Positions 1-35,325 of a stretch of DNA of 35,325 nucleotides are shown here, one piece after another (the first letter of the stretch is position 1; each line of letters begins with the position of its first letter). The notes beneath the pieces were generated by a model, which made no database searches, was not told the origin of the DNA, and saw only the letters and a program-made list of their open reading frames with translations. The translations under genes were made by a program, and so were the position numbers. Where the stretch lies: contig JAPOSH010000115.1 of NCBI GenBank assembly GCA_026709815.1, positions 1-35,325 on the forward strand, given 5' to 3'. Source of the DNA: a bacterium. Lineage in GTDB: Bacteria > Actinomycetota > Acidimicrobiia > Acidimicrobiales > Bin134.

Positions 1-1434
1 CTCGGTAGTGTCACCGAGCACGTCGGCGATTTTCCCCGGTGACATATCGGCGGTCTCATCGAAACCCATGTTTTTTAACAGCTGGTCAAGCACTCCGGCC
101 GGTTCGCTACCGTAAACGGGCCACTGTCCATCCTTGGGGTCAACGTGGACATAGACGGCTCGGGCGTGAGGCTTCTCTCCAAGCCGATTGAGCCGTCCGA
201 GGCGCTGCGTCAGCGCCCGGGCACCGCACGCCTCGGTAACGAGGTAGTCGGCATCAAGGTCGGCGCCGACTTCGAGGGTCTGCGTGGCGACGACGACAAG
301 GTGCTTGCCGCCTCGTTCGCCTGGTAGTCGCCCAGCCCGCATCCTCTCTGAGAGCACTGCAACCACTTCGCCGGCTTCAGCCCCACGGGTTCTTCCGGTG
401 GCCACCTTCACGTCGCTATCGCGACGAGAGCCCAGTGCCTTCGCGGTGGCTAGAACTGTCTTGGGCGTGTTAGCGAAAACAAGAACCCCGACTGTGGTTT
501 CGGAGTCAACGCTGTCCAACAACTTCTTCACCTCAGAAGCTATGACACCTGCCGGGTCACCTCCTGAGTGTCTACAGACACTCAGAGGCTTCGGCGCTTC
601 AAGCCGCTTCTTGATCTCAGGATTAGACCTGTCGTTATCGTCGAGCTCGAACTTGCTGGATGCGGCGCTGCCGGTGGCGGTCAGCGCAGCAACCGTCACA
701 CCCATCCGCCGGTCCGACAAAGCCTGCGTCTCACCAGCTCCGAGTCCGTTGCAGCCACCTATGGCTCCTAGAAGCATCCGTAGCGGCTGGGCCAAGTGGG
801 CCTCGTCCAAGAGGACGAGGCTGTCCGTTCCGGCGAGCGCGGCGTCAATCGGGCGCATCGTCCTTGAAGATCCGTAGCCTCGGAAAAGCACCCGTGAACC
901 GTACATGGGGATGGTCGAGCATATGACCGCCGGCTGGGCCGGTGTGTCGGGGCGATTGTGGGAATCGCCGCCTCGCAAGCGGAGAGCCCGCAGCGGCGTG
1001 TCGCCTGCGGCGATGTTTCGAAGCCGGTCCGCAACCGCCCGAACTGCCTCCGCCGCCTCGCCGGCAATCCCGGACACCGCGAGAGAATGCCCGTCAATCA
1101 TGACATCGGACGGGTTCTCAGGGTCAGCCAGCATCGCTGCGACCTTCGACGCGTGCCGGTATGTGTCGTCGACGAGGAGGCGACGGTTCACCACCCACCA
1201 GATCCTTGTCGGAGTTGTACGGTCAGCTGGGGACAGATCTGCTTGGCAGGCAAGCGTCCAAACGGCTACGTCGACGCAAGCGGTTTTGCCAAGACCGGTG
1301 GGGATGCCGATCAATTCAGGCCATTCGCCATTGTCAGCCACTACATCAGCAAGGCGAGCCTGCCATGGGAACGGCTCACGCCCGTTAATCGCCCGGTACC
1401 ACTCGTGGAACGAGGGGCACTCAGGAATACTCAT
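1..1434 (-). CDS. cas3: Type I-G (I-U) CRISPR helicase Cas3, C-terminus beyond the left edge
   Basis: The frame is open from the ATG at 1434 to base 1 (478 codons) and leaves the window. It encodes an SF2 helicase: Walker A GIPTGLGKT at residues 43-51, a DEAH box at 210-213, a TAT motif III about 40 residues later, and motif VI QRLGRLNRLGE near residue 425. Cas3 is the helicase-nuclease recruited by Cascade to unwind and degrade invading DNA. In the I-G/I-U subtype the HD nuclease follows the helicase, so the HD domain would lie off the left edge; none is seen at the N-terminus. The start overlaps the csb2 stop as ATGA, indicating translational coupling in the order csb1-csb2-cas3. Codons are visibly less GC-rich than in the catabolic genes to the right, which fits acquisition by transfer. 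Confidence 0.9.
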   Translation of the reverse strand, partial: MSIPECPSFHEWYRAINGREPFPWQARLADVVADNGEWPELIGIPTGLGKTACVDVAVWTLACQADLSPADRTTPTRIWWVVNRRLLVDDTYRHASKVAAMLADPENPSDVMIDGHSLAVSGIAGEAAEAVRAVADRLRNIAAGDTPLRALRLRGGDSHNRPDTPAQPAVICSTIPMYGSRVLFRGYGSSRTMRPIDAALAGTDSLVLLDEAHLAQPLRMLLGAIGGCNGLGAGETQALSDRRMGVTVAALTATGSAASSKFELDDNDRSNPEIKKRLEAPKPLSVCRHSGGDPAGVIASEVKKLLDSVDSETTVGVLVFANTPKTVLATAKALGSRRDSDVKVATGRTRGAEAGEVVAVLSERMRAGRLPGERGGKHLVVVATQTLEVGADLDADYLVTEACGARALTQRLGRLNRLGEKPHARAVYVHVDPKDGQWPVYGSEPAGVLDQLLKNMGFDETADMSPGKIADVLGDTTE

Positions 1435-2828
1435 GGCAACTCCCTCTCTTCGGGGTCGTACGGAGCACACAGGCCGAGCCCGTAGCTGCGGGCAGCGCCG
1501 ATGACAACTGGGCCTTCAATCTCCTCATCGAATATGAGGCCGACATGGGCGTAAGGGCGATTCTGGGAATGACCGGGCCGACGAGTTTCAGAGGGGTGCA
1601 GGTCAACACCACCCGGTAGCAACGGCTTCCGGCTTATCCAATACTTGACTGGCTTGGGCAGTCCCGCCTGCTCGCACCAGCGAACCACTGCTCCCGAGTC
1701 TATGCGCCCATGCCGATCGCTGACCGCTGGAAGGACGGTTACCCATCGCCGCGCCGAGCGCGTCCATCTCCGGGGTTTCGTCGTCCATACTCTCCGGGAG
1801 CGGTCTATCTCTATCCGTCTGCCACCAGTCAGGAGCAGAGATGACATGGGCGACAGCGCAGCAACCAGGTTTCTGGCCTCTCCCTCGTCAATGCCGCCTG
1901 GCACCCAGACCGCGGCGCCGTGAAGCTGGCCGTCGGAATAGCGGTGGCCAGCATTGGGCAACACGAGGAACCGGGCCAACTGGTATTCGTCGCTGCTATT
2001 GATGTGACCGTGCAACCAGGCAGGCGGATCTCCTCTATATAGAGACAGGGCAGCTTGTTTGAGCGCGTGGGCAACTACCGCGGCCTGGCGGCCAGCCACT
2101 GGTGCCTTGAACGGAAGCCAGATCCGAACTCGGCCGCGCTCGGGATGCGGGATTGGAGTATCGGGGTGGCGGTACATGGCGCGCTGCTGATGTCGCCACG
2201 CTTGGCCCCGCGTCACTCCGTGCTCTGACCATGCGTCAAACGCTGCCTGCCATCTCTCCACGTCGCCGCGGCTGTGGACGTTGACGACCTCGGTGCCCTC
2301 ATCATCCGGGGTCCAAGCGGTGCTGTGGCTGGCTTCGAAGTCGGAATTCCTCGCTACCGTGATTTTTACCGGGGAGTCGGCACAACCTAGATATCCCACA
2401 CGGGCTGCCCGATACGCGATAGCTGCCATATCGTCGACGCTCACCTCGATGTCGTAGACGAACCGGACTGACGGATTCCGAGGAGCCACTCTCACGCCTG
2501 GGCGGATCAGCACACCTTTGCGAGCCGGATACTCCTGTTGCTGACCTGTTTTCCGGTCTTGCCCGGCTACGTAGCGCTCAAGGAGTGGCTGGTGGTACGG
2601 GGCTGGATCGGCATGGATTACCGGCGGGTCTGCCGCTGCGAGCAGACTCAGTTCGTCACCCGTTGTTCGACGGCATCGGTCACGAGTACCGTCGGCAGCT
2701 ATCAGGGCTGCGAGGAGACGAGCGGGTGACGGTGGCCACTCCCCGTGTGCCTGCCGCCCGGTTGGAGCGGAGCCATCTGGGTCGGCCCGATAGGTGCCGT
2801 GCAACAAATCAACATCAAAGACGAGCAC
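1431..2828 (-). CDS. csb2: Type I-G CRISPR protein Csb2 (Cas5-Cas6 fusion)
   Basis: A 465-residue protein starting at GTG 2828, one base after the csb1 stop. The N-terminus (MLVFDVDLLHGTYRA, followed by GEWPPSPARLLAAL) and the later GLCAPYDPEE tail match the Csb2/GSU0054 family. In type I-G/I-U effectors this single polypeptide supplies both the Cas5 function (holding the crRNA 5' handle) and the Cas6 function (pre-crRNA cleavage). The Cas5-like part should be N-terminal and the Cas6-like part C-terminal. The length is normal for the family. The gene sits between csb1 and cas3 with essentially no spacing, so the three are one operon. The catalytic residues of the Cas6-like half cannot be assigned from sequence alone. 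Confidence 0.9.
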   Translation of the reverse strand: MLVFDVDLLHGTYRADPDGSAPTGRQAHGEWPPSPARLLAALIAADGTRDRCRRTTGDELSLLAAADPPVIHADPAPYHQPLLERYVAGQDRKTGQQQEYPARKGVLIRPGVRVAPRNPSVRFVYDIEVSVDDMAAIAYRAARVGYLGCADSPVKITVARNSDFEASHSTAWTPDDEGTEVVNVHSRGDVERWQAAFDAWSEHGVTRGQAWRHQQRAMYRHPDTPIPHPERGRVRIWLPFKAPVAGRQAAVVAHALKQAALSLYRGDPPAWLHGHINSSDEYQLARFLVLPNAGHRYSDGQLHGAAVWVPGGIDEGEARNLVAALSPMSSLLLTGGRRIEIDRSRRVWTTKPRRWTRSARRWVTVLPAVSDRHGRIDSGAVVRWCEQAGLPKPVKYWISRKPLLPGGVDLHPSETRRPGHSQNRPYAHVGLIFDEEIEGPVVIGAARSYGLGLCAPYDPEERELP

Positions 2829-2829
2829 C

Positions 2830-4041
2830 CTACTGCCCTACAGAGTCGAGGTCCGGCCAAGTGGCCCGGATCGCGTCGGTCAATGACTTGTTGGGGGTAA
2901 GGATGACAGGGTCGGCACCCCACCCGTCGGTCGGGACATTGAGGGACCGGGCCGCTTCGAGGGCTTCTTGCAGCAAGCTCGCTGCGTTCCCGATGGCGAC
3001 ATCGGTTGAGTCGAGCCGAGATGTCTTGTCGGCTGGCAACAGATCTGTGCCGGACCGGAGCGCGAAGGGGCGTCCGAATGCTGTCTGGTGTGCGTGAAGC
3101 CCTAAGGCCGCAATAACGGTCCTTGCCGCAACATCCTGATCATCGGAGAAACCGTCACCGAGGTGGACCCGGCGCAACTGCGGGAACGAGAGAGTGGCTC
3201 GCTGGCTGACCCGCTGGAATGATACCGGTGCCAGCCCTGAGTCGGCGGGAACCTGTCCATGGCCGATGTTCGAGATCGCTCCAGCTTTCTTACCGCCTTT
3301 CGAGACAGATTTCTCGCCTTCGATGAGCTTCCACCCACTGCCGAGCAAATCGGCATCATCGAAATCCACCTTGCTGGTATCCTGGATGTTGTAGGGGTCG
3401 CCTTTGACTCCGAGGGTCCGGGTCAGTTCGTCAGGCTCCCCTCCCGAGGCGGGTTTCCAGCCGACGATCTCAGATACCCAAGCTCGGGCGTGCTTGGCCT
3501 GGGTGCGGTTGCTCCCGAGGTGCGATTGCCAAAAGCCATACAGCAGCGATTGGGGGAACCAGGCGACTAGCGCAGCGGCTGCGTCGGTCGTGGCATTAAT
3601 AATGGAACGTCCAATAGGAGACTTGACGAACGAACTGCCGTCTACGAGGGCATCGCGCAAATAGGCATCCCCGTTGCGGTGCGGCCATCGCAAGCTCGAC
3701 AGCCTGCGTGGAAGATGTGGGGGGAGGTGTGCGAAGTCCTCGCCGGTTAGATCCAGAATCAATCGGGGCGTGCCGGTCTGGTCGGCTGTCGCTTCCAACG
3801 CTGCCTCCAGACGGTTGGCCTGCGAGGGCACGTTGTCGATGATGATCACAGACGTTGGCTCAGCCGCGTTCGAACCCTCCCACCTTTTGTCATGCTGGTA
3901 GCGACCACCAGAGTAGATGGCCGGGTTCACCGGAGTGCCACCCCCTCCAACTGGCTCCAGCGCTGTGTCCAGCACAATCGCGCCACCGGTGGCGTCTTCG
4001 TCGCACGCTCCTCGCAGCATGCTCAGGGTTAGCTGGGTCAT
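2830..4041 (-). CDS. csb1: Type I-G CRISPR protein Csb1 (Cas7 backbone subunit)
   Basis: A 403-residue protein of the Csb1/GSU0053 family, the Cas7-like subunit that polymerises along crRNA in the I-G/I-U effector. Recognisable stretches are the N-terminal RGACDEDATGGAIVLDTAL, SVIIIDNVPSQANRLEAAL and the central FPQSLLYGFWQSHLGSNR. The ATG at 4041 is preceded by a purine-rich ribosome site (AGAAGGAGAGG), which supports this start and makes it the first gene of the csb1-csb2-cas3 operon. Codon choice is less GC-biased than in the metabolic genes of the window. No Cas8-like gene (Csx17 or Csb3) is visible in the window, so it should lie beyond cas3 to the left. Confidence 0.92.
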   Translation of the reverse strand: MTQLTLSMLRGACDEDATGGAIVLDTALEPVGGGGTPVNPAIYSGGRYQHDKRWEGSNAAEPTSVIIIDNVPSQANRLEAALEATADQTGTPRLILDLTGEDFAHLPPHLPRRLSSLRWPHRNGDAYLRDALVDGSSFVKSPIGRSIINATTDAAAALVAWFPQSLLYGFWQSHLGSNRTQAKHARAWVSEIVGWKPASGGEPDELTRTLGVKGDPYNIQDTSKVDFDDADLLGSGWKLIEGEKSVSKGGKKAGAISNIGHGQVPADSGLAPVSFQRVSQRATLSFPQLRRVHLGDGFSDDQDVAARTVIAALGLHAHQTAFGRPFALRSGTDLLPADKTSRLDSTDVAIGNAASLLQEALEAARSLNVPTDGWGADPVILTPNKSLTDAIRATWPDLDSVGQ

Positions 4042-4169
4042 AAAGCCCTCTCCTTCTCTAGTGGTCTGAATCGGACGTTGGACAAGTTAGCAATAGGCAG
4101 TGACACTTGATCGCGGACACCAGGATGTTTGGCACAAATCGCCTGTTCAAAAGGCAGATTCAGATCCAT

Positions 4170-4397
4170 TTAGCTATTTCCATCAAATGGTTGGCGCAGG
4201 TGGGGGTGATTCGCCGACCGGCTCACCGACAGTCGCTTGTCCTTCAAATTGCTTGATTCCCAATCCTTGTTCACCCATAGCTCTTCATAGGCATGCGTGC
4301 GCTCATTGACCCGGCGATGGGCACGGCCAGCACCCGCTACTATCTCCTCATCCGTCGTCTGTTCTACATAGGTCCGCGAAATCCGCTTATAGTGCAC
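4170..4397 (-). CDS. Small ORF of unknown function upstream of csb1
   Basis: A 75-codon frame beginning at GTG 4397 and ending 128 bp upstream of csb1 on the same strand. The product is charged and largely hydrophilic (for example RRVNERTHAYEELWVNKDW) and I recognise no domain. Codon use is not obviously random and there is no competing frame of better quality, but the ribosome site is weak. It could be a small regulator transcribed with the cas genes, a remnant of a longer gene, or a chance frame. The surrounding DNA is less GC-rich than most of the window. Confidence 0.35.
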   Translation of the reverse strand: MHYKRISRTYVEQTTDEEIVAGAGRAHRRVNERTHAYEELWVNKDWESSNLKDKRLSVSRSANHPHLRQPFDGNS

Positions 4398-4461
4398 GGC
4401 ATAGCTACTTTCTACTAAACTGTAGTACGAAGTTACGGATCATAACTCATGGAGAGGAGAC

Positions 4462-4695
4462 ATGCAAGCGAATTCTGAGGTTCTCAAGGATCGGACAGTT
4501 GCCAGATCCGAATTCTGGCTCTCGTTGAACGTAAACCGCCGTCCGAAGGGGGCCATAGAAGGCCTTCCAATTTGCCGGGGAGCGATCCCTGGCCCTCGTT
4601 TCCTTTGGGTCCTCAATGCTGGACTGCTCGGTGAACTCATCTACAGGTGTTGCCATAGGCCGGGGATTCGGCACCACCCAGAATCAGCCCGATAA
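4462..4695 (+). CDS. Small ORF of unknown function with a strong ribosome site
   Basis: A 77-codon frame starting at ATG 4462, directly preceded by GGAGAGGAGAC, the best Shine-Dalgarno match in this gap; that is the main reason to list it. The product has no domain I recognise and its second half contains scattered cysteines and histidines without a clear metal-binding pattern. A 76-codon frame on the opposite strand (4447-4677) overlaps it completely, so only one, or neither, is real. It is divergent from the cas operon. Confidence 0.25.
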   Translation: MQANSEVLKDRTVARSEFWLSLNVNRRPKGAIEGLPICRGAIPGPRFLWVLNAGLLGELIYRCCHRPGIRHHPESAR

Positions 4696-4740
4696 TGCAA
4701 GCGCGTGTGAATGACGCTTGAACTCCCAGAAGCTATAGCT

Positions 4741-4772
4741 CTCCGTCTTTGTCTAGGAGCCGACAAACGGAG
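4741..4772. repeat. Inverted repeat (hairpin) in the 4.7 kb gap
   Basis: The left arm CTCCGTCTTTGTC (4741-4753) pairs with the right arm GACAAACGGAG (4762-4772) with a two-base bulge and an 8-base loop. No U-run follows on either strand, so it is not a classical terminator. It lies between the small ORF ending at 4695 and the vapC remnant, and may mark a recombination border or a weak terminator for minus-strand transcripts. Confidence 0.4.
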
Positions 4773-4842
4773 GGTTACCGACACGGCCCTGACCAGAGCC
4801 AACCGACACTCTCGAGCAAATCGCCGATCTAGCCAGGGCGTT

Positions 4843-4981
4843 CTATCGGACCAGCTCAACCCCACAGGCAGCACCGAGGGCTCGGGCGAGGCGGGCGTCA
4901 GCGTAGCTTTTTGCCGATCTCCGTTCCGCCGGCAATAGCCGGCACCAGTGCGGAGGGGTCGACGACGAGCACGCTCGGCTT
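4843..4981 (-). pseudogene. VapC-type PIN toxin remnant with the middle deleted
   Basis: Read on the minus strand from about 4981, one frame gives VLVVDPSALVPAIAGG followed by TEIGKKLR and then a stop. This is the typical N-terminus of a VapC PIN domain with its first catalytic aspartate. About ten bases before that stop the next frame takes over as ADARLARALGAACGVELVR and a stop at 4843. This is the typical C-terminus of the same family, following the usual threonine-aspartate. The roughly 80-90 residues that should lie between, with the remaining acidic residues, are gone. It is a fossil produced by an internal deletion with a frame change. No intact partner antitoxin is adjacent; the MNT-HEPN gene lies just upstream on the same strand. 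Confidence 0.7.
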
Positions 4982-5008
4982 GGAGCGCTGCCTCTGAGCG
5001 GGTGCTGC

Positions 5009-6013
5009 TCAGTCGGCGGGCGGGGGCGGGGTGGCGGTTTGCAGGTAGTCGGGGGTGGCGTGATGGCGGAGGTAGTCGATGGGGTCGGCGCAGCGGTTGA
5101 GGGTGGCCGCAGCGTCGGTGGGAATGGGGCTGGGGCGCAGGGCGGATTTGGCGGTAACGGCCAGAGCGTGGTCGAGGAAGTCAGCGGCGGCGCGGATATG
5201 GGTGGCGGTGTTCTGAGCGGTGATCATCTGCTGGAATGAGTCCGACTGCCCCCGATAGGGGGCGAGCCTCCAGTTGGTGCGGGAGCCGTCGCATTCAGCG
5301 GTGTCGAGCGTACCCAGCACGCGGTCGACCAAAGGGCCAGAGGGGGTGGGACGGAGCTTTTCGGCCATGGCGTCGATGTTGTGGGTATTATCGAGATACC
5401 GGCGAAGGTGGAGCCTTCCCAGCGCAGTCAAGCTCTTCTCGATGCTCATGTGAGCGGACTCGAGCGCGGACAGGCAGGTGTTGTCGCGATCGGCGGAATG
5501 CCACTTGCCCGCAGCTGCCTCACCGGGAACGGATTTGAGAATTCGGACCAGTTCAAGATTCTTGCGGTGAGCCCCTTCGAGGTCTCCAAGGGCGAGGCCC
5601 CAGTCGTCTCTCGGCATGACAGTCTCCCCGGCGCACAGCGCCGAAGACGGGCAGGGGCGCTCAAAGAGGGTGATGCCGCAAGCGTGCGCTTCTCCGAGAA
5701 CGGAGGACCGGGCATGGTCCAAGCTCCACTCCCATTCGCCGATGGTGGCGAGGATCACCTCGCACTTGAGCCCGCACGCCGCCTCAGCCGCTTGGCGCAG
5801 GGCATATTCCACCGCACCACGATCATCGACGCACGAGCGATGCGGGCTGGAGACGACCACGATGTCGATGTCAGAACCGGGTTTTTGAGCCTGCTTGGCC
5901 ACCGACCCGAACACCATGACGCGCAAAACCCGCGGATCGTGCCCAGCAATCGCCTCAGCGGTGAGCGCAGCATCGTCAAGCGTCGGCGCTCTGTGCGCCA
6001 CCAGCGTCGCCAT
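5009..6013 (-). CDS. Fused MNT-HEPN protein (nucleotidyltransferase plus HEPN domain)
   Basis: A 334-residue protein from ATG 6013. A TTG at 6043 would add ten unconvincing residues; neither start has a clear ribosome site. The N-terminal domain is a minimal nucleotidyltransferase with GSVAKQAQKPGSDIDIVVV (G36-S37, D48 and D50) and a later acidic residue in CEVILA. The C-terminal half is helical and HEPN-like: SALESAHMSIEKSLTALG followed by RRYLDNTHNID, giving an R-x5-H arrangement resembling the HEPN RNase motif. In MNT-HEPN toxin-antitoxin pairs the HEPN RNase is silenced by AMP transfer from MNT; here both are on one chain. The motifs are seen; the toxin-antitoxin role is inference, and a stand-alone drug or tRNA nucleotidyltransferase is possible. 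An AT-rich stretch with TATACT near 6070 may be the promoter. Confidence 0.7.
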   Translation of the reverse strand: MATLVAHRAPTLDDAALTAEAIAGHDPRVLRVMVFGSVAKQAQKPGSDIDIVVVSSPHRSCVDDRGAVEYALRQAAEAACGLKCEVILATIGEWEWSLDHARSSVLGEAHACGITLFERPCPSSALCAGETVMPRDDWGLALGDLEGAHRKNLELVRILKSVPGEAAAGKWHSADRDNTCLSALESAHMSIEKSLTALGRLHLRRYLDNTHNIDAMAEKLRPTPSGPLVDRVLGTLDTAECDGSRTNWRLAPYRGQSDSFQQMITAQNTATHIRAAADFLDHALAVTAKSALRPSPIPTDAAATLNRCADPIDYLRHHATPDYLQTATPPPPAD

Positions 6014-6076
6014 GGGTTCAGGGTAACAACAAGACACCCGCAAGCACAGGGGAAATCAAAGTAATTTCAGTATATA

Positions 6077-7216
6077 TCACATAACAAGCTGTGGCACCCG
6101 TTCTTGGGCTCGGAAGTGGGGGATGACGTGGTGGCCGAACTGGCGGATGGTTTCGAGCATCACCTCTTGGGGGATGGTGCCCATCTGGATCATGCACATG
6201 ATCTCGTCGCAGCCGATGGCCTCTAGCTCACTCACATAGCGGATGGCGTCCTCGTAGTCGCCGTAGGCGTGCTGGATGTTGAACGTGCTGGTGGCATTGG
6301 GGCTGAGCGGGATGTTCATCTCGCTGATCTTGGCCTCGACGTTGCCCACCGCCTCGCTTATGGCCGCGGCGGTGTCCTCGTCGGCTGAGCCGGCCCGGGG
6401 CGGGGGGGTGCCCAGGTTCCAGTGCATGATGGCCTCGGCGAAGAACCGCTGGCCCCGGGCCCCGATGCGAAACGCCTCTGACCGGTCGTCGAGGATGGTG
6501 GTGGGGCACAGCGCCGAGAACCAGTCGTTGGGGTGGTCGCTCACGAACCGCTGCCCGGTGCGGGAGGCGATGGCCTCGTCGTAGGTCTGCTTCATCAGCC
6601 GGATCTCATCGGCCCCGGCGAAACCCAGCACCAGCGCCCCGACGCCCAGCTCGGCGGCCAGCCTCACGGTGTCCGCCTTGGTGCAGGCCAGATACAGCGG
6701 CGGGTGGGGGTCTTGCACCGGCCGGGGCAGTATCGGATGGGGCGAGATGTCAAGCAGGCCCTCCCACTCGAACTCCTCGTCTCGCCAACAGCGGGAGATG
6801 ATCCGCAAAGACTCCTCCACCTGGGCGTAGGTGTCCTCGGGCTTGACCCCGAACGCCGACATCTCCTGGAGGGTGGCCCCCCGGCCAGCGCCCACGTCCA
6901 GCCGCCCTTCTGACAGCACATCCAGCATGGCGATGCGCTCGGCCGCCCGCAAGGGATGGTTGTAGCCGAACGGCATGCACACCACCCCGTGGCCGATGCG
7001 GATGCGCGAGGTGCGGGCCGCTACCCAGGTCAAGAAGATCTCCGGGGCGCTCATGTGGGCGTACCACTTCAGACAGTGGTGCTCCACCGCCCACACTCGG
7101 TCGAAGCCCACCTGTTCGGCCAGCACCGCCTGCTCCACGCAATCGCGGATGACCTGCCGCTCGGCCTGCCGGGATGCGTCGGCCATCTGGGCCTCGAAGA
7201 TCATCGAGAATTTCAC
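6077..7216 (-). CDS. LLM-class flavin-dependent oxidoreductase (luciferase-like)
   Basis: A 379-residue bacterial-luciferase-fold protein starting at GTG 7216 (MKFSMIFEAQ). Family signs are GFDRVWAVEHH near residue 37, RIRIGHGVV, the NHPLRAAERIAMLDVLSEGR segment that leads into GAGRG, and the PPLYLA turn near residue 175. Members are FMN- or F420-dependent monooxygenases or dehydrogenases in the cytoplasm. The sequence does not decide between the cofactors or name a substrate. It is divergent from the acyl-CoA dehydrogenase at 7329 with 112 bp between starts, so the two may share a regulatory region. The neighbourhood of CoA-thioester enzymes suggests catabolism of a lipid-like or cyclic compound; this is inferred from context. 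Confidence 0.85.
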   Translation of the reverse strand: MKFSMIFEAQMADASRQAERQVIRDCVEQAVLAEQVGFDRVWAVEHHCLKWYAHMSAPEIFLTWVAARTSRIRIGHGVVCMPFGYNHPLRAAERIAMLDVLSEGRLDVGAGRGATLQEMSAFGVKPEDTYAQVEESLRIISRCWRDEEFEWEGLLDISPHPILPRPVQDPHPPLYLACTKADTVRLAAELGVGALVLGFAGADEIRLMKQTYDEAIASRTGQRFVSDHPNDWFSALCPTTILDDRSEAFRIGARGQRFFAEAIMHWNLGTPPPRAGSADEDTAAAISEAVGNVEAKISEMNIPLSPNATSTFNIQHAYGDYEDAIRYVSELEAIGCDEIMCMIQMGTIPQEVMLETIRQFGHHVIPHFRAQERVPQLVM

Positions 7217-7328
7217 GCCGCCATTGAACCACCCCCACCCCGTCGAGCCCGAATGCTGGTCGCCCCACCGCCGGTCGCCGTCTTCCGGTGGGGCCTGACG
7301 GGAACCCCCTGGCTACCATCGGTGCGGC

Positions 7329-8552
7329 ATGGATTTCGACGAGACCCCCCAGGAAGCCGCCTTCCGGGCCGAGTGCGTGGAATGGCTGGACGCCAACCTC
7401 CCACCCGACGGCGGCGGTGCCCGCGACCAGACGGCCATGACCATCTCGGACCCCGAGGTCGAGAACGCCTACGTGGCCCGGTGCAAATCCTGGCAGCGCG
7501 CCAAGTACGACGGCGGCTGGGGGTCGATCACCTGGCCGGTCGAGTTCGGAGGCAAGGGTCTGAGCGGCATCCACGACGGCATCTTCAAAGAGGAGGAGGC
7601 CAAGCGGGTGGCGGCCACCGGGGTGTTCGCGGTGGGCATCGGCATGGCCGGGCCCACCATCATCGCCCACGGCACCGACACCCAAAAAGAGCGGTATCTG
7701 CCCGCCCTGCTGAAGGGCGACGAGGTGTGGTGCCAGCTGTTCTCCGAGCCGGTTGCCGGGTCGGATCTGGGCGGACTGCGAACCACGGCGGTGCGAGACG
7801 GCGACGAGTGGGTGGTGAACGGCCAGAAGGTGTGGACCTCCGGCGCCCAGTACAGCGACTGGGGCATCCTGTTGACCCGCACCGACCCCGACCAGCCCAA
7901 GCACAGGGGCATCACCTACTTCTTGGTGGACATGGCCACCCCGGGCATCGAGGTGCGCCCGCTGGTGCAGATCACCGGGGCGGCCCACTTCAACGAGGTC
8001 TTCTTATCGGATGTACGGGTTCCCCACGAGAACATCCTGGGCGAGGTCAACGCCGGGTGGGGGCCGATCATGACCACCCTGGCCAACGAGCGGGCCTTGA
8101 TCGGCGGGTCGAACACCCGGACCGGCTTCCAGGAGCTGGCGGAGCTGGCCCGCCAGACCGGCACCGACCGGGATCCGGTGATGCGCCAGGAGCTGGCCAA
8201 GGCCTACACCCGCATGGAGATCATGAAGTACCAGGGGTACCGGGTGCGGACCGCCGCCAGCCGGGGCGTGCAGCCCGGCCCGGAGAGCTCCACCATGAAG
8301 CTGGGCGTATCACTGCACTTCGGGGAGCTGGGCGATTTGGTGATGGCCATGAACGGTGCCGCCGGAATGCTCCACGGCGACAGCGCCCGCGACGAGGGGC
8401 GCTGGCAGTACGAGTTCCTGGGCCAGTGGGCGTCGCGCATCGGCGGCGGCACCGACGACATCCAGCGCAACACCATCGGCGAGAAGGTGCTGGGCCTGCC
8501 CCCCGACATCCGGGTGGACAAAGGCATCCCCTTCCGGGACATCCCCAGCTAG
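7329..8552 (+). CDS. Acyl-CoA dehydrogenase family protein
   Basis: A 407-residue flavoprotein of the acyl-CoA dehydrogenase fold. Visible signatures are WCQLFSEPVAGSDLGGL (flavin/substrate region, near residue 137), the adjacent VNGQKVWTSGAQYSDWG block, and the C-terminal GGGTDDIQRNTIGEKVLGLP. Such enzymes introduce an alpha,beta double bond in an acyl-CoA and pass electrons to ETF. In many actinobacterial relatives the residue just before GGT is the catalytic glutamate (EGGT); here it reads IGGGT, so that position is glycine. Either the base lies elsewhere or this is one half of a heteromeric enzyme. It is a single plus-strand gene, convergent with the SDR gene at 8583. Confidence 0.92.
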   Translation: MDFDETPQEAAFRAECVEWLDANLPPDGGGARDQTAMTISDPEVENAYVARCKSWQRAKYDGGWGSITWPVEFGGKGLSGIHDGIFKEEEAKRVAATGVFAVGIGMAGPTIIAHGTDTQKERYLPALLKGDEVWCQLFSEPVAGSDLGGLRTTAVRDGDEWVVNGQKVWTSGAQYSDWGILLTRTDPDQPKHRGITYFLVDMATPGIEVRPLVQITGAAHFNEVFLSDVRVPHENILGEVNAGWGPIMTTLANERALIGGSNTRTGFQELAELARQTGTDRDPVMRQELAKAYTRMEIMKYQGYRVRTAASRGVQPGPESSTMKLGVSLHFGELGDLVMAMNGAAGMLHGDSARDEGRWQYEFLGQWASRIGGGTDDIQRNTIGEKVLGLPPDIRVDKGIPFRDIPS

Positions 8553-8582
8553 GGCGAGCCAGGCCCAGCCAGGGCGAAGGGC

Positions 8583-9485
8583 TCAGCCCGCGCCGTACAC
8601 CGGCGCCGGCTCGGGCGATCCGGCAATGGAGGCGCGCACCGCGTCGCCCACCTCAGCAGCCGCGAACTTGCGCCCCACGTCCACCACGTGGCCGTGCTGC
8701 CAGCCGTCGCACACGTTGAGCGCCCCGCCGGCGATCTCGAACACCCGGCCGGTCACGTCGCAGGCGTCCGAACCCAGCCATACCACCAGCGGCGAGGCGT
8801 TGGCCGGGTCTTTCTCGTCCCAGCCCTCGGGCGCCTCCTCGGTGTACATGATCCCGGCGGTCATGCGGGTGCGGGCGTCGGGGGCGATGGCGTTCACCGT
8901 CACCCCGTAGCGACCCCACTCGGCGGCCTGCTGGATGGTGAGCGCGGCCACCCCGGCCTTGGCCGCGGCGTAGTTGCCCTGGCCGATCGAGCCCAGAAGC
9001 CCGGCGCCCGAACTGGTGTTGATGAGCCGGCCCCGTACCTGCTCCCCCGCTTTGGACCGGTCGCGCCAGTGGGCCGCCGCGTGGCGGGCGGGGGCGAAAT
9101 GGCCCTTGAGGTGGACCCGCATGATGGCGTCCCACTCCGATTCGCTCATATTGGCCAGCATCCGGTCGCGCAAGAACCCGGCGTTGCACACCAGCGTGTC
9201 GAGGCGGCCCCACTTCTCGACGGCCTGGGCGATCATGGCCTCGGCCTGGCCCCAGTCGGCCACATCGGCGGCGTTGGCCTCGGCCGCGCCCCCGGTGGCC
9301 CGGATCTCCGCCACCACCTCCTGAGCGGGCGCCGACGCCCCGCCCGAGCCGTCGCGCTCCACTCCGAGGTCGTTCACCAGCACTCGGGCCCCTTCGGCGG
9401 CGAACTCCAAGGCGTGGGCCCGGCCCAGCCCCCGGGCCGCCCCGGTGACCACCACCACCCGGCCCTCCGCCACGCCGGCCGTCAC
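8583..9485 (-). CDS. Short-chain dehydrogenase/reductase, 3-hydroxyacyl-CoA type
   Basis: A 300-residue classical SDR: TGAARGLG (residues 14-21) for NAD(P) binding, NAG at 101-103, the catalytic serine in NTSSGAG (158/159) and Y172-x3-K176. The N-terminal VNDLGVERDGSGG stretch, with an aspartate after the second strand, resembles the dehydrogenase unit of multifunctional beta-oxidation (HSD17B4-like) enzymes and points to NAD and a 3-hydroxyacyl-CoA. The GTG start shares one base with the stop of the thiolase-like gene upstream (TAGTG), so the two are translationally coupled. The probable role is oxidation of a hydroxyacyl-CoA intermediate in the pathway of the neighbouring genes; the exact substrate is not readable. 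Confidence 0.9.
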   Translation of the reverse strand: MTAGVAEGRVVVVTGAARGLGRAHALEFAAEGARVLVNDLGVERDGSGGASAPAQEVVAEIRATGGAAEANAADVADWGQAEAMIAQAVEKWGRLDTLVCNAGFLRDRMLANMSESEWDAIMRVHLKGHFAPARHAAAHWRDRSKAGEQVRGRLINTSSGAGLLGSIGQGNYAAAKAGVAALTIQQAAEWGRYGVTVNAIAPDARTRMTAGIMYTEEAPEGWDEKDPANASPLVVWLGSDACDVTGRVFEIAGGALNVCDGWQHGHVVDVGRKFAAAEVGDAVRASIAGSPEPAPVYGAG

Positions 9486-10642
9486 TACAGCTCCGGGTTC
9501 AGCTCAGACGACACCATCCACATGGCGTAATACTGGGCGGCGCCGCCGTAGGCGTGGCCGATGGAGATCTTGGCCCCCGGCACCTGGTATTCGCCCGCGG
9601 TGCCCCGCACCTGGTTGGCGGCCTCAAGACACCGGATCATGCCCGAAGCCCCGATGGGGTTGGACGACAAAACGCCCCCCGACATGTTCACCGGGAACGA
9701 TCCTCCCAACTCGGTGTGGCCAGCGTCGGTCATCTTCCACCCCTCGCCCTCCTCGGCGATGAGATGGCCCTCTAGCCACATAGGCTCGTACCACGAGAAC
9801 GGCACGTACAGCTCGGCGCAGTCGATCTGCTCCCGGGGATTGGTGATGCCCGCCTTGCGGTACAGGGCCTCGGAGCACTCCACACCGGCCTGGGGTCGCA
9901 CCGTGTCGCGCCCGGGGAACTGGCCGAACTCGGTGCGCTTGGCGTGCGAGATGACCCACGCCGGCGGGCGGCCCGACTTCTTGGCGATGTCGTCGTTGCC
10001 CAGCACCATGGCCGCGGCCCCGTCCGACGACGGGCACGACTCCAAGAAGTGCAGCGGATCCCACAGCATGGGCGACTCCCGCACCTTCTCAACGGAGATG
10101 TCGGGCAGGTGCAGGTGGGCGAAGGGGTTCTTGAGGGCGTTGAGCCGGTCTTTAACCGCCACCATCCAGCCGATGTGCTCGGGCGCTTTCGAGCGGGCGA
10201 TGTAGTTGCGGATCCACGGGGCGAACGTGCCGCCCGCTCCCTGCCCGCCGCTCTTGCCGCCCGACAGCGCCCAGGTGGCGTTGCCCTCCGACTGCTTCTC
10301 GTAGGCGATGGTCAAAACGGTGTCGTACATGCCCGACTCCACCAGGTTGACGGCCGAGATGGCGGTGGACGCCCCCACCGACCCGGCGGTGTGAACCCGG
10401 TGGATGGGCTTGCCGACCGCGCCCAGCGCGTCGCACAGGCTGAGCAGCGGCATCATCACCCCTTCGAGGGCGTCGGGGGCCTTGCCGAGGACGATGGCGT
10501 CGATGTCGTCGAAACCGGCCCCGGCGTCCTCCAAGGCCCCGAGGGCGGCCTCTCGCACCAGGCCGTCCAAGGTCACGTCGTCGCGGCGGCGCCGGTACTT
10601 GGTTTGGCCGATGCCCAGCACCGCACACGGTCGAGGGGCCAT
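9485..10642 (-). CDS. Thiolase-fold protein (lipid-transfer / Ltp2-like), lacks the nucleophilic cysteine
   Basis: A 385-residue SCP-2-type thiolase homologue. The ATG at 10642 follows a good GGGAGG site. The start of the domain is clear (CAVLGIGQTKYRRRRDD), but the usual catalytic cysteine position reads HTAGSVGAS, the GHP motif reads SNPIGASG, and the C-terminal cysteine loop is replaced by SIGHAYGGAAQYYAM. Steroid-side-chain aldolases of the Ltp2 type have the same fold without thiolase cysteines and use tyrosines. The tyrosine-rich C-terminus is compatible with that, but it is inference. It lies between another thiolase-like gene and an SDR, with a tandem DUF35 gene upstream, an arrangement typical of Ltp2/DUF35-type complexes. 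Confidence 0.85.
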   Translation of the reverse strand: MAPRPCAVLGIGQTKYRRRRDDVTLDGLVREAALGALEDAGAGFDDIDAIVLGKAPDALEGVMMPLLSLCDALGAVGKPIHRVHTAGSVGASTAISAVNLVESGMYDTVLTIAYEKQSEGNATWALSGGKSGGQGAGGTFAPWIRNYIARSKAPEHIGWMVAVKDRLNALKNPFAHLHLPDISVEKVRESPMLWDPLHFLESCPSSDGAAAMVLGNDDIAKKSGRPPAWVISHAKRTEFGQFPGRDTVRPQAGVECSEALYRKAGITNPREQIDCAELYVPFSWYEPMWLEGHLIAEEGEGWKMTDAGHTELGGSFPVNMSGGVLSSNPIGASGMIRCLEAANQVRGTAGEYQVPGAKISIGHAYGGAAQYYAMWMVSSELNPEL

Positions 10643-10688
10643 CAGATCGTCCTCCCCGATTCAGGGCTGCTCGATTCACCACAGCGCA

Positions 10689-11765
10689 TCAGCTGTCTCC
10701 TTCCAACACGCAGAGCAGGTTCTGTTGCAACGCCGGCCCGCTCGAGGCGTGGGCCACGCCCCGGCCACCGTCGCCGTTGGCGATGGCCCGGGCCAGCTCG
10801 ATCACCCGGGTGAGCCCCACCGCCATGAACGGGCTGCCGGTGAGCGGCCCGCCCGACGGGTTCACCGAGGTGGCCTCGTCGAGCCCGAGGGCCTCGCGCA
10901 GGATGATCTCCTCGGGGCTGTAGGTCACGGTCAGCTCGGCGACGTCCACCGGCCCGTGGTGGAGGCCCACCCGCTCGGCTGCGAGGCGCACCGACGGCGA
11001 ATCGGTGAGGTCCCGCAGCGTGGGGTGATGCGACTCGATGCGGTGGTCGATGGCCCGGATCCACACCGGGTTGTCGCACAGCTCCCGGGCCTTGTCGGCC
11101 CGGGCGATGATCATGGCCCCGGCCCCGTCGCTGGTGGGCGGGCAGTCGTGGCGGCGCAGCGGCTGCTGCAGGTAGGGCTCGGCCAGCAGGTCGCCCACTA
11201 ACAGGTCGCCGCTGAGCTGGGCATAGGGGTTGGCCTTGGCATTGGCGTGGCTGCGGGCCACCACCTCGGCGAAGTCCCGCTCGGTGGCCTTGCCCGCGGC
11301 GATGAGGGCCTGGGCCTGGAACCCGGCCTGGGTCCGGGGGTCGAGGCCGATGGGGGCGTGTACATAGGGGTCGGTCTGAAGGGAGAAGCCCTCCCGGTAG
11401 CTGCCGGGCGAGCACTTGCCCGAACCCGACACTAAAACGGTGTCGATGTCGCCCGACTGGAGCCGCACAAAGCCCTCGAACAGGGCCCAGGCGCCGTCCA
11501 TCTCCACATGGCTCTCGTACACCGGCGGCCACGCCCCCACCGCGTCGATGTTCATCACGAAGGCGAACGGCAACCCCGACAAGTAGTCGCAGCTGCCTGC
11601 GATGGTGAAGTCGATGTCGTGGCGGTCCATCCCCGTCTGCTCGATCACCGAGTTGACGCACGGCATGATCATGGCCGGCTCGCTGTCGTTGAAGCAGGCA
11701 TAGGAGGGGGTTTGTGCGAACGCGACGATGGCCACGTCCTCAGGGGGCTGCATCGGCTGCGTCAT
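10689..11765 (-). CDS. Second thiolase-fold protein without catalytic cysteine
   Basis: A 358-residue protein. ATG 11765 (MTQPMQPPEDVAIVAF) is chosen over an upstream in-frame start at 11903 because GAGGAG lies just before it and the extra 46 residues are arginine/proline-rich noise overlapping the DUF35 gene. The thiolase fold is recognisable from the N-terminal AFAQTP and the C-terminal NPSGGPLTGSPFMAVGL. The nucleophile site reads ESHVEMDGAWA and the GHP histidine is serine, so ordinary thiolysis is unlikely. The end (SSGPALQQNLLCVLE) resembles actinobacterial lipid-transfer thiolase-domain proteins. It is the middle gene of the DUF35 / thiolase / thiolase / SDR run and is probably a structural or aldolase subunit. 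Confidence 0.82.
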   Translation of the reverse strand: MTQPMQPPEDVAIVAFAQTPSYACFNDSEPAMIMPCVNSVIEQTGMDRHDIDFTIAGSCDYLSGLPFAFVMNIDAVGAWPPVYESHVEMDGAWALFEGFVRLQSGDIDTVLVSGSGKCSPGSYREGFSLQTDPYVHAPIGLDPRTQAGFQAQALIAAGKATERDFAEVVARSHANAKANPYAQLSGDLLVGDLLAEPYLQQPLRRHDCPPTSDGAGAMIIARADKARELCDNPVWIRAIDHRIESHHPTLRDLTDSPSVRLAAERVGLHHGPVDVAELTVTYSPEEIILREALGLDEATSVNPSGGPLTGSPFMAVGLTRVIELARAIANGDGGRGVAHASSGPALQQNLLCVLEGDS

Positions 11766-11817
11766 GGGCGCTCCTCGGCGTGGCGGGCGGGACGGATGCC
11801 GTCGGCTCTGGCGGGGC

Positions 11818-12813
11818 TTACCACGAGTGCTCCTTGAGCTCCTCGGCGGGCACGTCGGGCTCGCCGGTGGGCTCGAACCGGGCGTACACCGTCTCGGGGA
11901 CATTGCCGTAGCGGTTGTCGATGTCGGCCACCGACCGGTCCTCGGGGTCGCGCCAGACGCAGCGCATCCTCATCCCCACCCGCATCTCGTCCACCGTCAT
12001 GTCGCGGATGTCGATGCCGATCACCGGCTGGTCGGTGCCGTCGAACAGGATCGAGCACCGCACATAGGGCTCGGTCTCGGTCTGGCCGTAGTACTGCACC
12101 GGATTCAGCTCGGTGAAGGCCACCACAGTGCCTGCGTCGGACACCTCCACTTCGTCGGATTCGTCCAGCAGCACCCGCGACATGTTGTCGTAGCCCCGAC
12201 CGGGCACGTACACCTTGCCGGTGACCGGGCTGCGCTGGCCGATGATCTTGCCGTCCAACAGCCCTTGGGCGAATCGGGCCCGGTGGGGATACAGCGGCTC
12301 GTTGACGCGCAAGCTGATGAGGTGCTCGGTGATGGTCACCGGCTCCTCGCCCGGCTCGATCACCTGCTCGACGGCGTCGGCTTCGGGCACGAAATACACA
12401 TCGGCAATCGATCCGTGGCGCTCGGCCCGGAACTGCGCTCGCACCCTCATGCCAGTGCTCATGGCCCCGGCATCGCCGCCGGTGTCCACTGCGTGGACCA
12501 GGGCGGTTTCGGCCCCGTCGAGCTTGATGAACGCGAAGCCGAAGGGCCGGTCGAAGGGGTGCTTGGCCGAGGGTTCGGCCACCCACGTCCAGTTCACCAC
12601 CTCCCCGCCGGGGCCCACCTCCACCAGATCGGGCTCAAGCGTGGCGGCGGTGTCCGGGTCGAACTCCATGGGCGGGCAAAGCACCCGCGAGCCGCAGCGC
12701 TGCCCGAGGATGCGGCCGTCGCGCAACCCGGTCAGAAACGGGCCGATGACCGGCCCGGTGGTGCGGGTGTAGGGGTACTCGAGGGTGTAATCGACGTCAT
12801 GCAGCGCAGGCAC
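11818..12813 (-). CDS. Tandem DUF35 (OB-fold / zinc-ribbon) acyl-CoA-associated protein
   Basis: A 331-residue protein from GTG 12813 made of two DUF35-type units. Each begins with a helix-plus-ribbon segment (FLTGLRDGRILGQRC and FAQGLLDGKIIGQRS) and is followed by an OB fold. In the first unit only one cysteine pair of the rubredoxin-like zinc ribbon remains; in the second the cysteines are absent. DUF35 proteins bind thiolase-fold enzymes and supply part of the acyl-CoA site, as ChsH2 does for Ltp2. It is the first gene of the run containing the two thiolase-like genes (53 bp gap to the next), so it probably forms a complex with one or both. It is divergent from the vapBC-like pair. Confidence 0.85.
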   Translation of the reverse strand: MPALHDVDYTLEYPYTRTTGPVIGPFLTGLRDGRILGQRCGSRVLCPPMEFDPDTAATLEPDLVEVGPGGEVVNWTWVAEPSAKHPFDRPFGFAFIKLDGAETALVHAVDTGGDAGAMSTGMRVRAQFRAERHGSIADVYFVPEADAVEQVIEPGEEPVTITEHLISLRVNEPLYPHRARFAQGLLDGKIIGQRSPVTGKVYVPGRGYDNMSRVLLDESDEVEVSDAGTVVAFTELNPVQYYGQTETEPYVRCSILFDGTDQPVIGIDIRDMTVDEMRVGMRMRCVWRDPEDRSVADIDNRYGNVPETVYARFEPTGEPDVPAEELKEHSW

Positions 12814-12855
12814 GGCGGCAAGTTCACCACACCCCCGCCGATCCCCACAAACAAA

Positions 12856-12877
12856 CCGCCCCGCGCCGCGGGGGCGG
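12856..12877. other. GC-rich hairpin between divergent genes
   Basis: Perfect 7-bp arms CCGCCCC (12856-12862) and GGGGCGG (12871-12877) surround an 8-base GC loop. No T-run follows on either side. It lies between the divergent DUF35 and toxin-antitoxin genes, so it would insulate rather than terminate a gene end. Confidence 0.45.
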
Positions 12878-12889
12878 TCAAGCGAGTAC

Positions 12890-12912
12890 GTATAGCCATT
12901 GGTAAGATATAC
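12890..12912. promoter_or_regulatory. Possible operator/promoter of the RHH-PIN toxin-antitoxin pair
   Basis: GTATA (12890-12894) and TATAC (12908-12912) form a spaced palindrome just before the antitoxin ATG at 12915, where RHH antitoxins usually autoregulate. TATAGC at 12891-12896 could serve as a -10, giving a very short leader. The assignment rests on position and symmetry only. Confidence 0.35.
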
Positions 12913-12914
12913 AT

Positions 12915-13145
12915 ATGCCGAATCGGACGATCTACCTTCCCGCTGACCTCGACGAGGTCAGCCGCCGAGTGGGGCTCAATCTTTCCCGGCTCACCCAACA
13001 GGCGATCCGAGACTTTGTTGCGAAGCACCACGAATCGGCCCTCGAAGCCCGCATCGATGCCATCTCGGCCCGATCTCAGGAGCTGGGAATCGATTGGCCC
13101 AAGAACTATCTGGACGATCAGCGGTCTGAAGCCCCAGAGCGATGA
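12915..13145 (+). CDS. Ribbon-helix-helix antitoxin (CcdA/VapB-like)
   Basis: A 76-residue protein. The N-terminus RTIYLPADLDEVSRRVG followed by NLSRLTQQAIRDFV is a ribbon-helix-helix DNA-binding unit. The rest is a charged tail (DWPKNYLDDQR) of the kind that wraps around a toxin. It ends in an ATGA overlap with the PIN gene, the classical toxin-antitoxin arrangement. It should neutralise the neighbouring PIN RNase and repress the shared promoter through the palindrome immediately upstream. Confidence 0.88.
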   Translation: MPNRTIYLPADLDEVSRRVGLNLSRLTQQAIRDFVAKHHESALEARIDAISARSQELGIDWPKNYLDDQRSEAPER

Positions 13146-13534
13146 CCATCGTTGTCGACGCGAACATCGCCATCGCTGTGCTCGACCCCAAACATCAGTT
13201 CCATCGAGCCGCGCTGCGACGCTGCCTAGAGGCTGGGGAGGTCGCCATCTTGAACATCACCCACGCGGAAGCGCTGATCTATCCGAGTCGCATGCAGAAG
13301 CTCGATGAGGCAACCGCGGTGCTTGATCAGCTTGGGTTCTATGTAGAAGCTCTCGACAACGGCGTCGCCGAACGGGCCAGAGAGCTGCGAGCCGAATACG
13401 GCAACCGGGACTTCCCGATGGTGGACGCTGCGGTCGTGGCTTTGAGCATTGAACGAGGCTGGCCCGCAGTGACATGCGACACCAAATGGCCCAAGATCAA
13501 AGAGGCAGAGATTGAGATTTTGACCGATCTCTAG
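13142..13534 (+). CDS. PIN-domain RNase toxin (VapC-like)
   Basis: A 130-residue PIN protein with an intact acidic set: D6 (TIVVDANIAIAVL), E43 (NITHAEALIYPSR), D95 (FPMVDAAVVALS) and D113 (AVTCDTKWPK). VapC toxins are Mg-dependent endoribonucleases that cleave tRNA or rRNA when the antitoxin is degraded. The start overlaps the antitoxin stop (ATGA at 13142). Length and residues indicate a functional toxin, in contrast to the vapC fossil at 4843. The RNA target cannot be deduced. Codon use is a little less GC-rich than in the enzymes on either side, consistent with a mobile toxin-antitoxin cassette inserted between catabolic genes. Confidence 0.9.
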   Translation: MTIVVDANIAIAVLDPKHQFHRAALRRCLEAGEVAILNITHAEALIYPSRMQKLDEATAVLDQLGFYVEALDNGVAERARELRAEYGNRDFPMVDAAVVALSIERGWPAVTCDTKWPKIKEAEIEILTDL

Positions 13535-13548
13535 CGGTGAGGGCTCGC

Positions 13549-13611
13549 TTAGAGCCGCAGCAGGCGGGTGGCGTTGGCGTCGAGGGTGTCGGCGTCGGGC
13601 TCGAACGCCAT
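13549..13611 (-). pseudogene. Possible C-terminal remnant of an amidohydrolase
   Basis: Twenty codons on the minus strand end in FEPDADTLDANATRLLRL and a TAA at 13549. The ending resembles the C-termini of TIM-barrel amidohydrolases (a helix ending in N-A-x-R-L-x-x-L). Only this tail is present; upstream of it on that strand is the antisense of the crotonase gene. It may be the leftover of a gene displaced when the toxin-antitoxin pair or crotonase gene arrived, or chance. Confidence 0.25.
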
Positions 13612-13653
13612 ACGATGCTGGGGCAGCACGCGTTCTGTCCCAGGGAGACCACC

Positions 13654-14424
13654 ATGAGCGACATCATCGTCGAGCGACACGACCGCATCGTGTGGCTGAG
13701 GCTGAACCGGCCCGAGCGGATGAACTCCTACGACCGCAGCACCATCGACGAGATCGTCGCCGCCTTCCGGGAGCATGTCGACGCCGGCGTGGTAGTGATC
13801 ACCGGGCAGGGCCGGGCGTTCTGCGCCGGGGGGTACCTGGCCAATCTGGCGGAGGCCGACTTCTACGAGCTGCGGACGATGTTCTACGGCTCCCTGGAGC
13901 TGTTCGACGCCATCCGCAACGCCCCCATGCCGGTGATCGCGGCGGTGAACGGCCCCGCCTTCGGCGGCGGCAACGAGCTGGTGGTGGCCTGCGACTTCGC
14001 CATCGCCGCGGCGTCGGCCGAACTGGGCCAGACCGGGGTGAAGGTGGGCAGCGCTCCGGTGCTGGGCGGCACCAACCTTTTGGCCATGACCGTGGGCGAG
14101 AAGCGGGCCAAAGAGGTGGCCATGCTGTGCCGCAAGTACACCGCCCAACAGGCCTGCGACATGGGCTGGATCAACGCGGTGGTTCCCGACGAGGAGCTGG
14201 AGGCTGAGGTGGTGGCGTGGTGCGAGGAGCTTTTGGCCATGAGCCCCCGCTACCTGGAGGCGGCCAAGATCAGCTCCAACGTGTACTGGAATCAGCTGCG
14301 CGACAACATGGCCTCGGGGCTGGGGATGCTGGCGCAGGCCATCGGGTCGCCCGACATGATCGAGGGCGCCACCGCCTTCATGGAGAAGCGCCGGCCCCAG
14401 TTCCCCCCCAGAACCGCCCGATGA
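13654..14424 (+). CDS. Crotonase-family enzyme, MenB/BadI-like
   Basis: A 256-residue enoyl-CoA hydratase/isomerase-fold protein. ATG 13654 follows GGGAG; the longer in-frame upstream reading is not coding-like. The oxyanion-hole segments are FCAGG (56-60) and NGPAFGGG (99-106). GQTGVKVGSAPVLGGT and the following REAL-like stretch (VGEKRAKEVAMLCRKY) align best with 1,4-dihydroxynaphthoyl-CoA synthase and the BadI ring-cleaving hydrolase. The MenB aspartate in GSFD is replaced (GSAP), so the MenB reaction itself is doubtful. It overlaps the next gene by ATGA. A C-C bond or ring-opening step on a CoA ester is plausible but inferred. Confidence 0.87.
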   Translation: MSDIIVERHDRIVWLRLNRPERMNSYDRSTIDEIVAAFREHVDAGVVVITGQGRAFCAGGYLANLAEADFYELRTMFYGSLELFDAIRNAPMPVIAAVNGPAFGGGNELVVACDFAIAAASAELGQTGVKVGSAPVLGGTNLLAMTVGEKRAKEVAMLCRKYTAQQACDMGWINAVVPDEELEAEVVAWCEELLAMSPRYLEAAKISSNVYWNQLRDNMASGLGMLAQAIGSPDMIEGATAFMEKRRPQFPPRTAR

Positions 14425-15293
14425 GCGCGGGCGCCCCCAAACAGACCCCAGCAGCGCAGACCCCGGCCAAACAAACCGAGGTGCTGGCCTCGGCCCGGGG
14501 CCGGGTGATGTGCATGGACTCGGCCTACGACGTGGACGCCGCCAACCGGGGCCGGGATGTGTGCGTCAACTCCTCGTACTGCGGTGTGCTGCCCGCCCGG
14601 TTCATCGCCGAGCACCGGCCCCGGGCCGCCATCGGCATGGACTGCGGTGTGGGGCCGGAGGGCTCGGCCATCGCCGGGCTGTGGTACTTGGAGGCGCTGG
14701 GAATCCCCGCCGCCACCGCCGACGTGATGACCGCCCATCTGGGCGACGGCGTCCACCTCTACCGCACCGGAGTGGTCCGCTTCGCCAACCGGTTGGCCCT
14801 AGATTGCGGGGTGGCCGCGGGCTTGCCGGTGCGGGGGGCGGCGGCGGTGCTGCTGGAGAACGACCCGCCACTGGCCGCGGCGGCGGAGATCACCAACCGC
14901 ACGGTGATGGAGACCGCCCCCGACGGTCGCAGCGTGGTGGCCGCCGACTCCATCGCCTTCGGCACCTCGGAAGACACCGGCCGCAACGTGCTGGTGACCG
15001 CGGGCCACACTGGCCGCTCCGCCGTGCCCTACCTGCGCCGCTGCCGCCCGCTGGGCTTCATCTGCTCCGACGGCGGGCGGGGCATGGACGACTCCGGCAT
15101 AGCCGGGCTCTACATGGTGGAGGCCGACGGCCTCGCCGGTGCCACCGTGGACGCCCGCCGAGCTCGCATGGGCAACGGCCTCTCCCACTATCACGACGGC
15201 ATCATCTCTGCCGCCAACGCCGCGGCCGCGGCCGCAGGCGTAGATATAGGCATGCCTTGCCCCCAAGCCGCCCACCTGCTGCTACACCGATAA
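14421..15293 (+). CDS. Unrecognised protein built from two copies of one ~107-residue domain
   Basis: A 290-residue protein coupled to the crotonase gene (ATGA overlap). I do not recognise the family. Residues ~30-136 and ~173-279 align without gaps at a constant offset of 143. Conserved pairs include D33-S34/D176-S177, G44-R45/G187-R188, P67/P210, D74/D217, G76/G219, G78/G221, S82/S225, IAGL 84-87/227-230, E91-A92/E234-A235, T99/T242, D101/D244, G108 and G110/G251 and G253, Y114/Y257, G117/G260, A122-N123/A265-N266, G130-V131/G273-V274 and P136/P279. Both halves keep the glycine/aspartate core, so the fold is probably pseudo-twofold with a site between halves. No signal peptide or membrane segment is seen. 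Coupling suggests it acts on the same substrate as the crotonase. Confidence 0.8.
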   Translation: MSAGAPKQTPAAQTPAKQTEVLASARGRVMCMDSAYDVDAANRGRDVCVNSSYCGVLPARFIAEHRPRAAIGMDCGVGPEGSAIAGLWYLEALGIPAATADVMTAHLGDGVHLYRTGVVRFANRLALDCGVAAGLPVRGAAAVLLENDPPLAAAAEITNRTVMETAPDGRSVVAADSIAFGTSEDTGRNVLVTAGHTGRSAVPYLRRCRPLGFICSDGGRGMDDSGIAGLYMVEADGLAGATVDARRARMGNGLSHYHDGIISAANAAAAAAGVDIGMPCPQAAHLLLHR

Positions 15294-15305
15294 GGAATTC
15301 ACACT

Positions 15306-15866
15306 CTATTCAACCCATGCGTCGCTAAACGTAGAGCGCTCCATTCTCGGACTTTTCGATAGCGTGGAGAATTCATCAACTATCAGCCAGACAACAGGAC
15401 TTTGCGGGCTGCGCTCAGATGGTTCAAGCACTTTCGCATCGATAACCCCATTGAAGTAGTGGAACGCAACCTGAGAGACCTCAGCAGGTGCAAGTCCTGC
15501 AGCGAAAGGCACTACTAAGTACTCTGTTTGTTCGACATAGGCGTTATCGGGGGTGAATAGAATGACTGGATTTTCGCCTTCCCATTTCACGCACTGCCGA
15601 TCTTCGCCGACAACGGGCAGAACAACGGTCAAACAGTATTCATCATCACGAGCCTCGTTGCTGCTGTTGAATTGAGTCAATTCGAACCGAAACTCTTCTC
15701 CTTGAAACTCAATGACAGATGTTTGCTTTTCAGAAGAACTACAGGAGCCGAGGCACAAGACAATGACTCCCGCCGCAAGAGCAATAACAGCCAGCCGCCC
15801 GCAAGCTGCTGATGCTCCCGAAAGGGTTGTGCCGGCGACTCGGGTTGGGTTCGACAAGGCCGTCAT
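15306..15866 (-). CDS. Predicted lipoprotein of unknown function
   Basis: A 186-residue protein with a long N-region, a hydrophobic stretch (LAVIALAAGVIVLCLG) and a lipobox L39-G-S-C42 followed by serines. It is probably lipid-modified and anchored outside the cytoplasmic membrane. The mature part is beta-rich with paired cysteines (near EYCLTVVLP and RQCVKWEG) that could form a disulfide; I know no matching domain. The ATG at 15866 lacks a good ribosome site and may be leaderless. The gene is clearly less GC-rich than its neighbours. It converges on the two-domain gene with a 12-bp gap and is divergent from the gene at 15977. Confidence 0.7.
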   Translation of the reverse strand: MTALSNPTRVAGTTLSGASAACGRLAVIALAAGVIVLCLGSCSSSEKQTSVIEFQGEEFRFELTQFNSSNEARDDEYCLTVVLPVVGEDRQCVKWEGENPVILFTPDNAYVEQTEYLVVPFAAGLAPAEVSQVAFHYFNGVIDAKVLEPSERSPQSPVVWLIVDEFSTLSKSPRMERSTFSDAWVE

Positions 15867-15976
15867 GGTATCAGCGACGAGCTAGTGAGCAGGGGGCGGG
15901 CCAGGGGCCGCCGGTAAGTGTCACACCGGCGTGCGATGCTGAGGGACCACATCCAAACCCCGAGCGAGGAGATGCC

Positions 15977-16735
15977 ATGGTGCTGAAGAAATTGCAGAGG
16001 CTGTTGAGCGGCGATCCGGCTGAGGCGGCTGACAAGTCGTCGAAGCGAGCCCACCGCAAGGCGCTGGAGCGTCAGCGGGAGTGCGCGGAGCTGGCCGATG
16101 AGATCGAATCATTGCGCTCCTATGAGGACTTGGTCGACGAGATGGGCCCGGATTGCCCCATCATCACTAAGCGCGGCGAGGAGGTGTTCATGATCTGCAA
16201 CGGCGCCATGCTCACCGAGACCAGGCGCGGCGCCAAGACGAACTACGGCGGGCGGTCGCACGGGCTGTCGGTGCGCGTGGCCAAAGGCGTGTACTACCGG
16301 CCCAGCGTGCATCGCGGGCGGGTCGAGCAGGCGCCCGAGGAGACCAGCGTGATCGACGGCAAGGACGGCGAGGGCGTGTTCGTAGTCACCAACCAGCGCG
16401 GCGTGTACCGCGGCAACCTGCACACCCGGGAGTTCCGCTGGGACAAGCTGGTGTCGGTCTCCCCGGAGCAGATCGGCAAGTCATACGTGCTGATGATGCC
16501 GGTGGAGAACCGCCAGCGGGTCTCCGGCATCTTCGTGGGCACATCATCGATGGCAGACTTGGTGATGCGCCGCATCATGTTCGGCATCGCCCTGCAACAG
16601 GAGCGGGGCGACGAGTTCATCGAGCGGCTCGAAGCCGAGCTGGCCGATCTTCAAGACGATCGGCCCGATGTGCCCGAGCTGTTGCCCCCGACCCTGCCGC
16701 CGCCTCCGTCGGCGCCGCCGCCTCCACCCGCCTAG
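15977..16735 (+). CDS. Cytoplasmic protein with coiled-coil N-terminus and possible PH-like segment
   Basis: A 252-residue protein. ATG 15977 follows GAGGAG; earlier in-frame starts run into the divergent gene's promoter region. Residues ~20-50 are helical and charged (KALERQRECAELADEIESL). The centre holds EGVFVVTNQRGVYRGNL followed by FRWDKLVSV, a pattern like bacterial PH-like domains (a strand, T-N-x-R, then W-x-K-L). The C-terminus is a proline tail after a second acidic helix. No catalytic motif is seen. It stands alone between the lipoprotein gene and the convergent helicase gene. A role in binding a protein or membrane partner is only a guess. Confidence 0.7.
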   Translation: MVLKKLQRLLSGDPAEAADKSSKRAHRKALERQRECAELADEIESLRSYEDLVDEMGPDCPIITKRGEEVFMICNGAMLTETRRGAKTNYGGRSHGLSVRVAKGVYYRPSVHRGRVEQAPEETSVIDGKDGEGVFVVTNQRGVYRGNLHTREFRWDKLVSVSPEQIGKSYVLMMPVENRQRVSGIFVGTSSMADLVMRRIMFGIALQQERGDEFIERLEAELADLQDDRPDVPELLPPTLPPPPSAPPPPPA

Positions 16736-16768
16736 CGCTTGCTGTCGCAAGCTGCGCCGGACGGCGGC

Positions 16769-19700
16769 TCAACCGCCGACGGCCAGCCAGGTAACGAGGT
16801 GGACGTCGTCGGAGGTGATCTCAGGTAGCGGGGCGGGAGGGACGTAGGGCTCGAGGCCAAGATCGCGGATGACTTCGAGGATCTTCTCGGCCTGGACAGC
16901 AGGATCGTCGGTGCTGGCCACGGCCACCTGGAAGGTGCGAATGGTGCGCTCGGAGTAGGGGGCGTTGATGGTGTCGATGGCGCGGTCGATGTCGTCTTGG
17001 ACGAGGCCAGGGGGTGGGTGCTGGCGGATGATCTCGGCGGCGCGGCGCAGCCGGGGGGCCAGCTTGGGCTGGAGGTTGGCCGGGTCGGCCATGGCGTTCC
17101 ATCGGTCCACGATGTGGACGCGGGCGGTCTCCCAGGCGGTGAAGGCGCCGGTGACGTCGGCCTCATCGAGACGACGGGGGGTGCTGAAGCCCGCCGGGGG
17201 GCGGGCGGTGTCGAGGCAGGCCAGGGTTTCGTCCCCGACGGGCTCGCCGCCCGCATCGCCGGTTGGCACAAAGCGGAATAACGGTTTGGGATGGTCGCCT
17301 ATTCGGGCGCAGAACACATAGCCGGCCTGCCCGTCGGGCGCGGCCATGCCGGAGCCGGCGCCCCAGGGCAGCGACTTGATCCGCTCGGCGAGGTCGGCGT
17401 CTTCCAGGGCTTGGCGCAGCTCCTGGCGAAACTGCTCGCCCGACAGCGCGCCGCGGGCAGTGCCGCCCCGCTCGAATAGCTCGGGGCTCTCGCGCCGGAG
17501 GCGCTCGATCTCCTCCCGGGTCTCGGCGAAGTTGACCTCGGCCCGCGCCGCCTGCTCGGGCAGCACCTCGCCCACCCCGATGCTGGCCGCCGCTTGGGCG
17601 ATCTTGAGGTGCAAGCGCTTTTCGAGGCCCAGCAGATCGTCGAGGCGGTCGTCGGGGAACACGCAGCGCAGGAACACCTCGGAGTGGTGAGAGCCGATCC
17701 GGTCGATGCGACCGTGGCGCTGCACCAGCCGCATGGGGTTCCAGGGCAGGTCGTAGTTGACGATGTGGCGGGCCTGCTGGAGGTTGACCCCTTCGGCCAA
17801 AACGTCGGTGGTCACCACGATGTCGTAGCGGTCGTCGGCGGCATCAGCCGGGGCGTCGGTGGTGAGGGGGGCGAACCCCCACAGCACCCGCTCCTTGCTC
17901 TCGGCGCCGGTGGCGCCGGACAACGAGGCGATACGCCCCCGATAAGGGGCCAGGCGCTCGTCGGCTTGGGCGGCTTGCACCAGATGCTCGTACACCCAGT
18001 CGACGGTGTCGGCGTAGTAGCTGAAGACGAGCACCTTGCGGCGATTGCGGGCATCGTCGTCGCCGATGCCCTCGGCGGCGGCTTCGGCGGCGATGGCGGC
18101 CAGCTCGTCCACCAGCGCAGCCAGGTTGGGATCGTGGCGGCGGGTCAAGGTGCGGGCCTCGGCGGCGAACGATCTCAGCAGGCCCCGGTCGCGGTCGGCG
18201 TGCTCCCGCAGGCGCCCCACGTCGTATCGGGCGGCGTCGTCGCCGACCCCGACGATGCCGTCCAAAAAGGCGTCGAGCTGCTTGTCGTCGGCTTCGTCGG
18301 AGTCGGTGGCGATCCAGTCGGCCAGGGCCTCGCCGGCCACCACCCGGCCGTTGCCGAGCAGCGACAAGAAGGCGTCGTGGCTTCTGGCCATGCGCTCGCA
18401 GGTCTCGGCGAAGGCGTGGGGCGACGACTCGAACCGCTTGAGCAGGCCCGAGCGCAACAGGCCGGCGAGCTGTATCTCGTAGGTGTCGGCCTGGCGGTCG
18501 AGGCGATACTGCGACGGGCAGTAGCGGGCCAGGCTGAGCGCGCCGGAGTCTTCGGCGCCAGCGTCGGGGTCGAGGGCTCGGGCGAAGCGGTCGAAGAACC
18601 CGGGCATCGCCGCGTCGAGGCTGTAGCTCACCTTGCGGACCCTGGGCGTGGGGAACACGATCTGCTGATCCTGTCCGCCCACCTTGATGGTGTCATTGGG
18701 ATAGAAGCGCTTGACGAAGGCCCGGGTGCGCCGCACCGCCACCGCGTCGAGCACGTCGAACAGGTGCTCGGGGGTCAGGTCGTCGGGGCCTTTGGCCATG
18801 GCGGCGGCGAAGTGGTCGCGCAGCGAGCGAATGCCGACGTCGGCGAAGGCGGCGTCGTTGCGCAGGAAGTAGCCCAGCAGGTGGTAGAGGTCCCACAGGC
18901 TGTTGTTCACCGGGGTGGCGGTGAGCATCACCAGCTTCTTGGGCGGCGACCCGCCCAGCAGTTGCCGCAGCGCTTGGGCCCGCTGGGTGCTGGGGTTGCG
19001 CAGGTTGTGGGCCTCGTCGATCACCACCATGGCGTAGTCGTTGATCGCCGCTTTCAGCTTGACGGCGTCGGTGTGCTCAGGGTTCAGCCGCCCATCGGCC
19101 ATGAGCTCTTCGTACGACACCAGCTCCACCGGCAACAGGTGCTCGGAGATGAACGCCCGCCACGGCCCGTCGCGCAGCGTGGCCGGGGTTATCACCAGCA
19201 CTCGCTGGCGGCGTTCCAGCGCCGCCTCCCGGATCAGCTCTCCGGCCAGGAAGGTCTTGCCCAAGCCGACCTCGTCGGCGATAACCACGCCGTTGTGCTC
19301 CTTCAGGATGCGCCGGGCTCGCCACAGCCCGTCGGACTGGAACGAGGTGAGATGGATCTGGGGCGCACCCTCGTCGGCGGCCTCGGCCTCCAACTCTTCG
19401 CCGTAGAGCTCCCACAGCATCCGCAGGTACACGAGTTGAGGGGCGTGGGGCTCGAAGCGGGCCTCGAACAGGGCGGCCAGGTCGTAGGGGGCGGCCTCGT
19501 CCCACAGCTCGTCGAACCAGTCCCGCACCTGGCCCACCACATGGGGCGAGTAGTTGCCCAGGTTCAGCTCCAAGTTGGCGGCCAGCCCGGCATAGGTGAA
19601 GTTGGACGACCCGGCCACCACCCCGTGCGAGCGATCCCCCACCAGAAAGGCCTTGCCGTGCAAGAACCGCCCCTCCAGACGGCGCACCTGCACCCGGCCC

Positions 19701-20101
19701 GAGCGCAGCCACTCCAGCAGGCGCCGAGCGGCGGCATCGGCCTCGAACGTGAAGCCCAGGTGATCGCGCTCGGCCAGCAGGTTCTGCTCGTGGCCCTCCA
19801 ACGCCCGGCGCAACCGGGTGCGGGCCGCCCGCTGGGGATTGGCCGACTCCGAGCCCAACGCCCGCCGCCGGCTCTCCGGCTGAGCAGGCTCGGCCCCCAA
19901 CAGCAGCCGCACCCCGGTGGCCTGATCCAGCGAATCGGCCAGAAGCGAGTAGCCGCCCACGTTAAAATAGGCGGTGGCGATGTCCACGCCCGCCCCGCCC
20001 ACGAACCCGGTCGCGGCGTGGGAGATGAACCCGCAGAGCGCCTCCGCCACCGTCTGCCCGTCCCGGTTGAGCGCCAGCTCCGGCTTCTCAAACCCGGTCA
20101 T
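16769..20101 (-). CDS. PLD-SNF2 helicase of a restriction/defence module
   Basis: A 1110-residue protein from ATG 20101, preceded by GAGGTGG. The N-terminal phospholipase-D-type nuclease domain has FLHGKAFLVGD (H148, K150) and GSSNFTYAGL (164-173). It is followed by a SNF2-like SF2 helicase with Walker A DEVGLGKT (276-283), DEAH 362-365, LTATPVNN, a C-terminal RecA domain with TTDVLAEGVNLQQA, and motif VI QRHGRIDRIGS. Such fusions act as the translocase/nuclease arm of restriction-like systems. It lies downstream of the adenine methyltransferase gene on the same strand, so the pair should restrict unmodified DNA. DISARM class 1 also joins an SNF2 helicase, an N6-adenine methylase and a PLD protein, but DrmA and DrmB are absent here. 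Confidence 0.88.
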   Translation of the reverse strand: MTGFEKPELALNRDGQTVAEALCGFISHAATGFVGGAGVDIATAYFNVGGYSLLADSLDQATGVRLLLGAEPAQPESRRRALGSESANPQRAARTRLRRALEGHEQNLLAERDHLGFTFEADAAARRLLEWLRSGRVQVRRLEGRFLHGKAFLVGDRSHGVVAGSSNFTYAGLAANLELNLGNYSPHVVGQVRDWFDELWDEAAPYDLAALFEARFEPHAPQLVYLRMLWELYGEELEAEAADEGAPQIHLTSFQSDGLWRARRILKEHNGVVIADEVGLGKTFLAGELIREAALERRQRVLVITPATLRDGPWRAFISEHLLPVELVSYEELMADGRLNPEHTDAVKLKAAINDYAMVVIDEAHNLRNPSTQRAQALRQLLGGSPPKKLVMLTATPVNNSLWDLYHLLGYFLRNDAAFADVGIRSLRDHFAAAMAKGPDDLTPEHLFDVLDAVAVRRTRAFVKRFYPNDTIKVGGQDQQIVFPTPRVRKVSYSLDAAMPGFFDRFARALDPDAGAEDSGALSLARYCPSQYRLDRQADTYEIQLAGLLRSGLLKRFESSPHAFAETCERMARSHDAFLSLLGNGRVVAGEALADWIATDSDEADDKQLDAFLDGIVGVGDDAARYDVGRLREHADRDRGLLRSFAAEARTLTRRHDPNLAALVDELAAIAAEAAAEGIGDDDARNRRKVLVFSYYADTVDWVYEHLVQAAQADERLAPYRGRIASLSGATGAESKERVLWGFAPLTTDAPADAADDRYDIVVTTDVLAEGVNLQQARHIVNYDLPWNPMRLVQRHGRIDRIGSHHSEVFLRCVFPDDRLDDLLGLEKRLHLKIAQAAASIGVGEVLPEQAARAEVNFAETREEIERLRRESPELFERGGTARGALSGEQFRQELRQALEDADLAERIKSLPWGAGSGMAAPDGQAGYVFCARIGDHPKPLFRFVPTGDAGGEPVGDETLACLDTARPPAGFSTPRRLDEADVTGAFTAWETARVHIVDRWNAMADPANLQPKLAPRLRRAAEIIRQHPPPGLVQDDIDRAIDTINAPYSERTIRTFQVAVASTDDPAVQAEKILEVIRDLGLEPYVPPAPLPEITSDDVHLVTWLAVGG

Positions 20102-20188
20102 GAGGCCACCTCAAGAGATTTTGATGGAAAAATACTGAAATAAAATAAAAGGGTTGACTTGCGAGCACTCGTATGCAACCGTGTGGCC

Positions 20189-20380
20189 ATGTCGGAAACA
20201 AGCCCCCCTACCAGCAACGACCCAGCCCTCTTTCGACAGGCCCTTGACGGTGCCACAGATTTCGTCGACTTTCTGAACAGGCTGCTCAAACTCGGGTACA
20301 GGGATACACAGCTAATGGAAATCTTCATGGCTGAGCGCCACGGCGATGGATGGGTACCAGAACACACACACCCTGATTGA
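20189..20380 (+). CDS. Small helical protein encoded between the two defence genes
   Basis: A 63-residue frame on the opposite strand to the defence pair, starting at ATG 20189; a TTG at 20159 would add ten residues. The product is amphipathic and helical (DPALFRQALDGATDFVDFL, later TQLMEIFMAERHGDGW) with a histidine-rich end. I know no family. TTGACT occurs at 20155-20160, with the short palindrome CGAGCACTCG downstream, but no well-spaced -10 is evident. It could be a regulator or an accessory protein of the defence system. Local DNA is less GC-rich than the helicase gene. Confidence 0.45.
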   Translation: MSETSPPTSNDPALFRQALDGATDFVDFLNRLLKLGYRDTQLMEIFMAERHGDGWVPEHTHPD

Positions 20381-20441
20381 TGGCTACTACTACCAAGGTT
20401 GTTCTCGACTCTCGATACAAGTGGAGAGAAGTAGCGGGTAT

Positions 20442-21338
20442 TCACTCTAGGAGCCTTTGGAAGTGGGTGAGGACGGCGGCGTGGCGTTCGGCGTAGTCGA
20501 CTGTTTCGCTGAAGGTTTCGTAGATCACGGCCAAATCGTCTTCGTCGAGGCCGTAGAGGTGAGCGACGCAGGCATCGAGTTCGCAAACGAGATCGTGCTT
20601 GACCACCTCGTCGTTCGCCGACCCCACCGGCACCCCCACCTCAGCCGCCCAATCAGCAAAGCGCTCATCAGTTGCCGCCAACCGCCCAGCAATCTCCACC
20701 ACCCGGTCGCGAACAGGGTGGCCCTCACCGGGGTCGGGGATGGGGAAGCTATTGAGAATGTGGAAATTCAAGTTGAGTTCGACAACCCGGCGGGCATACC
20801 AATCCAAGACCATCGACGACAGCACCCCGAGTAGGAATGCCTGATCTGATTCACCGCCCTTGGGCCAAAGTAAGTAGGGCCCCTTATTCGTGATCACTAG
20901 CTCACCGGGCAGCAGAGCTGCAACCACTGTGCGAGTATTCGTACTGTTGGTTATATCGCGAAAAGCAATACGCGGGTTGAGGCAAGGCAGGGTTTCAGGG
21001 TCTTCAATGTGTTCGACAGTGAATTCTGAAAATGGCGACTTGGATGTCCGGTGCTGGCGCTGCCGCTTATCTTGGAGATGATGGGTAATGGCCTCAGCGT
21101 CGACCGAGGCGTAATAGACCCCGGTGTCGGGGTTCCATAGGTCAAACGATGCGCCTTTGTATACCAGCCAGCGACCGTTTTCACCGTTCACGGCTGCTCT
21201 GCCCTCGTCGAGGATGAGTTGGCCCTTGTTGGCCGTGGCGTGGAGTTCTGCGAACGGGCGGACTCTCCACCGTCGAGGACGAAGAGTCGTTTGTCGTTGG
21301 TGGCGTCGAGTTCCCGGTGCGGGCGGACTTTCCACCAT
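20442..21338 (-). CDS. C-terminal target-recognition part of the methyltransferase, currently out of frame
   Basis: The open frame runs from before the ATG at 21338 to the stop at 20442 and in fact extends back through the GACC tract. It encodes the family's C-terminal region: RRWRVRPFAELHATANK, then YKGASFDLWNPDTGVYYAS, NPRIAFRDI, YLLWPKGGESDQAFLLG and NFHILNSFPIPDPGEG. It ends in a helical tail with ACVAHLYGLDEDDL. These are standard parts of Eco57I/PglX-like target-recognition regions, not an independent protein, and no ribosome site precedes the ATG. The frame is one base behind the upstream methyltransferase frame. It joins that frame if the GACC tract gains one unit or loses two, giving a 1513-residue protein. 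Confidence 0.85.
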   Translation of the reverse strand: MVESPPAPGTRRHQRQTTLRPRRWRVRPFAELHATANKGQLILDEGRAAVNGENGRWLVYKGASFDLWNPDTGVYYASVDAEAITHHLQDKRQRQHRTSKSPFSEFTVEHIEDPETLPCLNPRIAFRDITNSTNTRTVVAALLPGELVITNKGPYLLWPKGGESDQAFLLGVLSSMVLDWYARRVVELNLNFHILNSFPIPDPGEGHPVRDRVVEIAGRLAATDERFADWAAEVGVPVGSANDEVVKHDLVCELDACVAHLYGLDEDDLAVIYETFSETVDYAERHAAVLTHFQRLLE

Positions 21339-24300
21339 CGAGGATGAACCTGTGCTTGTCGATCGTTGCGTTGAGATCGCCTTGCAGCGGTCTGGCCCTC
21401 CAAGTCCGATAAAATGGTCGGTCGGTCGGTCGGTCGGTCGGTCGGTCGGTCGGTCGGTCGGTCGGTCGGCTCCGCGTCGAGGCGAGGGTGTTGCTTCATC
21501 TTGCGCCAGACGCGAAATGCCGCCCTATTGGGCAGTTCGGGGAAAGAAGCCGTGGCCGACCATGTGGTGAATTCGGTGACTGGTACTAGTTCGGGCTTGC
21601 CATCTACTAGCTCGCAGAAGTTGGCCAGAGAGCTGGCCGGGCCGGGGTAGATCGCTACATAGGGTTCGTCAGGGTCGCCCTCAAAGCCACCCCCGGGGCT
21701 CGGTTCGGCGATTGAGCTTGCAGCCGGCGACAAGGGCGACGGAGTAGCGGCCGTCAACCCCGTCGAAGGCCCACTGCTTGGTGTTGAGGCAGGTGACGAC
21801 GGAAAGCACCGGGTGACTGCCACCAACGCCACCGTGTAGGAGTTGTGAACCCCCTCGAACACCCAGCCCTTGTGATTGATAACCGTCGCCATCGACATCT
21901 GCCGTAGTAGACTTGCTGTCTGATGCTGTCTGATGCTGTCTGATGCTGTCTGATGCTGTCTGATGCTGTCTGATGCTGTCTGATGCTGTCTGATGCTGTC
22001 TGATGCTGTCTGATGCTTCAGGGCTTCGGTGCGCCAGCGAGCCATTCCGTCGGCATTGGCCGCGGTTCGCGGCAGTACCATTCCGATTCTTCCGCCTTCT
22101 CTGCACAGGTTCAGGTTTGCCCACGCGAACGCTTGGTAATAGTCCGTCCGCCCTGAGCCCAGCCCGGGAAAGGCTCTACGCAGCAGCTTCCGCATGTCGT
22201 CGGCCAGTTCCAGCTCAGCTTGGAACTGATCCTCTAGGTCTGGTCTGGTCTGGCGAAACCTGGTGATCTGAGCGTTCATGCGGTTGATAGGCAGACCGCG
22301 GATTCCAGGCAGGTGCATTCCCCACCAGGCGTGCTCCTGGACCACCACCTGCTCCCATGGGGGATTGCCAACGAGGCAGTCGAAACCAGGGCGGTCTCGC
22401 AAGAAAACCTCGGGGAACGCTGCGGGGAAGTGGACGGGCTGGAAGGCGCTGACGGTGCCGACGACTGCCTCGGCCTGTGACCTCAATAAAAAGGACGCTT
22501 CGTCGAACCTCTCGGGAAGCGCCCCCCTGCCCGCCCGGTGAGCGACTATCAGATCAAAAAGCGCTCTGGCTCCGGCCACATCCTCTCGAGCCTGTAAGTG
22601 CGCTTCACGGGCCTCGTCGATCTCTCGCTTAGTGGCGTCTGAGGTCCGTCCGAGCCTGGCCAACGCCGACCAGGAGCGGTCGAGCATCGCCGATACCTGC
22701 TCGTGAAACATGCTCGGTTTGTGGGATGCGCCCTGCGGGTCGAAAGCCGCCGCCGCCTCATCAAGAGTGCCCACCCCGGTGAGGCTGTCGCCGCAGACCA
22801 GGTTGTGGTCTAAGAAGCTGAGGGGCAGGCCGGCCACGAAGGTGTGGACCCAGATGGCGAGGCGGGCCAGCTCGACGGCGACGCGGTTCTTGTCCACGCC
22901 GTAGATGCAATGGCGGGCCACCTGGCGGCGCAGCAGCGAGCTGGACTCGATCTCCACCCCATCGGCCAACTCTCCCAGCGCACCCAGGGCCGCGGCGCGC
23001 AGGCGGTTCAGCTCGGCGGTCACCGCCGGCACCGGGTGCAACGCCAGCCATCCCGACAGGCGGGCCTCGATGCGGTCGACCGCGGCTACCAGGAAATGGG
23101 CCGAGCCCATGGCGATGTCGGCACAGCGGAAGTCGAAGAACGCCTCGGCCAGCGCGGCGTCGTCGCCCGCCTCCCGCAGCTCATCCAGCCGGGCGATGTG
23201 ATCGTCGAGCGCCGGCTCCAGCGCGTTGCTGAGCAAGTGCTCCACCGCGAACGGCTTGGTGAAATAAGAGCCGGTGGCCTTGCGCACCCCGGAGCGGTTG
23301 TGGAAATACACCGAGCCCGCCTCCACCTCCACCGCATCGCCCTCAGCGGCGGGCACATACTGCTCTTTGCCCTTGACCGCCTTGACGGCCAGGTCGTCTT
23401 GGGCCACCGACAGCTTCGACTCCAAAAGGCCCTCATAGATGGTGCCGAACTCCCGCACCGACAGCGACCGGAAGTCCACCGGCCCCACCCCTTCGGGCCC
23501 CTCGTCCACCAGCACCGCCGACAGGGCGGGGCCGAACTCGGCATTGGTGAGCTCGATTTCGGCGATGGCCGCCCCCGACGGGCTCACCTGGGCATCGGCG
23601 GAGAACAGGCCGCCGTTGTAGGCAGGCACCCCCCAATCGGCGTTGCCGTGGTTCACCGCATCCCAGAGCTGGTTCACGTCGCCCCATAAGTCGGTGGCCC
23701 GTCCGTCGTAGCCGGCCCGGCCCTCGCGGCGGTTATCGGCCAGCCGTCGGGCGATGCGCGACAGGGAGTGGTCGGCGTAGCGGCCGTTGGTGCGATACGG
23801 CAGCAGATCCTTGTCCTCGGCGTAGGCCACGAACAGCACCCGGAACAGCACCACCATGACCTGCTCATAGGCCGCGGCCAGCTCGCCCTCGCTCAGTTCA
23901 CCGCCAGGCTGGGAACCCCCCGCAATATATCTATCTATGGCATCTCTGGCGGGCCGAGCAGCGCCGAGGCGGGCGGCCACCGCCCGGGCCAAAGCCGGCA
24001 CCGTCTGGTGGTACACCCGCTCGCGCAGCCGCACCGCCAATTCGGCCACGAAGTCCCCCGACCGCTCCAGGATCTGGCTGAGCATGCCGCCATCGGCCAG
24101 AGCCTCAGCGGAGAACAGCAAGTGGAGGTAGCCGGCCAACTCGGTCGGGACCAGCGACAGGTTCAGCTCCACGAAGGTCTCAGCCCGGCCTTTGCGGCCC
24201 ACACCGGTGTCGGGGCGGGCGGCGTAGAGGCGGATCTCCGAGGCTCGGGTGAGCAGCACCCACTCCACCCGATGCTGGTCGGCCAACGCCAGCGCCCGAG

Positions 24301-24979
24301 ACACCGGCGAGGCGCTGTCGAACCGGCTCGACGGCGCCTCGAACGGCTCGTCCTCGTCGCAGAACACGGCCACGGCGTGGTTGCGTCCCCCGATGGTGAG
24401 CATCGAGGCGTTGGAAGCCAGCGATTGGATCTGAAAGCCCAGCCCCTCCACCAAACGGCGGCCCCGGCGGCCCAAAAGCGGCAGGGCCCGGCGCGTGGCT
24501 TCGGGCCAGTCGCTCCGCTCGGGCACGCCGGCCCGGAGCTCCTGGGTGGCCAGCAGGCCCACATTGCGGAGTCCGGGAAAGGGGGACTCCAACTCCGGCA
24601 AGGCCGCCAGCAAAAAGCGGGTGGCAGCATGGTGGCTGGGCTCGCTCAGGGCCACCTCGGCCAGGCGCTCGGCCTGCGACACCTCGATGCCGTGATGCAC
24701 CACCGGCGGCTCGCCCACCGGACCGCACAGCGACACCCGCTGACCCTCGGCGGTGGGATAGAACGCCGCCAGCAGCACCGGGCTGGCCCGGCCCGCCCGC
24801 CGCTTCGACCACGCCTCGCGCAGGTGGGCGGCTCGGGGCTGGGCCGCAGCCCGAACCAGGGCCACCTCCAAGCCGTTGGGCGCCCCCTGGACGAACACCC
24901 CCGCCGGGATCAGCAACGATGGAAACCCCGCCGGCGCCGACCAGGCGATGGGATCCCGGTCTAGGAGAAAGTCGTCCAT
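21188..24979 (-). CDS. Phase-variable adenine-specific DNA methyltransferase (Eco57I/PglX-like), frame as sequenced
   Basis: From ATG 24979 the frame reads 1263 residues and stops at 21188. After a long N-terminal region (VLFRVLFVAYAEDKDLLPY, ALADQHRVEWVLLT) comes SYFTKPFAVEHLL and a SAM-binding motif I DIAMGSAHFL (from D621). The N6-adenine motif NPPW is at 872-875, then the target-recognition region. Residues ~988-1022 come from a 10-bp repeat tract (DSIRQHQTAS) and ~1171-1188 from a GACC tract (TDRP). The last ~75 residues are frameshifted relative to the family, because the conserved C-terminus lies in another frame at 20442-21338. As sequenced, the product lacks most of its target-recognition end and is probably OFF. 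It precedes the PLD-SNF2 helicase gene. The ribosome site AAGGG is 10 bases before the start. Confidence 0.88.
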   Translation of the reverse strand: MDDFLLDRDPIAWSAPAGFPSLLIPAGVFVQGAPNGLEVALVRAAAQPRAAHLREAWSKRRAGRASPVLLAAFYPTAEGQRVSLCGPVGEPPVVHHGIEVSQAERLAEVALSEPSHHAATRFLLAALPELESPFPGLRNVGLLATQELRAGVPERSDWPEATRRALPLLGRRGRRLVEGLGFQIQSLASNASMLTIGGRNHAVAVFCDEDEPFEAPSSRFDSASPVSRALALADQHRVEWVLLTRASEIRLYAARPDTGVGRKGRAETFVELNLSLVPTELAGYLHLLFSAEALADGGMLSQILERSGDFVAELAVRLRERVYHQTVPALARAVAARLGAARPARDAIDRYIAGGSQPGGELSEGELAAAYEQVMVVLFRVLFVAYAEDKDLLPYRTNGRYADHSLSRIARRLADNRREGRAGYDGRATDLWGDVNQLWDAVNHGNADWGVPAYNGGLFSADAQVSPSGAAIAEIELTNAEFGPALSAVLVDEGPEGVGPVDFRSLSVREFGTIYEGLLESKLSVAQDDLAVKAVKGKEQYVPAAEGDAVEVEAGSVYFHNRSGVRKATGSYFTKPFAVEHLLSNALEPALDDHIARLDELREAGDDAALAEAFFDFRCADIAMGSAHFLVAAVDRIEARLSGWLALHPVPAVTAELNRLRAAALGALGELADGVEIESSSLLRRQVARHCIYGVDKNRVAVELARLAIWVHTFVAGLPLSFLDHNLVCGDSLTGVGTLDEAAAAFDPQGASHKPSMFHEQVSAMLDRSWSALARLGRTSDATKREIDEAREAHLQAREDVAGARALFDLIVAHRAGRGALPERFDEASFLLRSQAEAVVGTVSAFQPVHFPAAFPEVFLRDRPGFDCLVGNPPWEQVVVQEHAWWGMHLPGIRGLPINRMNAQITRFRQTRPDLEDQFQAELELADDMRKLLRRAFPGLGSGRTDYYQAFAWANLNLCREGGRIGMVLPRTAANADGMARWRTEALKHQTASDSIRQHQTASDSIRQHQTASDSIRQHQTASLLRQMSMATVINHKGWVFEGVHNSYTVALVAVTRCFPSSPASTPSSGPSTGLTAATPSPLSPAASSIAEPSPGGGFEGDPDEPYVAIYPGPASSLANFCELVDGKPELVPVTEFTTWSATASFPELPNRAAFRVWRKMKQHPRLDAEPTDRPTDRPTDRPTDRPTILSDLEGQTAARRSQRNDRQAQVHPRWWKVRPHRELDATNDKRLFVLDGGESARSQNSTPRPTRANSSSTRAEQP
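21211..21406 (-). repeat. Three imperfect tandem copies of a ~65-bp coding segment, one in each frame
   Basis: On the minus strand, copies 2 (21340-21276) and 3 (21275-21211) are exactly 65 bp and agree at about 46 positions by hand count; copy 1 (about 21406-21341) is more diverged. Each encodes the same element but in a different frame: TWRARPLQGDLNATIDKHRF, WWKVRPHRELDATNDKRLF and RWRVRPFAELHATANKGQL. Because 65 leaves remainder two on division by three, each copy shifts the frame. Only the frame of copy 3 continues into the conserved C-terminus. Confidence 0.85.
21416..21467. repeat. Tetranucleotide tract, 13 perfect GGTC units (GACC in the coding sense)
   Basis: Thirteen uninterrupted units, followed by GG and then a mismatch. 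The tract lies inside the methyltransferase reading frame (peptide repeat TDRP). All frames through it are free of stops. A change of one unit shifts the frame, as in known phase-variable methyltransferase genes with tetranucleotide tracts. By frame arithmetic, full length requires 14 or 11 units rather than 13. Confidence 0.97.
21718..21895 (-). repeat. 92-bp-spaced imperfect duplication inside the methyltransferase gene
   Basis: One copy (about 21895-21810) encodes INHKGWVFEGVHNSYTVALV in the main frame. The next (about 21803-21718) encodes LNTKQWAFDGVDGRYSVALV in another frame. The codons for the matching tryptophans begin at 21865 and 21773, 92 bases apart, which is not a multiple of three. 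In the main frame the second copy is read as a serine/proline/alanine-rich low-complexity stretch of about 38 residues, longer than relatives would be expected to have here. Confidence 0.75.
21914..22017. repeat. 10-bp tandem repeat, 9 full TGATGCTGTC units plus partial ends
   Basis: Nine perfect units (21921-22010) are flanked by 7-base partial units on both sides, 104 bp in all. In the coding sense the unit is GACAGCATCA, and three units encode DSIRQHQTAS in every frame with no stop. As 10 is not a multiple of three, each unit gained or lost changes the frame. In the sequenced state the frame after the tract is the productive one; both alternatives hit stops soon after (about 21754 and 21681). 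Confidence 0.97.
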
Positions 24980-25155
24980 ATGCCAGCCCTTGCTGCTCCC
25001 CCGCCGCGGCGCGGCAGAGCCGAGGGTACCCAGGCTATGTCGAATACCTACGATGCAGTTAACTAGAGATAATTAGCCGGTGCCGTGGGGCGCAGGGGCG
25101 TTGGCTAGGGTGATGGATCGGTGAACGCTGATCTGCTCCTGCGAACAGCAACCCG

Positions 25156-26166
25156 ATGATCGCCCTGGCAGCAGCCGACCGGCTGGCGCAGTCGTCCGAC
25201 AACTCGATCATCGACGAGTCCCTGACCGTGTCCGACTGGGTGCAGGCCGGGATCATCGTGGCGGCCACGGTGGTGGTGGCGGTGCTGGCGGCCCGCCTGG
25301 TGCGAAGGGTGCTGGTGCATGTGGTGGGGCCGGGCTTCGCCGCGATCGTGACCGCCCGGCTGGTGGGCTACCTCCTTTTTTTGGTCGGGCTGTTCTACGC
25401 CCTCACCAGCCTGGGAGTGCGGGTGGGGCCGCTGATCGGCGCCATCGGGCTGGGCGGTTTGGTGCTGGCGCTGGCCTTGCAGAAGCTGGTGGAGAACTTC
25501 TTCTCCGGGCTGATCCTCCAAGCTCGCCGGCCCTTCAGGGTGGGCGACACGGTGCGGCTGGGCGACCACCTCGGCATCGCCACCGACATCGACTCCCGCA
25601 CCACCGTGCTGCGCGGCCTCGACGGGGCCGTGATCCGGGTGCCCAACAGCGAGGTGGCCGCTGGGCCGATCGTCAACCTCACCAGCGAGCCCCTGCGGCG
25701 CAGCGAGCTGGAGGTGGGCGTGGCCTACGACACCAACCTGCAAGCCGCCCAAGACTGCCTGATCGAAGCGCTCGGGCGGGTGGAGCGGGTGAGCGCCGAG
25801 CCGCCGGCGCAGGCGCTGTTGACCCGCTTCGGGTCGTCCAGCATCGACTTCACGCTGTACTACTGGCACGAGAGCAGCGTGCCGGCGGAGCTGGCCGCCC
25901 GCCACGACGTGATCTTGTCGGTCCACCAGGGCTTTGCCGCCGCGGGCATCACCATCGCCTTCCCGCAGGTGGTGGTGTGGCCGGGCCACGAGGAGGACGC
26001 ACAGCCCTACCAGGGCCGCTCCGGCCCCATCGCCGCAGCCCCGGCACCGGGCCCCCGGTCCGGCACACCGCCCGCCCTGGTTCGCCAGCTATCCCGGTGG
26101 CGAGTCCGACCCGGCCTCTGGCGCCGCCTCAAACCAGGCGACGAGCCCCGCCCCAGCCGCCGATGA
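25156..26166 (+). CDS. MscS-family mechanosensitive channel
   Basis: A 336-residue membrane protein. Two hydrophobic helices (VQAGIIVAATVVVAVLAA, ~28-46, and LVGYLLFLVGLFYAL, ~69-83) precede the pore helix region IGAIGLGGLVLALALQKLVE and FFSGLILQARRPFRVGDTV. This is the MscS core, followed by the cytoplasmic beta domain (VIRVPNSEVAAGPIVNL) and an arginine/proline-rich tail. Small MscS channels release solutes on hypo-osmotic shock. The ATG at 25156 lacks a ribosome site; a 12-residue upstream frame from GTG 25121 ends in an ATGA overlap with it and may couple translation. Its stop overlaps the HAD gene start. Confidence 0.92.
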   Translation: MIALAAADRLAQSSDNSIIDESLTVSDWVQAGIIVAATVVVAVLAARLVRRVLVHVVGPGFAAIVTARLVGYLLFLVGLFYALTSLGVRVGPLIGAIGLGGLVLALALQKLVENFFSGLILQARRPFRVGDTVRLGDHLGIATDIDSRTTVLRGLDGAVIRVPNSEVAAGPIVNLTSEPLRRSELEVGVAYDTNLQAAQDCLIEALGRVERVSAEPPAQALLTRFGSSSIDFTLYYWHESSVPAELAARHDVILSVHQGFAAAGITIAFPQVVVWPGHEEDAQPYQGRSGPIAAAPAPGPRSGTPPALVRQLSRWRVRPGLWRRLKPGDEPRPSRR

Positions 26167-26975
26167 TGTTGGTGGTCACCGACCTGGACCGAACGTTCTG
26201 GGGGCTGGACTGCATTGCGCCGGCCGCCCATCTGAGGGCACTGGCCGAGCTGGAGGCATCGGGGCATGTGGTGCTAGCGGCAACCGGGCGAAGGCCGCGC
26301 AATATCGCCCGGCTGCTCGACGTGAACCAGATGGAACTGCCCTCGGTCGCCCTCGACGGATCGATCGGGATGGACTTTCACACCGGGGAGCGCTTCCACC
26401 GCATCGCGTTCGACCCCGCCGCCCTGCAGGAGCTGCTGGACATCCTCGACACCCACCGCATCCGGCCCTGCCTCTACATCGACGACCGGGGCGAGCCCGG
26501 CGGCGACGTGGTGCTGCCCGAGAACCCCTCCAGCGAGCCCAGCCACTTGGAGTTCCTCGACGAAGACGTGAACCACGGCCTCAGCCCCGACGATGTGCAG
26601 TCCGACGTGCTGGAGCTGGTGTTGACCGGCCTGCCCTCAAGCCTCGCCCACGAGGCGGCAGCAGCGGTTCATTCACAGCTTCTGGGCATCGCTCGGGTCG
26701 ACGAACCCGACCCGCTCTACGGAGGAAGCAGGCTCACCGTGTCGCCCCCCGGGGTGTCCAAGGTGTCCGGCGTCGAGGCCTTCTGCCGCTGGAGGGGGCG
26801 CAACATCGACTTCGCCGCCGTCGGCGACGGCGTGAACGATCTCGAACTGCTCGAAGCGGCCTCCATCAGCATCGCCGTGGCCGGCAGCTACGCCAGCCTC
26901 ACCGCCAAAACCGACCACACCATCGGCCCCCCCGAGCAATCCGGCTGGGCCACCGTCCCCCAACTCGTGGGCTGA
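26163..26975 (+). CDS. HAD-superfamily phosphatase, Cof-type
   Basis: A 270-residue hydrolase starting at ATG 26163, overlapping the MscS stop as ATGATG. Motif I is D7-L-D9-R-T, motif II lies in VVLAATGRR, and motif IV is GDGVNDLELLEAA near the C-terminus. The long cap inserted in the middle marks a C2-capped (Cof/sucrose-phosphatase-like) HAD. The likely substrates are sugar phosphates, but this is not fixed by sequence. Translational coupling with MscS suggests joint expression. Its last ~300 bases are overlapped on the other strand by the end of the next gene's frame, which is abnormal. Confidence 0.88.
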   Translation: MMLVVTDLDRTFWGLDCIAPAAHLRALAELEASGHVVLAATGRRPRNIARLLDVNQMELPSVALDGSIGMDFHTGERFHRIAFDPAALQELLDILDTHRIRPCLYIDDRGEPGGDVVLPENPSSEPSHLEFLDEDVNHGLSPDDVQSDVLELVLTGLPSSLAHEAAAAVHSQLLGIARVDEPDPLYGGSRLTVSPPGVSKVSGVEAFCRWRGRNIDFAAVGDGVNDLELLEAASISIAVAGSYASLTAKTDHTIGPPEQSGWATVPQLVG

Positions 26976-27932
26976 GCCAGACTTCTCGCTCACCGCACCA
27001 TGCCGAAGCACCCTTGCCTGGTCTTTGACGAAGCGGGCGACGGCCATCAGGCTCACTTTGTCGGACACCTTGTAGGCCAGAACGCCGGCGGTCACGCCGA
27101 CCACCAGCGCCAGCCCAGCAGAGGCGCCGGCCGAGCCCGCCACTGCAATGGCAGCCATGCTGGCGCCGGAGGTGGCCGCGCCCTTGAAGCCGCCATCGAT
27201 CAGCTCCGCGAACTCCTCGGCGCTGCTGGCCTTGTTGTAGGCCCGGGCCATGGCCACCACCGAGACCACCATCAACAAAGGGTTGACGCTGGCGGCAGCC
27301 GAGGTACCGATGGCCGAGGCCAGCCGAGCGAATTCCTCAGTGTCGTCGTCGTTCCACCGGTAGATCACCGCCACCACGCCGATGGCGCCCCCCAGCAGAT
27401 CGGCGGCGTCGTAGGTGTTCAGCTCATAGAACCAGGCCTTGGGAATATTGAACTTCGACTCCAATGCCGCCGCCACCGAATCGAAGGTGGGCTTGTCCCA
27501 GTTGGCCAGCGGCAGGCCTCGAGGGGTGGACGCATCTCGCAGCAGCGCCTTGATCGTTCCCAGCGCCTCCTTCACCACCGCGTCGTCGGGCGACACGCCC
27601 TTCGTGGCCCGAAACGCCCCGGCGATGGTGTGGCCCCCGTCGAACAGCCGGTGATAACTGCCGCCCAGGCCAGAGCGCAGCGCCGGGTCGAGGTAGTTGG
27701 CGTCCATCGCCTTGTCGTAAACCGTCGGCGCCCCCTTCACCGCCGCCGCCACCAGCCGGTTGAGATCGCCAGACAAATCGCTCGCCGTCAGCGCCTGCGC
27801 CGCCGCCGCCACCCGCGCGGCACGCTGCTTCGCCCCATCAACCGCGGCCCGGCTCCCAACCCGAACCCTCCAAGCCGTCACCATCCCGATCCCAGCCGCG
27901 TTCGCCAACCCCCGCCGACCGCCCGCAGCCAT
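26673..27932 (-). CDS. Membrane-associated protein of unknown function with an antisense run-on tail
   Basis: From ATG 27932 the frame runs 419 residues. The credible part is the first ~310: NRLVAAAVKGAPTVYDKAMD, YHRLFDGGHTIAGAF, LPLANWDKPTFDSVAA, FYELNTYDAADLLGG, then hydrophobic/glycine-alanine segments (SVNPLLMVVSVVAMARAY; GASAGLALVVGVTAGVLAY) that could be membrane-spanning. I recognise a repeatedly seen uncharacterised type but no name. After VSEKSG the frame enters DNA that is the antisense of the HAD gene and becomes glycine/alanine-rich up to the stop at 26673. The natural stop has probably been lost. The start is uncertain; upstream in-frame residues look like noise. Confidence 0.6.
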   Translation of the reverse strand: MAAGGRRGLANAAGIGMVTAWRVRVGSRAAVDGAKQRAARVAAAAQALTASDLSGDLNRLVAAAVKGAPTVYDKAMDANYLDPALRSGLGGSYHRLFDGGHTIAGAFRATKGVSPDDAVVKEALGTIKALLRDASTPRGLPLANWDKPTFDSVAAALESKFNIPKAWFYELNTYDAADLLGGAIGVVAVIYRWNDDDTEEFARLASAIGTSAAASVNPLLMVVSVVAMARAYNKASSAEEFAELIDGGFKGAATSGASMAAIAVAGSAGASAGLALVVGVTAGVLAYKVSDKVSLMAVARFVKDQARVLRHGAVSEKSGSAHELGDGGPAGLLGGADGVVGFGGEAGVAAGHGDADGGRFEQFEIVHAVADGGEVDVAPPPAAEGLDAGHLGHPGGRHGEPASSVERVGFVDPSDAQKL

Positions 27933-28019
27933 CGCACTCTTGACGTTCGTGGCCTTCGACTTCCAGCGACCCTCCGCAGCACGCCCCGCCGAATCTCCAC
28001 CCCCCGGCCCCGCCACAGC

Positions 28020-28091
28020 CGCAAACCGTATCCGGCAAAGCTCAAAACAATCAAGAGACCGTGCCTCGCCGTAGCGGGGCGACCGCGTCAC
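28020..28091 (-). pseudogene. Possible remnant of the toxin partner of the MazE-like antitoxin
   Basis: A GTG at 28091 overlaps the antitoxin stop and reads MTRSPRYGEA. The PRYGE stretch resembles MazF/PemK toxin starts, in which RxGE is followed by a tryptophan-containing strand. Homology then ceases and the frame runs on without recognisable content. It may be the stub of a deleted toxin; the evidence is the GTGA coupling plus about nine residues. Confidence 0.3.
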
Positions 28092-28324
28092 TTGTCGCGT
28101 CGGGCGCTGAGAAATGACTCGAGGTCGCCCCATGCATCGGGAGCATCCAAAGGCACCGAGCGATAAGCCTCATATTGGCGGTTGATCTCTTCGCTGCGAC
28201 GCTGGCGGCACAGCGCAGCCAGCGCCTCATCCATGAGACGGGCATCCCGCACTCCAGGCATCGACTCTCGGGCCGAGGCAAGCAGCCGACCGTCCACCGT
28301 AGTACTTATCCTCCGTCGATTCAC
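28088..28324 (-). CDS. MazE-like antitoxin without an intact toxin
   Basis: A 78-residue protein from GTG 28324. NRRRISTTVDGRLLASARE, then DARLMDEALAALCRQRR and the acidic DAPDAWGDLESFLSARR tail match the actinobacterial MazE-type antitoxin pattern (ribbon-helix-helix head, toxin-binding tail). TACTTT seven bases before the start suggests a leaderless transcript; a longer frame from 28405 adds unlikely residues. The stop overlaps a GTG (GTGA), as if a toxin gene should follow, but no intact MazF is present. It could act as a solitary repressor or counter another toxin. Confidence 0.72.
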   Translation of the reverse strand: MNRRRISTTVDGRLLASARESMPGVRDARLMDEALAALCRQRRSEEINRQYEAYRSVPLDAPDAWGDLESFLSARRDK

Positions 28325-28444
28325 GCCGCAAAAGTAGCACGGCTTTCTACCCGAGCAAACAGACCTTTGTGCGTCGGGCATCGGGGACGGGTATTGGATC
28401 GGCAAGTGCGGGGTGGGGCTGCGGAAGCAGGCGGTGGCACACTG

Positions 28445-29338
28445 CTAGCGGATCATTTCTGCGAGAGCGTCGATGTGGTGGCGCCATTCGTCGGGGGAGA
28501 GGGCTAGGGGCACGAGCAGCACGTGTTCGAGACCGGCATCGATGTAGGGGGCCAGGGTCTCGGCGACGTGATCGAGGCTGCCGATCACCATTTCACGGTC
28601 GCCGTAGCCGTCGCCCACCACCGACCAGCGGCCGGCGCCGTCCAACGGATCGCCCAACCGCAGCTCCATGTGGATGGAGATGGTGGTTTCCCCGGGCGGG
28701 CGACCGAGCCGGTTCTGCTCGGCCCGCAGCACCGCGAGGCGCTCGGCGAACACCTCGGGCGGGGCCCAGGTGCCCATCCAGCCGTCGCAGCGGGCGGCTC
28801 GGCGCAGCGCGCCCGGCGACGAGCCCCCAACCCAGATGGGGATCGGCGCTGCGGGCTGGGGATTGATCCGCACACCGGTGAAGCTGAAGTGCTCGCTTCG
28901 ATACTCAGTCGCCCCCGACCAGGCCGCCCGCCACCCGCCCAAGTAGTCGTCCAAGCGCTGAGCCCGGCGCACCATGGCCACGCCGCAGGCCTCGAACTCC
29001 GGCGCCAGCCATCCGGCGCCCACGCCGAGAATGGTGCGGCCCGGCGCCAGCCAGTCGAGGGTGGCCCACTGCTTGGCGAACTGCATGGGGTTCCGATAGG
29101 CGGGGATCAGCACCGACGTGCCCAACCCCACCCGCTGGGTGTGAGCCGCCACCGCCGACAGCAACGGCACCGGCTCGGGGAAGAACGACGGCATCCCCGC
29201 CAAATCCACCGGAACGGCCACGTGGTCGGCAGTCCACACGTCGTCGAAGCCCGCGGCCTCGGCCTGGCAGGCAATCTCCACCAGCAGCTCCGGCGAGGCG
29301 GACCGCCCGAGCTGGGGCAGGTGGACGCCCCACCTCAC
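28445..29338 (-). CDS. LLM-class oxidoreductase, probably F420-dependent
   Basis: A 297-residue luciferase-fold protein. GTG 29338 (MRWGVHLPQLGRSASPEL) is chosen because the domain begins there and GGAG lies upstream; the longer frame from 29545 overlaps the next gene and is not coding-like. Typical parts are GFDDVWTADHVAVP, RVGLGTSVLIPAYRNP, RTILGVGAGWLAPEFEACG and PIPIWVGGSSPGALRRAA. These correspond to the cofactor-binding barrel of TIGR03619-like F420 enzymes. The cofactor is inferred from family resemblance. It lies 73 bp downstream of the DUF7064-like gene on the same strand and is probably cotranscribed. The substrate is unknown. Confidence 0.85.
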   Translation of the reverse strand: MRWGVHLPQLGRSASPELLVEIACQAEAAGFDDVWTADHVAVPVDLAGMPSFFPEPVPLLSAVAAHTQRVGLGTSVLIPAYRNPMQFAKQWATLDWLAPGRTILGVGAGWLAPEFEACGVAMVRRAQRLDDYLGGWRAAWSGATEYRSEHFSFTGVRINPQPAAPIPIWVGGSSPGALRRAARCDGWMGTWAPPEVFAERLAVLRAEQNRLGRPPGETTISIHMELRLGDPLDGAGRWSVVGDGYGDREMVIGSLDHVAETLAPYIDAGLEHVLLVPLALSPDEWRHHIDALAEMIR

Positions 29339-29411
29339 GGCACCAGTCTCCACAGGGCCGGACTCCACCACGCTGGCGCCGCCGTGGCGATGATGCCCAG
29401 ATCCATTAGCC

Positions 29412-30416
29412 CTAGTACCGATACCGGGGCCAGGGCGGGTGGATTGAGTACTCCACCACCCCGTAACCCCGCTCGCCGGTTTCCAGCACCTCGAAGTCGA
29501 AGAACGGCTCGTGGCAATCCAGCCTGACCTCGGCGTCGTTCTCATCGCGCATGAGCCCGTTGCGGGTGTGGGCGTGCTTGCGGCCGGTGCGCACCGTGAG
29601 CACCTCGCCGCCGGTGGTCTCGAAAGTCATGTCGAAGGCCATGGCGGTGCGCTGATCCTCCTCCAAGCGGGGCACGCAGGCAGCCGAGGCCAAGGCCCGG
29701 GTGCCGTCGGCATCGCCGATCCAACCCCCCACCGGGGGCGCGCCGCCGGGCAGCGGCTGCGTCGGGCTCATCCACCCGAACGAGTTCAAGTGCCGATCGG
29801 GCAGCTGCACCGAGGGCCAGAAATGGCCCCACGACTCGGCCTGGGTGCGACGGTGCCGCACATCCCAGGGGCCGGGCCGCTCGAACCGATGGGTCCAGGA
29901 GTGGTCTCGATGCGACCAGCTCTCCACCGCCCGTCGCTCCCCGGCCCGAGGGCCGCCCCTGGTCTCCAACTGGCCCCGGCAAACCAGAGCCTGCTCGTAG
30001 TGCCCGCCATAGCCCTCATAGGCCCCCAGCGGGTTGCCCCCGAAGCAGTCGTTGTAGTCGAACACGCCGAAGCGGTCCTCGAACAGCAGATCGAATCCGA
30101 AGCGGGGGGCGTCGAGCTGCCAGCGATAGCGGGAGAACGGCGCCTCCACCGAGTACGACAGCCGGCCGTCGCCCAAAGCCGAGAACGCCAATTCGGCGCC
30201 GAGCGGCTGCCGGGAGGCCCATTGCACCGCTACCCCGTCGATCACATAGAACGCGCTGGCCCGCACATAGCCGTGCGACAGGCTGGCGTGGATGTGGTTG
30301 ATGCCGTACACGTCGGCCTCCCGGTCGCACACCGAGAACCAGAAGTTGTCGCTCCACAGGGCGTCACTGCCCGGCGGCGGCGCATGCAGGTACTCATCGG
30401 AGTTGCTGAGCGGCAT
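29412..30416 (-). CDS. DUF7064/DUF7065-like (AttH/CrtC lipocalin-type) protein
   Basis: A 334-residue protein rich in beta strands, tryptophans and aromatics. Landmarks are the N-terminal WSDNFWFSVCDREADVYGI, SYSVEAPFSRYRWQLDAP, the central ESWSHRDHSWTHR and WGHFWPSVQLPD, and the C-terminal HTRNGLMRDEND. This matches actinobacterial DUF7064/7065 proteins distantly related to hydroxyneurosporene synthase/AttH, a two-lobed lipocalin-like fold that binds hydrophobic ligands. No signal peptide is seen. The pairing with an LLM oxidoreductase suggests handling of a lipid or terpenoid substrate; this is inference. The pur genes lie upstream on the same strand (108-bp gap). Confidence 0.7.
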   Translation of the reverse strand: MPLSNSDEYLHAPPPGSDALWSDNFWFSVCDREADVYGINHIHASLSHGYVRASAFYVIDGVAVQWASRQPLGAELAFSALGDGRLSYSVEAPFSRYRWQLDAPRFGFDLLFEDRFGVFDYNDCFGGNPLGAYEGYGGHYEQALVCRGQLETRGGPRAGERRAVESWSHRDHSWTHRFERPGPWDVRHRRTQAESWGHFWPSVQLPDRHLNSFGWMSPTQPLPGGAPPVGGWIGDADGTRALASAACVPRLEEDQRTAMAFDMTFETTGGEVLTVRTGRKHAHTRNGLMRDENDAEVRLDCHEPFFDFEVLETGERGYGVVEYSIHPPWPRYRY

Positions 30417-30524
30417 CAGCCACTGACAATAGGCTTTGGTCTCTCGGCGCGGGGAAACAAGCCCGAAGCAGAATCTCGCCCGTCAGGATCTCAGCCGCCC
30501 CCATCGCCGCTTGCCGCGTGCCCG

Positions 30525-31592
30525 CTAAGAATCGCTTTGCGCGAACTCCCCTGTGAACCGAACCCGGCCGTCGCCTTTCTGCACCTCTCCCACCACGGTG
30601 GCCCGATGCCCGCCGGTTCGCAGCAGGTCGATGGCCTTGGTGGCGTCTTTGTCCCTCACGGCCACGATCATGCCCAGGCCGAGGTTGAACACCTTGGCCA
30701 TCTCCTCGTCGGCCACATTGCCGATGCGCTGCAATTCGGCGAATACCGGGGGCAGATCCCACCTGCTGCGGTCGACCACGGTATCGACTGTGCCAGGCAG
30801 CACCCGCGCCAGATTGCCGACGATGCCTCCGCCGGTCACATGGGCGATGGCCGCGGCCTCCACCTTGGACAGCATGTGCCTCACTGCGGGGGCGTAGATC
30901 ACCGACGGCAAAAGCAGCTCGTCGGCCACCGAGTGGGCGCTTCCCTCCCAGGCGGGATCGTCCAACCCCCGCTCGGCCACCTCGAAATACAGCCGGCGGG
31001 CCAGGGAGTAGCCGTTGCTGCGCAAACCGGGCGAAGGCAGGCCGATGAGCGCGTCGCCGGGGCGCACTTTGGCCCCGGTGATGAGCCGAGACCGCTCCAC
31101 CACCCCCACCGCGAACCCGACCAACTCGAAAGCCCCGTCGGGCTCATCGCCCGATCCCGGGCCGGGATGCTCGGCCATCTCCCCGCCGATGAGCGCGCAC
31201 CCGGCCTGCCGGCACCCCTCCGCCACCCCGACCACCAGCTGCTCAATGCGCTCGGGATCGAGCTTGCCCGCCGATATGTAGTCCAGCATGAACAGCGGCT
31301 CGGCGCCCTGGCACACCAGATCGTCCACGCACATGGCCACCAAGTCGATGCCGATGGTGCTGAGACGCCCGGACGCGGCGGCCACATACGCCTTGGTTCC
31401 CACCCCGTCGGTGGCCGACACCAGCACCGGCCGCTTGTAGCCGTGGCGGCTGAAATCGAACAGCCCGCCGAATCCGCCGATGTCGCCGATGGCCTCGGGC
31501 CGAAACGTGGAGCGCACCTGATCTTTGATGCGCTGCACCGCTTGTTCGCCGGCGGCGATGTCCACGCCCGCCGATTCATAGGTCTCACCCAT
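30525..31592 (-). CDS. purM: Phosphoribosylformylglycinamidine cyclo-ligase (AIR synthase)
   Basis: PurM, the ATP-dependent ring closure of FGAM to AIR in purine synthesis. Clear landmarks are TYESAGVDIAAGEQAV at the N-terminus, SATDGVGTK, GIDLVAMCVDD, DYISAGKLDPE, GCALIGGEMAEHPG, PSPGLRSNGYSLAR, HVTGGGIVGNLARVLP and the C-terminal FNLGLGMIVAV. About 355 residues is the normal length. ATG 31592 is used; an in-frame GTG at 31601 adds three residues. It is the third gene of the minus-strand run purL-purF-purM, catalysing the step after PurL; the gap to purF is about 88 bp. Confidence 0.97.
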   Translation of the reverse strand: MGETYESAGVDIAAGEQAVQRIKDQVRSTFRPEAIGDIGGFGGLFDFSRHGYKRPVLVSATDGVGTKAYVAAASGRLSTIGIDLVAMCVDDLVCQGAEPLFMLDYISAGKLDPERIEQLVVGVAEGCRQAGCALIGGEMAEHPGPGSGDEPDGAFELVGFAVGVVERSRLITGAKVRPGDALIGLPSPGLRSNGYSLARRLYFEVAERGLDDPAWEGSAHSVADELLLPSVIYAPAVRHMLSKVEAAAIAHVTGGGIVGNLARVLPGTVDTVVDRSRWDLPPVFAELQRIGNVADEEMAKVFNLGLGMIVAVRDKDATKAIDLLRTGGHRATVVGEVQKGDGRVRFTGEFAQSDS

Positions 31593-31680
31593 CTGTCTCA
31601 CCCATCGGCTGTGCCCGTCGCCGCTCGCCCACCAGGCATTGCTGCCTCAGCCATCGCCGATGCCCCCGATCATGGCCGCC

Positions 31681-33186
31681 TCACCCATTGCCGGTGGCCC
31701 AGAGCGATGGCGCGGGCTCGTCTTGGGTGCGGGCGACGGGCGGGGCGCTTTGCCGACGGGCAGCCGAATCCGACAGCGCCACGGGCACCGCCACCGGATA
31801 GTCCCCGGTGAGGCAGGCATTGCAGAAACCGGCCCCCACCGCCCCGGTGGCCGCGGTCAACCCCTCCATGTCGATGAACGCCAGCGTGTCGGCCCCCACG
31901 TAATCGCACATCTCGGCCACGCTCAGGTGGGCGGCCAAAAGCTCGGTGCGGTCGCCGGTGTCCATGCCGAAGTAGCAGGGCCAGCGGTAGGGCGGCGAGC
32001 TGATGCGGAGGTGGACGGCGGCGGCGCCCGCTTCGCGCAGCATGGCCACCAGCGCCCTGGTGGTGGTGCCACGCACGATGGAGTCGTCCACCACCACCAA
32101 GCGGTTGCCCTCGATGTTGTCGCGCAGGGGGTTGAGCTTCATGCGCACCCCCATCGACCTCATCTCCTGGCTGGGGGCGATGAACGTCCGCCCGATGTAG
32201 CGGTTCTTCACCAGTCCCTGGCCGTAGGGAATGCCGCTGGCCCGGGAGAAGCCCTCGGCCGCGGGCAGCCCCGATTCGGGCACTCCCATGACCAAGTCGG
32301 CCTCCACCGGGGACTGCTCGGCCAGCTGTTCGCCCATGCGCACCCGGGCGTGGTGGACGCTCTGGCCGTAGATCACCGAGTCGGGGCGCGAGAAGTACAC
32401 GAACTCGAAGATGCACAGGCGGGGGTCCACCCGCTCCTCGGGAAACGGCCGCACCGAGCGCACGCCCTCGCCGTCGATCACCACCATCTCCCCCGGGGCC
32501 AGCTCGCGCAGAAAGTGGGCCCCCACGATGTCCAGCGCAGGGGTCTCCGAGGCCAACACCCACCCCCGGTCCAACCGGCCCAAGCACAGGGGGCGGAATC
32601 CGTTGGGATCCCGCACCCCGATCACCCGCTCCTCGTCGGCCAGCACCAGCGAGAACGCCCCCTCCAACCGGGGCAGCACCCTCTCAAGCGCCCGCTCCAG
32701 CGCCTGCCCCCGGGTCTGATCCGATGAGCACATCGCCGATATCTCCATGGCCAGCAGCTCGCCGATCAGATCGCTGTCCGACCCGACCATGCCGGGCAGT
32801 ATCGAGGTCTCCCGCGCCAGCGACGCCGCATTGGTGAGATTCCCGTTGTGGCCGAGCACGAACTGGCACTCCGCGGTGCTGCGGTAGACGGGCTGGGCGT
32901 TGCGCCACGAGCTCGAGCCCGCGGTGGAATACCGGGTGTGTCCGATGCCCAAGCGCCCCTGGAGGATGGCCAGGGTGCGGTCGTCGAACACCGTGGCCAC
33001 CAGGCCCATGTCCTTGACCACGGTGATGTTGTGCCCGTCGCTCACCGCGATGCCCGCCGACTCCTGGCCCCGGTGCTGCAACGCGTACAGGGCCAGATAG
33101 CTCAGATGGGCGACGTGATCATGAGGGGCGTAGATGCCGACAACCCCGCAGGCCTCCCGGGGGGAGCCGTCCATGGGATCAACCAC
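31681..33186 (-). CDS. purF: Amidophosphoribosyltransferase
   Basis: PurF makes phosphoribosylamine from PRPP and glutamine, the first committed purine step. The N-terminal Ntn-type glutaminase begins at the cysteine in REACGVVGIY after a short propeptide. ALQHRGQESAGIA, IGHTRYST and GHNGNL are glutaminase motifs; the PRPP site is VVVDDSIVRGTTT in the C-terminal half, and a CNACLTGDYP motif lies near the end. There are 501 codons from GTG 33186, four bases after the purL stop; ATG 33174 is an alternative start. It forms an operon with purL and purM. Confidence 0.97.
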   Translation of the reverse strand: MVDPMDGSPREACGVVGIYAPHDHVAHLSYLALYALQHRGQESAGIAVSDGHNITVVKDMGLVATVFDDRTLAILQGRLGIGHTRYSTAGSSSWRNAQPVYRSTAECQFVLGHNGNLTNAASLARETSILPGMVGSDSDLIGELLAMEISAMCSSDQTRGQALERALERVLPRLEGAFSLVLADEERVIGVRDPNGFRPLCLGRLDRGWVLASETPALDIVGAHFLRELAPGEMVVIDGEGVRSVRPFPEERVDPRLCIFEFVYFSRPDSVIYGQSVHHARVRMGEQLAEQSPVEADLVMGVPESGLPAAEGFSRASGIPYGQGLVKNRYIGRTFIAPSQEMRSMGVRMKLNPLRDNIEGNRLVVVDDSIVRGTTTRALVAMLREAGAAAVHLRISSPPYRWPCYFGMDTGDRTELLAAHLSVAEMCDYVGADTLAFIDMEGLTAATGAVGAGFCNACLTGDYPVAVPVALSDSAARRQSAPPVARTQDEPAPSLWATGNG

Positions 33187-33190
33187 CGCC

Positions 33191-35325
33191 CTAGTCTGAC
33201 ATGGCCGAACGCCACCGGTCCGCCACCGCCGACATGTCCAAGTCCACCAGCCCCTTGATGGAGAAGCGGTGGCCGGTGGCCAAACCGATTCGGGTGACTG
33301 TCACCCCCGTTGCCGCGGCGGCCGCCTCCACCTCGAGCAGGTGCTCGGGGCTCACCGCCGCCACTGCCCGAGAGGGGGCTTCGCCGAACAGCTCGGCGTG
33401 GTTGCGGACTCGGGCCCCCCGAAAGCCCACCCCGGACGCCGCGGCCATCTCGGCCAAGGCCACGCCCAAACCCCCGCTGGACACGTCGTGGACCGCGGAC
33501 AGGCGATCGTCGGCCACCAGCCCGGCCACGAGGCCCGCAACCCGGCGGTGCTTCTCGTAGTCCAGCGGCGGCAGCCGCCCCCGCTTGTGCCCGGCCGCGG
33601 CCGCAGCCCACAGCGAGCCCGACAGCTCGGCGCTCCCCTCGCCCAGTACCACCACCCGGTCGCCCTCGCGCCAGGCCAGGCCGGGTGGGATGCGGGCTAG
33701 GGCGTCGATCACCCCGAGCAGGCCGACCACCGGGGTGGGGTCGATGTTGTGGCCGTCGGATTCGTTGTAGAGGCTCACGTTGCCGCCCACAACGGGGATG
33801 CCGAAGGCGGCGCAGGCCTCGGCCATGCCGTCCACCGCCTCAGAAAGCTGCCACATCACCTCGGGATGCTCGGGATTGCCGAAGTTCAAGCAGTTGACCA
33901 TCGCCAGCGGCCGAGCGCCGACGCAGGCCAGGTTGAGCACCGCCTCGGCCACGGTCATGGCGGTGCCGGCCCGGGGGTCCACCGCGCACCACCGGTGGTT
34001 GCCGTCGGTGGTGAGCGCCAATCCCCGTCCGGTGTCGGCGCCGGTTGCGGGGTGTTTGAGCCGTAGCACGGTGGCGTCGCCGCCGGGGCCGACCACCGTG
34101 TTGCAGAACAGCATGTGGTCGTACTGGCGGTATATCCACGAGGGGTTGCTCAACAAACCCAGCAAGTCGGCGCCCGCGTCGACAGGTGGCGCCAGCAGGT
34201 CGGCGGTGTCGGCTTTCGCGGCCTCCCAGTCGCTCGGCGGGCGCCGGGGCCGGTCGTAGAGGGGCGCCTCCTCGTGCAGAGAGGCCGCCGGAACCTCGCC
34301 CAGCACTGGGCCGGCCATGTCGTGGAGCACTCTCAGCTGCCCGCCCCGAGTGACCCGCCCGACGACCGCGGCCTGCACGTCCCAGCGATCGCAGATGGCC
34401 AGCACATCGTCCAGCCGGTCGGGGGACACGATGGCCAGCATCCGCTCCTGCGACTCGCTGGTGAGCACCTCGAAGGGGGCCATCGCCGGCTCTCGCCGGG
34501 GGACGGCGCTCACGTCCACGTCCATGCCGACCCCGCCCCGGGAGGCGGTCTCGCTGGTGGCGCAGGCGAGCCCGGCGCCCCCGAGATCCTGGATGCCCAC
34601 CACCAGACCGGCATCCAGCAGCGCCAAGCACGCCTCAATGAGGCGCTTCTCCTCGAACGGATCGCCCACCTGCACGCTGGGCCGCTTCTCGGCCTCCTGG
34701 CGCTCGCCGTCGAAGGACGCCGAGGCCAGCACGCTGACCCCGCCGATGCCATCGCGCCCGGTGGACGCCCCCAGCAACACCGCGAGGTTGCCCTCACCGC
34801 TGGCCCGGCCCAGCACCAGCCGCTCAACCGGCATCAACCCGAGGCAGAGCACGTTCACCAGTGGATTGCCGGCATAGGTCTCATCAAACACCGCCTCCCC
34901 CCCAACCGTGGGAACCCCGACCGCGTTGCCATAGCCCGAGATGCCCGACACCACCCCTTCGGCAATCCAGCGGCTGCGGCGGTCGTCGGGACGACCGAAC
35001 CGCAATGAATCCATCACCGCTATCGGACGGGCGCCCATAGTGAAGATATCCCGCAGAATGCCGCCCACGCCGGTGGCCGCACCCTGGTAGGGCTCGATAG
35101 CCGAGGGATGATTATGACTCTCGATTCGGATGGCGGCGGCAATGCCATCGCCCACATCCACCACCCCGGCATTTTCCCCTGGGCCGACCAAAACCCATGG
35201 CGCTTCTGTGGGAAGTCTGCGCAAGTGAACCTTGGAGGACTTATACGAGCAGTGCTCCGACCACATCACGGCATACATCGCCAATTCGAGATGGTTGGGA
35301 GGTCGGTCCAAAATGCGCTCAATGG
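33191..35325 (-). CDS. purL: Phosphoribosylformylglycinamidine synthase large subunit, 5' end beyond the right edge
   Basis: PurL converts FGAR to FGAM with ammonia from PurQ. The frame is open to the last base, so the start lies outside; the missing part should be only a few dozen codons, because the family's early motif [11 protein letters not shown] is already present near the edge. Further landmarks are [81 protein letters not shown] and [11 protein letters not shown]. This is the short, PurQ/PurS-dependent type. It is the first gene of the purL-purF-purM run seen here. Confidence 0.97.

What the first reader, a model, noticed from the sequence alone, without database searches (positions are those of the whole stretch)
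20442..24979. Two-tract phase-variable methyltransferase currently locked out of frame
The gene carries a 10-bp tract (9 full units, 21921-22010) and a 4-bp tract (13 units, 21416-21467), both in coding sequence and both without stops in any frame. The frame is productive before and after the 10-bp tract, but after the 4-bp tract the conserved C-terminus is open in a different frame. Hand arithmetic: one added GACC unit (or two lost) makes 24979-20442 a single 1513-residue ORF. With two independent counters, only one of nine phase combinations is full-length. Phase-variable methyltransferases with repeat tracts are established in host-adapted proteobacteria, and PglX of Streptomyces varies at a G tract. 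A dual decanucleotide plus tetranucleotide switch in an actinobacterial defence gene is, as far as I know, undescribed.
Basis: partly seen in the sequence, partly recalled or inferred. Interest (0 to 1): 0.92.

Follow-up and report, generated by a model that had tools for sequence, protein, structure and literature searches.

The report
Multi-state frame-switching methyltransferase gene
In sponge-symbiont actinobacteria, a DNA-methylating (probably anti-phage) enzyme gene carries two or three fast-mutating DNA repeats, each followed by spare copies of the next protein segment in other reading frames plus translational rescue signals, so a repeat-length change seems to swap or split protein parts rather than just break the gene.

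Summary
The tracts and frame arithmetic are confirmed. The gene encodes an m6A methyltransferase of the type IIG/PglX kind, next to a PLD-SNF2 helicase, in an uncultured Acidimicrobiia genome. Relatives show the tracts are a family trait. At two homologous sites (a third in some) tandem repeats of 1, 2, 4, 5, 8, 10 or 11 bp recur, never a multiple of 3. Two alleles 99.66% identical over 5.3 kb differ by indels only at the three tracts.
"Locked out of frame, one of nine states works" is probably wrong. After tract A the next motif is present twice, in frames x and x-1. Copy 2 is under purifying selection in its own frame (24 loci) and ends at a conserved GGGGGTGGCYTTGA, the layout of the prfB +1 frameshift signal, at the point where +1 restores frame x. 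After tract B a motif is repeated in successive frames, and the off-frame next to the C-terminal (TRD) frame runs open to an NTGA stop/start overlap that begins the TRD. In 14 of 32 loci the TRD is intact and constrained although fusion is impossible. Best reading: a multi-state isoform and fused/split switch. Translation and switching are inferred, not shown.

The parts
20442..24979 (-). whole methyltransferase locus (N-terminal region, MTase core, TRD)
   Evidence: PADLOC REase_MTase_IIG 655 bits on the N part and 194 bits on the C part; frames
23420..24979 (-). N-terminal region, AlphaFold pLDDT 85; weak resemblance to IIG/HsdR nuclease domains; the usual (E/Q)xK motif was not recognised by eye
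22019..22165 (-). MTase core segment just before tract A (M6)
   Evidence: HMM map
21914..22017 (-). tract A, decanucleotide AGCATCAGAC x10.4
21806..21901 (-). motif A1 copy 1 (frame x = frame of the N part): QMSMATVINHKGWVFEGVHNSYTVALVAVTRC
21726..21803 (-). motif A1 copy 2 in frame x-1: TCLNTKQWAFDGVDGRYSVALVA
   Evidence: own-frame purifying selection p=0.0002 (n=24)
21681..21694 (-). prfB-like +1 frameshift signal GGGGGTGGCTTTGA; TGA at 21681-21683 ends the copy-2 frame, +1 shift gives frame x
21470..21658 (-). A2 segment, frame x; its third frame stops at a TAG at 21655-21657
21416..21469 (-). tract B, tetranucleotide CCGA/GACC x13.5
21334..21408 (-). D motif copy 1 (frame 2): WRARPLQGDLNATIDKHRFILDGG
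21254..21328 (-). D motif copy 2 (frame 1 = the frame now entering from tract B): RELDATNDKRLFVLDGG
21189..21263 (-). D motif copy 3 (frame 3 = TRD frame): AELHATANKGQLILDEG
21181..21191 (-). GTGAACGGTGA: GTG start of TRD frame (21189-21191) overlapped by TGA of frame 1 (21188-21190); TGA of frame 2 at 21181-21183
20442..21191 (-). TRD reading frame (C1-C2-C3 segments), separately initiable
16769..20101 (-). PLD + SNF2/Helicase_C protein, probable restriction partner; next downstream in relatives with enough flank, tract-less ones included

Best explanation
The locus is a phase-variable m6A methyltransferase/specificity gene of a two-gene, probably anti-phage, system (MTase plus PLD-SNF2 helicase). 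Slippage at the tracts chooses the reading frame. Unlike a classical ON/OFF switch, the frames after each tract are furnished with spare protein segments. At tract A, phase x reads motif copy 1 straight through. Phase x-1 reads motif copy 2 and returns to frame x by a prfB-type +1 ribosomal frameshift at CUU/CCU UGA. The third phase truncates. At tract B, each phase (in three-copy loci such as the window) reads one copy of the D motif. One phase fuses the TRD to the MTase. The others stop at or near an NTGA overlap, from which the TRD is restarted as its own chain. In some relatives a poly-G site C inside a first TRD decides in the same way whether TRD1 is completed or a second TRD is restarted. 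Shown: sequences, frames, tract-length differences, selection on copies in their own frames, conserved signals. Inferred: actual slippage in cells, frameshifting, reinitiation, and a change of activity or specificity.
For: Tracts at homologous sites in 23/24 (A) and 32/32 (B) loci that have the duplications, with unrelated units of 1, 2, 4, 5, 8, 10 or 11 bp. L037 and L054, 99.66% identical over 5291 aligned bp, differ by indels only at the three tracts: poly-G 9 vs 11, CT 11.5 vs 14.5, poly-G 11 vs 12. The window's nearest relative has the same kinds of unit at other counts (10 bp: 5.3 vs 10.4; 4 bp: 6.5 vs 13.5). Motif copy 2 is constrained in its own frame: differences .15/.10/.36 by codon position, permutation p=0.0002, n=24; that frame is open to the TGA in 23/24, about 7.7 expected. 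GG[AG]GGTGGC[CT]TTGA sits at the junction in 22/24, columns 96-100% conserved apart from the C/T position, and is absent in loci without the duplication. No in-frame NTG lies near it in 23/24. At B, the TRD+1 off-frame is open from the first D copy to the stop overlapping the TRD start in 27/32, 4.9 expected; SD-like match of 4 nt or more in 63% vs 16% of shuffles. In 14/32 loci fusion is impossible in any phase, yet the TRD is stop-free (C1-C2) and constrained at .25/.10/.64. Tract-less relatives have single copies in one frame.
Against: No expression, protein or read-level data. Most loci are MAGs, many from short reads. M. smegmatis shifts only about 6% at the prfB motif (PMC12421855). The base after TGA is mostly G, not the favoured C, and some loci have CCT. 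L075 lost the signal. The same 14-mer also occurs in at least one unrelated conserved gene of the genus with no frame junction, so the motif alone proves nothing. In two-copy loci one phase at B reads no D copy. The middle D copies show only weak own-frame bias (p=0.08).
Confidence: 0.62

Rival explanations
1. Classical two-tract ON/OFF phase variation: only the single-ORF combination makes enzyme; the extra copies and signals are passive leftovers of tandem duplications.
For: ON/OFF by coding tracts is the common mode. Several relatives are in the fused frame and are plain long ORFs (L046, L047, L049, L056). The third phase at tract A is truncating.
Against: Copy 2 of A1 and the first and last D copies are constrained in frames an ON/OFF switch would never use. 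In 14/32 loci no phase gives a fusion, yet the TRD is intact. The signals lie exactly at the frame junctions.
Confidence: 0.15
2. Copies in alternative frames are maintained for truncated products: the copy-2 frame ends at TGA by design, giving a shortened protein, and A2-TRD are not made in that phase.
For: Own-frame selection requires translation of copy 2 but not recoding; the prfB signal works poorly in one actinobacterium (about 6%, PMC12421855).
Against: The SD-like run, 3-nt spacing and slippery Y-TT are conserved to the base, and the +1 shift there returns exactly to A2.
Confidence: 0.13
3. Assembly artefact or decaying pseudogene.
For: The window is from a fragmented MAG (244 contigs, 89% complete).
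Against: The tracts (54 and 104 bp) lie inside common read length. Perfect units, unrelated unit types at the same sites in many species, and tracts also in chromosome-scale assemblies (L048, L052, L061). Purifying selection persists in all phases.
Confidence: 0.03
4. The tracts act mainly as recombination joints for exchanging MTase/TRD segments, with frame effects secondary.
For: Unit types change freely; second TRDs and extra D copies occur after the tracts.
Against: Near-identical alleles differ in unit number, not segments; unit length is never a multiple of 3, which recombination would not need.
Confidence: 0.07

Closest known systems
C-terminal phase variation (Neisseria gonorrhoeae, Helicobacter canadensis; PMC5320596)
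   Same: A repeat tract near the 3' part switches the protein end between three frames, in some genes one frame giving a fusion with the downstream coding sequence.
   Different: Here each frame carries a selected paralogous copy of the same motif, the stops of off-frames coincide with start codons, and several tracts act in one gene.
NgoAV type I RM system, hsdS poly-G (PMC9577141)
   Same: A tract decides between a truncated (split) and a fused specificity unit; experimentally this changes the recognition sequence.
   Different: There one homopolymer and a type I S subunit; here an IIG/PglX-like MTase, two or three tracts of varied unit, and motif copies in alternate frames.
Phase-variable type IIG methyltransferases such as that of Campylobacter jejuni NCTC11168 (PMC4889913)
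   Same: Tract-controlled IIG-type MTase.
   Different: Described as a stochastic expression switch in a proteobacterium; not in actinobacteria and, as far as the abstract says, without spare frames.
prfB +1 programmed frameshift (PMC12421855)
   Same: SD-like GGGGG, 3-nt spacer, CTT TGA, +1 shift.
   Different: Not prfB; lies in a phylum whose prfB genes all lack it (2,658 genomes surveyed there; own-genome prfB has no such site); needed only in one phase of a tract.
PglX/BrxX of BREX/Pgl
   Different: NCBIfam PglX model far below cut-off (21 vs 400 bits); no other BREX gene among neighbours scanned; PLD-SNF2 helicase partner.

Membership tests
SSR-mediated phase-variable gene | tandem repeat inside the coding region, unit not a multiple of 3 | tested here: met
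SSR-mediated phase-variable gene | repeat number differs between otherwise near-identical alleles | tested here: met
   L037/L054/L036; between species-representative assemblies, not within a clone
SSR-mediated phase-variable gene | reversible switching within a clonal population with a phenotype | not testable with these tools
   no reads or cultures
gamma-class m6A methyltransferase with TRD (type IIG/PglX-like) | motif I and NPPW motif IV in a Rossmann MTase followed by a TRD | tested here: met
   invariant NPPW and GSxH columns; Pfam Eco57I; fold match PglX, CamA, MmeI, BpuSI
Type IIG restriction enzyme | active PD-(D/E)xK nuclease in the same chain | tested here: inconclusive
   N-terminal model matches IIG/HsdR nuclease regions only weakly (Z about 6); no clear (E/Q)xK seen by eye
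DISARM | DrmD-type helicase above family cut-off | tested here: not met
   NCBIfam DrmD 185.7 bits, cut-off 610
DISARM | drmA, drmB, drmC beside it | tested here: inconclusive
   no separate such gene among 10 neighbouring ORFs scanned with PADLOC; the rest of the genome was not searched
BREX | PglX equivalog score | tested here: not met
   BREX_2_MTaseX 21.3 bits, cut-off 400 (relative L047); no NCBIfam hit for the window N part
prfB-type +1 programmed frameshift site | SD-like AGGGGG-type run, 3 nt spacer, slippery CTTT, premature UGA | tested here: met
   variants CCTTGA and missing leading A occur
prfB-type +1 programmed frameshift site | measured +1 frameshifting | not testable with these tools
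   needs reporter or ribosome profiling

The most novel reading that the evidence does not exclude
A repeat-tract frame selector in which alternative frames are deliberately coding: each slippage state yields a different working protein (alternative MTase core hairpin, alternative tail, fused, split or second TRD), made possible by out-of-frame paralogous motif copies, a prfB-type +1 frameshift and stop/start overlaps. This would be multi-state rather than ON/OFF phase variation, evolved in uncultured sponge-symbiont actinobacteria.
Probability: 0.5. Interest if true: 0.92.

Novelty: new variant of a known kind. Interest (0 to 1): 0.84.

Why it matters
It would extend phase variation of DNA methylation to an uncultured, host-associated actinobacterial group. 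It would also show a switch whose 'off' frames are under selection, so that one gene holds several defence or specificity states and need not be silent. It puts a prfB-like frameshift signal to use in a phylum reported to have lost it from prfB. Because the signals are short and defined, every step can be tested with reporters.

Tried and rejected
Solved-structure search with the single window protein gave no hit; the profile gave only CamA and BseCI. Foldseek on the N-terminal model gave nothing significant. Reinitiation as the return route at tract A was considered and set aside, since no in-frame NTG is near in 23/24 loci. A prfB-like signal at site B was looked for and not found; NTGA overlaps are there instead. 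The 14-mer as a stand-alone marker was rejected, as it also lies in another conserved gene. Literature searches for phase variation in sponge symbionts found nothing, and for phase variation with programmed frameshifting only two papers; the one read (PMC3711429) describes no such design in the passages seen.

Full report
1. The observation. The two tracts are real, perfect and far beyond chance: decanucleotide x10.4 at 21914-22017 and tetranucleotide x13.5 at 21416-21469. The window is a contig of a 2.8 Mb, 244-contig MAG. Its relatives with named records are mostly Acidimicrobiia, some named Candidatus Poriferisocius, a sponge-symbiont genus by my own knowledge.

2. What the gene is. PADLOC calls both halves one REase_MTase_IIG model (655 and 194 bits). 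An MTase-TRD model of a tract-less relative matches PglX/BrxX (Z 19), CamA, MmeI and BpuSI. The N-terminal model is confident but resembles nuclease domains only weakly. The next gene downstream is a PLD + SNF2 helicase, found downstream in relatives with enough flank, tract-less ones included. A restriction-type partner is therefore plausible (inference).

3. Family-wide tracts. About 57 distinct loci were mapped with segment HMMs. Tract-less relatives are single-frame genes. Others carry a tract at site B only, at A and B, or at A, B and a third site C. Units are 1, 2, 4, 5, 8, 10 or 11 bp, never a multiple of 3, and of unrelated sequence at the same site. Phases are spread over all three frames at A and at B. 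The strongest single comparison is L037 against L054: 5291 aligned bp, 18 substitutions, and within the gene indels only at the poly-G of A, the CT of B and the poly-G of C (a further alignment gap near the end of the stretch arises from the fourth, more distant sequence and from placement of the poly-G column).

4. What follows tract A. Only loci with the tract-A architecture have motif A1 twice, the second copy always in frame x-1. Copy 2 has its own consensus (TCLNTKQWAFDGVDGRYTVALVA against VINHKGWVFEGVHNSYTVALVA), so its divergence among species came after the duplication. That divergence falls on the third positions of its own frame (.15/.10/.36, p=0.0002). Read in frame x it is a Ser/Pro/Thr-rich linker, whose constraint would give a different pattern. 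The copy-2 frame ends in ..GGGGGTGG CTT TGA, the published prfB layout (SD-like run, three nucleotides, CTTT, UGA; PMC12421855). A +1 shift there enters A2. L047, which has lost tract A, also has a stop in copy 2 and a shorter G run; L075 has lost the signal. The own-genome prfB is one continuous ORF without the site, as reported for all Actinomycetota surveyed, and M. smegmatis shifts only about 6%. So the step may be inefficient, which would make copy 2 a low-dose state.

5. What follows tract B. A roughly 65-bp unit (2 mod 3) is repeated, each copy encoding the D motif (GDLNATNDKHRF..) one frame further on; first and last copies are constrained in their own frame (p=0.0006 and 0.004; middle 0.08). 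Off-frame stops are depleted there (0.0033 and 0.0103 per codon against 0.034 and 0.039 in C1-C2). They then occur at or near NTGA, whose NTG begins the TRD frame. In the three-copy clade the inner D copies mostly keep an NTGA while the encoded residue varies V/M/L. In 14 of 32 loci a stop precludes fusion in every phase, yet the TRD shows strong constraint. A separately translated TRD is the simplest account. At site C the same logic recurs between a first and a second TRD, with an ATGA start for TRD2.

6. State of the window. Tract A: copy-1 phase. Tract B: frame 1, D copy 2, stop TGA 21188-21190 overlapping GTG 21189-21191 of the TRD. Gaining one GACC gives fusion; the remaining phase is the frame-2 one, ending at TGA 21181-21183.

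7. Known or new. Tract-driven fusion or splitting of specificity units (NgoAV) and C-terminal phase variation are known and are the nearest kinds. Spare paralogous segments in alternate frames under selection, combined with a prfB-like signal, were not found in the literature searched, which covers open-licence papers only. I therefore file it as a new variant of a known kind, with an even chance that the multi-state reading is literally true.

8. Limits. All conclusions on translation are inferences from sequence. Loci are related, so counts are not independent. Most tract lengths come from MAG assemblies. Selection tests use column permutation, not a tree-based model.

Noticed in passing
1431-4041 (-): Two CRISPR-associated genes (Pfam Cas_GSU0054 and Cas_GSU0053, type I-G/I-U kind) lie on the same contig, about 16 kb from the methyltransferase.
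   Followed up: no
L037, L040, L043, L045, L054, L057: These relatives have two TRDs in tandem (the second runs off the locus in L043); the first holds a poly-G tract between its C2 and C3 segments, and the second (68% identical to the window TRD in L037) starts at an ATGA overlap.
   Followed up: partly
L034, L050, L056, L080, L091 site B: Some B tracts are two abutting arrays differing by one base per unit (e.g. GTCC then GACC, CATC then CAAC), suggesting how one unit type replaces another.
   Followed up: no
L124 (G000:C135:10556-10569) and similar sites in sister genomes: The same GGGGGTGGCYTTGA word occurs inside another conserved gene without any frame junction, a useful negative control.
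   Followed up: partly
L013/L041, L014/L042, L011/L039: Several MAG contigs end at or soon after the tract sites, in or near poly-G runs in two cases, so tracts probably break assemblies and such genes are under-counted.
   Followed up: no
5009-6043 (-): Nucleotidyltransferase-domain protein near the CRISPR genes.
   Followed up: no

What the first reader, a model, noticed from the sequence alone, without database searches (positions are those of the whole stretch)
21211..21406. Three tandem versions of one target-recognition element, each in a different frame
Immediately after the GACC tract, the same ~25-residue element (W-x-x-R-P followed by D/H-A-T-x-D/N-K) occurs three times at ~65-bp spacing, one per frame. 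Whichever phase the GACC tract adopts, the ribosome reads exactly one intact version; only the third continues to the full C-terminus. The copies are diverged (about 46 of 65 positions alike for copies 2 and 3), so this is not recent slippage. It may be a recombination scar from paralogous alleles, or an arrangement in which each phase presents a different recognition element.
Basis: partly seen in the sequence, partly recalled or inferred. Interest (0 to 1): 0.78.

Follow-up and report, generated by a model that had tools for sequence, protein, structure and literature searches.

The report
Frame-staggered recognition cassettes behind slippery tracts
A probable phage-defence DNA-methylating enzyme in sponge-associated bacteria carries two or three alternative versions of short segments in different reading frames behind mutable DNA repeats, so a change in repeat number selects which version is translated, and one version appears to be rejoined to the rest of the protein by a ribosomal frameshift signal so far known from the gene for release factor 2.

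Summary
Behind the (GACC)n tract of an Eco57I-type methyltransferase gene (minus strand) lie three WxxRP..AT element copies (E2), one per frame.

It is not decay. The layout recurs in about two dozen related loci. Every locus with a tract here has at least two E2 copies; loci without one have a single copy. Each copy is under purifying selection only in its own frame (pN/pS 0.21-0.45). The three types match alleles carried singly by intact relatives, and their order differs between species.

A (AGCATCAGAC)n tract is followed by two staggered copies of another element (E1; pN/pS 0.08 in f0, 0.15 in f2). The second copy's frame ends at CGGGGG-TGG-CTT-TGA, a release-factor-2-type +1 frameshift site, invariant from GGTGGCTTTGA in 14/14 loci. 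Selection switches from f2 to f0 exactly there.

At E2 the last copy is fused to the C-terminal domain, or its frame ends at an NTGA stop-start overlap with the C-terminal ORF (20442-21191).

Best reading: phase variation selects among alternative DNA-recognition segments. Frameshifting, reinitiation and DNA specificity are inferred, not shown. Caveat: the tract phase that would enter E1 copy 2 was not seen in 12 assemblies.

The parts
21188..24979 (-). Eco57I-type adenine methyltransferase (type IIG-like), N-terminal part as read in the assembled phase: 1263 aa, E1 copy 1, E2 copy H, ends at the TGA of GTGA
   Evidence: PF07669; PADLOC REase_MTase_IIG 5.9e-197
21914..22017 (-). tract 1, 10-bp unit x10.4 ((AGCATCAGAC)n on the coding strand)
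   Evidence: replaced by other units or poly-G in relatives
21815..21892 (-). E1 copy 1 (MATVINHKGWVFEGVHNSYTVALVAV), frame f0
   Evidence: pN/pS 0.08 in f0 over 14 loci
21723..21800 (-). E1 copy 2 (VVTCLNTKQWAFDGVDGRYSVALVAG), frame f2, 92 bp after copy 1
   Evidence: pN/pS 0.15 in f2, 1.97 in f0
21681..21695 (-). RF2/prfB-type +1 frameshift motif CGGGGG-TGG-CTT-TGA at the end of the copy-2 frame; a +1 shift gives ..RGWL|EGDPDEPYVAIYPGP
   Evidence: GGTGGCTTTGA identical in 14 loci; lost in G370 together with tract 1 and an intact copy 2
21416..21469 (-). tract 2, (GACC)13.5
21343..21402 (-). E2 copy 1, type Q (WRARPLQGDLNATIDK..), frame f2 relative to the C-terminal part
   Evidence: pN/pS 0.21 in own frame over 11 loci
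21275..21334 (-). E2 copy 2, type H (WKVRPHRELDATNDK..), frame f1; in frame in this assembly
   Evidence: pN/pS 0.40 in own frame
21210..21269 (-). E2 copy 3, type A (WRVRPFAELHATANK..), frame f0, fused to the C-terminal part
   Evidence: pN/pS 0.45 in own frame
21188..21191 (-). GTGA: stop TGA of frame f1 overlapping start GTG of the C-terminal ORF; NTGA kept in most relatives
20442..21191 (-). C-terminal ORF (249 aa, VNGENGRWLVYKGASFDLWNPDTG..), fused in phase f0, otherwise a separate overlapping ORF
16769..20101 (-). neighbouring PLD-SNF2 helicase, probable partner

Best explanation
This is a phase-variable methyltransferase of a probable phage-defence system in which two slippery tracts each control a stack of alternative protein segments laid out in staggered frames. 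A change in repeat number alters the frame in which the ribosome enters the stack, so a different diverged version of the segment is read correctly and the others are read as Pro/Ser/Thr/Arg-rich linker. SHOWN (sequence and comparative data): the tracts, the staggered copies, selection on each copy only in its own frame, the change of selected frame at CTT-TGA, the conserved NTGA overlap, and tract-length differences between otherwise identical loci. INFERRED: at site 1, phase f0 reads E1 copy 1 straight into the rest of the protein, phase f2 reads copy 2 and shifts +1 at an RF2-type CTT-TGA signal to rejoin the same downstream frame, and phase f1 is OFF. At site 2, phase f0 gives a one-chain enzyme with the last E2 version, and phase f1 ends the N-terminal chain after another version with the C-terminal domain restarted at the overlapping NTG as a second chain; a third version in f2 gives a chain ending just after the overlap or further away. 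INFERRED with less certainty: E1 and E2 are parts of the target-recognition region, so the switch changes DNA specificity, which would let a population vary its epigenetic mark and phage restriction.
For: Copies and frames. E1 pair 92 bp apart in 15 loci of several genera. pN/pS copy 1: 0.08 in f0 against 2.3 and 3.2; copy 2: 0.15 in f2 against 2.0 and 2.9; tail of copy 2 before the stop: 0.40 in f2; after CTT-TGA: 0.36 in f0. GGTGGCTTTGA identical in 14/14 although TTT is 19% of Phe codons and GGT 7% of Gly codons in these two genes; the layout equals the published prfB motif (AGGGGG, 3 nt, CTTTGA; PMC12421855). G370 lacks tract 1, has TAG inside copy 2 and CCT-TGA in place of CTT-TGA, and is one 1534-aa ORF. 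E2: pN/pS in own frame 0.21 (Q), 0.40 (H), 0.45 (A), about 0.8-2.2 in other frames. Spacings 65, 68, 74, 77, all 2 mod 3. Tract 2 accompanies at least two E2 copies throughout; one-copy relatives have no tract. Q, H and A types occur singly in intact relatives; order is Q-H-A in the window and Q-A-H in L036. NTGA, or another stop within 8 nt of the C-terminal start, in nearly all loci and with ATG, GTG and TTG all used. G012 and G019 have no substitution in 1032 aligned bases but differ in both tracts. Switching of specificity by a tract and a second TRD-like segment is proven in H. pylori Hpy99XIV (PMC3936762).
Against: No expression, mass-spectrometry or methylome data. In 12 loci with a readable tract 1 the entry phase is f0 (6) or f1 (6), never f2, so the phase that reads E1 copy 2 has not been seen; the loci are not independent and poly-G lengths in short-read MAGs are unreliable. 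The window has TGA-G, not the prfB TGA-C. The prfB motif gives only about 6% frameshifting in M. smegmatis, and these genomes' own prfB is one open frame (PMC12421855). The f2 frame at E2 has no conserved ending. The structure model was too poor (pLDDT 58) to place E1 and E2 on DNA, and no solved structure matched significantly.
Confidence: 0.74

Rival explanations
1. Ordinary ON/OFF phase variation: only the phase reading the last E2 copy gives a working protein; the other copies are old tandem duplications tolerated because tract slippage compensates any frame change.
For: 65- and 68-bp repeats behind a tract are easily tolerated; only one phase gives a single long chain in the window; a few copies are decayed (G020 middle copy, L043 copy 1).
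Against: Upstream copies evolve as coding sequence in their own frames over 9-14 loci; types match alleles of intact relatives; NTGA and CTTTGA are conserved.
Confidence: 0.12
2. Silent-cassette store: upstream copies are archives that recombine into the expressed last copy, rather than being translated.
For: Cassette order differs between species (Q-H-A in the window, Q-A-H in L036); H and A copies within a locus are 40-52/60 identical.
Against: A silent store would not need purifying selection in a particular frame, a constant 2 mod 3 stagger, or frameshift and stop-start signals. May operate in addition to the main model.
Confidence: 0.08
3. Frame switching is carried mainly by transcriptional slippage on the tracts, so every cell makes a mixture of versions whatever the DNA phase.
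For: Poly-G of 8-23 occurs at site 1 or site 2 in many relatives; would remove the problem that f2 is never seen at E1.
Against: Other loci use 4-, 5-, 7-, 8- and 10-bp units, on which RNA polymerase is not expected to slip. It changes only how frames are chosen; the CTT-TGA join is still needed.
Confidence: 0.06

Closest known systems
H. pylori type IIG enzymes Hpy99XIV (JHP1272) and HpyAXVI (Krebes et al., PMC3936762)
   Same: Type IIG-like gene with two mutable tracts; a tract placed before a second, diverged copy of part of the recognition domain; switching proven there to change the methylated motif.
   Different: There the first tract is an ON/OFF switch and the second adds or omits one extra domain at the C-terminus. 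Here both tracts face stacks of 2-3 alternatives in staggered frames, with an RF2-type frameshift motif and NTGA overlaps joining them to the rest.
C-terminal phase variation in Neisseria and Helicobacter (PMC5320596)
   Same: A 3' tract switches the C-terminal sequence among three frames, sometimes fusing to the next ORF.
   Different: The alternative ends described there are not reported to be versions of one element kept under selection in each frame.
prfB (RF2) programmed +1 frameshift cassette
   Same: SD-like G-rich hexamer, 3-nt gap, CTT-TGA, +1 change into the downstream coding frame.
   Different: Different gene, in a phylum where 2,658 surveyed prfB genes lack the motif (PMC12421855); here it joins a phase-selected segment rather than sensing RF2; TGA is followed by G in the window.
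DISARM class 1 (drmD + drmMI) and PLD-SNF2 helicase systems
   Same: Adenine methyltransferase beside an SNF2 helicase, with significant profile similarity.
   Different: DrmD below NCBIfam cut-off (185.7 of 610); the methyltransferase matches type IIG better than DrmMI; no DISARM partner found among the neighbouring ORFs tested.

Membership tests
prfB-type +1 programmed frameshift site | G-rich SD-like hexamer 3 nt upstream of CTT-TGA | tested here: met
   CGGGGG-TGG-CTTTGA in the window; AGGGGG or AGGAGG in many relatives
prfB-type +1 programmed frameshift site | Coding frame changes +1 at the site | tested here: met
   selection in f2 before and f0 after
prfB-type +1 programmed frameshift site | C after TGA (poor termination context) | tested here: not met
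   TGA-G in the window and most loci; TGA-C only in G362, TGA-A in G011
prfB-type +1 programmed frameshift site | Measured frameshifting | not testable with these tools
   needs a reporter or mass spectrometry
Type IIG restriction-modification enzyme | Eco57I-type adenine methyltransferase domain with NPPW | tested here: met
   PF07669 E=3.7e-13; PADLOC REase_MTase_IIG E=5.9e-197; NPPW in the translation
Type IIG restriction-modification enzyme | N-terminal nuclease in the same chain | not tested
   no Pfam nuclease match; no specific test made
Type IIG restriction-modification enzyme | C-terminal target-recognition domain | tested here: inconclusive
   TaqI_C match in one of eight relatives only, E=0.2; model confidence too low
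Phase-variable (contingency) gene | Repeat tract inside the ORF whose length varies between close relatives and changes the frame | tested here: met
   G012 vs G019: no substitutions, both tracts differ; different E1 entry phases
Phase-variable (contingency) gene | Switching within a clonal population | not testable with these tools
   no reads available
DISARM | drmA, drmB and drmC partners | tested here: not met
   no hits among nine neighbouring ORFs; contig limited to 35 kb

The most novel reading that the evidence does not exclude
A previously undescribed way of making alternative proteins in bacteria: mutable tracts choose among frame-staggered, individually selected protein cassettes, and an RF2-type +1 frameshift signal plus stop-start overlaps act as joins that return each chosen cassette to the common downstream part. 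It would be the first use of the prfB frameshift cassette outside release factor 2 that I know of, in a phylum that dropped it from prfB.
Probability: 0.58. Interest if true: 0.92.

Novelty: new variant of a known kind. Interest (0 to 1): 0.82.

Why it matters
Phase-variable methyltransferases are usually described as switching ON and OFF, or switching specificity by DNA recombination. Here a simple repeat could step one gene through several specificities, two sites multiplying each other, without recombination. The RF2-type frameshift motif in an Actinomycetota defence gene is a directly testable exception to the finding that this phylum lacks the motif in prfB. Annotation pipelines will call such genes broken, so the arrangement may be under-reported.

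Tried and rejected
Decay: rejected by per-frame pN/pS. Paralogous donor elsewhere in the genome: none found in the 89%-complete MAG. The bare motif as proof of frameshifting: rejected, because five other genomic matches that I read had no E1 nearby and looked like chance in coding DNA; the case rests on the frame hand-over. PRF at the E2 site: no slippery heptamer or CTT-TGA seen, so stop-start overlap is preferred. Structure: AlphaFold2 on eight relatives gave mean pLDDT 58, not used. PDB sequence search: nothing significant. N-terminal identity figures printed are misaligned and were ignored. The broad-taxon search through L-handles had to be redone with G-handles.

Full report
The finding lies at the 3' end of a minus-strand gene for an Eco57I-type adenine methyltransferase (start 24979; PF07669, PADLOC type IIG), next to a PLD-SNF2 helicase gene (16769-20101). 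The window is from a MAG placed in one genus with a relative whose public record is named Candidatus Poriferisocius (Acidimicrobiia; the L035 contig length equals that of G011:C210).

Observation. Three copies of WxxRP..AT(x)DK follow the (GACC)n tract at 68- and 65-bp spacing, one in each frame, with the stated 46/65 agreement of copies 2 and 3. In shuffled sequence the best agreement over any offset was 35/65 in 300 trials. In the assembled phase the long ORF reads the second copy (type H) and stops at 21188.

A second case in the same gene. Upstream, a 10-bp tract (21914-22017) is followed by two copies of another element, MATVINHKGWVFEGVHNSYTVALVAV in frame f0 and VVTCLNTKQWAFDGVDGRYSVALVAG in frame f2, 92 bp apart.

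Conservation. The same two sites carry tracts of different units in relatives: 10-mers or poly-G at site 1, and GACC, GTCC/GACC, CT, CGAGC, CAGC, CAGCACC, an 8-mer or poly-G/C at site 2. The E1 pair is found in 15 loci, 92 bp apart in each. Staggered E2 copies are found in about two dozen loci, including two Longimicrobiales and one Pseudomonadales MAG. Every locus with a tract at site 2 has at least two E2 copies, and loci with one copy have no tract there. Single-E1 loci likewise lack tract 1. Most matched Longimicrobiales are intact one-copy genes, so the staggered layout is derived there.

Selection by frame. For E1 over 14 loci, pN/pS is 0.08 in f0 for copy 1 and 0.15 in f2 for copy 2; the other frames give 2.0-3.2. 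The tail of copy 2 keeps frame f2 (0.40), and after CTT-TGA the selected frame is f0 (0.36). For E2, own-frame pN/pS is 0.21 (Q), 0.45 (A) and 0.40 (H), against about 0.8-2.2 in other frames. All copies are therefore, or recently were, translated in their own frames. The sequences are related by descent, so these ratios are descriptive rather than formal tests.

The frameshift motif. The f2 frame of E1 copy 2 ends in a G-rich hexamer, TGG, CTT and TGA. GGTGGCTTTGA is identical in 14 loci, although in f0 it contains a GGT and a TTT codon that are rare in these genes (GGT 11 of 164 Gly, TTT 16 of 85 Phe). The published prfB consensus is AGGGGG, three bases, CTTTGA (PMC12421855). A +1 shift here enters exactly the frame selected downstream. 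In G370 tract 1 is gone, copy 2 has an in-frame TAG and CTT has become CCT: all the parts are lost together. The bare motif also occurs a few times per genome by chance, so the frame hand-over, not the motif alone, is the evidence. The genomes' own prfB has no internal stop, as reported for all surveyed Actinomycetota, and M. smegmatis shifts at only about 6% (PMC12421855), so efficiency here is open.

How E2 copies meet the C-terminal part. In one group (window, G011, G004, G008, G020, L036, L037, G339, G444) the last copy is in the C-terminal frame and fused. In the WRFRP group the C-terminal part is a separate ORF. In nearly all loci frame f1 ends at a stop overlapping a start codon of the C-terminal frame, usually NTGA with ATG, GTG or TTG; G020 is the exception, because its f1 copy is decayed. 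In the Longimicrobiales and the Pseudomonadales MAG the overlap falls just after the E2 motif. Termination-reinitiation giving a two-chain protein is the natural reading, but it is not shown.

Meaning of the types. Q (QGDLNAT), H (RELDAT) and A (ELHAT) occur singly in intact relatives and in different orders in staggered loci, as expected of interchangeable specificity alleles. The closest tested case is H. pylori Hpy99XIV/HpyAXVI, where a tract brings in a second copy of part of the recognition domain and changes the methylated motif (PMC3936762). I found no description of staggered cassettes or of an RF2-type join in the papers searched; that library is incomplete.

Phase variation. G012 and G019 differ by no substitution in 1032 aligned bases of this region but by two G in tract 1 and three CT units in tract 2, and enter E1 in different phases. 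All three entry phases are seen at E2; at E1 only f0 and f1 are seen in 12 loci. This absence of f2 is the main weakness of the model for E1 copy 2.

Confidence. Observation and conservation are near certain. Translation of each copy in its own frame is very likely. Programmed +1 frameshifting at CTT-TGA is likely (about 0.8). Stop-start coupling is likely (about 0.7). Change of DNA specificity is plausible (about 0.65).

Noticed in passing
L097 (G012), L084 (G019), L093 (G007), L092 (G013b): WRFRP-group relatives carry two tandem copies of the separate C-terminal ORF; in G012 and G019 the first has a poly-G tract near its end, and in G012 one frame after it ends at an ATGA overlapping the start of the second copy: a possible third switch site.
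   Followed up: partly
E1 entry phases, 12 loci: Tract 1 places the ribosome in f0 (6) or f1 (6), never in f2, the phase that would read E1 copy 2.
   Followed up: partly
L084 and L097: Two genomes treated as different species share this region without a substitution in 1032 aligned bases, suggesting recent transfer of the system.
   Followed up: no
L116 (G362) and L091 (G013a): Two interrupted homopolymer tracts lie close together at one site (poly-C at site 2 in G362, poly-G at site 1 in G013a), possibly tract turnover.
   Followed up: no
window 20190-20381 (+): A short plus-strand ORF-like stretch between the helicase and the methyltransferase genes; not examined.
   Followed up: no
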